The notes beneath the pieces are model-generated. The model did no database searches and was not told where the DNA came from. It saw only the letters and a program-made list of their open reading frames with translations. The translations under genes and the position numbers were made by a program. DNA of 48,883 nucleotides from Acidisphaera sp. S103 (GTDB taxonomy: Bacteria > Pseudomonadota > Alphaproteobacteria > Acetobacterales > Acetobacteraceae): the NCBI RefSeq assembly GCF_009765975.1, contig NZ_LMUJ01000051.1, positions 269,887 to 318,769 on the forward strand, read 5' to 3'. Below, one piece after another: positions 1-48,883 of the stretch. The stretch's first letter is position 1, and each line of letters starts with the position of its first letter.

Positions 1-90
1 TCCGTTGCTACCGGACCTCCACCCTGCAAGCATCGTTTCGTGCAGGCTTCTTTTCACGACTTCGTTGGCAAAACGATCTTGATGAGTCAA

Positions 91-1518
91 TCAGCGGGCC
101 GGAAACCTGGTCAGATTGGGCCGAACAAACCGATTTATCGGAATATCCAGCGTGCCATTGTCCGCCCCGAGCCTGAAGCTGCGGTCAGGCCCGAATTCTA
201 AACTGCCGCCTGATGTCAATTCCGCAGATCGCGGCCATGCCCGGATCAAACCGCTGCTCTGGCTACGGTCGATTGAAATACGGAACGTTTGATACCCCAG
301 CAGGTGTTCCAGTTTGCCATTAACCTTTTCAATCGCAAGCAGTGAGCGGCCAAGCGCAACCAGACCTGCGTCGTCAGCACCACGGCCATGTTTCTCGGCC
401 TCGCCGACATGTTGATGGCCGCAAAGATGCAGGGCAAAACGACCACCGGGGGAGATTGCAGGGTAGAATGTATTTTTGAGGTTGTCTTTGGACAGCCAAG
501 TTCGGGGCTGGTGAGTCAGCAGGATGGAGGCGTCGAGCGTCTCGGGCCAGTCGAGCCCGACCTCGTTGAGCAGAGTATTGAATTGCCGGACATGGATTGC
601 GAGCCGTCCTTCGAAATCTCCCTCTCCCACCTGCAGAGCGGTCGAGTTCAAACCGACGACGCCAAAGCGGGCACCGGATTTTTCGAATGTCGCGGTGAAG
701 TCACCGGGCAACAGGCCCTGCCTGATCGATAACCCGGGGGCCCGTGCGGCGCAGGCGTCCCACCAGGACTTGTAGTTTTTGAACATTGCTTCGACCAGGC
801 GACTATATTCCGATTTCTTGTTGTCAAGTAACTCGTCCCATACGTCCCTTCCTTGCTCGCGTAGCATTTCATTTTCGAGGTGCGAAAGGACGACTGAAGC
901 AGCCTTGGTAGCAGGCGGACGCTGCAGATCATGGTTGCCAGGTATCGCCAACAATACGGGATCCGCCGAGCCAAGCTGGCGCAACTTTGTATTCAGATCA
1001 TCGAGGAATGTGTTGACCCTCGAGAATTGCTCGACTTTGCCGCTAAAGGCCAGGTCACCGGTAAAGATGATCAGGTCCCATGGCCCTGAATGCTCATGCG
1101 TAAGTTCGAGGTCTTTAAAAAAGCCAGACCGCATCCTGGGATAAAAGTCGGCATAAGATCGCTGCCCGCAGTGAAGGTCCGTGATGTGAAGTATGTTGAG
1201 TTCGGCCCTTACGGTAGAGACCGCAGGCGGCCGGATCGGCGGCGCGGCAGCGTCTGTGAGTTCTGCCGGCAATCTGCAAACCCACTCGTTCTGATTTTGT
1301 GACAAAGTCACGTCATCAGAAAACGTACGATAGACAACCTTCACCTGAACGACAGCAATATGGTCGAATATCTCGATCGTTGGGTCTTTATCGCGCGTTG
1401 ATGGGATCGTGGCGAGCTGGCGGCTATTAATAAAGAAGAACACGGTGGCGCCCTCCACCCGGGCACCTCCAGCGTCTCGGATTGATACCTCAATCCGCCG
1501 GGATGGGACGTCTGACAT
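91..1518 (-). CDS. Calcineurin-like metallophosphoesterase with N-terminal beta-rich domain
   Basis: This 475-residue protein carries the full calcineurin-like metallophosphoesterase motif set: DLH (D114, H116), GD (D155), GNHD (about 195-198), a THQP histidine near 348 and GHQH near 381. It should therefore bind two metal ions and cleave a phosphoester; the substrate is unknown. Residues 1-85 look like a separate beta-rich domain, joined by a Pro/Ala-rich linker (about 88-101). No signal peptide or membrane segment is visible, so a cytosolic place is inferred. The start at 1518 is chosen because its ATG overlaps the stop of the upstream gene as TGATG, a sign of translational coupling; an upstream in-frame ATG at 1566 would lie inside that gene. 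The partner gene suggests that the two proteins act together. Stand-alone phosphoesterases of this kind also occur in bacterial conflict systems, but nothing here proves such a role. Confidence 0.85.
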   Translation of the reverse strand: MSDVPSRRIEVSIRDAGGARVEGATVFFFINSRQLATIPSTRDKDPTIEIFDHIAVVQVKVVYRTFSDDVTLSQNQNEWVCRLPAELTDAAAPPIRPPAVSTVRAELNILHITDLHCGQRSYADFYPRMRSGFFKDLELTHEHSGPWDLIIFTGDLAFSGKVEQFSRVNTFLDDLNTKLRQLGSADPVLLAIPGNHDLQRPPATKAASVVLSHLENEMLREQGRDVWDELLDNKKSEYSRLVEAMFKNYKSWWDACAARAPGLSIRQGLLPGDFTATFEKSGARFGVVGLNSTALQVGEGDFEGRLAIHVRQFNTLLNEVGLDWPETLDASILLTHQPRTWLSKDNLKNTFYPAISPGGRFALHLCGHQHVGEAEKHGRGADDAGLVALGRSLLAIEKVNGKLEHLLGYQTFRISIDRSQSSGLIRAWPRSAELTSGGSLEFGPDRSFRLGADNGTLDIPINRFVRPNLTRFPAR

Positions 1519-1904
1519 CAGCAGCAGACACGAGCGACGATGCCGTCTTGGCGGCAAATCACGCAATTGGTGCCCTGTGTATTGTCAGCGCAAACGACGA
1601 CGCATGTCGCTGCTGTGACCGCATCATGGAATGTGCTGCCAAGGAAGCGACGATCGGGTAGCGCTAACAGGCTGAGCACACTATCATACGGAAAGTTGCT
1701 CATCTGCATGCGGCACTGGTCCTCACCAATACCGAAATAGATCGTCAGATCACCAGTGTAACCAGCAGGTGTCGAAAAAGGCCGTTGTACGAGCAAACCG
1801 CCAGGCGGGAATGCCTCGTTAAGGAAGACTTGGTTGCCTTCAACCGAGACCGTGGAACCGGTCGTGGCGCCGGGGGCCGATGACAGGTAGATCTCCAGCG
1901 GCAT
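1518..1904 (-). CDS. Small Cys-rich protein coupled to metallophosphoesterase
   Basis: This 128-residue protein belongs to no family that I recognise. The first two thirds look beta-rich with many Gly, Ser and Pro residues. The C-terminal 30 residues hold six cysteines, including a CVIC motif and a terminal Cys-Cys, which could bind a metal or form disulfides. No signal peptide or membrane helix is evident. The gene is well supported: a strong AGGAGG ribosome site lies about 7 bases before the ATG, and the stop codon overlaps the start of the phosphoesterase gene (TGATG). The two are thus probably made in fixed ratio, and this protein may be a sensor, substrate carrier or regulator of the enzyme. 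That role is inferred from gene order alone. Confidence 0.65.
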   Translation of the reverse strand: MPLEIYLSSAPGATTGSTVSVEGNQVFLNEAFPPGGLLVQRPFSTPAGYTGDLTIYFGIGEDQCRMQMSNFPYDSVLSLLALPDRRFLGSTFHDAVTAATCVVVCADNTQGTNCVICRQDGIVARVCC

Positions 1905-2492
1905 GCGATCCCTCCTCTTGGTCTTTTAGCCTTGTGTGCAAGTATTTCGGGAGCTTGCACAGGAACAGCGAATGCGGCAATGGGCGCCGTCATCAATGCG
2001 CCCTCCCCCTGCCGATCAACCAGCCTCGCGGCTGTCAGAACTCCTACCCTGGAACTGGGCCAAAGCCCGGGAGCGCGGCGCAGCCGCTTGAGCAAAACCC
2101 CCTACGGCACTGGCCGGATGGATACTCTCTATGTGCCACAAGGGTGCCATCTCTGTAGTGCTACATTCAATGACCGCATAACCCCCATTGTGGTAAGATA
2201 ATCGGCGTCCATTCTCTCTAGCAGCCGAACTGGCGGGCCGCCCGAGACCCGGGCGTCTGTCAGAAGATAACCCAACGGCGCCGGGCAGCTGTCCGGCAAC
2301 GCGACACCATTGTCATAGCTGTCCTGGTTCGGTGCGACGCCCCGGTCACATGCCCAGCCTCAGTAAACAGGCGTGCTCGTCACAGGAACCGACGGCGCTA
2401 AATGCGAAACCTGGTGTCGGTTGGGGCATTGAGCGGCGGATGGGTCTACCGCGAACCTGTCGGCGGATATCCGGACCCAGAACCCGCTGGTA
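1905..2492. other. Non-coding stretch upstream of the phosphoesterase pair
   Basis: About 590 bases lie between the start of the Cys-rich gene and the stop of the DUF72 gene. Short open frames exist on both strands, but none has a convincing ribosome site or recognisable product. The promoter of the phosphoesterase pair must lie at its left end. I see no RNA gene or clear repeat in it. Confidence 0.5.
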
Positions 2493-3323
2493 TCATGGAC
2501 AGGTTTGATCACTCATCCGCCGCAGCAGGTCCAACGCGTCACCCGTTGCCTCTCCCACCGCAGTGTTATCGAAAATGCACCAGTCGCCGGATCGCAGCAG
2601 GCCCGCCATCCGCTCGAGAAACGCCGCCGGATAGTCCGAATAGTAGATGCGTGGCGACCCGTGCAGCCGGCGATACACCACCCCCAGCCAACCGCCCGGT
2701 TCGCCCGCCCGGGGCACCACCGCCGGATCGGCCGCGACACGAGCAACCCGGAGCCCGGCCAGCAACGCATCCACGTCATCGGTGAACCAAGTGGCGTGCC
2801 GAGGCTCGCAGACCACGTCGCCATCGAACCGTTTCCGGACGGAGGCGAAAAACCCGTGGACGACTCCTTCATCGAACCGCAGACTGGGGGCCAACTGCAC
2901 GAGCAACGGCCCCAGCCTGTCGCCCAGCGCCCCAACCTCCGCCAGGAAGCGATCCAACACGTCAGTCGCGTCAACCAGCTTGCACCGATGCGTAATCTCA
3001 CGGGGCATCTTGACCGAGAACTGAAACCCGTCCGGCACGCCGGCAGCCCAGCGCGCATAAGTCGCCGGCTGGTGCGGACGGTAGAAGGACGAATTAATCT
3101 CCACCGCCGAAAACCGACGAGCATAACGCTGCAGATGGGTACCCGCGTCCGAAAACGCCGCGGCATGAGGCTTGGGAATGCTCCAGCCCGCGGTCCCGAT
3201 CCGGAGCGTGGCTATTCCTTCACCGCCCCGGTCATCGACGACACATAATACTCCACGAAGAACGAGTAGATGATCGCCACCGGCACCGATCCCAGCAACG
3301 ATCCCGCCATCAGCGATCCCCAC
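2493..3323 (-). CDS. DUF72 (YecE-like) family protein
   Basis: The protein matches the DUF72/YecE family, a TIM-barrel-like fold of unknown biochemical role. The hallmark start is RIGTAGWS, followed by RRFSAVEINSSFYR and, later, a C-terminal IFDNTA segment. The only canonical in-frame start is the ATG at 3323, which overlaps the upstream permease by 112 bases and adds about 38 residues that do not look like the family. Homology begins near 3213, right at the permease stop, so a non-canonical start there (for example ATA) or a sequencing problem should be considered. It is the last gene of the minus-strand sugar-transporter operon, which is an unusual neighbour for this family and hints at co-expression without explaining it. 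Confidence 0.8.
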   Translation of the reverse strand: MGIADGGIVAGIGAGGDHLLVLRGVLCVVDDRGGEGIATLRIGTAGWSIPKPHAAAFSDAGTHLQRYARRFSAVEINSSFYRPHQPATYARWAAGVPDGFQFSVKMPREITHRCKLVDATDVLDRFLAEVGALGDRLGPLLVQLAPSLRFDEGVVHGFFASVRKRFDGDVVCEPRHATWFTDDVDALLAGLRVARVAADPAVVPRAGEPGGWLGVVYRRLHGSPRIYYSDYPAAFLERMAGLLRSGDWCIFDNTAVGEATGDALDLLRRMSDQTCP

Positions 3324-4126
3324 TGATACACGTCACCGGTGACCAGTTCGGTCAGGATCGCCACCGGAACCGTCTTCTTCTCGGTGCTCTGGATGAACGC
3401 CAGCGCATAGATGAACTCGTTCCACGACAGGGTGAACGCGAAAATTCCGGCCGAAATCAGCCCCGGCACCGCCAGCGGCAGCGTGATCCGCCACAGGATC
3501 TGCAGGCGGGACGCCCCGTCGATCAGCGCGCATTCCTCCAGCTCATACGGGATCGACTTGAAGTAGCCGATCAGCAGCCAGGTGCAGAACGGGATCAGGA
3601 ACGTCGGATAGGTCAGGATCAGCGCGAACGGGCTGTCGAACAGGCCGAACTGGAAGATCAGCGTGGCCAGCGGAATGAACAGGATTGTGGGTGGCACCAG
3701 ATAGGCCAGGTAGATCGCCAGGCCGACATGCTGGGCACCCCTGAACCGCAGCCGCTCGATCGCATAGGCGGCCAGCACGCTGGCCCCCACCGAAATGAAC
3801 GTCGCCGCCGTGGCGATGCCCATCGTGGTCATCAGCCAGCGCGGATATTCGGTGTCAAACAGCAGCTTCTTGATGTTGTCCAGCGTCGGCGAGTGCACCC
3901 AGAACGGATTGTACTGCTTGTAGTTGTACATCTCGTAGTCGGGCTTTATCGACGTGATCGCCATCCAGTAGAACGGGAACAGCAGCACGATGATGAAGAT
4001 GGCCAGCGGGATATACACCGTGATGGTGCGGCGCGCCCGCGAATCCCAGCTCAGCAGCTCCGGCGCATCCTTGGTGGAGGCGGCAAGCTCGACCTCCTGC
4101 GTAGTCACCGCGGCAGTGTCAGTCAT
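3212..4126 (-). CDS. Carbohydrate ABC transporter permease (MalG type)
   Basis: This 304-residue inner-membrane permease has about six hydrophobic segments after a polar N-terminus of some 30 residues. The cytoplasmic EAA loop is clear: EECALIDGASRLQILWRITLPLAVPG, the site that docks onto the ATPase, lies in the second half. Length and pattern fit the MalG/UgpE type that forms the inner permease half of sugar importers. Its start overlaps the stop of the MalF-type gene by 8 bases, so the two are translated together. The binding proteins upstream and the MalK-type ATPase at 20488-21549 are the expected partners. The transported sugar cannot be told from the sequence. Confidence 0.92.
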   Translation of the reverse strand: MTDTAAVTTQEVELAASTKDAPELLSWDSRARRTITVYIPLAIFIIVLLFPFYWMAITSIKPDYEMYNYKQYNPFWVHSPTLDNIKKLLFDTEYPRWLMTTMGIATAATFISVGASVLAAYAIERLRFRGAQHVGLAIYLAYLVPPTILFIPLATLIFQFGLFDSPFALILTYPTFLIPFCTWLLIGYFKSIPYELEECALIDGASRLQILWRITLPLAVPGLISAGIFAFTLSWNEFIYALAFIQSTEKKTVPVAILTELVTGDVYQWGSLMAGSLLGSVPVAIIYSFFVEYYVSSMTGAVKE

Positions 4127-5081
4127 TGTCGCTTCCTTGCTGCCATTTGCGGCGCCCGACGCCGAAGAAACACACCAGCGTCGCCACCAGCAGGAACGGG
4201 ATCATCGACACCGCGATCGCCGCGCCCTCCCCCAGTTGCGACCCCGGGATGGCCCGCTGGAACGCCAGCGTCGCCATCAGGTGGGTGGAGTTGAACGGCC
4301 CGCCCCGCGTGATCGCATACACCAGTTGGAAGTCGGAGAACGTGAACAGCACCGACAGCGTCAGCGCCACCGACAGGATCGGCATCAGCAGCGGCACGGT
4401 GATGCGGCGGAACTGCTGCCAGCCGCTGGCGCCGTCCAGCAGCGCCGCCTCATACAGCGACGGCGAAATGGTTTGCAGGCCGGCCAGCAGCGTGATCGCC
4501 ACGAACGGAATGCCGCGCCAGATATTGGCGACGATCAGCGACCACCTGGCGGACCAGGGCGAACCGAGGAAGTCGATGTAATGCGTCCGCCAGTGCAGCA
4601 CGTCCACCAGGACGAACGACACGATGGAGAACTGCGGATCGTAGATCCACCACCAGGCGATCGCCGACAGCACCGTCGGCACGATCCACGGCAGCAGCAC
4701 GATTGCCCTGATGAACGCCTTGAACGGGATGTGGTTGTTCAACAGCAACGCCAGCCACAGCCCCAACAGGAATTTCCCAACCGTCGCCACGGCCGTATAA
4801 AAAATCGTGTACCAGACCGCCCCCCAGAACACCGGATCGCTGAACAGGGAATAGAAATTGTCCAACCCGATATACTCGCCGGGTTGGCCAATCGTCGTGT
4901 CGGTCATCGACAGCCACAGACCCAACCCCAGCGGGTAGGTCAGGAACACCACCAACAGCCCCACCGTGGGCAGCAGGCAAAGCGCGACCAGGAACGGTTT
5001 CGAATCAAACAATCGGCCGATGCGGGAATGCTGCTTTCGCGGCTTCCATTCCAGAGCCAGGTCGCCGGTCGTCGCGTCCAT
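4119..5081 (-). CDS. Carbohydrate ABC transporter permease (MalF type)
   Basis: This 320-residue permease has six to seven hydrophobic segments, the first starting near residue 30, and the EAA loop EAALLDGASGWQQFRRITVPLLMP near residues 215-240. It lacks the large periplasmic insertion of E. coli MalF, as is usual for UgpA-like members. With the MalG-type protein encoded directly after it (8-base overlap) it would form the membrane channel of a carbohydrate importer. A 73-base gap separates it from the upstream binding-protein gene, so it is most likely in the same operon. The sugar is unknown. Confidence 0.92.
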   Translation of the reverse strand: MDATTGDLALEWKPRKQHSRIGRLFDSKPFLVALCLLPTVGLLVVFLTYPLGLGLWLSMTDTTIGQPGEYIGLDNFYSLFSDPVFWGAVWYTIFYTAVATVGKFLLGLWLALLLNNHIPFKAFIRAIVLLPWIVPTVLSAIAWWWIYDPQFSIVSFVLVDVLHWRTHYIDFLGSPWSARWSLIVANIWRGIPFVAITLLAGLQTISPSLYEAALLDGASGWQQFRRITVPLLMPILSVALTLSVLFTFSDFQLVYAITRGGPFNSTHLMATLAFQRAIPGSQLGEGAAIAVSMIPFLLVATLVCFFGVGRRKWQQGSDND

Positions 5082-5154
5082 GGTCGCGTCTCCCTGTTAT
5101 GTTCTAAGAGCGTAATTCACGCACTCTGACTTTCCGCCTCGCGCGATCACGCTC

Positions 5155-6504
5155 TCACCCCTTAAGGTAACGGGCCGCCTGCCTGGCGGCCTGTTTGACC
5201 GCGGCTTCCGGCGTGGCGTTGCCGGTGGCGACCGAGGCGAACATGTCGACCAGCGTATAGTTGGCCGCGACCGCGGACGACGCCGCCGAGATCGGCCCCT
5301 TGTAGCTGTCGTAGTACGGCGTATCCATGCTGTCCACATACGGCTTCAGCTTCGGATCGGCGTCCCAGAACGCCATCTTGCCGTACGCTTTCAGCGAGTT
5401 GGACCAGTATCCCAGGCAGCCCGCCAGCCAAGGCGCGTATTGCGGCGCCTCCATCATGAAGCGCAGGTATTCCTTGCAGGCGTTGGGATATTTCGTGTGC
5501 TTGAAGGCCATCGCGTTGACCACCAGCGACGATGACGGCGACTTCTTGGCCAGGCCCAACGGCGGTATCTGATGATTGGTGTCCGCCGCGATCGCCTGCA
5601 ATTTCGGATCGGACGAGTTCTTCGCGACGTAGTAGATCGACACGCCATTGAACGTCAGGCTGACATCGCCCGCCGCGAACGCCTTGTTGTTGCTCGGGTC
5701 ACCCCAGGACAGGGTGCCCTCGATCATCTGCGGATACAGTTCCTTGGCATAGTTCAGCGCGGCGATCGTCTCCTTCGAGTCCAGCGAGACCTTGCCCTTC
5801 TCATCGGTCAGCGACGCCCCGAACGACCACAGCAGCCAGTCGGCGAACCCATTGCCGTCACCCACCGCGTGGCCCAGCGCGAAGCCGATCGGGTGGTTGT
5901 TCTTCCTCAGCTTCGTCGCCATCGCCAGGAACCCGGCATGGTCGTTCGGAATGCTGTCGTAACCGGCCTCCTTCAGCCAGGACACACGATAGACCGAGGC
6001 CGCCCCGCTGCCGCCCATCGGGATCGCCAGCCAGTCCTTGGTGCCCCAGCGGCAGGAGTAGATCTGCGCCAACTGGTGCCAACCGCCGTATTTCGCCCCG
6101 AGGTAGTTGGCGAGGTCGTTCATCGGGATCAGCTTGTTGGCATAGATCTGCGGGTCGGAGCCGAAACCGACGATGATATCCGGGCCGGCGCCGGTGTTCG
6201 CGGCCACCGCCGTCTGCGGACGCATGTCCTCCCAGCCGACGAAGTCCACGCGGACAGGAATGCCGGTCTGGTCGGTAAATTTCTTCGTGTTCGCCCGGAA
6301 CAGCGTTTCATCGGGGTCGACGAACTTGGCCGGGCGTAGCACGCGCAGCGTAGCGCCGGGTTCGGCCTTGAAGCCGGGGGACTTCACGTCCGCCGTCGGC
6401 ACGTCCAGATCGGCCGCACGCGCGCCGATCACAGGCAAAGTAGCCGAGCCAATCAGCGCGGCAGTGCCGGACAAAAACGTGTCACGGCGAGTCAAGCCAG
6501 CCAT
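5155..6504 (-). CDS. Extracellular sugar-binding protein, family 1 (copy 1)
   Basis: This 449-residue solute-binding protein begins with a twin-arginine signal (TRRDTFL, then a hydrophobic stretch ending near ARA at about 30), so it should be exported folded to the periplasm. The middle holds the MalE-like binding-protein pattern: aromatic residues, a GAGPDIIVG segment and a PMGGSG loop. It is clearly a paralogue of the protein at 7518-8861; more than half of the residues agree by eye along the whole length, including the C-terminal SAVAANYTLVDMFASVATGNATPEAA-type segment. It would capture a carbohydrate and hand it to the permeases encoded just downstream. Two such proteins in one operon suggest either widened substrate range or dosage. 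Confidence 0.92.
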   Translation of the reverse strand: MAGLTRRDTFLSGTAALIGSATLPVIGARAADLDVPTADVKSPGFKAEPGATLRVLRPAKFVDPDETLFRANTKKFTDQTGIPVRVDFVGWEDMRPQTAVAANTGAGPDIIVGFGSDPQIYANKLIPMNDLANYLGAKYGGWHQLAQIYSCRWGTKDWLAIPMGGSGAASVYRVSWLKEAGYDSIPNDHAGFLAMATKLRKNNHPIGFALGHAVGDGNGFADWLLWSFGASLTDEKGKVSLDSKETIAALNYAKELYPQMIEGTLSWGDPSNNKAFAAGDVSLTFNGVSIYYVAKNSSDPKLQAIAADTNHQIPPLGLAKKSPSSSLVVNAMAFKHTKYPNACKEYLRFMMEAPQYAPWLAGCLGYWSNSLKAYGKMAFWDADPKLKPYVDSMDTPYYDSYKGPISAASSAVAANYTLVDMFASVATGNATPEAAVKQAARQAARYLKG

Positions 6505-6738
6505 TCGATTTCCTTCCCTTGCACGGCGACGTGCCGCGCCTATTGCGGCTCATGCCTAGCGCGAGTGCAGCGCCGCAACAAGGGAGGTCACGACAGCCGC
6601 GTCAGAAGGGGCTGCTCGCCGTAACTGGCCAAGGGTTCGAGGCATCGATGGTGGAAGCAAACGCGAGTCGCGTCACAGCGTGGACCGACCACAAGTCGAT
6701 CTTAAAGCGATGGTCAGGCCAGCCGGGTCGTCAAACAT

Positions 6739-7320
6739 TCAATTGCCATTAGGCAAATTATACCAGATGGTTATAAAGACAGTGAGAAACACCGACGATG
6801 TCGTAAAGGATGCCAACACCTGCGAGATACGCCTGATGGCCAGGTTGTCTACGCTGACCGAGACCCGCCTGCCAATTTTGTAGTTCAGCCAGCACCCTAT
6901 CGCCATCATGACCAGCATGACGAAACCAGAATACGATTTATTCAAGCCCATCACGATAAGAATCATTAAAGCACACATGAACACTGACAAGGCATTCGAA
7001 TATATTTTATCCCGACGCCCATATCCCGTATGATATCCGGTGCGTGGCGCTATGGTGCCCTTCAGTTGCACGATCCGTCGTTCGAGATATTCGGGTTCGA
7101 TTATATTTTCTCCTGACTTGGTCATAAAATCTTTAATGTTCAATAACTCCATATACTCCTTGGCCCGCTGCAAATGCACGGTTTCCCGACGAGCGTAGAA
7201 CAGAACGTTTCCTATAGAGATCAGTCCACCGAAAAATGCCGCCTTCAGCACATCCGATATGACTTCGACGACCCAGCCGCCCTCGAAAATCAACTCATTC
7301 AGCTTATCCGCAAGGGTCAT
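6739..7320 (-). CDS. Unknown four-helix membrane protein
   Basis: I do not recognise this protein (193 residues from the chosen ATG; an upstream in-frame ATG at 7356 lacks a ribosome site, while AGGGA precedes the ATG at 7320). Four hydrophobic segments can be seen: one near residue 30-45, and three in the C-terminal half that hold Leu/Val/Met-rich stretches. Between the first and second lies a charged region of about 65 residues with GYHTGYGRRDK before the second helix. The layout, with a central soluble part and helices at the end, recalls SLATT-type membrane effectors, but that comparison is tentative. The base composition is visibly more A+T-rich than the genes on both sides, so it was probably inserted between the two paralogous binding-protein genes. 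Confidence 0.7.
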   Translation of the reverse strand: MTLADKLNELIFEGGWVVEVISDVLKAAFFGGLISIGNVLFYARRETVHLQRAKEYMELLNIKDFMTKSGENIIEPEYLERRIVQLKGTIAPRTGYHTGYGRRDKIYSNALSVFMCALMILIVMGLNKSYSGFVMLVMMAIGCWLNYKIGRRVSVSVDNLAIRRISQVLASFTTSSVFLTVFITIWYNLPNGN

Positions 7321-7517
7321 AGGACTGCCATCCCTGATGGTGGCCAGAACACACACATATGTAGACGAGACAGATATAATATTGCAATAAGCAATCTATC
7401 AACCCAATACGATGGGCCGTTATACTGTATGCCGTTTGATTCCAGACCTGGACAATACCCCGCCTGCCGTCCACCGAAAGGCGAAGGCGACCGCTCGCCT
7501 TCGCCTCATGGCAACCG

Positions 7518-8861
7518 TCAGGTCTTGTAGTAGCGTTGAGCCTGCTGCGCCGCCCGCTTGGCCGCATCCTCCGGCGTGGCGTTGCCGGTAACGACCGAGG
7601 CGAACATGTCCACCACGGTGTAGTTGGCCGTCACCGCTGACGACGCCGGCGTCACCGGCCCCTTGTACCCGTCGTAATACGGCGTATCCATGCCGGAGGC
7701 GTATGGCACCAGCTTCGGGTCCTGGGTCCAGAATGCCATCTTGGAATAGGCCTTCAGCGAGTTCGACCAATACCCGATGCAGTTGGACAGCCAGGGGCCG
7801 TACTGATCCGCTTCCATCATGAACCGCAGATAATCCTTGGCGGCGTTCGGATACTTGGTGTGCTTGAACACCATCGCATTCATCGGCGTCGCCGACATCG
7901 GCGACCGGGACGCCAGACCCTTCGGCAGCAACTGGTGCTGGGTATCCACCGCCATCTGGTTCAGCTTCGGATCGGGCGAGCTTTTCAGGAAGTAGTAAAT
8001 CGACACGCCATTGAAGGTCATGCCGATATCGCCCGCGGCGTAGGCTTTGTTGTTGCCGGAATCGTTCCACGACAGGTTGCCGGACACCTGGGTCTTCTGC
8101 AGCTCCGTCGCGTATTTCAGCGCCGCGATCGTTTCCTTGGAGTCGAGCGCGATCTTGCCGTCTTCATCCACCAGCATGGCGTTGAACGACCACAGCAGCC
8201 AACTGGCGAAGCCGTTCGCATCACCCAGCGCGTGCCCCAGCGACATGCCGAATGGGTGGCCGGCCGTGTGCAGCTTTTGGCACAGGGTCAGGAAACCCTC
8301 GTGATCGTCGGGGATCTTGTCGTAGCCGGCTTCCTTCACCCAGGACTGGCGATAGACCGTCGGGCCGGCGCCACCGCCGATCGGGATCGAAAGCCATTGG
8401 TTGGTTTTCCATTTGGTGCCGTAGAGTTTGGACAGTTCCTGCCAGCCGCCGTATTTCGCCCCCAGATAGTCGGCGAGGTCGGTCATGTCGGCGATCTTCG
8501 ACGCATAGATCTGCGGATCGGAGCTGAAACCGACCACAATATCCGGCCCGGCGCCGGTATTGGCGACCACGGCGGTCTGCGGACGAATATCCTCCCAACT
8601 GATGAAATCGACACGCACCGGTATCCCCGTGGCGTCGGTGTATTTCTTGGTGTTTTCGCGCCAATACACCTCATCCGGGTCGATGAACTTCGCCGGCCGC
8701 AGCACCCGCAGCTCGGCACCTTTTTCCAGCTTGTAGTCCAGAGGCTTCACATCGGCGGTCGGCACGTCGGTCACGGCGGCGCGGGCACCGATAGTCGGAA
8801 TAGACGCCGCCGCGATCGACGCGGAGGCAAGCGTGAGTGACTCACGCCGGCTGATGGTCAT
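7518..8861 (-). CDS. Extracellular sugar-binding protein, family 1 (copy 2)
   Basis: This 447-residue solute-binding protein starts with a Tat signal (SRRESLTLAS, hydrophobic core, cleavage near ARA at about 28). It shares with the copy at 5155-6504 the blocks VLRPAKF, GIPVRVDF, GAGPDI, the AKYGGW segment and NGVSIYY, and the same length. It is the first gene of the minus-strand transporter operon, and its upstream side (8862-9190) holds a G+C-rich repeat tract rather than the ATPase gene that often stands there in such operons. Expected role: periplasmic receptor for a carbohydrate, working with the permeases at 3212-5081. Confidence 0.92.
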   Translation of the reverse strand: MTISRRESLTLASASIAAASIPTIGARAAVTDVPTADVKPLDYKLEKGAELRVLRPAKFIDPDEVYWRENTKKYTDATGIPVRVDFISWEDIRPQTAVVANTGAGPDIVVGFSSDPQIYASKIADMTDLADYLGAKYGGWQELSKLYGTKWKTNQWLSIPIGGGAGPTVYRQSWVKEAGYDKIPDDHEGFLTLCQKLHTAGHPFGMSLGHALGDANGFASWLLWSFNAMLVDEDGKIALDSKETIAALKYATELQKTQVSGNLSWNDSGNNKAYAAGDIGMTFNGVSIYYFLKSSPDPKLNQMAVDTQHQLLPKGLASRSPMSATPMNAMVFKHTKYPNAAKDYLRFMMEADQYGPWLSNCIGYWSNSLKAYSKMAFWTQDPKLVPYASGMDTPYYDGYKGPVTPASSAVTANYTVVDMFASVVTGNATPEDAAKRAAQQAQRYYKT

Positions 8862-8993
8862 GCTGTTAGCTCCCTACCCGGTCTTTGGCCGTCGGAGCCC
8901 TTGGCGACCGGAGACCCGGAGCCCCTTGGGACCGATTATTCCGCCCGAGCGACGGAAAGGTAAAGGGGGCGACCCAGGCGACACCACTTCCTC

Positions 8994-9134
8994 GTCATGG
9001 CGGGCGAAGGCCCCCGACATCCCTCCCACGTCACGTCGAGCGAACGCCCCCCGGCACCCCTCCCACGTCACGGCGGGCGAAGGCCCCGGCATCCCTTCCA
9101 CGTCATGGCGGGCGAAGGTCCCGGCATCCACGCC
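8994..9134. repeat. Degenerate tandem repeat, four units of about 35 bp
   Basis: Four units start at 8994, 9030, 9067 and 9102, each built on GTCAYGGCGGGCGAAGGCCC followed by CGGCATCCCTCCCAC-like sequence (33-37 bases each). Units 1, 3 and 4 are very close; unit 2 has drifted. The unit resembles one arm of the GTCATGGCCGGGC palindromes seen at 15731 and 48004, so the tract may have grown from such an element. Confidence 0.7.
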
Positions 9135-9191
9135 TTGCGGTGCCAACCCCAAAACAGGCATCCATGTCGCCGGTCAAAAAGGCAGCCACCC

Positions 9192-9836
9192 ATGAGAATG
9201 CCCAGAACCGTCCGAAGCGCCGAGACCCTAGGCCGCGTCCGCCTGTCGCACTCGTTCTTCGTGCGCGACTTCCTGCACAGCGAAATCGCCGCCATCCACG
9301 GCATCAGCAACATGCCCGACGACCCGGACCTGGCGATCGCGGCGGGCCGGCGTTTATGCGAGGAATTGTTGGAGCCGCTGCAGGCGGTGTTCGGCCGGGT
9401 GGCGATCCGGTCAGCCTATCGGTCGGTGGTTTTGAATGCGTACGGAAACGCGCATAGGTATAATTGTGCTTCGAACGAGCGCAACTACGCTCGGCATATC
9501 TGGGATCGCCGGGATGCGTCCGGTTGCATGGGCGCGGTGGCGTGTGTCGCGCTGCCCTGGCTTGTCGATCGGATGGAGGCGGGCACGCCGTGGCAGGCGA
9601 TGGCGTGGTGGATCCATGACCACCTGCCCTATAGCGAATTGCAGTTCTTCCCGAAGCTGGGCGCGTTCAATATTGGGTGGCATGAGCGGCCAAAGCGCAC
9701 GATCTACAGCTACATCGCACCGCGGGGTTATCTGACACGGCCGGGGTTTGCGAACCATGTTGAGGGTCATGGGCAGTTTTATGAGTGCTTTCCGGGGCTA
9801 GAAGGCGATTATCTTGCCGATCGTGAATCAGTTTGA
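9192..9836 (+). CDS. M15-peptidase-like protein, copy A
   Basis: This 214-residue protein resembles the Hedgehog/DD-peptidase zinc fold (peptidase M15 group): an N-terminal LSHSFFVRDFLHSE helix, the ELLEPLQAVFG segment, a SAYRSVVLN motif like the family's SGYRS..N, a possible metal-binding His in RHIWDRRD, and a late WHE motif. The match is divergent and the metal ligands are not certain. If correct, it would trim peptidoglycan peptides, but no signal peptide is seen. Two ATG codons (9192, 9198) are possible starts. A near copy stands at 15914-16501, and the likeness continues outside the coding frames on both sides. Copy A runs 14 residues further at the C-terminus than copy B. Confidence 0.75.
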   Translation: MRMPRTVRSAETLGRVRLSHSFFVRDFLHSEIAAIHGISNMPDDPDLAIAAGRRLCEELLEPLQAVFGRVAIRSAYRSVVLNAYGNAHRYNCASNERNYARHIWDRRDASGCMGAVACVALPWLVDRMEAGTPWQAMAWWIHDHLPYSELQFFPKLGAFNIGWHERPKRTIYSYIAPRGYLTRPGFANHVEGHGQFYECFPGLEGDYLADRESV

Positions 9837-9979
9837 ATTTACGCATGCAGTGAAGACCGGACACAGAGCCGAGGACTGGTTTTCGCCCGTCCGGACGTTG
9901 TGAAATCGGTCCAGTTTCGGTCATCTCGCCATGCGCCCCTGGCTGCCGTTCAACGAAGAGACGGCCACTCTGGGCGCGG

Positions 9980-10609
9980 TCAGTCCATCGGCGCGGGTGG
10001 AGAACGCAGCCTCGCACTCATGTTAACCAGATCGGCGAGAGAGCCGGCCTGCATCTTTCGCATCACCTGCCCCCGATGCGCTTTCACCGTGATCTCGCTG
10101 ATGCCCAACTCGCCGCCGACCTGCTTGTTCAACAGGCCGGAAACCACCAACGCCATGACCTCGCGCTCACGCGGGCTGAGCGATGCGTAACGCTCACGCA
10201 ACGCACGCAGTTCGGCCGCTTGATCCAACGCTGCCTGGCTGCCCTGGATTGCCTGCTGGATAACACCCAACAGCACATCATCGCTGAATGGTTTCATCAG
10301 GAACTCAATAGCGCCGGCCTTCATCGCCTTCACCGTCATCGGCACGTCGCCATATCCGGTCAGGAAGATGATTGGTATGCCGGCATCATCGGCGGCGATG
10401 CGCTTTTGCAGCTCGAGACCGTTGAGATCAGGAAGATTGACGTCCAGAATCAGACAGCTCGGGATGGAAATACGGGAATACGACAGGAACTCTTGAGCTG
10501 ACGCGAACGCGTGTGGCTGCCAGCCCGCGGTGGCAATCATCAGTTCAAGTGATTCGCGGATCGATACATCATCGTCAACGACGTACACGACCGGTGTAAC
10601 CTGCGGCAT
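9980..10609 (-). CDS. FixJ-family response regulator (receiver + LuxR HTH)
   Basis: This is a two-domain response regulator of about 209 residues. The receiver has the acidic DDD at 12-14, the phosphoacceptor D56 in LILDVNLPD, a Thr in FLTGYG and Lys in LMKPF. The C-terminal LuxR/FixJ helix-turn-helix follows the LSPREREVMALVVSG motif and includes EITVKAHRGQVMRKM. The start at 10609 is chosen from the receiver alignment and an AGGTG site; an ATG at 10654 is also in frame. It is the last of three minus-strand genes (kinase, single receiver, this one), so it is probably the transcription output of the kinase at 11064-13598. Confidence 0.93.
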   Translation of the reverse strand: MPQVTPVVYVVDDDVSIRESLELMIATAGWQPHAFASAQEFLSYSRISIPSCLILDVNLPDLNGLELQKRIAADDAGIPIIFLTGYGDVPMTVKAMKAGAIEFLMKPFSDDVLLGVIQQAIQGSQAALDQAAELRALRERYASLSPREREVMALVVSGLLNKQVGGELGISEITVKAHRGQVMRKMQAGSLADLVNMSARLRSPPAPMD

Positions 10610-10692
10610 GGAGCATGCACCTGGTTCACGGCTGGGTGCCGTCATTAGACCCATGTATGTCCGTCAGGTGCAAGGGTCTGGCGAAGGGTCGC

Positions 10693-11064
10693 TCAGCGGG
10701 TCTGCAGGGCCGTCTCGAGCGCGTCCAGCAGGGCCGTATCGGTGAATGGCTTCAACAAACACGCCACCGCCCCTCGCTCCAGCAGGCGCGGACAGACGGT
10801 TTCATCGCCGTGAGCGGTGATGAAAACGATGGGAATATCTCGTTGCCGCGCCATCAATTCCTGTTGAAGATCGGGTCCGGACATCCCCGGCATGGCGATG
10901 TCGAGGACCAGACATTTGGTCTGCTCTACGTAGCCGGACGCGAGGAATGCCTCCGCCGAGGCGAACGACTGCACGGCGAAGCCAAATTCCTTCAACAAAT
11001 CGGGAAGTGACTCACGCACGGATTCATCGTCATCGACGACCGTCACGAGCGAATGCATGACCAT
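10693..11064 (-). CDS. Single-domain response regulator (CheY-like receiver)
   Basis: The 123 residues form only a receiver: DDD at 11-13, phosphoacceptor D55 in LVLDIAMPG, Thr in FITAHG, Lys in LLKPF. There is no output domain, so it would act by protein contact or as a phosphate sink or relay between the kinase and the FixJ-type regulator. Its ATG overlaps the stop of the kinase gene (TGATG at 11062-11066), which decides the start and shows translational coupling. The FixJ-type gene follows after some 80 bases. Confidence 0.93.
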   Translation of the reverse strand: MVMHSLVTVVDDDESVRESLPDLLKEFGFAVQSFASAEAFLASGYVEQTKCLVLDIAMPGMSGPDLQQELMARQRDIPIVFITAHGDETVCPRLLERGAVACLLKPFTDTALLDALETALQTR

Positions 11065-13598
11065 CACCGCCCCCCCACGACGCGCGGCGTACCAGCCACC
11101 GCGGATGTCCAACTGGCGCTTGCCCCGCCGGCGCCGGGCGCTCCCTCGGACCGCCGAGGGATGGAAAAGGCAAACGTGGCGCCTGGGCCGTCATTCGGGG
11201 CCGCCCACAAACGACCGCCGTGATTCTCGATGATGGAACGACTCACCGACAGGCCGATCCCCATGCCACCACTCTTGGTTGTGTAGAAGGCTTCGAAAAG
11301 CCGATTCACGCTTTGCGGATCGAAACCGATCCCCGTGTCCCGCACGGTCAGGCGTACATGATCGCCTTCGTCTCGTTCTGTTTTAATCATGATTTCTCTC
11401 CGGCGATCATTCACGTCCTTCATCGCGTCCGACGCGTTCAAGAGCAGATTGAGGATGACCTGTTGAAGCTGGACACGGTCTCCGGCAACCGAGGGCAGAT
11501 CGTCGGAAAACGCCTGTTGCAAAGTTACCTGGTTTCTCCGGATATCAGTCAACGACAACGCGATCACCTCTTGTGCCGCTACGTTCAGGTCCACTGATTC
11601 GATTGTCGCGTCCTTCTTGGCGAACAAGGCACGCAATCGCGCAATGATGTCGGCCGCCCGGTGTCCATCGCGAATCGTGCGTCGCGCCGTTTCCCGAGCG
11701 CCGTCGACGTTTGGTGGATCAGCGGCCAACATCCGCATGCAGGTGCTGGCGTTGGTGATGATGCCTGCGAGCGGCTGGTTCACCTCATGCGCAATCGATG
11801 CGGTCAGTGCTCCGAGACTGGTGATCCTGACCATCCGAGCCAGTTCTGATCGGACGTTGCCAAGAGCCTCTTCCGAGAGCCGGCGCTGCGTCACGTCTTG
11901 GATAGCGCCGATGTATTCGAGTTCGCCGTCCTGCTCCCGGTTCCCATGAGCGATCATGTGCAGGTACTTGATCGACTGATCACCCATCAGTAACCGGCAT
12001 TCGTACTCGAATCCCCTGGCATCTTTTCGGGCCCAATCGATCATCGTGTTGAACACCACAATATCCTCAGGGTGGATGCGACGACCGACCCGCTCCAACG
12101 TTATCGTTTCATTCGGCTCAAATTCGAAAATGCGATACAGCTGGTCCGACCAGGTGATTTTGTCGGTCGTCATATGCCATGAAAAGCTGCCGGTCGCGCT
12201 GAGATGTTGCGCCTCGACAAGAAATGCTTCGCTGCGCCGAAGTTTTTCCTCCGACTGCTTTCGTTCCGTGATGTCGCGCAGGTAGCCCGTGAAAGACGGG
12301 GGTCCATCCAACGGAATGCGCACGATCCCCAGTTCGACGGGAAACTCACTGCCGTCGGCACGTATCGCGGTGAGTTCGAGCCGTGTTCCGAGCACCCTCG
12401 CCTCACCCGTGGCCAGGAACCTGGCCAACCCAAGCCGGTGCGCTTCCCGAAGCGAGGGGGGGATGATGATGTCCGCCAGCGGTTTGCCCATGACGTCTTC
12501 GCGTCTGTATCCGAATGTGCGTTCGGCAGCCGGATTGAACTCGGTGATGCAACCCGTATGATCCATGGTCACGATACAGTCGAGTGCGGTGTTCAAAATC
12601 GCTGTTTTGCGCGCCTCGCTGCGCATCAGAGCGGCATCACTTTGGATACGTTCCGCGACGATACTCGCGACGTGTGCGAAATGTTCCATGAGGCTTTGGT
12701 CAAGTGCCGCGGGTGTTCGGGGCTGATCGTAGTATATCGTAAACGCACCCAGGACGTTGCCCGTCGTGGACGAAAATGGCGTTGACCAGCAAGCCCGCAC
12801 GCCATGCGCCAGAGCCATTTGACGCCACCCGGACTCGATCCACCGCGTGTCAGAACCGAGGTCAGGCACAAAAACCTGTTCGTTGAGACATGCCGCCATT
12901 GGGGACGGGCCCGACCCAACGGCGACGGGCCGGCCAATGATTGAATTCATAAAGCTGGCCGGAAGGCTCGGTGCGGCCCCATGTTCCAGCCATGTGCCGC
13001 TGGAATCGACCAGAACGACACCGCAATAACATCCGCCGACGGTGTCTTCGACAAGCTGGCACAACGCCCCCAGAATGGCCGCACGCGAATGACCACGCGC
13101 CACCATTTCAAGCAAACTCTTCTCACCGGCGGGGAGCGTTTCCGCCCGCTTCAGCGCCGTAAGGCCGTCGACGGACGAGCGAAAATGTCCCTCGCCGCCG
13201 GCTGATGACCGCCGGTCATGGATATCGACATTGATTCCACCCCATTTCCCATCGACGATCGGACCGACGCGAAACAGAAACCAGCGGAACTCTCCATCGA
13301 AGCGTCGCAGGCGCGCTTCCATTTCGCCGGGCTGGTCCGAGGCCAGGATGGATTGCCACCATGCGACCAGGTCCGCCACATCGTCGGGATGGACCGCGGT
13401 CTGCAACCCCCGGCCGCGAACGTCGTCGGCGCCGAGGCCCGTGTAATCGCACCAGCGTCGATTGACAAAGTCGATCCGGCCGTCGGCGAGCGCCGTCCAT
13501 ATCAGCCCCGGAAGCAAATCGACCACGTCGCTGCGTTCATTCTCCATACCTGGTGCTTTCGTGACCATCGGCGGCGAGCAAAGATGCGCCGCAGTCAA
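11064..13598 (-). CDS. PAS/GAF sensor histidine kinase
   Basis: This 844-residue soluble histidine kinase has, in order, a PAS domain (about 20-130), a GAF domain (about 165-325), two more PAS domains with PAC ends (about 330-450 and 455-575, the first ending in GYLRDITERK), a HisKA region with His604 in SIAHEVNQPLAG, and a HATPase domain with the N box (NLLLNASDAM), G1 (DTGIGFD) and G2 (GGMGIGLS). No membrane segment is visible, so it senses a cytoplasmic cue such as redox, a gas or a small molecule; no haem or flavin motif could be fixed. The H-box type (HEVNQPL) is that of FixL/DctB-like kinases. It leads an operon with the two response regulators and is divergent from the STAND regulator at 13977. 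Confidence 0.93.
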   Translation of the reverse strand: MTAAHLCSPPMVTKAPGMENERSDVVDLLPGLIWTALADGRIDFVNRRWCDYTGLGADDVRGRGLQTAVHPDDVADLVAWWQSILASDQPGEMEARLRRFDGEFRWFLFRVGPIVDGKWGGINVDIHDRRSSAGGEGHFRSSVDGLTALKRAETLPAGEKSLLEMVARGHSRAAILGALCQLVEDTVGGCYCGVVLVDSSGTWLEHGAAPSLPASFMNSIIGRPVAVGSGPSPMAACLNEQVFVPDLGSDTRWIESGWRQMALAHGVRACWSTPFSSTTGNVLGAFTIYYDQPRTPAALDQSLMEHFAHVASIVAERIQSDAALMRSEARKTAILNTALDCIVTMDHTGCITEFNPAAERTFGYRREDVMGKPLADIIIPPSLREAHRLGLARFLATGEARVLGTRLELTAIRADGSEFPVELGIVRIPLDGPPSFTGYLRDITERKQSEEKLRRSEAFLVEAQHLSATGSFSWHMTTDKITWSDQLYRIFEFEPNETITLERVGRRIHPEDIVVFNTMIDWARKDARGFEYECRLLMGDQSIKYLHMIAHGNREQDGELEYIGAIQDVTQRRLSEEALGNVRSELARMVRITSLGALTASIAHEVNQPLAGIITNASTCMRMLAADPPNVDGARETARRTIRDGHRAADIIARLRALFAKKDATIESVDLNVAAQEVIALSLTDIRRNQVTLQQAFSDDLPSVAGDRVQLQQVILNLLLNASDAMKDVNDRRREIMIKTERDEGDHVRLTVRDTGIGFDPQSVNRLFEAFYTTKSGGMGIGLSVSRSIIENHGGRLWAAPNDGPGATFAFSIPRRSEGAPGAGGASASWTSAVAGTPRVVGGR

Positions 13599-13976
13599 GA
13601 CGAAAGTCTATGATACTTTGGTGTTGGTCCGCGGCGCATCGCATCAGGCGTGGCCGCTCGTGCCGCTGATACCATAGTATCGGCAATACCATCGTCCAAT
13701 AGTTTCATCGGCACCTTCCTGCTGTCATCGCATCTGTGCTTCCGTCTTCGGGTCAATCACAACAGAGCAGGAGTATGGCAATGCCTGCAGCAGTATCGTC
13801 GCCGATCGGGCGACCGTCATTGATCGATCTCCTTGTGCGCGACTGGCAACAACGAAGTGGGTCGCAGTGCCATGTTTAACGACGTTTGCGCCACCGGCGC
13901 GTCGCCACCCGCGATGTCTCAATCGGCGCGGTGGGCGCTCAGCCCGACCGAAAAATTCAGCAGCGGGAGCGCCGCC
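13599..13976. promoter_or_regulatory. Divergent promoter region of kinase and STAND regulator
   Basis: The 378 bases between the divergent kinase and regulator genes must hold both promoters. A partly symmetric GATACCATAGTATC lies near 13668, and a related TATGATACTTTGG at 13608, which could be binding sites of one of the two regulators. No -35/-10 pair is clear enough to be given. In-frame ATGs upstream of 13977 (13833, 13872) would extend the regulator but lack its conserved start. Confidence 0.35.
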
Positions 13977-15461
13977 ATGTCGGAACTGGGGCCAAACCTG
14001 GTCTACGAGTCTGGCCGATGGCGGTTTCACCTTGGGCGGCGTGAGTTGTACGCATGCGGTGTCCCGGTGCCCATCGGTGCCCGCGCGTTCGAAATCATGT
14101 CGGTCCTTGTCCAGTCGGCCAATGAACTGGTCGCCAAGGACACGTTGATGGATCGCATATGGCCGGGCGGGATTGTTGGAGAGAATACGTTGCACGTTCA
14201 CATCGCTGCGATCCGGAAGGCCCTCGGCCGGGATCGAGCCATGCTGAACACGGTCTCCGGCCGCGGTTTTCGGCTGCTTGGCGAATGGGCTGTCCGGCGA
14301 GAGATCGCTCCCAGGGAGCCGGCGGGCCTCAAATACGCACGAATTCCGGCCAGGACGTTCCAGACGAATGTGCCTGATACGGCGGTCAACCTTATTGGCC
14401 GAACCAACGAGGTGAGACATATCCTGGATGTTTTATCATCATCTCGGGCGATCACCCTGACGGGTCCCGGTGGGATCGGCAAAACCACGCTGGCGCTGCA
14501 CGTTTCCCGCTGCATTCGCCCCACGTTCGAGGGCGATATCTGGCTTGTCGAGTTTGCCGCATTAGCCGATCCAAACCTGGTGCCAGCGGCGGTGGCGGAC
14601 GTCCTTGGCCTGGATCCGGGTGGCAATGAAATGACCGCCGAGGCCGTCGCCCGAGCCATCGGAAATAGGCCGCTGCTACTGGTTCTCGACAATTGCGAGC
14701 ACGTCATCGACGCAACGGCCCGGCTGGTGGAAACGGTGCTTCGCCTGTGTCCGCGTACGACCGTGCTGGCGACCAGCCAGGAACCGCTGCAGATCGCCGG
14801 TGAATATGTCTGCCGGGTTCCGCCGCTGGAGATACCGCGGCAGCACGAGGCCGAACCGGAAGACCTTCTGGCATTCAGTGCGGTGCAATTGTTTGTCGCC
14901 GGGCTACAGGCGTCGGATTCGGCCTTCGTGGCGAGCCGGGAGGCCGTTTACTTGATCGCCGTCATTTGCCGGCATCTGGACGGGATCCCGCTCGCGATTG
15001 AGTTCGCCGCCGCGCGCGCCGCCACGCTTGGGGTCGAACAGGTCGCCGCCGGCCTGCGCAATCGCTTCGCGCTGCTGACCAGGGGGCGTCGCACGGCGGC
15101 GCCCCGGCACCGCACGCTGCGCGCGACGCTCGACTGGAGCTATGAGCTGCTGCCTGAGCCGGAACGCCTGCTGTTGCGCCGTTTGGCGATCTTTGCCGGC
15201 GGATTCACGCTGGAGGGGGCGACCGCCGTCATGGGCGATACCGGTTACCCCGCGTCGGCGGTTCTGGAAGGCATCGCGAATCTTGTCGCGAAATCGTTCC
15301 TGAGTCTGGATCAATCGTCGTCCGGAACCCGGTGGGCGCTGCCTGAGACGATCAGAACCTATGCTTTGGAGAAACTGGTGGAGAGTGGGGACGCTGATAC
15401 GACTGGTCACCGCAATACATCCGTCCACCAAGCCTCTACCCAATCACTCTCCAACCCTTAA
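13977..15461 (+). CDS. Winged-helix/STAND ATPase regulator, C-terminally truncated
   Basis: The protein (494 residues from the ATG preceded by GGGAG) starts with an OmpR-type winged helix (about 10-105, with GARAFEIMSVLV and GRGFRLL) followed by a STAND/NB-ARC-like ATPase: P-loop GPGGIGKTT near 160, Walker B LLLVLDNCEH, and GIPLAIEFAAARA. Relatives normally run to 900 residues or more and end in TPR-like repeats that sense the signal. Here the reading stops soon after the ALEKLVESGD segment, and the last 20 or so residues have no likeness to the family. The break falls next to the ugpC remnant at 15461-15574, so a rearrangement has probably removed the sensor part. It could be non-functional, or a freed DNA-binding ATPase. 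Confidence 0.85.
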   Translation: MSELGPNLVYESGRWRFHLGRRELYACGVPVPIGARAFEIMSVLVQSANELVAKDTLMDRIWPGGIVGENTLHVHIAAIRKALGRDRAMLNTVSGRGFRLLGEWAVRREIAPREPAGLKYARIPARTFQTNVPDTAVNLIGRTNEVRHILDVLSSSRAITLTGPGGIGKTTLALHVSRCIRPTFEGDIWLVEFAALADPNLVPAAVADVLGLDPGGNEMTAEAVARAIGNRPLLLVLDNCEHVIDATARLVETVLRLCPRTTVLATSQEPLQIAGEYVCRVPPLEIPRQHEAEPEDLLAFSAVQLFVAGLQASDSAFVASREAVYLIAVICRHLDGIPLAIEFAAARAATLGVEQVAAGLRNRFALLTRGRRTAAPRHRTLRATLDWSYELLPEPERLLLRRLAIFAGGFTLEGATAVMGDTGYPASAVLEGIANLVAKSFLSLDQSSSGTRWALPETIRTYALEKLVESGDADTTGHRNTSVHQASTQSLSNP

Positions 15462-15574
15462 CGCCCCAATCCGCTGCCCCGTCCGAGCATCGAACAGAAG
15501 CACCATCGCCGGGTCGGGCGTGATGTGGATCATCTCCCCCGGCTTGGCGCTCACCCATTCTCGGAACGCCGTGA
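15461..15574 (-). pseudogene. Remnant of the ugpC 3' end
   Basis: This stretch matches the last 38 or so codons of the ATPase gene at 20488-21549, with about nine of ten bases equal by eye. Read on the minus strand it gives FREWVSAKPGEMIHITPDPA and continues to FDARTGQRIGA. The original stop is lost through a one-base deletion, and the likeness ends abruptly at about 15574. No start or rest of the gene is present. It marks a duplication or recombination break point. Confidence 0.85.
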
Positions 15575-15880
15575 GTCCCTGTTTCCGCTCGGGAAAGGTC
15601 ATTTACGGCAATGACACCCCGACCTGCCGACATTGAGACATCGCCCTCGCCATGGTCCGGCGTCCCTTCTGCATCATGGCGAAGGCTCCATGCGCGTCAA
15701 CATAGGCGCACGGGCGTATCCACCGTGTCATGGCCGGGCTTGGCCCGGCCACCCACGACTTTGCCGGTTCGCATGGAAAGCTATGGGTTACAAGGCCTGT
15801 CCTCAGTGACGACATGAGGGCTCCAGCCCAGCCCTCAATTCTCTATTTTTACGCCCATGGGGCAAGGGCCCGCCATTCGC
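15575..15880. other. Non-coding stretch with palindrome between remnant and copy B
   Basis: No gene is supported here. It contains a GGCCGGG-type palindrome at 15731-15751 and drifted pieces of the same kind near 15650-15720. The flank shared with copy A begins at about 15881. Confidence 0.5.
15731..15751. repeat. REP-like palindrome
   Basis: TGGCCGGGC and GCCCGGCCA form a perfect 9-bp stem around a TTG loop, preceded by GTCA. The same pattern recurs at 48004-48026 and 48052-48074. Confidence 0.7.
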
Positions 15881-15913
15881 TAAGGCACCCACCCATGAGA
15901 GTGCCCCCAAACC

Positions 15914-16501
15914 ATGCGAAGCGCCGAGACCCTAGGCCGCGTCCGCCTGTCGCACTCGTTCTTCATGCGCGACTTCCTGCACAGCGAAATCGCCGTGGTT
16001 CATGGCATCAGCAACATGCCCGATGATCCGGACCTGGCGATCGCGGCTGGCCGGCGGTTGTGTGAGGAGTTGTTGGAGCCGTTGCAGGCGGTGTTCGGCC
16101 GGGTGGCAGTGCGGTCGGCCTATCGGTCGGTGGTTTTGAACGCGTACGGGAACGCGCATGGGTATAATTGTGCCTCGAACGAGCGGAATTATGCTCGGCA
16201 TATCTGGGATCGGCAGGATGCGTCCGGGTGTATGGGGGCGGTGGCGTGTGTGGCGCTGCCGCGGCTGGTCGATCGGATGGAGGCGGGTGTGTCGTGGCAG
16301 GCGATGGCGTGGTGGATCCATGACACCCTGCCCTATAGCGAGTTGCAGTTCTTCCCGAAACTCGGGGCGTTCAATATTGGGTGGCATGAGCGGCCGAAGC
16401 GGACGATTTATAGCTACGCCGAACCTCGGGGGTATCTGACGCGGCCTGGGTTTGCGAACCATGCTGGTGGGCATGCGCATCTTTACGCGGGCTTTCCCTA
16501 G
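15914..16501 (+). CDS. M15-peptidase-like protein, copy B
   Basis: This 195-residue protein is a near copy of the one at 9192-9836 (most residues equal through the PGFANH segment). It keeps SAYRSVVLN, RHIWD and WHE, so the same tentative Hedgehog/DD-peptidase-like assignment applies. Two differences: the first ATG of copy A is still present at 15895 but out of frame, so translation must begin at 15914; and a TAG where copy A reads GGG CTA GAA ends the protein 14 residues early. The shared sequence continues past the stop to about 16555, into the 3' end of the convergent NACHT gene. Confidence 0.75.
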   Translation: MRSAETLGRVRLSHSFFMRDFLHSEIAVVHGISNMPDDPDLAIAAGRRLCEELLEPLQAVFGRVAVRSAYRSVVLNAYGNAHGYNCASNERNYARHIWDRQDASGCMGAVACVALPRLVDRMEAGVSWQAMAWWIHDTLPYSELQFFPKLGAFNIGWHERPKRTIYSYAEPRGYLTRPGFANHAGGHAHLYAGFP

Positions 16502-16531
16502 CTGGAAGCAAATCACCGCGTTGATCATGAA

Positions 16532-19150
16532 TCAATTTGAAGCTACGCTTCGCTTAATGCCTCTATATCCAGAGCATTCCGACCGACCGCGAGCCATGAG
16601 CATGAGTTGCAGCGTCGTGTAAATCAGAAGGCCGCCAGTGGCCAGTTCTGCAGCACGCGAATACGAAGAGAATGGTGAATATAAGGATATGATTAACCCG
16701 ACCACAAGCAGCGCTAGCCAAGTCGTGCAAATCACATAATATACAATCGGGCATGTTCCAAATCCCCAATTCGGGAGTGATTGCATTTCCCACATGGAAG
16801 TGCGTGCATCTGCATTTACGAGCAAAGAAAGAATAACTATTGACGCGGCCAGAGCAAAATTCATTGGCGAATCGGGTGACAGTGAATTCGATAAGAGAGC
16901 GGACGGCGATGGATATACTGTAAGCGCTCCAACAACGAATAGGGCGAAGTTCAACAACACGTTTTGATGGAAAAAATAGGCCCGTTGCCATGGTAAGCGG
17001 AATCGAGTCTTGTTTGTCAATATCGGCACAGCAATGATCAAAACTCCCAGTTCATATTTGACGGGCAAACCTATCATGGATGTGAGGATCGGTAGGCAAG
17101 ACAACGCGAGAAGCGTATGAGAGCTAATAGACAATGAGCTCGAGATGGCGTCGTAAACTAATCCCAGTACTTTTCCATCAAGATTGGTACTATGCGGCCC
17201 ATATTTATCTGCGATTCCCAACATCACAAGCGGCAAGGCCTGATTGTCATCTACATAACGTTCTGCAGTGAGGGAATTTTGAAGCGTGCGTGCAAGTCTT
17301 TCCACATCGTTAATAAATGTGAGGCAACGAGCAAGATGTACCGTATTCGACCAAGTGAGCGGATTTCTATATGAGAGCTTCTCAGAAATCCTCTCATAGA
17401 CAAGATTTGCTAAAAAGGCGGCTCTATCTTTGGGGAGTTTATCGAGTATATTGATCAAGCGTGGCGTTGCGTCATCGTCTAGACGCTTTGATAAAAGTTC
17501 AGCAGCATCATACCAGTGTGTATGTGCGGGATTCGAGACCCACTCAAGAAGAAGTTTCTCGAAGGTGCTACTCAGATATCCCGTCATGTCCAGGACGGAT
17601 TTCCACGACAAGGGATAGTGAGAAAGGGTCTCTGTCGCAACCCCAGTACCCGCTGTTGCAAGCACCCTTCCGGCTAGATTTGCGATGCTGCTTTGCCCTA
17701 GCTCTAACCGGTTCCCCAACTCTTCGCAAATTCTCCTTTCGATGCCACCAGATACCTTTCGGAGGAGCGATACTAATGGAAGAACAGACGTCTCGTCATC
17801 CAAGTCAAGTTGCTGAAGCGCCAAAGTCGCTGCAGTTTCCTGCAATTCCAGAGAGGGAGTTGGGGCCTCGGCTACGGCTACGGCTCCAAGCATTGGCGAT
17901 ACTTCAAAAAGCGCTCGCACATAAGCTGTTGGGTCTGAGACTTGAGCGACGGCGAGCAGCGTCGATTCTCGCCACCAAGTGGGCGGCTCGAGACGAGCTA
18001 CCTCCGCCGGCGTGAATTTATTAACGAGATTTAGGGAAGCAAAGTACTCTTGGAGCGCAAATTGCACAAAAATGACAAAGCCCGGTACATCCTGCACTAA
18101 AATTCCGGTCTTTCTCGCTAGATTATCGACGAAGGCCGCAGCATTGTGAGCCTCTATTCCATAGCGTGGCAGTACCTCAGTAAGAAAATCTATACAAATG
18201 TCTCGGTCAAGTTCTACGTTTTGCTGAATTTGCATTTGCAGCGCTATCTCCACTAGTACAGCTCCGTACGATTGTCGCCAAACATCCGGGGCATGACCTT
18301 GCGCAGTAGCCCAATCTTCAACAAGAGTTTTCTTTATCTTTTCGAGATAACGAACTCGCTCGCCTGGGATACCAAGATTGGACTCAGTATACAATAAGAG
18401 ACTTCCAATTAAGAGAAGTGGCGATCTAGAAACCTCCAATACTTTAGGACTTGCATTCAAATCCGCCCAGAAACCGCCAGCACTCTTGTTTGTAGGGTAA
18501 CGAAGAGGCCAGTGTCTAGCGAACATCTGTATTTGGTCATCCTTTAGTGGAAGAACTTCCCAAATATCGGGAATAGATAAGAGAATAGGCCTGTATGCTT
18601 CTTTTCTACAAGTAACTATTAAACTGCTATGCTGTCCTTTGAAGTACCTCATATAGAACGTATCTATCGCTTCGCATGCTTCCTCCAACAGGTTAGGCCG
18701 GACCTCATCGAGACCATCGAGAACACATAGACAAGACGGGGTGCGTAGTTTGTCAATCAAAAGACTCTTGGCATCCTTTATATCCAACGCTTCGAGCTTT
18801 CTAGCCAGTAACTCCTCGATTGTGGCTTTGGATTCATATTCCCTAAGCCGAAGAAAAAATGGCATCGTTTTCGAGCCACCGTCACGTAAAGCTTCAAGAA
18901 CTCTGTTCTTGACGTAAGTCGACTTACCCGCCCCTGGACCGCCGACTAGTACAAATTGACGCGGCCTAGATTCAGCACTTTCCCACCCTGCCTTTCCCAT
19001 AAGGTCTGATGCTATGATTCCAATACGAACGTAAACTTTCGCTAGATCGAATCCTTCTCTACGCCCTATAACGACCAGAGTAGAGATATCTTTACGAAGC
19101 TCGTGTCGATAGCGCCGGATCGAGAAGTGTCTGTTTAGAATTCGTATCAA
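16532..19150 (-). CDS. NACHT-domain NTPase with C-terminal membrane domain
   Basis: This 872-residue protein has a short helical N-terminus (1-60), a NACHT NTPase core with Walker A GGPGAGKST (70-78) and Walker B CLCVLDGLDEV (140-150), a long helical region (about 300-650), and then about six hydrophobic segments from about 665 to 855. NACHT proteins are STAND switches that open on binding a trigger; bacterial ones include antiphage proteins. The N-terminal effector usual in that group is missing, so the C-terminal membrane part may be the effector, or may anchor the protein. The start is a TTG at 19150; no in-frame ATG exists after the nearest upstream stop, and a run of seven G lies just upstream. 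The gene is more A+T-rich than its surroundings and stands beside a decayed IS. Its last seven codons lie in the repeat shared with copy A. Confidence 0.85.
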   Translation of the reverse strand: MIRILNRHFSIRRYRHELRKDISTLVVIGRREGFDLAKVYVRIGIIASDLMGKAGWESAESRPRQFVLVGGPGAGKSTYVKNRVLEALRDGGSKTMPFFLRLREYESKATIEELLARKLEALDIKDAKSLLIDKLRTPSCLCVLDGLDEVRPNLLEEACEAIDTFYMRYFKGQHSSLIVTCRKEAYRPILLSIPDIWEVLPLKDDQIQMFARHWPLRYPTNKSAGGFWADLNASPKVLEVSRSPLLLIGSLLLYTESNLGIPGERVRYLEKIKKTLVEDWATAQGHAPDVWRQSYGAVLVEIALQMQIQQNVELDRDICIDFLTEVLPRYGIEAHNAAAFVDNLARKTGILVQDVPGFVIFVQFALQEYFASLNLVNKFTPAEVARLEPPTWWRESTLLAVAQVSDPTAYVRALFEVSPMLGAVAVAEAPTPSLELQETAATLALQQLDLDDETSVLPLVSLLRKVSGGIERRICEELGNRLELGQSSIANLAGRVLATAGTGVATETLSHYPLSWKSVLDMTGYLSSTFEKLLLEWVSNPAHTHWYDAAELLSKRLDDDATPRLINILDKLPKDRAAFLANLVYERISEKLSYRNPLTWSNTVHLARCLTFINDVERLARTLQNSLTAERYVDDNQALPLVMLGIADKYGPHSTNLDGKVLGLVYDAISSSLSISSHTLLALSCLPILTSMIGLPVKYELGVLIIAVPILTNKTRFRLPWQRAYFFHQNVLLNFALFVVGALTVYPSPSALLSNSLSPDSPMNFALAASIVILSLLVNADARTSMWEMQSLPNWGFGTCPIVYYVICTTWLALLVVGLIISLYSPFSSYSRAAELATGGLLIYTTLQLMLMARGRSECSGYRGIKRSVASN

Positions 19151-19411
19151 CCATCTAAACCCCCCCTTTCACCAAAGCGCAATTAATCCTAGGCCACCTG
19201 GTACCAAGACAACGATCACTTCGTTCAACTTCACATCGCGGAACGAAGCAAGGAACGTTGGCCAAAAATCGGCAAGCACTTCTACACTCCCTAAACTATC
19301 GCTTTATCAACGATAAGAATTGTGGTCGCGATATATCGCGTTCGACGATATGGTTGCACATCTGGGTCAGTTACGCTAGCCCCTAGGAATGGTATCCGGC
19401 GTATACCTTCA
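19151..19411. promoter_or_regulatory. Upstream region of the NACHT gene
   Basis: The 261 bases up to the IS hold no gene. A perfect 14-bp palindrome, CGCGATATATCGCG, lies at 19327-19340 and could be an operator. A G7 run (minus strand) stands just before the TTG start. A promoter is not clear. Confidence 0.35.
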
Positions 19412-20327
19412 GTGTCCGTCCGGAAGCTTTTCGAGTTATTAGAACCGGTTAGCTGACGGGGCTTGAACTTATTAAATCTCCCATGATTCGATGACTGGTA
19501 CCGATTCGCGAGGTATCAGATGTGGACGAACGAAAACCGTCATCGGTATGACCGGGACCGGCTTCGCTACCCGAGTGATATGACGAGCGACGAATGGGCG
19601 CTGGTAGAGTGTCTGATCCCGCCCGCCAAGCGTGGCGGCCGACGGCGCGAGGTCGATGTCCGGGAAGTGTTGAATGGCATCATGTATGTGCTGAGCACAG
19701 GCTGTCAGTGGCGCTACATTCCGCGGGATTTGCCGCCGCGCAGCACCCTGCACGACTACCTCCAGCGCTGGGACTATGATGGGACTTTAGGCAAATTCAT
19801 TATGTTCTCTATCAAAAATGCCGCGAACAGATTGACCGGGACGCAAGTCCAACCGCCTGCATCGATCCCAAGGGGTATGATGCGGGGAAGAAAATCAGTG
19901 GCAAGAAGCGGCATATTCTGGTCGACACCCAGGGCTTGCTGATGCATGCGGTCGTTCACCCTGCCGACGTCCAAGAACGTGACGGTGGACTGCTGGTTCT
20001 GGCGACCTTATTTGGCCTTTATCCGTTCCTGCGGAAGCTCTTCGCCGATGGCGGCTATCAGGGGCCACAGTTCCGCAATGAACTGGCGAAGGTGCTGCCT
20101 CGGCTGTCGGTGGAAATCGTCAAGCGTTCAGATGCTGCCAACGGCTTTGAGGTATTGCCCAGACGTTGGATCGTCGAGCGGACCTTCGCATGGCTCAACC
20201 GCTGTCGCCGGCTCGCCAAGGATTTCGAGAACCGTGACCGCAACGCGTTGAATTTCCTGCGGCTCGCCTCGATCCGGATGATGCTCAGAAAACTATGCAA
20301 TCCAGCTTGAACTTTCCGGGCGGACTC
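19412..20327 (+). mobile_element. IS5-family insertion sequence, decayed
   Basis: The element spans about 916 bp. Its ends are imperfect inverted repeats: GTGTCCGTCCGGAAGCTT at the left (19412) and, read inward from the right end (20327), GAGTCCGCCCGGAAAGTT. No clear target duplication is seen (TTCA before the left end, TAAG after the right end). It encodes one transposase that carries two lesions. Confidence 0.75.
19520..20310 (+). pseudogene. IS5-family transposase, frameshifted and internally deleted
   Basis: The first frame begins at 19520 after a GAGGT site and shows the IS5 start (SDMTSDEWALVECLIPP) and STGCQWRYIPRDLPP. After about 91 codons, a lost base in an A run (GGCAAATT for GGCAAAATT) shifts the reading; the correct continuation (IHYVLYQKCREQIDRDASPTACID) lies in another frame, which ends at 20310. 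In that frame a stretch after the first Asp is missing: ACID is followed at once by PKGYDAGKK, where relatives have about a dozen more residues starting SQS. The second Asp (FADGGYQG) and the Glu (WIVERTFAWL) are kept. The enzyme should be inactive. Confidence 0.85.
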
Positions 20328-20487
20328 TAAGCGTGCCGGGCCGTGGGGCCATGGCGCTCCTCGTTAACGGCACCGGTTATGATATTCGGGACCCCGCATT
20401 ACGGTTCCTACTGTGTAGACTGGTTCGCCCCCCATTCATCTTCAGTTGGGCGGTTCTATCACCCCTGACGCCTGACCCTCGCCACCC

Positions 20488-21549
20488 CTAAACCGCCCCC
20501 ATCCGCTGCCCCGTCCGAGCATCGAACAGATGCACCATCGCCGGGTCGGGCGTGATGTGGATCATCTCCCCCGGCTTGGCGCTCACCCGTTCGCGGAACG
20601 CCGCGATGATCGGGGCGCCGGCGAACTCCGCCATCACCTGCGTCTCCGACCCGGTCGGCTCGATCACGTTGACCCGCGCCCCCACCCCGTCGCCGTTCAA
20701 CTGGAAATGTTCCGGCCGCACGCCGTAGATAATCGGGCTGCCGTCGGTCACCCCCCGCGTCGAGGGCAGCGGCAGCGCCGTCCCCTCCTCCGACCGGAAC
20801 GCGCCCCCATCCACCTTGCCCTTCAGGAAGTTCATCGCCGGAGACCCGATGAACCCGGCCACGAACAAATTCGCCGGGTGGTCGTACAACTCCAGCGGCG
20901 CGCCGATCTGCTCCACGTTGCCGCCGTTCATCACCACGATCTTGTCGGCCATGGTCATCGCCTCGATCTGGTCGTGCGTGACATACACCGTGGTGGTGGT
21001 CAGCCGCTGGTGCAGTTCCTTGATCTCCGCCCGCATGGCAACGCGCAGCTTGGCATCCAGGTTGGACAGCGGCTCATCGAACAGGAACACCTGAGGGTCC
21101 CGCACGATCGCCCGCCCCATCGCCACGCGCTGCCGCTGCCCGCCGGACAACTGCCGCGGATACCGGTTCAGATACGGCGCCAGGCTCAAAATCTCCGCCG
21201 CTCGGTTTACCTTCTGGTCGATCACCGCCTTCGGGGCGCTGGCCAACGAAAGCGCGAACGCCATGTTGTCGCGCACCGTCATGTGCGGGTACAGGGCGTA
21301 GTTCTGGAACACCATGGCGATGTCGCGTTCCTTGGGGGCAACGTTGTTGACCACCCGCTCGCCGATGGCGATCTCACCGCCGGTGATGTTCTCCAGCCCC
21401 GCGATCATCCGCAGCAGAGTCGATTTCCCGCAGCCGGATGGCCCGACCAGGATGACGAATTCCCCGTCCTCGATCTCGACGCTGACGCCGTGCAGCACTT
21501 CGGTGGACCCGTAGCGCTTGCGGACATCGCGGATGGACACGTTGGCCAT
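20488..21549 (-). CDS. ugpC: Carbohydrate ABC transporter ATP-binding protein (UgpC/MalK type)
   Basis: This 353-residue ATPase has Walker A GPSGCGKST (36-44), Q loop FQNYALYP, signature LSGGQRQR, Walker B VFLFDEPLSNLDA and the H loop TVYVTHDQ. The C-terminal third is the TOBE-type regulatory domain of MalK/UgpC proteins. The start is the ATG at 21549 (MANVSIRDVRKRYG); the longer open frame upstream lies under the divergent channel gene. It most probably energises the permeases at 3212-5081, the only MalF/MalG pair in the window, though 12 kb of accessory genes separate them. The symbol refers to the family, not to a proven glycerol-3-phosphate role. A remnant of its 3' end stands at 15461-15574. 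Confidence 0.93.
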   Translation of the reverse strand: MANVSIRDVRKRYGSTEVLHGVSVEIEDGEFVILVGPSGCGKSTLLRMIAGLENITGGEIAIGERVVNNVAPKERDIAMVFQNYALYPHMTVRDNMAFALSLASAPKAVIDQKVNRAAEILSLAPYLNRYPRQLSGGQRQRVAMGRAIVRDPQVFLFDEPLSNLDAKLRVAMRAEIKELHQRLTTTTVYVTHDQIEAMTMADKIVVMNGGNVEQIGAPLELYDHPANLFVAGFIGSPAMNFLKGKVDGGAFRSEEGTALPLPSTRGVTDGSPIIYGVRPEHFQLNGDGVGARVNVIEPTGSETQVMAEFAGAPIIAAFRERVSAKPGEMIHITPDPAMVHLFDARTGQRMGAV

Positions 21550-21687
21550 GCTGGTCTTTCCTCCGATCGGCGGCCGCGCATTGAACCGGGCGGCTCTCCT
21601 GCCTGCTTCTTCGCACGCGGCGACCCGGCACGCAAAGCCCCCCATCCCAAGGTGACGTCCCCACCGGCGATGGCTAGATTGGCCGCG

Positions 21688-22599
21688 ATGCCGAATCGCA
21701 AACCCCACCGCCAGCCGAAGCCCATCGCCATAGGGCGGGCGGAATTCGGCCTGTCGAAGCTGGGCATCGCGCGCTTCGACCTCAGCGACCCGTATCACCT
21801 GGCGGTCAGCCTGTCCTGGCCGGGCTTCGCGGTCGCCATGCTGGCGTGCTGGCTGGCGATCAACCTGCTGTTCGCCTTCCTCTACGTGCTCAGCCCCGGC
21901 GCCGTCGCCAATGTCCCGGGCCAATCCTTCGCCGGCGTGTTCTTCTTCAGCGTCGAGACCCTGGCCACCGTCGGCTACGGGGTGATGTCGCCGGACACGC
22001 TGTATGGCCACATCGTATCCGCCGTGGAGATCGTCACCGGCATGGCGTTCACTGCCATCTTCACCGGTTTGCTGTTCGTCCGCTTCTCCCGCCCCAAGGC
22101 CAAGATCATCGCCGCCGGCCACGCCGTCGTAACCCGCCACAACGGCCGCCCAACCCTGATGCTGCGCATCATCAACGGCCGCGTCACCATCATGAGCGGC
22201 GCCACCGCGCGGCTGTTCGTGCTGCTGGTGGAGCACTCGGCCGAGGGCGCGTTCTTCCGCCGCATCCACGACCTGGAACTGCAGCAGTCGTATTTGCCGC
22301 TGTTTGTCATGCCGTGGACGCTGATGCATGTGATCGACGAAGCCAGCCCGCTGCATGGCCATGACGCCGAAACGCTGGCGGCGGCCGACGCCAGGCTGTT
22401 CCTGACGATCGACGCCCGCGACCACGCGCTGTCCGCCCAGGTGTACGACATGAAGGATTACCCCGTGGGACGCATCCGCTTCGGCATGCGCTTCAGCGAC
22501 ATGGTCACCCAGGATGAGGGCGGCAAAGCCACCGCCGACCTGACCCGGATCCACCTGCTGGAGCCGGACGGCGGCGCCGAAGCCGCCCCGAGAAGCTGA
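21688..22599 (+). CDS. Inward-rectifier-type potassium channel (KirBac-like)
   Basis: The 303-residue protein has the two-helix pore of bacterial inward-rectifier K+ channels: an amphipathic slide helix region (DLSDPYHLAVSLSW), first helix (about 45-68), pore helix with selectivity filter TVGYG (94-98), second helix (about 106-131), and a C-terminal beta-rich Kir domain of about 165 residues with LMLRIINGR and GMRFSD. It would pass K+ across the inner membrane as a tetramer gated by its cytosolic domain. An in-frame ATG at 21670 is another possible start. It is divergent from ugpC, with about 120-140 bases between, and is followed closely by the DUF192 gene. Confidence 0.92.
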   Translation: MPNRKPHRQPKPIAIGRAEFGLSKLGIARFDLSDPYHLAVSLSWPGFAVAMLACWLAINLLFAFLYVLSPGAVANVPGQSFAGVFFFSVETLATVGYGVMSPDTLYGHIVSAVEIVTGMAFTAIFTGLLFVRFSRPKAKIIAAGHAVVTRHNGRPTLMLRIINGRVTIMSGATARLFVLLVEHSAEGAFFRRIHDLELQQSYLPLFVMPWTLMHVIDEASPLHGHDAETLAAADARLFLTIDARDHALSAQVYDMKDYPVGRIRFGMRFSDMVTQDEGGKATADLTRIHLLEPDGGAEAAPRS

Positions 22600-22678
22600 T
22601 CCCCGTCTGGCCGTCCCGAACGACGGCGGCTACAAGCCGCTCCACCGCACCGCAACCGACCAAGGAGACCCGATCCGC

Positions 22679-23158
22679 ATGCAACGGCGCACTCTGCTGG
22701 CACTCGCCGCGACCCTGTCCCTGGCCGTGATGGCGCAGGCGCCGGAACCGACCAAACCGCAGCCCGAACTGCCGAAGGAAAAGCTGGTCATCGTCACCCA
22801 TGACGGCAAGCAACACGTCTTCAACGTGGAGATGGCGCTGACCGAGGACCAGCAGACCGTCGGTGAGATGTTCCGCCCCAAGGTGCCGGAAGACGGCGGC
22901 ATGCTGTTCGACTGGGGCGTCGCCAGGGAATCGCAGATGTGGATGCGCAACACGCTGGTGTCGCTGGACATGGTGTTCATCAACGCCGACGGCTCCATCC
23001 GCTCCATCGCCGAGGACACCACGCCGCGCAGCCTGGCGGTAATCGACAGCCGCGGACCGGTGCGCGCCACACTGGAACTGGCCGCCGGGGTGACCGCCAA
23101 GCTGGATATCCGCGTCGGCGACACGGTGAAGCAGCGGATTTTCGGCAACGCACCCTGA
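22679..23158 (+). CDS. DUF192 family exported protein
   Basis: This 159-residue protein begins with a signal peptide (RR then a Leu/Ala-rich core, cleavage near AQA at about 20) and continues as a DUF192 domain: RPKVPEDGGMLFDW, MWMRNTLVSLDMVFI and LELAAGVTAKLDIRVGD are its hallmarks. The biochemical role of the family is unknown; it is a small beta-rich periplasmic or extracytoplasmic protein. AAGGAG lies 11 bases before the ATG. It is placed 79 bases after the K+ channel gene and just before tRNA-Pro, all on the plus strand. Confidence 0.92.
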   Translation: MQRRTLLALAATLSLAVMAQAPEPTKPQPELPKEKLVIVTHDGKQHVFNVEMALTEDQQTVGEMFRPKVPEDGGMLFDWGVARESQMWMRNTLVSLDMVFINADGSIRSIAEDTTPRSLAVIDSRGPVRATLELAAGVTAKLDIRVGDTVKQRIFGNAP

Positions 23159-23232
23159 CCGGGGGCCGTTCCGAACGATTGATCCTTGCATCGGAACGCC
23201 GCCGCCCATAGGGTCCCGCGGATTCCAACCGT

Positions 23233-23309
23233 CGGGGCGTGGCGCAGCCTGGTAGCGCGCCTGTTTTGGGTACAGGAGGTCGTGGGTTCGAGTCCCGCCG
23301 CCCCGACCA
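23233..23309 (+). tRNA. tRNA-Pro (TGG anticodon)
   Basis: A 77-nt tRNA with encoded CCA. The acceptor stem pairs CGGGGCG with CGCCCCG; the anticodon stem CCTGT/ACAGG holds the loop TTTGGGT, which gives anticodon TGG; the T loop is GTTCGAGTC. It reads proline CCA and related codons. Confidence 0.97.
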
Positions 23310-23366
23310 TTGGAATGTGATCGCGTGAATCACATGCGCAAATTAGCTTTTCTGGAGACGCCATCC

Positions 23367-23672
23367 ATGCGTGCCCGCATTTTCCAGCCGCCGAAGACCG
23401 CCATGCAGTCGGGCTGGGCCAAAACGAAGGATTGGGCACTGGAATTCGTCCCCACCCACGGCCGCACAGCCGACCCACTGATGGGCTGGACCGGGGGCGG
23501 CGACACCCAGACCCAGGTGAAGCTGTCCTTCGACACGCGGGAAGAAGCCATCGCCTACGCCGAACGCGCCGGCCTGCAGTATGAGGTCGAATTGCCGCAC
23601 GCCCGCCGCATCAAGCCCAAGGCCTACGCCGACAACTTCAAATACGGCCGAACCGAGAACTGGACGCATTGA
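23367..23672 (+). CDS. NADH dehydrogenase accessory subunit, NDUFS4-like
   Basis: The 101-residue protein matches the ETC complex I conserved region (NDUFS4/18-kDa subunit) found in alphaproteobacteria and mitochondria: MRARIFQPPKTAMQSG at the start, a DWALEF strand, GWTGGGDT, a SFDTREEAIAYAE helix and the DNFKYGR.E.WTH end. It should sit on the peripheral arm of complex I and stabilise it. The start at 23367 is preceded by GGAG; an ATG at 23310, directly after tRNA-Pro, would add 19 unrelated residues. The homoserine kinase gene follows after 13 bases. Confidence 0.95.
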   Translation: MRARIFQPPKTAMQSGWAKTKDWALEFVPTHGRTADPLMGWTGGGDTQTQVKLSFDTREEAIAYAERAGLQYEVELPHARRIKPKAYADNFKYGRTENWTH

Positions 23673-23685
23673 CCGGCTGCTGCTG

Positions 23686-24645
23686 ATGGCCGTCTACACC
23701 GAGGTCACCGACGACGCGCTGGCGGACTTCCTCGCCGGCTACGACATCGGCACCATGGTCGCCTTCCGCGGCATCGCTGAGGGCGTGGAGAACTCCAACT
23801 TCTCCCTCCGCACCTCGACCGGCGACTTCATCCTGACGTTGTACGAAAAACGGGTCGATCCGAACGACCTGCCCTGGTTCCTGGGGCTGATGGAGCACCT
23901 GGCGCAACGCGGCCTGGTCTGCCCCCAACCGGTGCATGGCCGTGACGGCGCCGCGCTGCGGCATCTGTGCGGCAAGCACGCGGCGATCACCACCTTCCTG
24001 CCCGGCGTGTGGCCAAGGCGCGTGCGGCAGTCGCATTGCGGCCCGGTCGGCACCGCTTTGGCGCAACTGCACCTGGCCGGCGCAGATTACGCCCCGACGC
24101 GCCGCAACGCGCTGGATCCGGCAAGCTGGACGCCGCTGCTGGACCGCTGCCGCGCCCGCGCGGATGAGGTGCGGTCTGGTTTAGCCCAACAGTTGGACCA
24201 GGCGCTGGGCACCATCCTGGCCGCGTGGCCGTCGTCGCTGCCCGTGGGGCACATCCACGCCGACCTGTTCCCCGACAACGTCTTCTTCCTGGACGAGAAA
24301 CTGTCCGGCGTTATCGACTTCTATTTCGCCGCCACCGACCTGCTGGCCTACGACATCGCCATATGCCTTAACGCCTGGTGCTTCGAGCCGGATTTCTCCT
24401 TCAACGTCACCAAGAGCAAAGCACTGCTGGCCGCGTATCAGGCCGTCCGGCCGCTGTCGGCGGCGGAGCAAGCCGCCCTGCCCGTGCTGTGCCAGGGGGC
24501 GGCGATCCGCTTCCTGCTGACCCGGCTGTACGACTGGCTGAACACGCCCGCCGGCGCGATGGTCACCCGCAAGGACCCGCTGGAATATCTGCGCCGTCTG
24601 CGATTCCACCTCTCGGCCACGGATGGACGAGCCTATGGCCTCTGA
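23686..24645 (+). CDS. thrB: Homoserine kinase (ThrB, APH fold)
   Basis: This 319-residue kinase is the aminoglycoside-phosphotransferase-fold ThrB used by alphaproteobacteria, not the GHMP type. It has the YTEVTDDALADFLAGYDIG start, the GVENSNF loop with the ATP site lysine region (ILTLYEKR), the catalytic HIHADLFPDNVFF motif and the metal-binding GVIDFYFAATD. It phosphorylates homoserine on the way to threonine. Its length is normal for the family. It follows the complex I subunit by 13 bases, and its stop overlaps the start of rnhA, an arrangement common in this class. Confidence 0.95.
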   Translation: MAVYTEVTDDALADFLAGYDIGTMVAFRGIAEGVENSNFSLRTSTGDFILTLYEKRVDPNDLPWFLGLMEHLAQRGLVCPQPVHGRDGAALRHLCGKHAAITTFLPGVWPRRVRQSHCGPVGTALAQLHLAGADYAPTRRNALDPASWTPLLDRCRARADEVRSGLAQQLDQALGTILAAWPSSLPVGHIHADLFPDNVFFLDEKLSGVIDFYFAATDLLAYDIAICLNAWCFEPDFSFNVTKSKALLAAYQAVRPLSAAEQAALPVLCQGAAIRFLLTRLYDWLNTPAGAMVTRKDPLEYLRRLRFHLSATDGRAYGL

Positions 24646-25123
24646 TGACATCGTCGTTTCGCTGCCGCCCGATCCCGACAACGTCGTGGAAATCTGGACC
24701 GATGGCGGCTGCAAGCCCAATCCCGGTCCCGGCGGCTGGTCGGCCATCCTGACATTCCGCAATGTGGTGAAAGAACTGTCCGGTGCCGAGGCCGAAACGA
24801 CCAACAACCGCATGGAACTGACCGCGGCGGCGGAGGCATTGGAATCGCTGAAACGCCCCTGCCACGTGGTGGTACACACTGACAGCCAATACCTGAAAAA
24901 CGGCATCACCCGCTGGAGCACCGGCTGGGTGCGCAAGAACTGGCGCAACGCCGCCGGCGATCCCGTGGCCAACATCGATTTGTGGAAGCGCATCCTCGCG
25001 GCGGCGGCGATCCATCGCGTGGACTGGAAATGGGTCCGCGGTCATGACGGAAACGACATGAACGAACGCGCCGACCGCCTCGCCACCGAGGCTCGGCGTG
25101 CCGCATTCGGCGCGGACAAATAA
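24635..25123 (+). CDS. rnhA: Ribonuclease HI
   Basis: This 162-residue RNase HI keeps all four acidic catalytic positions: Asp in IWTDGGCKPNPGPGGW, Glu in NNRMELTAA, Asp in VHTDSQY and Asp in NERADRLA, and the basic handle region WRNAAGDP. It removes the RNA strand of RNA-DNA hybrids in the cytosol. The ATG at 24635 overlaps the end of thrB by 11 bases and has a weak GGACGAG before it; an ATG at 24623 is also in frame. About 15 residues come before the first strand, a small extension compared with the E. coli enzyme. Confidence 0.96.
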   Translation: MASDDIVVSLPPDPDNVVEIWTDGGCKPNPGPGGWSAILTFRNVVKELSGAEAETTNNRMELTAAAEALESLKRPCHVVVHTDSQYLKNGITRWSTGWVRKNWRNAAGDPVANIDLWKRILAAAAIHRVDWKWVRGHDGNDMNERADRLATEARRAAFGADK

Positions 25124-25233
25124 CAGAATCCGCTGTCTTATCCATGACCGATTGATGATGCCGGTGACGTGATTCGATGTTCCCGGCATATCGAACCACT
25201 GTCCGCGCGCGAATATCTGTTTCAGGAGCTACA

Positions 25234-25548
25234 ATGATCGATCGACGGAAAATCATCGCGGCCGGCTTGGCAGGCGCATTCATCCCGGTTTGCGCCGTTC
25301 TCGCGCAGCAGCCGCCCGAGGAACGAAAGGACGTGCCCGCCATCGATCATAGCCATGATCAGCCGCACGCTGTCGACCATGCCCCGCCGCATCCGGTCGA
25401 ACACGTCGCAGAAGCGCGACCGCACATGCCGCCACCGCGCCACGAAGTCCGTCCTCGGTCGCCGGGCGCGTCCTACCATTGGCGAGACGGCCACTGGAAC
25501 TGGGATGGTCACCAGTGGGCGTGGATGGCGGGCGTCTGGTATCACTGA
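25234..25548 (+). CDS. Exported YXWGXW-like small protein
   Basis: The 104-residue protein has a signal peptide (RRKIIAAGLAGAF, cleavage near LAQ at about 25), a His/Pro-rich middle with many HxxP pairs (about 35-75), and a C-terminal Trp/His-rich tail with the spacing of YXWGXW repeats (YHWRDGHWNWDGHQW). Such proteins are exported and of unknown role; the His-rich part could bind metal. AGGAG lies 6 bases before the ATG at 25234, which decides the start over an upstream ATG at 25177. It stands alone between rnhA and the MmgE/PrpD gene. Confidence 0.85.
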   Translation: MIDRRKIIAAGLAGAFIPVCAVLAQQPPEERKDVPAIDHSHDQPHAVDHAPPHPVEHVAEARPHMPPPRHEVRPRSPGASYHWRDGHWNWDGHQWAWMAGVWYH

Positions 25549-25697
25549 CCACCATCCGACCACCTATGACCTGACGCGGAGCCGGCAAAACCGGCCCGCT
25601 TCATCCCCCGTGAGTTGCGGCAACGATCCCGGCGCGCTTGATCGATAACGTCGCACGGCGCACCCTTCCCGCCAAAATTAATCGGGACAGGACAGCC

Positions 25698-27143
25698 ATG
25701 AACCGGCGCTCTTTCATTCGCAACACCGCACTCGTCGGCACCACGGCCGCAGCCGGCGTCCCTCAACCTGCCCCCGCAGCCGAACCCACCCCCCGCCCGG
25801 CACCACCCGATGCCACCGGCACGCTCGCCCGCTTCATCGTCTCCGCCCGGTTCGAAGACCTGCCCGAAGCCGCCCGCACCGAAGCAGCCCGTTCGTTGCT
25901 GAACTGGATGGGTGTCGCCGTCGGCGGATCGCACCATGAAACCATCGACATCGCGCTCGCCGCCGTCACGCCGTTCGCCGGTCCTCCGCAAGCCGGGCTG
26001 TTCGGGCGCAAGGAACGCCTGGACATCATGAACGCGGCGCTGCTGAATGGTATCAGTTCGCACGTGTTCGATTTCGACGACACCGACCTGCTGACCGCCG
26101 TGCATCCATCCGCGCCCGTCGTCCCCGCGCTGCTGGCGATGGCGGAATATCGCAAGGTCAGCGGCCACGATTTCGTCAACGCGATGGTGCTGGGCATCGA
26201 GGCGGAATGCCGCATCGCCCGAGCCGTTACGCCAGCGATGCAAGATGTGGGATGGCATGCGACGGGTGCTGCCGGCGTTTTCGGCGCCGCCGTCGCCACC
26301 GCCAAGATCCTGGGACTTGACCAAACGCGGATGTGCCACGCCATCGGTCTGGCCGCGACACAACCCGTTGGCCTGCGGGAGATGTTCGGTTCGATGACAA
26401 AAAGCTTTCATCCAGGCCGAGCGGCGCAGAATGGCATGCTGGCGGCGCTGCTGGCGGAGAAGGGTTACACCAGTTCCCTGCACGGGATCGAGGCAAAACG
26501 CGGCTGGGCCAACGTCTTGAGCACCGAGCAGCACTACGATGCGATCACCGGAGATCTAGGCAAAACCTACGAGATTTTCCGCAACAGCTACAAACCGTTC
26601 GCCTGTGGACTGGTCGTGCATGCCGTCATCGACGGCTGTATCCAATTGCGGAATGAAAATAAGTTGACCCCCGACATGATCGACCGTATCGATCTGGCCG
26701 TTCATCCGATCGTGCTGGAACTGACGTCGAAACGGAATCCCCGAACCGGGCTGGAAGGCAAGTTCAGCGTCTATTACGCCGCGGCGATCGCGGTCATCGC
26801 CGGACAGGCCGGGGAAGCGCAGTTCAGCGACGCGGCGGTGACCGATCCGGTGGCGGTCGCATTGCGTGACCGTGTCGAAACGACAATAGGCAAATCCCTG
26901 GCGCAAGATCAGGCTCGGGTCACGATCAAGCTCAAGGACGGGCGCGTGCTGAATCGTTTCATTACCCACGCGGTCGGCAGCGTCCAGGTTCCGATGACCA
27001 ATCAGCAGCTTGAAGCGAAATTCACCAATCTCGTCGCCGGTATCCTGCCCGACGATCGGGCTCGGCATCTGATCGACCTGTGCTGGAACGTCGAGCGTAG
27101 CGATGACGCCGGCGATATCGCGCGCGCCGCGGCGGCGGCATAA
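25698..27143 (+). CDS. MmgE/PrpD family protein with Tat signal
   Basis: The 481-residue protein belongs to the MmgE/PrpD family (2-methylcitrate dehydratase and iminodisuccinate epimerase group): SSHVFDFDDTD, AMVLGIEAECRIARA, GWHATGAAGVFGAA, KSFHPGRAAQNG and YKPFACGLVVHA are family landmarks. It differs from cytosolic members by a twin-arginine signal (NRRSFIRNTALVG, then AAGVPQPAPAA), so a periplasmic dehydratase or isomerase is inferred; the substrate is unknown. The start at 25698 is the one that gives the signal; an upstream ATG at 25638 would bury it. The gene is convergent with the VOC gene that ends 14 bases away. Confidence 0.93.
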   Translation: MNRRSFIRNTALVGTTAAAGVPQPAPAAEPTPRPAPPDATGTLARFIVSARFEDLPEAARTEAARSLLNWMGVAVGGSHHETIDIALAAVTPFAGPPQAGLFGRKERLDIMNAALLNGISSHVFDFDDTDLLTAVHPSAPVVPALLAMAEYRKVSGHDFVNAMVLGIEAECRIARAVTPAMQDVGWHATGAAGVFGAAVATAKILGLDQTRMCHAIGLAATQPVGLREMFGSMTKSFHPGRAAQNGMLAALLAEKGYTSSLHGIEAKRGWANVLSTEQHYDAITGDLGKTYEIFRNSYKPFACGLVVHAVIDGCIQLRNENKLTPDMIDRIDLAVHPIVLELTSKRNPRTGLEGKFSVYYAAAIAVIAGQAGEAQFSDAAVTDPVAVALRDRVETTIGKSLAQDQARVTIKLKDGRVLNRFITHAVGSVQVPMTNQQLEAKFTNLVAGILPDDRARHLIDLCWNVERSDDAGDIARAAAAA

Positions 27144-27156
27144 CGCCGTCTCGTGC

Positions 27157-27582
27157 CTACCGGTTCGGCCACAGCCCAGGGGTCGCGACCTCCAGCGAAT
27201 GACCGTCCGGATCGCGGAAATACAGGCTGGTCCCGCCCCGAGGCCAGCCGATCCGGCTTTCCACCGCGACATCGTGATCCAGCAGATGCCGCTCCCACGC
27301 GGTCAACTCCCCGAACGGGATCGCAAACGCCAGATGCAGCGCCCCGCGCCCATGATGCGGTGGAATGACACCGCCTGGCCCTGGCGCCGGCTGATCGGTC
27401 ATGCCGTGGCGAAACAGCAGCAGCACCTGCTCGCCGGGAACCTCCATCGCGCACATGCGATCGTCGTGGAAAACCGTGACGAACCCGAACATCCGCTCGT
27501 AAAACCCGCGCGACCGCTCCAGATCGTCCACATAGAGCGAACTCTCCAGGATCTGGCTGACCCGCGGTGTCGTTCGCTGCAT
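27157..27582 (-). CDS. VOC (glyoxalase/dioxygenase-fold) family protein
   Basis: The 141-residue protein is a single vicinal-oxygen-chelate unit: LESSLYVDDLERSRGFYERMFGF at the start, ALHLAFAIP with a metal-type His in the middle, and SLYFRDPDGHSLEVATPG at the end, where the Glu is a usual metal ligand. It may be a metal enzyme such as a glyoxalase or a resistance-type binding protein; the substrate cannot be told. GGGAGG lies 8 bases before the ATG. It is convergent with the MmgE/PrpD gene and leads no operon; the next minus-strand gene lies upstream. Confidence 0.9.
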   Translation of the reverse strand: MQRTTPRVSQILESSLYVDDLERSRGFYERMFGFVTVFHDDRMCAMEVPGEQVLLLFRHGMTDQPAPGPGGVIPPHHGRGALHLAFAIPFGELTAWERHLLDHDVAVESRIGWPRGGTSLYFRDPDGHSLEVATPGLWPNR

Positions 27583-27634
27583 GAACCCAACCTCCCTTGC
27601 CGCCGGATCGTATGGGTCCGGGACGAAAGCTGGA

Positions 27635-27856
27635 TTAGACCCGCTTCCGCGCCACCGACTTGATCACACCCCGCGGCCGGCCGGATGCCAGCCCGATCTC
27701 CCGGTCCTGCGCCTCGATCGCCGCCTTGGCCGGTTCATCGCCATCCAGGCCGCCCAGCATAGACCCGAGCACCTTGCGGTTGGAGGTAACCGTCCCATCG
27801 ACATAGGTCACATCGAACAGCACGAACGTGCTCTCATTGCGTCGTTTCATCGCCAT
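27635..27856 (-). CDS. Small conserved alphaproteobacterial protein
   Basis: This 73-residue protein is of a type that I know as a conserved hypothetical in alphaproteobacteria: a FVLFDVTYVDGTVTSNR hairpin, a GLDGD turn, a EAQDREI helix and a basic SGRPRGVIKSVARKR tail. No function is known. The basic tail suggests contact with nucleic acid or ribosome, which is only a guess. ATGs at 27856 and 27850 are both possible. It is followed by the VOC gene and preceded by another small gene on the same strand. Confidence 0.75.
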   Translation of the reverse strand: MAMKRRNESTFVLFDVTYVDGTVTSNRKVLGSMLGGLDGDEPAKAAIEAQDREIGLASGRPRGVIKSVARKRV

Positions 27857-27886
27857 CGCATCAATCCCGTCCCAAGGCGTCCCCGG

Positions 27887-28057
27887 TCACGACCCGCTCG
27901 TTTCCTCGGACTCCTGCGGCGGTGCAGTTCCATCCAGCTCGGCCTTGCGTCGCGCCAGAGCGGCATCCTCCCGCTCGCGCAGCTTCGCTTCCTTCTTCGC
28001 CTGCTTCGCGCGATCTCGTTCGGCCCGCTGCTGATTGTAGTTCGGCTTGAATACCAT
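27887..28057 (-). CDS. Small highly charged coiled-coil protein
   Basis: The 56 residues start FKPNYNQQRAERDRAKQAKK and form one long Lys/Arg/Glu/Ala helix, likely a coiled coil, with a Ser/Glu-rich acidic tail. Similar short proteins with the FKPNYNQQR start are common in alphaproteobacteria and have no known role. GAGGG lies a few bases before the ATG at 28057, which favours it over the ATG at 28072. Confidence 0.75.
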   Translation of the reverse strand: MVFKPNYNQQRAERDRAKQAKKEAKLREREDAALARRKAELDGTAPPQESEETSGS

Positions 28058-28130
28058 GACACCCTCTTGCATCCCCCTCGGCGTGCTTCCGGACGAAGCG
28101 GTTACCGGGGTGCGTCCCTATAAGCCGCTT

Positions 28131-28775
28131 TTATACGGGCGCGTCCGCCAGCGATACCGCGGGTTCAGATGATTTCGCCTCGGCCTCTTCCCGAACCCGA
28201 TCGGCCCGCTGATCGGACCTGGCCGTGTCAGCCGTCCGCCCATCGACCAGTTTCTGCGTCAGCTTGACGATCGCGTCCGCCTTGTCGGTTCCCACCACCC
28301 CGGCAAACTCCCCGGCGAGGCGGTCGATCGCCAGTTCGAACAGGTTGCGCTGGCTGTAACTGGGGGCGGATCCGTTGGCCGCGCTTTGCAGGTCGCGGCA
28401 CACTTCGGCGACCATCTTCAGATCGCCGGAGTTGATCTTCGCCTGGAATTCCTGCGCGCGCTTCGCCCACATCAACCGGCTGACCTTGGGGCGCCCGGCC
28501 AGGATCGTCATCGCCTGCGCCATCGCCTCGGGAGTCGCCAATTTGCGCAGACCGGTCACCCGAGCCTGCGCGACGGGAACCCGCAACGTCATCTTGTTTT
28601 CATCGAAGGAGATATAGATCAGGTCCAGCTTGTGGCCGCCAATCTCCTCCGACCCGATCTTGTCGATCTTGCCCACGCCGTGCGTCGGATAGACGACAAA
28701 GTCGCCCTTCCGGAACGGATCGTCATCCTGCTGCTTCGGCTGCGCCGCCGTCGCACCGTATGCCGCCGATACCAT
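28131..28775 (-). CDS. CarD/CdnL family transcription regulator
   Basis: The 214-residue protein has the CarD N-terminal domain that binds RNA polymerase beta (FRKGDFVVYPTHGVGKIDKI, then DLIYISFDENKMTLRVPV, about 20-75) and the helical C-terminal domain (about 85-170, with MWAKRAQEFQAKINSGDL and AIDRLAGE) that contacts promoter DNA. A charged tail follows. It would stabilise open complexes, as at rRNA promoters. The ATG at 28775 follows GAAGG by a few bases; a GTG at 28826 would add 17 residues. It is divergent from groEL and shares a 345-base region with it that holds a CIRCE element. Confidence 0.93.
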   Translation of the reverse strand: MVSAAYGATAAQPKQQDDDPFRKGDFVVYPTHGVGKIDKIGSEEIGGHKLDLIYISFDENKMTLRVPVAQARVTGLRKLATPEAMAQAMTILAGRPKVSRLMWAKRAQEFQAKINSGDLKMVAEVCRDLQSAANGSAPSYSQRNLFELAIDRLAGEFAGVVGTDKADAIVKLTQKLVDGRTADTARSDQRADRVREEAEAKSSEPAVSLADAPV

Positions 28776-28949
28776 GGCCTTCGTGATTTCTGCTGCCGCC
28801 AATTTATCCACCCGCCTAAAGTCCACGTCTTATATAGGACTTTTCGCCCGAGATACACCGACTTCATTCGGGGCATTCTCCCCGCGCAAGCCCCCGGGGA
28901 AATTATTCATCTTGGATCGACAGGGGCAGCCAGGCTTCGAATCTTACCC

Positions 28950-28976
28950 CTGGCACTCTCATAGGAAGAGTGCTAA
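28950..28976. promoter_or_regulatory. CIRCE operator (HrcA site)
   Basis: CTGGCACTC-N9-GAGTGCTAA matches the CIRCE inverted repeat (TTAGCACTC-N9-GAGTGCTAA) with seven of nine positions in the left arm and all nine in the right. It lies 145 bases before groEL. HrcA binding here would repress groEL until heat or misfolding stress. A weak TTGGAT box lies about 35 bases before it. No other feature is seen in 28776-29120. Confidence 0.88.
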
Positions 28977-29081
28977 CACCTCCCGACCGGCGAAACATAT
29001 TTTGTCGTGCATGCCAATTCAGCCCCCTGTGGGACCCCTGTCTGGCTACGACGAAACTTCGTTATCGGCGCTCGCCGGTGA

Positions 29082-30722
<1,641 letters not shown>

Positions 30723-30731
30723 TCGCTGAAA

Positions 30732-30765
30732 CATCCACCGCGCCTTGCGTCAGGCGCGGTGGATG
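30732..30765 (+). terminator. Hairpin after groEL
   Basis: CATCCACCGCGCC and GGCGCGGTGGATG form a perfect 13-bp stem with an 8-base loop, 9 bases after the groEL stop. No T run follows, so it may be a terminator, an mRNA-stabilising hairpin, or both. Confidence 0.7.
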
Positions 30766-30780
30766 CCCCAGGAAATCGCG

Positions 30781-30972
30781 ATGACCGACGCCAATGCGCC
30801 CGATCCCGCATTCGATACGTTCACATCTCGCCTGATCCGCCGCGAAGCGCTGCGCCGCGCCGCCCTGGAACTGTCCACCACCACGCCCGCGGGCCTGGAA
30901 AGCGCACTGGCCAAAATCTCCGCCGAAGTGACGGAAGAAGCCGCCGAAGCGAAAATCACCCCCAAGCGCTAA
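30781..30972 (+). CDS. Small unknown protein downstream of groEL
   Basis: The 63-residue protein is rich in Ala and charged residues and reads as two helices: FDTFTSRLIRREALRRAALEL, then a Thr/Pro break and LESALAKISAEVTEEAAEAKI. I do not recognise it. The start is the ATG at 30781, preceded by CAGGAAA. It lies just after the groEL hairpin, so read-through from groEL is possible. There is no likeness to groES. Confidence 0.55.
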   Translation: MTDANAPDPAFDTFTSRLIRREALRRAALELSTTTPAGLESALAKISAEVTEEAAEAKITPKR

Positions 30973-31283
30973 GACTACCAGCCTCAACAACGTTCGGCGG
31001 GCCTCGGCGCCCTCGATTCGTCCCTGCGACTCGTCATAGCCCGGCGCCAGTCCGGGCTATCCGCCACGATATGGATCTGATGACCTGGACTTCACCGGTC
31101 CATGGCGACGCCGACATCTCAATGCGATCTCGCTTCAGAAAATGGAGAAGTTTTCCGATGGCTGACGCCCGATGCAGTTGCGGCGCGCTGGCAGAACCCA
31201 ACCCAACCCGCCGAGGGCATCCTCTCCACCTATCGCGGCACCATCGACCCCACCGACATCCAGCCCGCAATCAAGGGCAGCCC
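30973..31283. other. Intergenic region with terminator-like hairpin and possible gene remnant
   Basis: A perfect 9-bp hairpin (ATAGCCCGG, 7-base loop, CCGGGCTAT) lies at 31036-31060 and may end transcription from the groEL side. From 31102 a plus-strand frame (MATPTSQCDL, then FRWLTPDAVAARWQNP) has protein-like composition and G+C-rich third positions up to the end of the transglutaminase gene on the other strand. It may be a gene whose 3' part is lost. I recognise no family. Confidence 0.35.
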
Positions 31284-32090
31284 CTACTCCACCTCATCCG
31301 TCACGACCTTGAAACTGACCAGCGTGTTCGGCCCGAACGCGTTGCTGATCGGCACATCCACCGCATCCCGCCCCCGGGCGATCAACACCCGTCCATACAG
31401 CGGCTTGTTGTTGCGCGGATCGAACGTATGCCACGCCCCATCCAGATAAGCCTCGAACCACCCGGCGAAATCCATCAGCGAATGTGGCGGAGGCACCCCG
31501 ATATCGCTCAAATACCCCGTGCAATACCGTGCCGGAATGTTCATCGCCCGACACAACGCCACGCCCAGATGCGCAAAATCACGGCATACCCCGCGCTTCT
31601 CATTGAACACCTCCCAGGCCGTCTTGGTGGACCGGGCGGCCATGTAGTCGAAGGTGATATGGTTGTGAACGAAATCGCAGATCGCCTGCACCCGAGCCCA
31701 ACCCGTCGGCCCCTGCCCGAACATCGCCCACGCCGTTTCCGACAACCGGTCGGTCTCGCAGTACCGGCTGCCCAGCAGGAATACCATCGCCTCATCCGGC
31801 AGGTCCTGCACCGCATGCTGCCGCGCCGACGCCACGATCGGATCCGGCAGGCCGGCATCGTTGACCACGGCGGTGCTGGCGATCCGCGTCCGCCCCGCCG
31901 GCACCACAAGGCGCGAGCACCAGTTACCAAACGAATCGTGATAGGCATGGACTGGTACCGCCGGTTCTGTCACCAGATGATCCGGGACCACGATATCGGC
32001 GACTCGGGAATGATGGACGTGCAGCATCAGCACCATTGGCGTGGGTTGGACGCAGTCGTAAACGATTTCGTAGCCGACACGGATTTGCAT
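31284..32090 (-). CDS. Transglutaminase-like domain protein
   Basis: The 268-residue protein has an N-terminal beta domain (about 1-115) with the IRVGYEIVYDC start and a transglutaminase-like (papain-fold) core with the triad in order: Cys in EKRGVCRDFAHLGVALCRA, His in the segment DGAWHTFD and Asp/Asn in the same FDPRNN block. Members hydrolyse or cross-link peptides, sometimes linked to peptide tags; the substrate is unknown. No signal peptide is seen. The start is the ATG at 32090, with AAGGA 5 bases before it. It is divergent from the 82-residue gene at 32167. Confidence 0.9.
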   Translation of the reverse strand: MQIRVGYEIVYDCVQPTPMVLMLHVHHSRVADIVVPDHLVTEPAVPVHAYHDSFGNWCSRLVVPAGRTRIASTAVVNDAGLPDPIVASARQHAVQDLPDEAMVFLLGSRYCETDRLSETAWAMFGQGPTGWARVQAICDFVHNHITFDYMAARSTKTAWEVFNEKRGVCRDFAHLGVALCRAMNIPARYCTGYLSDIGVPPPHSLMDFAGWFEAYLDGAWHTFDPRNNKPLYGRVLIARGRDAVDVPISNAFGPNTLVSFKVVTDEVE

Positions 32091-32166
32091 GTTGATCCTT
32101 GTTTCGAATGGTAGCTGATCGGGCATGGTCCCAAAACCAGGCATCTCAGGTTAGGAAAACGGCTCC

Positions 32167-32415
32167 ATGGCGCGTGAAACCCTCTATCTCGTGCAGGCAT
32201 TCACCGCCGGCAAAGGCATGCGGTTGACCGCCGATACGCCCGTCCGCTGCCGATCTCCCGAAATCGCGCGCCAGCGGGCCGAGAATCTGGTGCCGACCCG
32301 GGCCGGAGTCGTCGCATTCTCGACCTCGGGCGACGCGGAACTGGGTGATTACGACGACGAGCCGACGATCATATTCAAGGCGGGACGTTTGCCGTCATCA
32401 TTTGAAGAAGCGTGA
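32167..32415 (+). CDS. Small conserved hypothetical protein
   Basis: The 82-residue protein reads ETLYLVQAFTAGKGMRL at the start, followed by a helix with ARQRAENLV and an acidic GDYDDEP turn. It is globular in composition, with no signal or membrane segment. It resembles short alphaproteobacterial proteins without known role. It stands 76 bases from the divergent transglutaminase-like gene, with which it may share a promoter region. Confidence 0.7.
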   Translation: MARETLYLVQAFTAGKGMRLTADTPVRCRSPEIARQRAENLVPTRAGVVAFSTSGDAELGDYDDEPTIIFKAGRLPSSFEEA

Positions 32416-32764
32416 AACGGCGGATCATTTATTGGCCGCATAAATCTCGCTTTTTTGGCATTCCGCCGGACGCGACCGCCATTTGGGCGAAGTCTGCCGG
32501 CTTGTAACCGCCATTTCGACCGCACGATCCTTACAGCCTTATCGGCCGTCCCGCCAGCCGATTGCGGCGCCGGCCTTGCATTTCCGCGCGATCATGCGCA
32601 AATGGAGGCTCAATTCGCGTGGGATTTCCTTCGCCCGCCTGTCGTGGACAGGATCTGTCGTCAGCCTGGCCTGACCCGACCATCCACAGATCGACCCAGT
32701 GCTCGCGGCAACCGCCTCGGGTTCGTTGCGACCGAAGCGATCGCTCACCAAAAGGAAGATACGC
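32416..32764. other. Intergenic region, nothing supported
   Basis: About 350 bases without a convincing gene. A short T run lies near 32450. The right end holds the ribosome site (AAGGAAG) of the gene at 32765 and presumably its promoter. Confidence 0.5.
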
Positions 32765-33091
32765 ATGAGTGCAGTGCCCACCGACGACCCGATGCAACCC
32801 GACGCCGAGCCGGTGGATAACGCGGCCGACGCGATGAAGGACCAGTTGCAAAAAGACGTCGCATCCTGGCGTGAAGGCCGCGCGGACGGATCGGCGCGTG
32901 GTGCCACCGAACTCAGCGTCGCCGTGACCCGCTCCATCGTGCCGCCCACCACCGCGCGCATGAAGCGGGCCAAGCCCGTAACCCCGGAGGTCAGGTCCGC
33001 GACGACTGAAAAGAAGCCGTTCGGCATGTCCTATGACGGCACCAGCCGGCAGGACTACATCAAGCTGATGATCTCCCGCGGCGCCAGGTGA
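32765..33091 (+). CDS. Unknown acidic/basic small protein
   Basis: The 108-residue protein has an acidic start (Asp/Glu/Pro-rich, about 1-20), a helix with KDQLQKDVASWREGRADGSARGATE, and a basic Pro/Thr-rich end. I do not recognise a family. AAGGAAG lies 6 bases before the ATG and fixes the start. The next gene begins with GTG inside its stop codon region (GTGA), so the two are translated together. Confidence 0.65.
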   Translation: MSAVPTDDPMQPDAEPVDNAADAMKDQLQKDVASWREGRADGSARGATELSVAVTRSIVPPTTARMKRAKPVTPEVRSATTEKKPFGMSYDGTSRQDYIKLMISRGAR

Positions 33092-33294
33092 GCTGGGTCA
33101 CCTTCGAAGCCGCCACCGGCGGCCTCGTGACGGTGCAGCTTCGCCATATCGTGGCGATCTATGACGAACAAGGTTCGGTCAAGCTGGCGACCAGTTCGGG
33201 CGGGGTGCATATCCTGAAGGACATCACCGTGCAGCGCGCCGCGGCGATGGTCTCCAAGGCCGAGGATGCGACGGCGACGCGCCTCGACCCATGA
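33088..33294 (+). CDS. Small unknown protein, coupled to the preceding gene
   Basis: This 68-residue protein begins at a GTG that overlaps the preceding TGA (GTGA). It reads SWVTFEAATGGLVTVQLRHI, then a beta-rich middle and a helical end (ITVQRAAAMVSKAEDA). The beta-hairpin pattern with VAIYDE is like small flagellar or LytTR-like folds but no family is certain. Coupling to the 108-residue gene suggests that the two act together. Confidence 0.6.
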   Translation: MSWVTFEAATGGLVTVQLRHIVAIYDEQGSVKLATSSGGVHILKDITVQRAAAMVSKAEDATATRLDP

Positions 33295-33355
33295 CGCGGG
33301 GCACCGTTTCCCAAACGTCACGTGCAAATGCGCGGTCGCCATGGGATGGTGAGTA

Positions 33356-33553
33356 ATGGCCGACACGACCTATCGGATTGTCCGGCGCGAGGACGACAGC
33401 TTCGCCGTCGAAATCAAACGCTTCGGCGCGCTGCCACAAACCGCGGCCGGCTTTGCCACGGAGGCCGCGGCCAAGGGGTGGATCGCCCAGGATGAACGCC
33501 TGCGCTCCGATTCGTTTGGGCCGCCGGCGGCCCGCCCGTGGCGCGCGGTATAG
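33356..33553 (+). CDS. Small unknown protein with beta-beta-alpha pattern
   Basis: The 65-residue protein shows TYRIVRREDDSFAVEIKR as two strands and then a helix (GFATEAAAKGWIAQDERLR), a pattern seen in short conserved proteins of this class with no known role. GGTGAG lies before the ATG. It ends directly against the stop of the convergent AIM24-type gene (33554). Confidence 0.65.
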   Translation: MADTTYRIVRREDDSFAVEIKRFGALPQTAAGFATEAAAKGWIAQDERLRSDSFGPPAARPWRAV

Positions 33554-34318
33554 TCAGGTATTGTTGCCACCCGAACCGCCGAACAGTCCACCCAGCAGGC
33601 CGCCGACACCCACCGCCGCCACCCCACTGCCGGTCGTCGTCTCGGTCCGGCCGGGCAGGTAACGGCCGATCTCCTCCGCCAGGTTCAGGATCGGCATGCT
33701 CTGCAAGGCAATGTGGCCGGGTCCGGTCAACGTCGCCAGGAACAGCCCCTCCCCACCGAACAGCACATTCCGGAAACCGCGGACCATCTGGATGTCGAAC
33801 CCGACGGTCTGCGCCATCACCCCGACATGGCCGGCATGGACCAACAGCCGCTCGCCAGGGGCGAGGTCACGCTCCACCACCTCACCCGACAGGTCGAGGA
33901 ACACCGTCCCCGGCCCCGTGACCTTCTGCAGGATAAACCCCTCGCCGCCGAAAAATCCCGCGCCCAGGCGCTTCTGCCAGGCGATTTCCAGGCTCACCGA
34001 CCGTTCGGCGACCAGGAACGTCTCTTTGCGGCAGATCAGCGACTGACCGGGCGCCAGCGTGACCGGCATGATCGTGCCGGGAAACCGCGGCGCGAACGCG
34101 ACATGACCGTTGCCGCGCGCGGTGAACTCGGTGATGAAAAAGCTGCCGCCGCCGAAGCTGCGCGCCAGCCCGGCGAAAAAACCGCCGCCGGTGTTGGTGT
34201 TCATCTCGACGGCATCGTTCATCCAGCACATGCAGTTGGTCTGGCTGTAGACGACCTCACCCGGCATCAGATCGACCGCGACGGTCTGCATCAGCGTGCC
34301 GGTTATCGTGTATTGCAT
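33554..34318 (-). CDS. AIM24/TIGR00266-type protein
   Basis: The 254-residue protein matches the AIM24 (TIGR00266) family, a trimeric beta-barrel-like fold of unknown role: MPGEVVYSQTNCMCWMND, a Gly/Phe-rich FFAGLARSFGGGSFF, PGTIMPV and repeated GEGFILQKVTGPG / GEGLFLATLTGPG. A Gly-rich tail closes it. The start needs care: AAGGAGG touches the ATG at 34318 with no spacer, so an ATG a few codons upstream (34333-34336 region, reading MMGARRMQY) may be used instead. The gene is divergent from the MFS transporter at 34448. Confidence 0.9.
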   Translation of the reverse strand: MQYTITGTLMQTVAVDLMPGEVVYSQTNCMCWMNDAVEMNTNTGGGFFAGLARSFGGGSFFITEFTARGNGHVAFAPRFPGTIMPVTLAPGQSLICRKETFLVAERSVSLEIAWQKRLGAGFFGGEGFILQKVTGPGTVFLDLSGEVVERDLAPGERLLVHAGHVGVMAQTVGFDIQMVRGFRNVLFGGEGLFLATLTGPGHIALQSMPILNLAEEIGRYLPGRTETTTGSGVAAVGVGGLLGGLFGGSGGNNT

Positions 34319-34447
34319 CCTCCTTGCCCCCATCATTCGATCCAAATCCTGCATCGACCGATGCCGATTCGGACATGGACCTGTCAAGGCACGTCCCCTA
34401 TGGACCCCCCCATCGCGGTCAACGATGCCGCGCGCTCCACGAGGAAA

Positions 34448-35686
34448 ATGCCCATGACGACCCTGCAGGCTCGGTGGTGGCGGATCGGCGGCTCGCTGAT
34501 GGCGGGTCTGTTCGTCGCCTACCTGGATCGAACCAACCTTTCGGTGGCGATCCCCTCCGTCGCCAAGGATATGGGTTTCGCGGGCGCCAAATTCGCCGAG
34601 ACGTCCAGTTGGGCGCTGACGATCTTCCTGATCGGCTATGCCGTCGCCAACGTCCTGGGTGGCATCCTCACCCGCCAGATGGACCCGAAAATCGTGGTGA
34701 TCTGGACGTTCGCGCTGTGGTCGGTCGCCACCATCGTGGTGGGCGCGACGAGTTCGCTGATCGTGCTGCTGGTCTGCCGGCTGATTCTGGGCGTGGCGGA
34801 GGGCATCTACTGGCCGCAGCAATCGCGCTTCGCCCGATCGTGGTTCGCACCGGACGAACTGACCAGGGCCAATAGTGTCATTCAATACTATGGCCAATTC
34901 CTCGCCCTGGCCTTCGGTTTCATGGCGCTGACACCGATCTATCAGGCGTTCGGCTGGCGTATCCTGTTCTTCCTGACCGGCGGCCTGGGCCTAGTCGTCA
35001 TCGTCCCGCTCTACGCTGCCGTCCTGCGTCCGGAAACCGAGGCACCTTATCACGTCCCACTGGCTGACGTCGTCCAGCCACGCCTGACGCTGGCGGCGCT
35101 GGGCGGGGCGCCATTCCTGCTGCTGGTGTTCAGCTACATCACGCAAGGGATGCTGTTCTGGGGCGTCACGCTGTGGATTCCGCTGGCGGTGCGTTCCATC
35201 GGGTTCACCGGCACCAGCCAGGCGGTCGCCAGTTGCCTGCCTTATGTCGCGGCCGTCGTGCTCGCGGTGCCGATGGCGATCATCAGTGACCGGACCAAAA
35301 AGCGCGTGTTGATCGCTGCGCTGGGCCTGCTGATCCCCGGCATCCTGCTGCTGCTGTTGCCACAGTTTAGCAGCGGCTACGGCAAGCTGGCCCTGATCAC
35401 CGTCGCGCTGGGGTACTACGTCAGTAGCTACACGCCGAATATCTGGTCGATCCTGCAGGCCTCGGTGGAACCGTCGGCGGTCGGTTCGGCATCCGGGATC
35501 ATGAACGGGCTGGGCGCCGGCGGCGGAGGCACCATCGCCGGCTTCCTTGTGGGCATGCTGAACGCCGCCACGGGGTCGTATATGTCCGGGTTCATGGTCC
35601 TGGGCGGCCTGGTAATCCTGGGCGGGATCTCACTGCTGATCTACGGCCGGCTGAAGCAGCAACAATTAGCCGTCGCTGGCGGATAG
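34448..35686 (+). CDS. MFS transporter (ACS/phthalate-permease-like)
   Basis: This 412-residue transporter shows about twelve hydrophobic segments and the MFS start of the anion:cation symporter group (YLDRTNLSVAIPSVAKDMGF). The RFARSWFAPDELTRAN loop and the late YTPNIWSILQASVEPSAVGSASGIMNGLG segment fit that group, which carries organic acids such as hexuronates, tartrate or phthalate. The substrate is not known. GAGGAAA lies just before the ATG at 34448, which decides the start; upstream in-frame ATGs lack a site. It is convergent with the LysR gene, and the two coding regions overlap by 21 bases at their 3' ends. Confidence 0.9.
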   Translation: MPMTTLQARWWRIGGSLMAGLFVAYLDRTNLSVAIPSVAKDMGFAGAKFAETSSWALTIFLIGYAVANVLGGILTRQMDPKIVVIWTFALWSVATIVVGATSSLIVLLVCRLILGVAEGIYWPQQSRFARSWFAPDELTRANSVIQYYGQFLALAFGFMALTPIYQAFGWRILFFLTGGLGLVVIVPLYAAVLRPETEAPYHVPLADVVQPRLTLAALGGAPFLLLVFSYITQGMLFWGVTLWIPLAVRSIGFTGTSQAVASCLPYVAAVVLAVPMAIISDRTKKRVLIAALGLLIPGILLLLLPQFSSGYGKLALITVALGYYVSSYTPNIWSILQASVEPSAVGSASGIMNGLGAGGGGTIAGFLVGMLNAATGSYMSGFMVLGGLVILGGISLLIYGRLKQQQLAVAGG

Positions 35687-36574
35687 TTTCGGCAGCACCT
35701 TCTCGCGAAACGCCAGCAACGCGGGATTGTCCTTCCCGCGCCGCCAGATCAACTGCAACTCTGCCGGCGTGCGCGGCACCGGCCGCAAATCGCGCAAAAC
35801 CACCCCGCGCGCCAGCAGGTTGCCCGCCGACCTGGGCACCAGCGACACCCCCATCCCCGCACTGACCAAAGCCAGGATCGCATGGATCTGGCTAACATGC
35901 TGAACGAAGCGCGGGGTAATATTGGCCGTCCGAAACAAGCCTGTGGTCAGGTCGTGAAAATACCGCCCCTCGGTCGGCGCGTCCGCCGCATACATGATGA
36001 ACGGCACATGATCCAGGTCGCGCAGGCCTGGTGCCTCGCCCCGAGCCATCGGGTGATTCTCCGGCGCCGCCAGCACCAGTGGTTCGCGCAGCACGCACAC
36101 CAGTTCATTGCCGCGCCGGTCCACCGGCAACCGCACCAGCCCGGCATCCAGCCGGTCGGCGGCCAGCGCCTCCATCTGCCGAGCGGTGATCATCTCACGC
36201 AGCACCAGATCGACATCGGGCATTTCCGCGGTCGTCAGCGCCACCAATCGCGGCAGGAACCCGTAACTGGATCCGGCAGTGAACCCCAACGTGATGGATC
36301 CGGCCGCACCTTGCGCGACGCGCCGCGCCGCCACCGCCGCCCCCTCCGCCAACATCAGCATTTGCCGTGCCTCCGGCAAAAATGCTCTGCCGGCCTGAGT
36401 CAGTTGAACGGAACGGCTGGTGCGCTCAAACAAGGTGACGCCCAGATCGTGCTCCAGCAGTTGGATTTGTCGGCTCAGCGGCGGCTGCGTCATGTTCAGC
36501 CGCTGTGCTGCACGCCCGAAATGCAGGTTTTCCGCCACGGCGACAAAACAGCGAAGCTGGTTGAACTCAAACAT
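35666..36574 (-). CDS. LysR-family transcription regulator
   Basis: The 302-residue regulator has the LysR winged helix at residues 1-60 (FNQLRCFVAVAENLHFGRAAQRLNMTQPPLSRQI) and a two-lobed effector domain (about 88-300, starting GSITLGFT). It belongs to the group with aromatic-acid regulators of the CatR/BenM type by its LHFGRAA helix. The start is the ATG at 36574; the codon before is TTG. It points away from the MFS-dehydratase-RraA operon at 36897, with an inverted-repeat element in between, so it may control that operon or the convergent MFS gene; neither is shown. Confidence 0.93.
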   Translation of the reverse strand: MFEFNQLRCFVAVAENLHFGRAAQRLNMTQPPLSRQIQLLEHDLGVTLFERTSRSVQLTQAGRAFLPEARQMLMLAEGAAVAARRVAQGAAGSITLGFTAGSSYGFLPRLVALTTAEMPDVDLVLREMITARQMEALAADRLDAGLVRLPVDRRGNELVCVLREPLVLAAPENHPMARGEAPGLRDLDHVPFIMYAADAPTEGRYFHDLTTGLFRTANITPRFVQHVSQIHAILALVSAGMGVSLVPRSAGNLLARGVVLRDLRPVPRTPAELQLIWRRGKDNPALLAFREKVLPKLSASDG

Positions 36575-36658
36575 CAAGACCCATTTTAGATCGATCCATG
36601 CCGACTTTGGCTTGGACGAGACCTAATACCCTCCCTATGGTCCGCGCGCCATAACTGC

Positions 36659-36877
36659 TGGGTGAGGCAGGTAAGGCCAGGGGCTTTGCCCCTGGACCCC
36701 ATCAAAGGCACAGCCTTTGAAATCCATTCATTGGGTTTGGGGGGAGGAGGGCCAACACAGTCGTTGCAACATCGACGTCAGCCGTCCTCCCCCCAAACCC
36801 AAAGTAACGGTTCCAAGGGGCCTCGCCCCTTGGCGGGTCCAGGGCAGCGCCCTGGCCTTCCTTCCCTCACCCGCCCA
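36659..36877. repeat. Composite inverted-repeat element, about 219 bp
   Basis: The outer arms (36659-36700 and 36835-36877) are inverted copies of a GGGTGAGG...AAGGCCAGGGG..CCCCTGGACCC-type sequence, each able to fold by itself (CCAGGGGC/GCCCCTGG). An inner perfect 18-bp inverted repeat (TTGGGTTTGGGGGGAGGA) stands at 36731-36748 and 36785-36802. Smaller hairpins (AAAGGC/GCCTTT and CCAAGGGG/CCCCTTGG) fill the rest. It has no coding capacity and ends 20 bases before the MFS gene, so it looks like a MITE or composite REP element. Confidence 0.75.
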
Positions 36878-36896
36878 CAAAAATCCGGGAGTTTGA

Positions 36897-38258
36897 ATGT
36901 CGATCGCCATTGGCACAGCCGAACGCACGCGGGGCCGCATTCGTTTCACGATCGTCGCGATGCTGTTCGCGATCACGTTGGTGAATTACGCTGATCGGGC
37001 GACGCTCTCGATTACCGGCCCGGTCATTTCGAAAGACTTCGGCTTCACCTCGATCCAGATGGGCTTCATTTTCTCGGCGTTCGGCTGGTCATATGTGATC
37101 GGCCAGATCCCTGGCGGCTGGCTGCTGGACCGGTTCGGCTCGAAAGCGGTCTATTTCGGCAGTATCGTCACCTGGTCGTTCTTCACGCTTCTGCAAGGCG
37201 GTGTCTGGATCGTCGGCACCGTCGCGACCGTTTATGCACTGTTCGCCCTGCGCCTGCTGGTCGGCTTTGCCGAGGCACCATCCTTCCCGGCCAACGGGCG
37301 GATCGTCGCCGCCTGGTATCCCGCCAATGAACGGGGCACGGCGTCGGCCATTTTCAACTCGGCACAGTATTTCGCGACCGTGGTGTTCGCCCCGGTCATG
37401 GGCTTCATCACCGTCCGGTATGGCTGGCCCTATGTGTTCTTCTTCATGGGCGGACTAGGGATTCTCGCTGGCCTCGCGTGGCTGAAAATCATCTACAGCC
37501 CGAAACAGCACCCACGGCTACGCCCCGCTGAACTGGATTACATCGCCCAGGGCGGCGGGCTGGTGAACCTGGATCAGCCCGGGCAGCACGCCGCCCGCCA
37601 CGACGCGGCCTCACAGGTGGGATACCTGAAGCAACTGCTGCAAAGCCGCATGATGATCGGCATTTACCTCGGGCAGTTCTGCATCAACGCGATCACTTAC
37701 TTCTTCATCACCTGGTTTCCCGTCTACCTGGTGCAACAGCGCGGCATGTCCATCCTGCATGCCGGCCTGGTTGCCTCCGTCCCGGCGATCTGCGGCTTCA
37801 GCGGCGGTGTGCTGGGCGGCATCTGGTCCGACTTCCTTCTGCGCCGTGGCTGGTCGCTGACCGCGTCCCGCAAAATCCCCATCGTCGCCGGCATGCTGCT
37901 GTCGATGAGCATGATCGTCTGCAACTACACCGATGCCCAGTGGCTGGTGGTGGCGATCATGGCGCTGGCCTTCTTCGGCAAAGGCATCGGTGCCCTCGGC
38001 TGGGCGGTGATTTCCGATGCCGCGCCGAAGGAGGTCGCCGGTCTCAGTGGCGGTCTGTTCAACATGTTCGGCAATATCTCCTCCATCACCACGCCGATCA
38101 TCATCGGCTACATCCTGCACGCCACCGGATCGTTCAACGGCGCCCTGGTGTTCGTCGGAGCCAACGCCGCCGTGGCCATCCTGAGCTATGTCCTGGTGGT
38201 GGGAGACATCAAACGCCTGGAACTGAAGCCCCTATCCGGATTGGCGGGGCAACGATAA
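36897..38258 (+). CDS. MFS transporter, glucarate/galactarate (GudP) type
   Basis: The 453-residue transporter has twelve predicted helices and the ACS-family start (VNYADRATLSITGPVISKDFGF), DRFGSKAVYFGS and FPANGRIVAAWYPANERGTASA, all close to D-glucarate/galactarate and hexuronate transporters. It would import a sugar acid by proton symport. The dehydratase gene follows after 43 bases and the RraA-like gene after that, so uptake and first steps of breakdown are in one operon. The promoter must lie within or beside the inverted-repeat element that ends just upstream. Confidence 0.93.
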   Translation: MSIAIGTAERTRGRIRFTIVAMLFAITLVNYADRATLSITGPVISKDFGFTSIQMGFIFSAFGWSYVIGQIPGGWLLDRFGSKAVYFGSIVTWSFFTLLQGGVWIVGTVATVYALFALRLLVGFAEAPSFPANGRIVAAWYPANERGTASAIFNSAQYFATVVFAPVMGFITVRYGWPYVFFFMGGLGILAGLAWLKIIYSPKQHPRLRPAELDYIAQGGGLVNLDQPGQHAARHDAASQVGYLKQLLQSRMMIGIYLGQFCINAITYFFITWFPVYLVQQRGMSILHAGLVASVPAICGFSGGVLGGIWSDFLLRRGWSLTASRKIPIVAGMLLSMSMIVCNYTDAQWLVVAIMALAFFGKGIGALGWAVISDAAPKEVAGLSGGLFNMFGNISSITTPIIIGYILHATGSFNGALVFVGANAAVAILSYVLVVGDIKRLELKPLSGLAGQR

Positions 38259-38301
38259 ACCATTGACTACATTCAGCCTGCTTATCGGAGGATCCCTGAC
38301 C

Positions 38302-40059
38302 ATGCCCGACAGCCATACGCCACCATCCGCACAGAAATCGGCCGCGGACCTGCGCAGCGCCCGCTGGTTCGGCCCCGCCGATCTGCGATCCTTCGGCCAT
38401 CGGTCGCGCGCGATGCAGATGGGCTATTCGCCGGAGGAGTGGACGGGCAAGCCGGTGATCGCCATCGTCAACACCTGGTCCGACCTGCAGCCGTGCCATG
38501 CCCACTTCAAGCAGCGCGTGGACGACGTGAAGCGCGGCATCCTGATGGCCGGCGGTTTCCCGGTGGAACTGCCCGCATTGTCGGTGTCGGAAAGCTTCGT
38601 GAAGCCCACAACCATGATGTACCGCAACATGCTGGCGATGGAGACCGAGGAACTCCTCCGCTCCCATCCCGTGGATGGTGCCGTGCTGATGGGCGGCTGC
38701 GACAAGACCACGCCCGGCCTGCTGCTGGGTGCCACCAGCATGAACATCCCCACCATCTATCTGCCCGCCGGCCCCATGCTGCGCGGCAATTTCCAGGGCA
38801 AGTTCCTCGGGTCCGGCTCCGACAGCTGGAAATACTGGGATGAACTGCGCGCCGGCAAAATCACCGACAAGGAATGGCTGGGCGTCGAACAGGGCATCGC
38901 CCGCAGCTATGGCACCTGTATGACGATGGGCACCGCCAGCACCATGACCGCCATCGCCGAGGCCGTCGGCATGGTCCTGCCCGGCGGTTCCAGCGTCCCC
39001 GCCGCCGATGCCGGCCACATCCGCCTCGCATCGGAATCCGGCCGGCGCATCGTCGAGATGGTGTGGGAAGACCTGACCCCATCAAAGATCCAGACCCATC
39101 AGGCGTTCGAGAATGCGATCGCCGTCGCCATGGCGATGGGGTGTTCCACCAATGCCATCATCCATCTCATCGCGATGGCTCGCCGCGCCGGCCAGGATAT
39201 CGGGCTGGCCGACTTCGAGCACTACAGCCGCCGCGTCCCGGTGATCGGCAATGTCCGCCCCAGCGGCAGCCAGTATCTGATGGAGGATTTTTATTACGCC
39301 GGCGGCATCTGCGCCCTGATGAAGAATATCAGCCAGCATCTGCATCTGGACTGCCCCACCGTCAGCGGAAAAACCATCGGTGAGAACATCGAATCCGCGA
39401 AAGTCTTTAACGACGACGTCATCCGTTCGCTGGACAATCCGATCTACGGCGAGGGTTCGCTCGCCGTCCTGACCGGCAATCTCGCCCCCGACGGCTGCGT
39501 CATCAAGCCGGCGGCGATGGACCAGAAATTCCTGAAGCACTCCGGCCCCGCCGTGGTGTTCGACGATTACCCGTCGATGAAAAAGGCTGTGGACGACGAA
39601 ACCTATCCGTTCACCCCGGATCACGTCCTGGTGCTGCGCAACGCCGGCCCGCAGGGCGGCCCCGGCATGCCGGAATGGGGCATGCTGCCGATGCCGAAGA
39701 AGCTGCTGAAAGAAGGTTTCCGGGATATGCTGCGGCTGTCCGACGCCCGCATGTCCGGCACCAGCTACGGCGCCTGCGTGCTGCATGTGTCGCCCGAATC
39801 CTACATCGGCGGCCCTTTCGCCCTGCTGAAAACCGGCGACTTCGTCAGCGTCGACGTCGATGCCCGCAGCATCCGCATGGAAGTCTCCGACGAAGAACTG
39901 GCGCGCCGCCGAGCCGAATGGACTCCGCCGCCGGTGCGGTTCGAGCGCGGTTACGGCTGGGTGTTCACCAAGCACATCCAGCAGGCCGACAAAGGCTGCG
40001 ACTTCGACTTCCTGCGCACCGATTTCGGCGCGCCGGTTCCCGAACCAGTTATTTACTGA
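38302..40059 (+). CDS. IlvD/Edd-family dehydratase, sugar-acid type
   Basis: This 585-residue enzyme is an Fe-S dehydratase of the IlvD/Edd family. The cluster cysteines lie in DLQPCHAHF (about 74), MGGCDKTTPG (about 142) and YGTCMTMGTAST (about 214). The length and the FRSFGHRSRAMQMG-like start fit the L-arabinonate/D-xylonate dehydratase branch more than branched-chain IlvD. It would dehydrate an aldonic acid to a 2-keto-3-deoxy acid. GGAGG precedes the ATG at 38302. It lies between the GudP-type transporter and the RraA-like gene, which supports sugar-acid catabolism; the exact acid is unknown. Confidence 0.93.
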   Translation: MPDSHTPPSAQKSAADLRSARWFGPADLRSFGHRSRAMQMGYSPEEWTGKPVIAIVNTWSDLQPCHAHFKQRVDDVKRGILMAGGFPVELPALSVSESFVKPTTMMYRNMLAMETEELLRSHPVDGAVLMGGCDKTTPGLLLGATSMNIPTIYLPAGPMLRGNFQGKFLGSGSDSWKYWDELRAGKITDKEWLGVEQGIARSYGTCMTMGTASTMTAIAEAVGMVLPGGSSVPAADAGHIRLASESGRRIVEMVWEDLTPSKIQTHQAFENAIAVAMAMGCSTNAIIHLIAMARRAGQDIGLADFEHYSRRVPVIGNVRPSGSQYLMEDFYYAGGICALMKNISQHLHLDCPTVSGKTIGENIESAKVFNDDVIRSLDNPIYGEGSLAVLTGNLAPDGCVIKPAAMDQKFLKHSGPAVVFDDYPSMKKAVDDETYPFTPDHVLVLRNAGPQGGPGMPEWGMLPMPKKLLKEGFRDMLRLSDARMSGTSYGACVLHVSPESYIGGPFALLKTGDFVSVDVDARSIRMEVSDEELARRRAEWTPPPVRFERGYGWVFTKHIQQADKGCDFDFLRTDFGAPVPEPVIY

Positions 40060-40070
40060 GGAAACCACCG

Positions 40071-40787
40071 ATGTTGACCCCGGAGACCCGCGAGAAGCTG
40101 AAAGGCGTCAGCACCGCGACGCTGGCCAGCGCGCTGTACAAGCGCGGCCTGCGCAACCAGATGATCCAGGACGTCCGCCCGCTATCCGCCCCCAAGGGCG
40201 GCAGCATGGTCGGTGAAGCCTACACCCTGCGCTACATGCCCGCCCGCGAGGACCTGAATCCGATGACGGTGTTCCGCGACCATAGCCATCCGCAACGCCG
40301 CGCGGTGGAGGAATGCCCGCCCGGCGCCGTCCTGGTGATGGACAGCCGTAAGGACACACGGGCGGCCTCGGCCGGCGGGATCCTGGTCACACGGCTGATG
40401 GTGCGCGGTGTGGCCGGCGTGGTGACCGACGGCGGATTCCGCGATTCGGCCGAGATCGCCCAACTGGACATGCCCAGCTACCACAACCGCCCGTCCGCCC
40501 CGACCAACATCACGTTGCACCAGGCGATCGACATCAACGTGCCGATCGGCTGCGGCGAGGCCCCGGTGTTCCCCGGCGATATCGTGGTCGGCGATGCGGA
40601 CGGCGTGATCGTCATCCCGGCCGGCATCGTCGAGGAGATCACCGCCGACGCGGTCGAAATGACCGCCTATGAGGATTTCGTCACCGAACGCGTCCGCGCC
40701 GGGCAGAAGACGTTCGGCCTCTATCCGCCGACGGACCAAGCGAACCTCGACGCATTCGCTGTCTGGCGGAAGCAGCACGGACGCTGA
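40071..40787 (+). CDS. RraA-like aldolase/decarboxylase family protein
   Basis: The 238-residue protein is of the RraA/HMG-aldolase family: LKGVSTATLASALYKRG at the start, GGILVTRLMVRGVAGVVTDGGFRD with the conserved Arg-Asp of the active site, and PGDIVVGDADGVIVIP. Members include class II 4-hydroxy-4-methyl-2-oxoglutarate aldolase/oxaloacetate decarboxylase, and proteins that bind RNase E. Here, 11 bases after a sugar-acid dehydratase, the aldolase role on a keto-acid is much more likely. GAGGAAA lies before the ATG at 40071. A hairpin at 40890-40926 may end the operon. Confidence 0.9.
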   Translation: MLTPETREKLKGVSTATLASALYKRGLRNQMIQDVRPLSAPKGGSMVGEAYTLRYMPAREDLNPMTVFRDHSHPQRRAVEECPPGAVLVMDSRKDTRAASAGGILVTRLMVRGVAGVVTDGGFRDSAEIAQLDMPSYHNRPSAPTNITLHQAIDINVPIGCGEAPVFPGDIVVGDADGVIVIPAGIVEEITADAVEMTAYEDFVTERVRAGQKTFGLYPPTDQANLDAFAVWRKQHGR

Positions 40788-40889
40788 TATCGAACCGGGT
40801 CGCCCAACATCGCGGCCGGCCCGATCCATAAGGCCGCATCGGGTCCATTTTCTGCCGATGGGCGCCCCGTCATACTGACGAAGGTCGGT

Positions 40890-40926
40890 ATCCACGCCTT
40901 TTGTTCTATCAACCAAAGGCGTGGAT
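40890..40926. terminator. Hairpin downstream of the sugar-acid operon
   Basis: ATCCACGCCTTT and AAAGGCGTGGAT make a perfect 12-bp stem; inside, GTT/AAC can pair as well, leaving CTATC as loop. It lies 100 bases after the RraA-like gene and between convergent genes, so it can serve both. No T run follows. Confidence 0.65.
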
Positions 40927-41014
40927 GGTGAGCCTGCGCTCACCATGACGGCGAGAGGTCGGTGCGTCAGTCCGACTCACGCCTTCCGGCATTCAGCCCC
41001 CCGTTCAACCACGC

Positions 41015-42823
41015 TTAACGCACGCGGAAGAATACCACCCGCTTGCTTTCCTCCGCCTGTAGCTTGGTCCGGATACGCAACAGGTCCTTCCAGCCGATAT
41101 AGCCGATCAGTCGCGAGTCCTGCCGCGAGATCACCGGCATCTGAGCCACATTCGACAGCATCATCCGGTCGACGATCCCTTCCAGATACTCGTCGGGAAA
41201 AGCGGTCACCAGCTTCTGCCCCTCCAGCAGTTCCTTCAGCGTCGCCTGCCGGTGTTTGCCCGAGTGCCGCCAGCCCAGCACGGTCGGTGGATTGACGATC
41301 CCCAGCACGTGGCGATCCTCATCAAGCACCGGGAAGCTCGGGTGCTTCGTCTGCGGGCTCGAGAGGAAGGCGGCAACCTGATGCAGGGTCATGGTCTGCG
41401 GCAAGGTCTCCACTTCCGTCGCCATGACCTCCTCGACGCGGGTCAGCGTGAACGGATCGACGCGGTATTCGCGGGCCAGATGGTGGCCGCGCCGAGCGAC
41501 CTTCTCGGTCAGGATGGAGCGCTTCATCAGCAGCACCGTCACCAGATGCGCGGTGACACAGGCGGCGATCAACGGCAGCAGGACGTGCGTGTTGCCGGTC
41601 AGTTCCACCGCGAAGAACGTCGCGGTCAGCGGCGAGCGCATCGTGCCGCCCATGGTCGCGCACATCGCCAGCAGCGCCCAGAATCCCGGGCTGGCGACGG
41701 GCAGGATGTGGGTCAGCACCGCACCCAGGCCACCGCCCATGATCAGCAGCGGCGCCAGCACACCACCCGAGGTGCCGGACCCCAGCGCGACAGCCCAGAT
41801 GATCGCCTTCACCGACAGCAGCAGCATCGCCGAGGCCGGCAGCACGTGCCCTTGCAGCATATCGGCGATATTGACGTAGCCCACACCCAGCGCGCGCGGA
41901 TCGATCAGCCCGCCGATGCCGACCACCAGGCCGCCGATCATCGGCCACCACATCCAGTGGATCGGCAGCTTCAGGAATCCGTCTTCACACGCATAGACCA
42001 GCCGCGTCAGCACGCCGGACAGCAATCCGCTGACCAGGCCGACGAACATCCAGCACAGTAGCGCGATCAGCGAGATCTCCATGCCGCCCGAGAACGGGAA
42101 CAGCGGCGACGCCAGGCCAAGCGCATGGCGTTCCACCTCCGCGACGATGGCGGCGGCGGCGACCGGCACGAAACTGCGCGGCGTCCACTCGAACAACAGC
42201 AATTCCACCGCCAGCATGATCGCGGCGATCGGCGTGCCGAACACCGTTGTCATGCCGGCCGCGGCGCCCGCCACCAGCAACGTCTTGCGTTCGTTGTCGC
42301 TGACCGGCAGCAACTGCGCGATCAGCGAACCGATGGCGCCGCCGGTCATGATGATCGGTCCCTCGGCGCCGAACGGCCCACCACTGCCGATCGCGATGGC
42401 GGACGACAGCGGCTTCAGGATCGCGACCTTCCAATCCAGCCGGCTGCGGCCCAGAAGAATCGCCTCGATCGCCTCCGGAATGCCATGGCCGCGGATTTTC
42501 TCACTGCCGTAGCGCGCCATCAGCCCCACGATCAGCGCGCCGACCACCGGCACCCCCACCGCGAACAGACCCAGCGGCGAGTGGCCCAGATCCAGGTTCG
42601 CGGTCGTGAACCGCCCGAAATACGCCACGTTGGTGCACAGCTTGATCAGGTTCAGCAGCACGATGCCGGAGAAAACACCACCCGTGCCGACAACCACGGC
42701 GATCGCCGAGATCACCAGGACCCGCGGGTCGGTCGTGAAATCGCCCAGATGGCGTATTCGATCGCCCAAGGCATGATTGGTTGCGGCAGCGGACGCCGCC
42801 AGCGGCTTTGTGAGCTTCTTCAC
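41015..42823 (-). CDS. ClC-family chloride channel/antiporter with CBS domains
   Basis: The 602-residue protein has the ClC core with about ten or more hydrophobic segments and the motifs GSGGPFGAEGP (anion site, with the gating Glu kept), GMTTVFGTPIAAIMLAVEL and GSGTSGGVLAPLLIMGGGLG. Two CBS domains fill the last 140 residues (VMATEVETLPQ and the VDRMMLSNVAQMPVI segments) and may bind nucleotides. It moves Cl- across the inner membrane as channel or H+ exchanger. The start is taken as the GTG at 42823, with GGAAA in front; the ATG at 42901 would put the operator-like palindrome at 42872 inside the gene. It is divergent from the MarR gene. Confidence 0.9.
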   Translation of the reverse strand: MKKLTKPLAASAAATNHALGDRIRHLGDFTTDPRVLVISAIAVVVGTGGVFSGIVLLNLIKLCTNVAYFGRFTTANLDLGHSPLGLFAVGVPVVGALIVGLMARYGSEKIRGHGIPEAIEAILLGRSRLDWKVAILKPLSSAIAIGSGGPFGAEGPIIMTGGAIGSLIAQLLPVSDNERKTLLVAGAAAGMTTVFGTPIAAIMLAVELLLFEWTPRSFVPVAAAAIVAEVERHALGLASPLFPFSGGMEISLIALLCWMFVGLVSGLLSGVLTRLVYACEDGFLKLPIHWMWWPMIGGLVVGIGGLIDPRALGVGYVNIADMLQGHVLPASAMLLLSVKAIIWAVALGSGTSGGVLAPLLIMGGGLGAVLTHILPVASPGFWALLAMCATMGGTMRSPLTATFFAVELTGNTHVLLPLIAACVTAHLVTVLLMKRSILTEKVARRGHHLAREYRVDPFTLTRVEEVMATEVETLPQTMTLHQVAAFLSSPQTKHPSFPVLDEDRHVLGIVNPPTVLGWRHSGKHRQATLKELLEGQKLVTAFPDEYLEGIVDRMMLSNVAQMPVISRQDSRLIGYIGWKDLLRIRTKLQAEESKRVVFFRVR

Positions 42824-42871
42824 GTTGGTTTCCGTCTTTCGGAGAGTGGACCTGATGGTGCGGTGCGGGAT

Positions 42872-42892
42872 ATATATCGCATCACGATGTAT
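42872..42892. promoter_or_regulatory. Palindrome between ClC and MarR genes, candidate operator
   Basis: ATATATCG-CATCA-CGATGTAT is an inverted repeat of 8-base arms with one mismatch and a 5-base spacer. It lies 26 bases before the MarR start, in an A+T-rich spot suited to a promoter. MarR proteins often bind such sites and control themselves and the divergent gene. Confidence 0.5.
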
Positions 42893-42918
42893 AATCCGCA
42901 AGCCCTGGAGCTTCCGCC

Positions 42919-43413
42919 ATGACCCACCCCGCCCCCGAGCGGCAGGATGTCCAGAACGTCCCGCTGGACCGGCAGGACTATCGGATGCTGTCGGATTTTC
43001 GTTACGTGATCCGCCACTTCCTGAAATTCAGCCAGGATGCCGCGCAAGATCATGGCCTGACGACACGCCAGCATCAGGCGCTGCTGGCGATCAAGGGCTT
43101 TCCCGGCGACAACCCGCCCACCATCGGCGAACTGGCCGAACGCCTGGCGATCCAGCATCACAGCACGGTGGAACTGGTGGACCGCCTGGCGGAGGCACAG
43201 TTGATCCTGCGGACCCACGACACCGAAGACCGCCGCCGCGTCCTGCTCGGCCTCACCAAGGCCGCCGAGGACCACCTCGCCCGTTTATCGGCCAGTCATC
43301 TGGAGGAACTGCACAGGCTGCGCCCGACGCTGCAACGCATCCTCGATCAGGTCGGCAAATGGTCGGAGGGTGGGGATCGGGTCGAAACCGATGGTGCTGC
43401 CGGAGGGGATTGA
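42919..43413 (+). CDS. MarR-family transcription regulator
   Basis: The 164-residue protein has a MarR winged helix: GLTTRQHQALLAIKGF, PTIGELAERLAIQHHSTVELVDRLAEAQLI (recognition helix) and the wing THDTEDRRRVLLGLT, with dimer helices at both ends. It would bind a palindrome, probably the one at 42872-42892, and regulate the ClC gene and itself in answer to a small molecule. Its last seven codons and the stop lie in the 44-bp copy of the tRNA-Thr 3' half (43392-43435), so its C-terminus was set by the tRNA sequence. Confidence 0.93.
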   Translation: MTHPAPERQDVQNVPLDRQDYRMLSDFRYVIRHFLKFSQDAAQDHGLTTRQHQALLAIKGFPGDNPPTIGELAERLAIQHHSTVELVDRLAEAQLILRTHDTEDRRRVLLGLTKAAEDHLARLSASHLEELHRLRPTLQRILDQVGKWSEGGDRVETDGAAGGD

Positions 43414-43435
43414 ACTCTCGACCTCCCCCTTACCA
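43392..43435. other. Attachment-site repeat (copy of tRNA-Thr 3' half)
   Basis: These 44 bases are identical to 45303-45346, the 3' half of tRNA-Thr from the CCA end through the anticodon region. The flanks differ at once on both sides (TTACCG after it; AGGGGG in the true tRNA). It has no 5' half and cannot make a tRNA. It marks the far end of an inserted element. Confidence 0.9.
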
Positions 43436-43778
43436 TTACCGAGGGAGATAGCTGAACTCGCCCGTTTTTAAGGCTAACCATGCTTCGCGAATAACTTCCG
43501 GGAGACCGGAACAAAACATAAATTTCGGATTGAAACTGTGCAGTTATTTCGGTCTCCGTGAGCCGGAGCGGGTAATCAGCTGCGGAAGCTGTCGGCGCCA
43601 GCTTTGGGCAAACGATTCTGGCTAGGATTGACGCCCGACGCGACGAGTGGCAACTTGTCGTATCGATCCGACCTCTTAACGTCCAAACGAACATGCCATC
43701 CAGGGCTCCCTACGGGACCGTCATACGCCCGGCTTTCCCACCTCGTGCGGCTCGGTTGACCAGCTCGCGGCGGCAACA
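43436..43778. promoter_or_regulatory. Leader region of the mini-island with inverted repeat
   Basis: No gene is supported in these 343 bases. GGAGACCGGAACAAAAC at 43501 and its near-inverse GTTATTTCGGTCTCC ending at 43557 form an inverted repeat about 26 bases apart. This may be an operator, a fold in the transcript, or a recombinase arm site. The promoter of the two island genes should lie here. Confidence 0.4.
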
Positions 43779-44300
43779 ATGACCGTTCCTGGCCAACCAA
43801 AGCGCGCGTTTCAGCCGCTCCTCCCCCCTGGACGTCACTACATGACGATGGCTGCGCTCGAGGAACTGACGGTCAAGCGCTTCCCTGCGTCGATCGTCCG
43901 CCCTGCCATCTTCTCCGAGTTCCGGCGTCTAGTGACCGATCTCATCACTACTGGCATCGTGGGCGAGATTTGGACGGACGGCAGCTTTCTGACCGAAAAA
44001 GCCGAACCGGAGGTAGACGATATGGACCTATCCGTTCGAGTGACAGTGGAGCATTTCGAGACCCACCCGCTTCCGGTCAGACAAAGGCTATTGTACGCTC
44101 TGGGAGGCGGAAAGCGATACAGTCCGGTTTTAGATACCTATATCACGGTGATATTCCCCAAAGGCGACCCACGGGTCCATGGGGGAACCGACGATTATTG
44201 GGCCGAAAAGTGGCTGATGGGATGGGATGACAAGCTGAAAGGCTTCGCCGTGATTCTGCTTGGAGAAACCGACCTGGGATTCCAGCTCCATGCTCGTTGA
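43779..44300 (+). CDS. Nucleotidyltransferase-like protein (DUF6932-like) of the mini-island
   Basis: The 173-residue protein has a LLPPGRH start, a helix with FRRLVTDLI, and then IWTDGSFLT...EPEVDDMDLSV. This is the nucleotidyltransferase-fold signature: a Gly-Ser pair followed by a D-x-D (DMD), as in small MNT-type and DUF6932-like proteins. A third acidic residue may be the Asp in LDTYITVIF. It would transfer a nucleotide to a protein or RNA, or bind one; the target is unknown. The start at 43779 keeps the conserved LPPG segment; an ATG at 43842 would lose it. Its stop overlaps the next gene by 11 bases. Similar enzymes act as toxins or antitoxins in two-gene modules. Confidence 0.8.
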   Translation: MTVPGQPKRAFQPLLPPGRHYMTMAALEELTVKRFPASIVRPAIFSEFRRLVTDLITTGIVGEIWTDGSFLTEKAEPEVDDMDLSVRVTVEHFETHPLPVRQRLLYALGGGKRYSPVLDTYITVIFPKGDPRVHGGTDDYWAEKWLMGWDDKLKGFAVILLGETDLGFQLHAR

Positions 44301-45210
44301 CCGCATCCGGCGCGTCTACGAGGAGATAACTAAGGTCGAGCGTGTTGCTGCCCAATTCCCCGATGACATCTACATTCAAGCCAATCTCAATTCGCTACGC
44401 TACGACGCCCAGGAACTTGAGCACGAGTGGGCAGAAGAAACTCGACTGGCGCAGAAAGAGGTCTGCCGGTATCGCATGATACCGTCATATATCGGTCAAT
44501 ACTCAATCCGGGCAGTGACTCAGTCGCTGCTGGATTTTCAGGAGCTCTTTTCGCAGATCTACGATGCCATCAAAAATGGGGCTAAAAAGCAGGCGCGTTT
44601 AGCCGCCGAGATGGTGGAGCAGACCAAGTTCAACTTGGCGTTCACCTACCCTGGTTCGCTGGGCGTCGCCATGTCGGTCGACAGCACGCCGGATCTATTC
44701 AATGGTCCATTCGACGAAGCGATCGATGCCGTGATGCAAGTCGTAGATGCCCAAGATGAGCACGATGTTCGCGATATGGCCAAGGCGCTCGGTGAAGCGG
44801 TGGTGAAGCGAGCGTATGACTGGGCTCGCATCAACTCCTATGCCAACTACGCTGTGGACCTGGACTGGACCACGCTGAAAGGCACTCGCAAAGGCGGAAT
44901 GATAGATGTGACTGCATTCAGTCGGCTCGTCAGCGTCATCGACCACACCTCCGATTCCATCATCAAACCTATCAAGGTTCGCGGCGTCCTTGTGGGCTTA
45001 GATTCAAGGACGAAGCGCTTCCGTTTCGTAGACCCGGACGGAGACGATTATGCAGGGCCGCTGTCCGAGATATTCCCAGCTGGCGCAGTTTGGCAGGTGA
45101 ATGAAACATACATCGCGGACATCGAGGTAGAGGAAACAGTGGAGTACGCTACCGACGCCACAAGACACATCAACCGGCTGAAACATCTTGAACCTGCGCC
45201 CAAGAGCTGA
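44290..45210 (+). CDS. Unknown partner protein of the mini-island
   Basis: I do not recognise this 306-residue protein. The first 130 residues look helical, with a coiled-coil-like start (IRRVYEEITKVERVAAQ) and ELFSQIYDAIKNGAKKQARLAAEM. The middle is mixed and includes a VDAQDEHDVRDMAKALGEAVVKRAYDWARIN helix. The last 100 residues are beta-rich (VRGVLVGLDSRTKRFRFVDPDGDDYAG), which could be a small barrel. No membrane segment is seen. The ATG at 44290 lies in the last codons of the nucleotidyltransferase-like gene (11-base overlap), so the two are translated together; a TTG at 44260 is less likely. A role as immunity partner, target adaptor or sensor of the first protein is inferred. Confidence 0.75.
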   Translation: MLVDRIRRVYEEITKVERVAAQFPDDIYIQANLNSLRYDAQELEHEWAEETRLAQKEVCRYRMIPSYIGQYSIRAVTQSLLDFQELFSQIYDAIKNGAKKQARLAAEMVEQTKFNLAFTYPGSLGVAMSVDSTPDLFNGPFDEAIDAVMQVVDAQDEHDVRDMAKALGEAVVKRAYDWARINSYANYAVDLDWTTLKGTRKGGMIDVTAFSRLVSVIDHTSDSIIKPIKVRGVLVGLDSRTKRFRFVDPDGDDYAGPLSEIFPAGAVWQVNETYIADIEVEETVEYATDATRHINRLKHLEPAPKS

Positions 45211-45302
45211 CGGCCACTCCCGCAGCTGCGTCCGACGTTTCCGGGCAATTGGAACCCATCCCTGTTGGCCGCCCGAAACACGCCGAAAGCGCTTAAAAAG
45301 AC

Positions 45303-45377
45303 TGGTGCTGCCGGAGGGGATTGAACTCTCGACCTCCCCCTTACCAAGGGGGTGCTCTACCACTGAGCTACGGCAGC
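45303..45377 (-). tRNA. tRNA-Thr (GGT anticodon)
   Basis: A 75-nt tRNA with encoded CCA. The acceptor stem pairs GCTGCCG with CGGCAGC; the anticodon stem CCCCC/GGGGG holds the loop TTGGTAA, giving GGT; the T loop is GTTCAATCC. It reads threonine ACC/ACT. The 3' half is repeated at 43392-43435, at the other end of the mini-island. Confidence 0.96.
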
Positions 45378-45434
45378 GCCGGGTAATCGGCGGGGCCGCT
45401 TCCTACCCCGTTGATCCCCCCCGCGCAAGTGCGT

Positions 45435-46301
45435 TTAGTTCTGCATTCCCCACTTCCGCACCGTCCGGATCTCGATCGTCCGGAACACCACATTTTCCAC
45501 CAGCAGCCCGATCATGATGATGGTCAGCAGCCCGGCGAACACCTGCGGGATATCCAGTTCATTCTTGCTCTCGAAGATATACCAGCCCAGCCCGCCCTTG
45601 CCGGACGCCACGCCGAACACCAGCTCCGCCGCGATCAGGGTCCGCCAGGCGAATGCCCAGCCGATCTTCAACCCCGCCAGGATCGACGGAAACGCCGCCG
45701 GGATCAGGATCTTGAACACCAGCTTCAGCCCGGACAGCCCGTAGTTCCGACCCACCATCCGCAGCGTCTGCGACACCCCGCGGAACCCCGCATGGGTGTT
45801 CAACGCCACCGCCCACAGCACCGAGTGCACCAGCACGAACACCAAGCTTCCCACACCCAGCCCGAACCAGATCAGCGCCAGCGGCAGCAGGGCGATCGCC
45901 GGCAGCGGATTGAACATCGCCGTCATCGTTTCCAGGAAATCCGTCCCGATCCGGGTCGTGATCGCCAGCACCGTCAGGATGAACGCCAGCACCAACCCGG
46001 TGCTGAACCCGATCGCCAGCACCTGCAGCGACGCCCAGGCGCGCGACGGCAGCACGCCGGAGGCCATGTCCTGCCACCACGCGGTAATCGTCGCCGAAAA
46101 CGTCGGCACCAGCAGCTCGTTGTCCAGATACCGAGCGTAGGCTTCCCACGCCACCAGCAGCAGCACGATCAGGAACGCCTTGCGCAGCCACACCTGGTTG
46201 TACAGCCGCTCGAACACCGTCAGGTTTTTCTGGATGACCCCGAAATCCTGCGCGCCGCGCGGGGTCTGCACGATCTCTGGCCGCAGCGCGATGTCAGACA
46301 T
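45435..46301 (-). CDS. ABC transporter permease (taurine/nitrate/sulfonate type)
   Basis: The 288-residue permease has six or seven hydrophobic segments and the SsuC/TauC pattern: a LVAWEAYARYLD first helix, NPLPAIALLPLALIWFGLG, and an EAA-like loop (GLSGLKLVFKILIPAAFPSILAGLKIG). It would form a homodimeric channel for a small anion or organic compound. The start codon lies in the last bases of the ATPase gene (8-base overlap). No matching periplasmic binding protein is present in the window, so the receptor gene lies elsewhere or was lost. Its stop is 57 bases from tRNA-Thr on the same strand. Confidence 0.93.
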   Translation of the reverse strand: MSDIALRPEIVQTPRGAQDFGVIQKNLTVFERLYNQVWLRKAFLIVLLLVAWEAYARYLDNELLVPTFSATITAWWQDMASGVLPSRAWASLQVLAIGFSTGLVLAFILTVLAITTRIGTDFLETMTAMFNPLPAIALLPLALIWFGLGVGSLVFVLVHSVLWAVALNTHAGFRGVSQTLRMVGRNYGLSGLKLVFKILIPAAFPSILAGLKIGWAFAWRTLIAAELVFGVASGKGGLGWYIFESKNELDIPQVFAGLLTIIMIGLLVENVVFRTIEIRTVRKWGMQN

Positions 46302-47085
46302 GCTCTTCCTCCTCCACCCGGTCGGCGAACAGCATGTCGTGGATGCGCGCCTCCAGCGCCGCGGCCACCGCCGGATCTGCGCCGGGCACCACACTGTTCA
46401 GCTCCGCCTTCACCTGCCCGGGATGCGGCGACAGCAGCAGGATCCGGTTGCCGATCTTCACTGCCTCGGGGATCGAATGCGTCACGAACAGCACGGTGAA
46501 TTTCGTTTCCTCCCACAGCATCAGCAACTCATCCTGCATCCGCTGCCGGGTCAGCGCGTCGAGCGCGGCGAACGGTTCATCCATCAGCAGGATGTCCGGC
46601 TCCATCGCCATGCCGCGGGCGATGGCCACCCGCTGCTTCATCCCGCCGGACAGCGTGTGCGGATAGGCATCCGCGAACCGCGTCAGATGCACCTTCTCGA
46701 TATACTGCATCGCCTTGTCGTCGGCCGCCTTGCCACGCAGCTTCCCCGAGGTGGTCAGCGCGAACACCACGTTCTGGCGAACGGTCTTCCACGGCAGCAA
46801 TTGGTCGAATTCCTGGAACACCATCATCCGGTCCGGCCCCGGCCTGACGATGCGCTGCCCCTTCAGGTGAATTTCACCCTCCGTGGGCGCCATATACCCG
46901 CCCACAGCCTTCAGCAGTGTGGATTTCCCGCAACCCGACGGCCCCAACAGGATGAACCGGTCGGAGCGCTGGACAGAAAAATCCACCCGATACGTCGCCG
47001 TGACCAGGTGATCCCGCGTTTTGTATTGCAGCGTGACACCGCGCACATCCAGCAGCGGCGCCGGCCCGTTCATCGTGTCCAGCAT
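46294..47085 (-). CDS. ABC transporter ATP-binding protein (SsuB/TauB type)
   Basis: The 263-residue ATPase carries Walker A GPSGCGKST (about 48-56), a Q loop FQEFDQLLPW typical for the nitrate/taurine group, signature LSGGMKQR, Walker B ILLMDEPFAALDA and the H loop FVTHSIPEA. It energises the permease encoded next, with an 8-base overlap. The start at 47085 is preceded by AAGG/GGGACAGG; longer frames start upstream without support. The gene is divergent from the aldolase at 47188, with about 100 bases between for both promoters. Confidence 0.94.
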   Translation of the reverse strand: MLDTMNGPAPLLDVRGVTLQYKTRDHLVTATYRVDFSVQRSDRFILLGPSGCGKSTLLKAVGGYMAPTEGEIHLKGQRIVRPGPDRMMVFQEFDQLLPWKTVRQNVVFALTTSGKLRGKAADDKAMQYIEKVHLTRFADAYPHTLSGGMKQRVAIARGMAMEPDILLMDEPFAALDALTRQRMQDELLMLWEETKFTVLFVTHSIPEAVKIGNRILLLSPHPGQVKAELNSVVPGADPAVAAALEARIHDMLFADRVEEEEHV

Positions 47086-47187
47086 CCTGTCCCTTGGTGA
47101 CCGTCGTTTTCCCTCGCCGGCACCATACAGGCTTGCACGCCGCCCGTCTTGTCCCCACCCTGACCCCATCATTTAGGGGAAACAGAC

Positions 47188-47988
47188 ATGTCCGAAATCC
47201 GCAGCATCCTTCGCAACCACATGAAGGAAAAACTGGCCCGCAATGAGGTCGTGGCGTCGATGACCGTGCGCTTCGCTCGCTCCATCGAGATCGCCCAAAT
47301 CGCCAAGACCGCCGGTTTCGACACGCTGTATGTCGATCTGGAGCACAACACGCTGTCGATCGACACGTGCTGCCAGATCTGCATCAGCGCCCAGCAGATC
47401 GGCATCACGCCGCTGGTCCGCGTGCCGGCGAACACCCCCGAATACATCTGCCGCGTGCTGGACGGCGGCGCGATGGGCGTCATCACCCCGCATGTCCGCT
47501 CCGCCGCCGAGGCGCGCGAGATGGTCGAACTGGTGAAATTCCCGCCGCTGGGCCACCGTTCCGCCGGCGGCGCCTTGTCCCAATACCAATACCGCAGCTT
47601 CCCCATGGCCGAGACCAACGCCGCGATGAACGACGCCACTTCCTTGGTCGTCATGATGGAAACCGTCGCCGCCCTGGAAAACGTCGAGGAAATCATCGCC
47701 ACCGAGGGCGTCGACATGCTGCTCGTGGGCAGCAACGACCTATGCGGTGAGATGGGGATCACCGGCCAATACGACCATCCCCGCCTGAAGGAGGCCTTCG
47801 CCCGCTGCATCGCCGCCGCAAACAAAGTCGGCAAACACGTCGGCGTCGGCGGCGTGGCCTCCCGAGACGACCTGATGACCCAGTTCGTGCAGATGGGCGC
47901 CCGCTACGTCTCCACCGGCACCGACCTGGCCTTCCTGATCGCCGCCAGTGCGCAACGGGCGAAATTTGTCCGCGATATCAAGGTGTAG
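47188..47988 (+). CDS. HpcH/HpaI-family aldolase
   Basis: The 266-residue protein is a class II aldolase of the HpcH/HpaI/citrate-lyase-beta group: GFDTLYVDLEHNTLS with metal-side Glu and His, TPLVRVP with the Arg, DGGAMGVITPHV, MMETVAALENVEEI with the second Glu, and MLLVGSNDL. It should split or form 2-keto-3-deoxy or 2-keto-4-hydroxy acids with pyruvate and a divalent metal. The length is normal. AGGGGAA precedes the ATG. It could take up the product of the sugar-acid dehydratase at 38302, but it stands in a different operon. A REP-like cluster follows its stop. Confidence 0.93.
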   Translation: MSEIRSILRNHMKEKLARNEVVASMTVRFARSIEIAQIAKTAGFDTLYVDLEHNTLSIDTCCQICISAQQIGITPLVRVPANTPEYICRVLDGGAMGVITPHVRSAAEAREMVELVKFPPLGHRSAGGALSQYQYRSFPMAETNAAMNDATSLVVMMETVAALENVEEIIATEGVDMLLVGSNDLCGEMGITGQYDHPRLKEAFARCIAAANKVGKHVGVGGVASRDDLMTQFVQMGARYVSTGTDLAFLIAASAQRAKFVRDIKV

Positions 47989-48000
47989 CGTTTTTTTCCC

Positions 48001-48160
48001 GTCATGGCCGGGCGTGTCCCGGCCATCCTCGCACCGGCCGATGAAGCGCAGATGGCCGGCACAGGGCCGGCCATGACGGATGGGTCGCAGCCAATCCACC
48101 CCCCTCTCACCGCCCGCCACATCGTCCTGGGTGCCGGCCATGACGGGGCAGGCCGCTCGG
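48001..48160. repeat. Cluster of REP-like palindromes
   Basis: ATGGCCGGG/CCCGGCCAT with loop CGTGT lies at 48004-48026, and ATGGCCGGC/GCCGGCCAT with loop ACAGG at 48052-48074. A third, half-kept arm (GCCGGCCATGACGGGG) stands near 48136. All are preceded or followed by GTCA/TGAC. They lie between convergent genes and may stop transcription from both. Confidence 0.75.
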
Positions 48161-48192
48161 GGAGGGCCGCAGCCGATCCAACCGGACACCCC

Positions 48193-48883
48193 TCACCGCT
48201 TATCGAACCGAAACAACCGCACGCACCGCTCGATCAACCCATCGATCGACCCGAACACCGTCGCCCCCGCCGCGGTCAGCCGCCGCGTCTTCGAGTCCAG
48301 CGTCCCAGTCTCCCCATGCACCATCGCACCAGCGTGCCCCATGGATACGCCCTCCTTCGCCTCCCGCCCCGCGATCAGCGCCAGCAACGGCTTCCGAGCC
48401 CCCAAACGAGCATACGCCTCGGCACACTCCTCCTCCTCGACACCGCCGACCTCACCCACCAGCACGATCCCTTTCGTGCGAGGATCGTCAAAAAACACCG
48501 GCAGCATGTCAGCGAAACGAACCCCCTTCACCGGGTCGCCGCCCACACCCACCCAGATGCTCTGCCCCAGCCCCTCGCGCGCCAGCCGATACCCAACCTC
48601 GTACGATAACGTTCCGCTCTTGGACATAATCCCGATCGGCCCGGGATTCAGGCAGACATCAGGCAGGAACCCCAACTTGCATTCCCCCGGCACCGCCAGC
48701 CCCGGCGTCGACGCCCCCACCCAAACCGCCCCAGCCCGCCGCACAGCCCGCCCGATCCTGATCGCATCGTGCATCGGAACGCCCTCAGCGACCGTAACGA
48801 TCAGCTTGATCCCCGCCGCCAGCGCCTCCTGCACCGCGGCCAAGGTCTCCATCGGCGGTGCCATCGCCACCCACGCAACCGCC
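48193..48883 (-). CDS. Succinyl-CoA-synthetase alpha-like protein (partial)
   Basis: The frame runs off the right edge; 229 codons with the C-terminus are present, while the N-terminal CoA-binding Rossmann part is mostly outside. Visible parts match the ligase-CoA fold: GPIGIMSKSGTLSYEVGYRL, the GQSIWVGVGGDPVKG loop, FFDDPRTKGIVLVGEVGG, and SMGHAGAMV with the His that is phosphorylated. It is the alpha subunit of succinate-CoA ligase or of a related enzyme such as malate-CoA ligase. Several replacements compared with SucD and the gene's distance from a beta subunit in this window leave the substrate open. An ATG at 48870 is inside the domain and is not the true start. Confidence 0.88.
   Translation of the reverse strand, partial: AVAWVAMAPPMETLAAVQEALAAGIKLIVTVAEGVPMHDAIRIGRAVRRAGAVWVGASTPGLAVPGECKLGFLPDVCLNPGPIGIMSKSGTLSYEVGYRLAREGLGQSIWVGVGGDPVKGVRFADMLPVFFDDPRTKGIVLVGEVGGVEEEECAEAYARLGARKPLLALIAGREAKEGVSMGHAGAMVHGETGTLDSKTRRLTAAGATVFGSIDGLIERCVRLFRFDKR

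Follow-up and report, generated by a model that had tools for sequence, protein, structure and literature searches.

Defence systems are often embedded in large islands or prophages, and it is then hard to tell what was transferred and at what time. Among described elements, the closest to the locus analysed here are the cis-mobilizable elements (CIMEs), which two published accounts, in the portions consulted, define as decayed ICEs or IMEs (PMC5704250, PMC7563491). The same portions give the classical CIMEs of S. salivarius a length of 1.2-13 kb and state that the S. salivarius study could find them only when in tandem with such elements, and they place CIMEs of S. agalactiae at the 3' end of tRNA-Lys, alone or in accretion (PMC5704250, PMC7563491). 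Tycheposons are a second class of element that carries cargo beside a tRNA gene; the relevant excerpt gives them a span of 4-200 kb and a tyrosine recombinase (PMC10872708). For the gene pair PDC-M63AB of E. coli NILS69, which lies in a prophage, a study with 10 phages describes a deletion that yielded no evidence of defence (PMC12409345).

Here, we analysed a 48.9-kb stretch of DNA (the window, G000:C101:269887-318769) from a draft genome of 8.37 Mb (8,370,829 bases; G000). It contains a real, young, att-flanked, integrase-less unit with a candidate defence pair. An island in a congener, G018, occupies the same tRNA gene, so that the pattern recurs there, with two cases. It resembles a CIME in being flanked by att-type 44-bp repeats, in having no integrase or transfer genes and in consisting of cargo only; it differs in that no ICE or IME relic, parent or tandem partner was found for it, and in that its cargo is one candidate defence pair. 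Unlike a tycheposon, it is 1.9 kb long and has no tyrosine recombinase. As with the published PDC-M63 pair, both PADLOC models are matched by adjacent, overlapping genes with A before B, but the E. coli pair is part of a prophage whereas this one stands alone between att repeats. In the titles and abstract openings of the open-licence literature, we found no description of integrase-less, single-defence islands at tRNA-Thr.

A two-gene unit at the 3' end of tRNA-Thr

An intact tRNA-Thr(GGT) gene, which we regard as the integration target, was located by ARAGORN on the minus strand at 45303-45377. The first-pass annotation, made from the bare sequence, had described exact 44-bp direct repeats here, one of them being the 3' half of this tRNA. 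The two copies (43392-43435 and 45303-45346, both in minus-strand orientation) are indeed identical at 44/44 bases, and a scan of all 8,370,829 bases, allowing up to three mismatches, found only these two in the genome. The tRNA is intact as described; the repeat is slightly longer than its 3' half, as it covers the final 44 of its 75 bases and runs from the anticodon loop through the encoded CCA. No other exact repeat shared between the 1.2-kb flanks on either side of the gene pair is longer than 12 bp, which is the 95th percentile of 200 shuffles. The tRNA is whole and contains the near attachment-site copy (45303-45346), the insert lies on its 3' side, and the far end bears a truncated copy of the tRNA 3' end (43392-43435); this is the geometry of integration into a tRNA gene.

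The inserted unit between the repeats (43436-45302) is 1867 bp long, or 1911 bp with one repeat copy. It had been read as two overlapping genes and nothing else, and two plus-strand ORFs do fill it: M63A (43779-44300, 173 aa) and M63B (44290-45210, 306 aa), which overlap by 11 bp. Its GC content, 56.0% vs 61.5% for the whole window, is low but not extreme, as 40 of 433 windows compared are equally low; GC3 is 0.65 for both genes vs 0.75-0.91 in 16 other genes of the window. The left end (43436-43778) is 343 bp of non-coding DNA with an imperfect inverted repeat (43501-43514 and 43544-43557), and has no arm-type repeat in common with integrase-bearing islands. A scan of the unit for promoters found none, nor was there a folded single-strand end (z -0.27). 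On the left, a plus-strand gene that we named MarR-like by eye (42919-43413) has its stop codon inside the far repeat copy, and no tRNA-Thr remnant that could mark a second tandem unit occurs near 33.6 kb. The earlier proposal that the two genes were delivered as a unit, by site-specific recombination at the 3' end of a tRNA, is supported, and other elements use the site in relatives.

The bases of the two copies bear on the age of the event. At positions 10 and 35 the far copy shares a C with the window tRNA, and intact tRNAs of relatives have T at both positions in 15 of the 16 compared, the exception being G009, with further partial exceptions in G024 (position 35) and G028 (position 10). 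The window tRNA has compensating changes at 70 and 49, as judged by eye from the pairing. Because the far copy has stayed identical though free of tRNA constraint, and shares C10 and C35, the event is young; the shared bases also indicate that the att core of the element matched the host allele.

The absence of an integrase from the unit, also claimed at first pass, held up in each search. By HMM, no ORF of at least 90 aa in the 48.9-kb window matches a tyrosine recombinase, whether of the unit or of a tandem element, and tblastn with 23 integrase queries (a few of them duplicates; E<=0.1) found no integrase remnant in the unit, the same query set recovering such a remnant in a decayed island of another genome, G083. 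Neither M63A nor M63B matches a recombinase or transfer family in Pfam, PADLOC or NCBIfam. Genome-wide, there are 25 tyrosine recombinase matches, 24 of them above the cut-off. At 21 of the 25 places (four without a locus were left out), the best matches are 23-28% identical, and the genome has no homologue of the tRNA-Thr integrase of G003 at E<=1e-10. We rejected a resident integrase acting in trans, as neither this threshold nor the 21 places compared gave a close homologue.

The PDC-M63 gene pair

PADLOC (PADLOC-DB 2.0.0) names the adjacent, overlapping genes PDC-M63A/B, a candidate defence system, and "defence" is here a candidate label given at the level of the family. M63A matches PF22014 (DUF6932; 1.1e-14) and PDC-M63A (1.4e-18). 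An inner ATG at 43842 offers an alternative start, and the corresponding position is the start in several of its relatives in the protein collection. A G68-S69-x11-D81-x-D83 motif is invariant in 16/16 aligned sequences, and D119 is nearly invariant in a 12-row alignment; the motif is the signature of pol-beta-type nucleotidyltransferases and corresponds to that of the minimal nucleotidyltransferases in MNT-HEPN toxin-antitoxin pairs. The AlphaFold model of M63A, built from the 12-row alignment, has a mean pLDDT of 80.1. Its Foldseek matches are weak (best E 0.03, none <=0.001), and every one of the best 18 is a nucleotidyltransferase or a complex containing one; the neighbours include AadA/AAD(9), CD-NTases, the MNT of MntA-HepT and MNT-HEPN, and Pol mu. 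In its nucleotidyltransferase signature and fold, the latter at weak scores, and in the partner gene beside it, M63A resembles the enzymes of MntA-HepT and CD-NTase pairs.

M63B matches PDC-M63B with a modest score (1.5e-11) and no Pfam family above the cut-off; NCBIfam gave nothing above its cut-off for either protein. In the model of M63B (pLDDT 89.9), a helical hairpin at the N terminus is followed by an alpha/beta core and a C-terminal barrel. Foldseek returned partial matches at E>=0.013, none at E<=0.001 and none covering the whole protein well, which include OB-fold proteins (RPA, CST, ExoVII and IF1 among them) as well as other proteins; the predicted barrel bears a weak resemblance to OB folds. 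A weak match in Oscillatoria, the only one among plasmids, pointed from M63B to DUF6575: by profile comparison, residues 66-303 align with the C-terminal part, residues 154-402, of a plasmid DUF6575 protein (hhalign 97.8%, 9.4e-13), mostly outside the stretch that Pfam assigns to DUF6575 (1-181). DUF6575 is listed among domains newly linked to phage defence by functional selection (PMC9519451).

The unit had been likened to compact defence or toxin-antitoxin cargo. The first likeness is borne out to the extent that the PADLOC models make the genes a candidate defence pair; a HEPN toxin-type partner is not found. Across 42 M63B sequences no histidine occupies an invariant or nearly invariant column, and no HEPN entry is among the best 50 of 908 Foldseek rows, which sets the pair apart from MNT-HEPN systems. 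Since M63B has no conserved histidine, we ruled out a HEPN partner for M63A. We suggest that M63A may be a pol-beta-type nucleotidyltransferase that would modify M63B or nucleic acid and so control an M63B effector, which would resemble immune or toxin-antitoxin pairs built around a nucleotidyltransferase.

The pair has a patchy distribution. M63B was not found in the 58 relatives searched (1/59 with G000 included), and occurs in 4/397 genomes of the family, G000 counted, and in 1/385 genomes of a class-wide sample, namely G000 itself. The protein collection holds 53 M63B relatives, query included, one of them assigned by its source to a Rhodopila MAG (Acetobacteraceae), which may mean that G000 is close to that genus. 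Searching genome contigs with the single protein returned nothing; searching with the alignment returned four loci. PHROGs families of unknown function match both genes (7.5e-16 and 0.0013), so phage relatives exist; tblastn with M63B found none in the phage collection at E<=1e-3, and viral contigs gave nothing.

At seven other M63 loci the pair, or in L129 a lone B-like gene, lies between other genes. A methyltransferase gene adjoins the pair in L145, and transposase-like genes are nearby in L129 and L130. ARAGORN placed a tRNA-Leu beside the pair in L147, which we took as false as it overlaps a coding ORF. We looked for exact repeats in the 1.2-kb flanks of six of the loci and found none of att type; only L128 has a repeat above the 95th percentile of shuffles, of 14 bp and inside flanking ORFs. 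These loci rule out that M63 pairs are habitual tRNA-att cargo, and suggest that the pair does not depend on att-type movement. The window offers an isolated PDC-M63 pair in which the function of this candidate family can be tested.

Other islands at the same tRNA gene

That tRNA-Thr truly serves as an integration site is evident from the relatives. In the family, truncated tRNA-Thr copies were found in at least 17 of 397 genomes, counting G000, a lower bound because the degenerate exact pattern used misses other variants and T at one position. Twelve islands have both ends on one contig, 11 from these 17 genomes plus G018 from a search of the genus. An integrase is present in seven (G218, G217, G163, G279, G090, G117 and G110) and absent from G000 and G018; G349 and G147 gave no integrase match in the 20 kb read of 27.6 and 37.7 kb, respectively. 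The remaining island, of 2145 bp in G083, is decayed: of its integrase an N-terminal stub is left, alongside genes that look transposase-like by eye. The nine longer islands span 5.7-40 kb, the seven with an integrase and the two partly read. Where one end was seen (six islands), there is an integrase in G255, G118 and G384 and none in the part read of G203, G254 and G334.

Integrase-bearing elements also occupy tRNA-Thr in G003 and G015, and in G001 the DNA beside the tRNA matches the flank of the element in G003. The tRNA-Thr integrases fall into at least two families, represented by G003/G015/G118/G255 (47-58% identity) and G163/G217/G218/G090 (38-76%). The G003 integrase has relatives in 13/33 genomes of the genus (E<=1e-10), two of them shown to lie beside a tRNA-Thr end. 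Some of the islands have repeats at their ends, 22 bp long at both G003 ends and TGCTAGGACTATGCTAG-like in G083, G163, G217 and G218, which are probably integrase arm sites. With three motifs tested, no sharing of arm sites with integrase-bearing islands was found for G000 or G018.

The G018 island is the second integrase-less, defence-only island at this tRNA gene, and its insertion is proven. It is 3357 bp long, ends in a 48-bp truncated copy of tRNA-Thr and has three genes, for a type II REase (PADLOC 2.5e-124), a C5 methyltransferase (1.8e-176) and Vsr (3.4e-25); tblastn detected no integrase remnant in it. Another genome, G020, is 91-92% identical to G018 in the aligned pieces of the locus and aligns on both sides of the tRNA, with a single copy in the 52 bp that both alignments share. 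This is a clean empty site, and G018/G020 is thus a ready occupied/empty test pair. The two-island pattern is of more interest than a single case: two congeners have, at the same tRNA gene, short units that each contain a single defence-type system and nothing visible that could move them. If these moved in trans, they would represent a minimal spread route for defence genes, one that is largely uncounted because integrase-based searches would miss such units.

The first-pass annotation had pointed to this locus in relatives as the place to look for empty sites and other cargo. Other cargo was found, as was the empty site for the parallel G018 island; an empty site for the exact G000 junction was not, as no relative read has the G000 left flank beside tRNA-Thr. 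Neither of the two observations that the annotation had named as refuting it was made: M63B did not turn up in the 58 relatives, and the repeat is confined to its two copies at this locus. ABC-transporter genes adjoin tRNA-Thr in G000, G023, G010, G012 and G015 (where the tRNA is only partly on the contig), and the left side of the tRNA differs from the window in all three of these four relatives that are readable there. G010 has no second tRNA copy within 16 kb. G012 has counterparts of the genes at 32.7-33.5 kb of the window about 0.6 kb from its tRNA, an arrangement which suggests that the stretch at 33.6-43.4 kb is extra or moved in G000.

Origin of the unit

The explanation we prefer, and to which we give about an even chance, is that the integrated unit is young, non-autonomous and CIME-like in the way it works, with a leaning towards decay. 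An element that itself carried a copy of the 3' end of tRNA-Thr would have recombined with the host gene, through a putative recombinase, at the anticodon loop. This would have restored the tRNA and left the truncated copy at the far end, steps that the anatomy and the parallel G018/G020 case support. What remains would be one PDC-M63A/B candidate system that lacks an integrase, genes for transfer and any visible arm sites for a recombinase. Renewed movement would probably come about only if a tRNA-Thr integrase, supplied by an incoming or adjacent-integrating element, acted on both att sites. We lean slightly towards the view that the integrase was lost once the element had arrived, rather than that the cargo came alone. 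Elements at tRNA-Thr do decay, as G083 illustrates, and published CIMEs include units of this size; against decay, the unit has no leftover junk of a larger element, unlike G083, and such junk is often expected of a deletion remnant. The missing empty site for the exact junction, the lack of arm-type sites, the absence of att-type repeats around the other M63 pairs, the negative deletion result in E. coli NILS69, the weak fold matches and the GC content, which is low without being extreme, also count against the CIME-like explanation with its defence cargo.

A possible but rather doubtful alternative is that the unit arrived as a cargo-only, two-gene circle with attP and was integrated in trans by an integrase that another element supplied, such as one from the G003/G015 or G163/G218 families, so that small defence cassettes would be exchanged at tRNA-Thr. 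The same genus has two integrase-less islands, each with one complete defence-type system and little else and neither with an integrase remnant, and their repeats are identical over 44 (G000) and 48 (G018) bases, which indicates that the islands are young. Potential helpers exist, as the distribution of G003 integrase relatives in the genus indicates, and more tRNA-Thr integrases occur in the family. However, neither G000 nor G018 has the arm-type sites of the two integrase families that were tested, the G000 genome has no close integrase, and no two related mini-islands were found as proof of repeated transfer. A broader form of this alternative seems slightly less probable still: tRNA-Thr(GGT) might be a slot in this genus where cargo-only defence cassettes dock, each a small circle with one complete system and a tRNA-derived att core that is integrated in trans by the integrase of a different element at this tRNA, with PDC-M63 and type II R-M/Vsr as alternative contents.

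It is unlikely that the genes came by homologous replacement, in which an older island would have left the truncated copy and the DNA between the copies would later have been exchanged with that of an M63AB donor. The recurrent use of tRNA-Thr by several kinds of content fits such an exchange, as does the rearrangement of the left flank relative to the readable relatives, but a donor with the same arrangement would be needed, which merely shifts the question, and the 44/44 identity of an unconstrained copy speaks for a recent event. That a stray partial tRNA copy arose by coincidence or misassembly, with no mobile unit at all, is highly improbable: the assembly is still in 116 contigs and no empty counterpart of this junction was found, but both copies lie within one contig of 394,704 bp, the longest other flank repeat is 12 bp, codon usage in the unit deviates, and relatives have parallel occupied (G018) and empty (G020) sites.

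The MarR-like gene (42919-43413) is paired with a CLC-like gene (41015-42901) here and at six other loci of the genus. None of those six has a tRNA-Thr end in the stretch examined; at L057, a different part of the tRNA is matched over 20 bp.

A rearranged stretch beside the mini-island

The mini-island adjoins a larger rearrangement on its left. This stretch spans window positions 33554-43391 (about 9.8 kb), and genes like those just to its left lie about 0.6 kb from tRNA-Thr in the relative G012. Its right end is formed by a CLC-like/MarR-like gene pair, which we also find at six other loci of the genus; at none of these six is there a tRNA-Thr end near the pair within the sequence stretch examined.

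Other islands at tRNA-Thr

An island of 3357 bp without an integrase sits at tRNA-Thr in G018 (locus L037, contig C166, 901-4332). It carries a type II restriction-modification set and Vsr, and the corresponding empty site is present in G020 (L049). In G083, a decayed island (L131, 3409-5553) holds, between its repeats, an integrase N-terminal stub and genes that by eye are transposase-like. A truncated tRNA-Thr copy in G032 (L040, C251, 8912-8958), close to the contig end, has diverged (85%) and is perhaps an old scar.

At their ends, integrase-bearing islands at tRNA-Thr (L131, L132, L133, L138, L047 and L038) contain short repeats that may represent integrase arm sites. One type is TGCTAGGACTATGCTAG-like, and G003 has a 22-bp repeat at both ends. 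The far end of the G003 element (L038, C17, 1-2476) adjoins the truncated tRNA copy. It encodes an SNF2-type helicase as well as a gene pair of the FitA-like/PIN toxin-antitoxin type. In G279, an additional integrase gene (L139, 13059-14192) lies immediately past the far copy, suggesting two elements in tandem. In G015, a region that looks prophage-like by eye (L039, C254, 9358-10506) has an integrase gene that overlaps a truncated tRNA-Thr copy.

PDC-M63 pairs elsewhere

The candidate defence pair PDC-M63 also occurs as isolated inserts, among ribosomal-protein-like genes (L127, 9505-10942) and between recA-like and alaS-like genes (L128, 9505-10918), with neighbors named by eye; no att-type repeats flank either pair. 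M63B is homologous to the C-terminal part of a DUF6575 protein (L151, 3488-4702), which links PDC-M63B to DUF6575 proteins.
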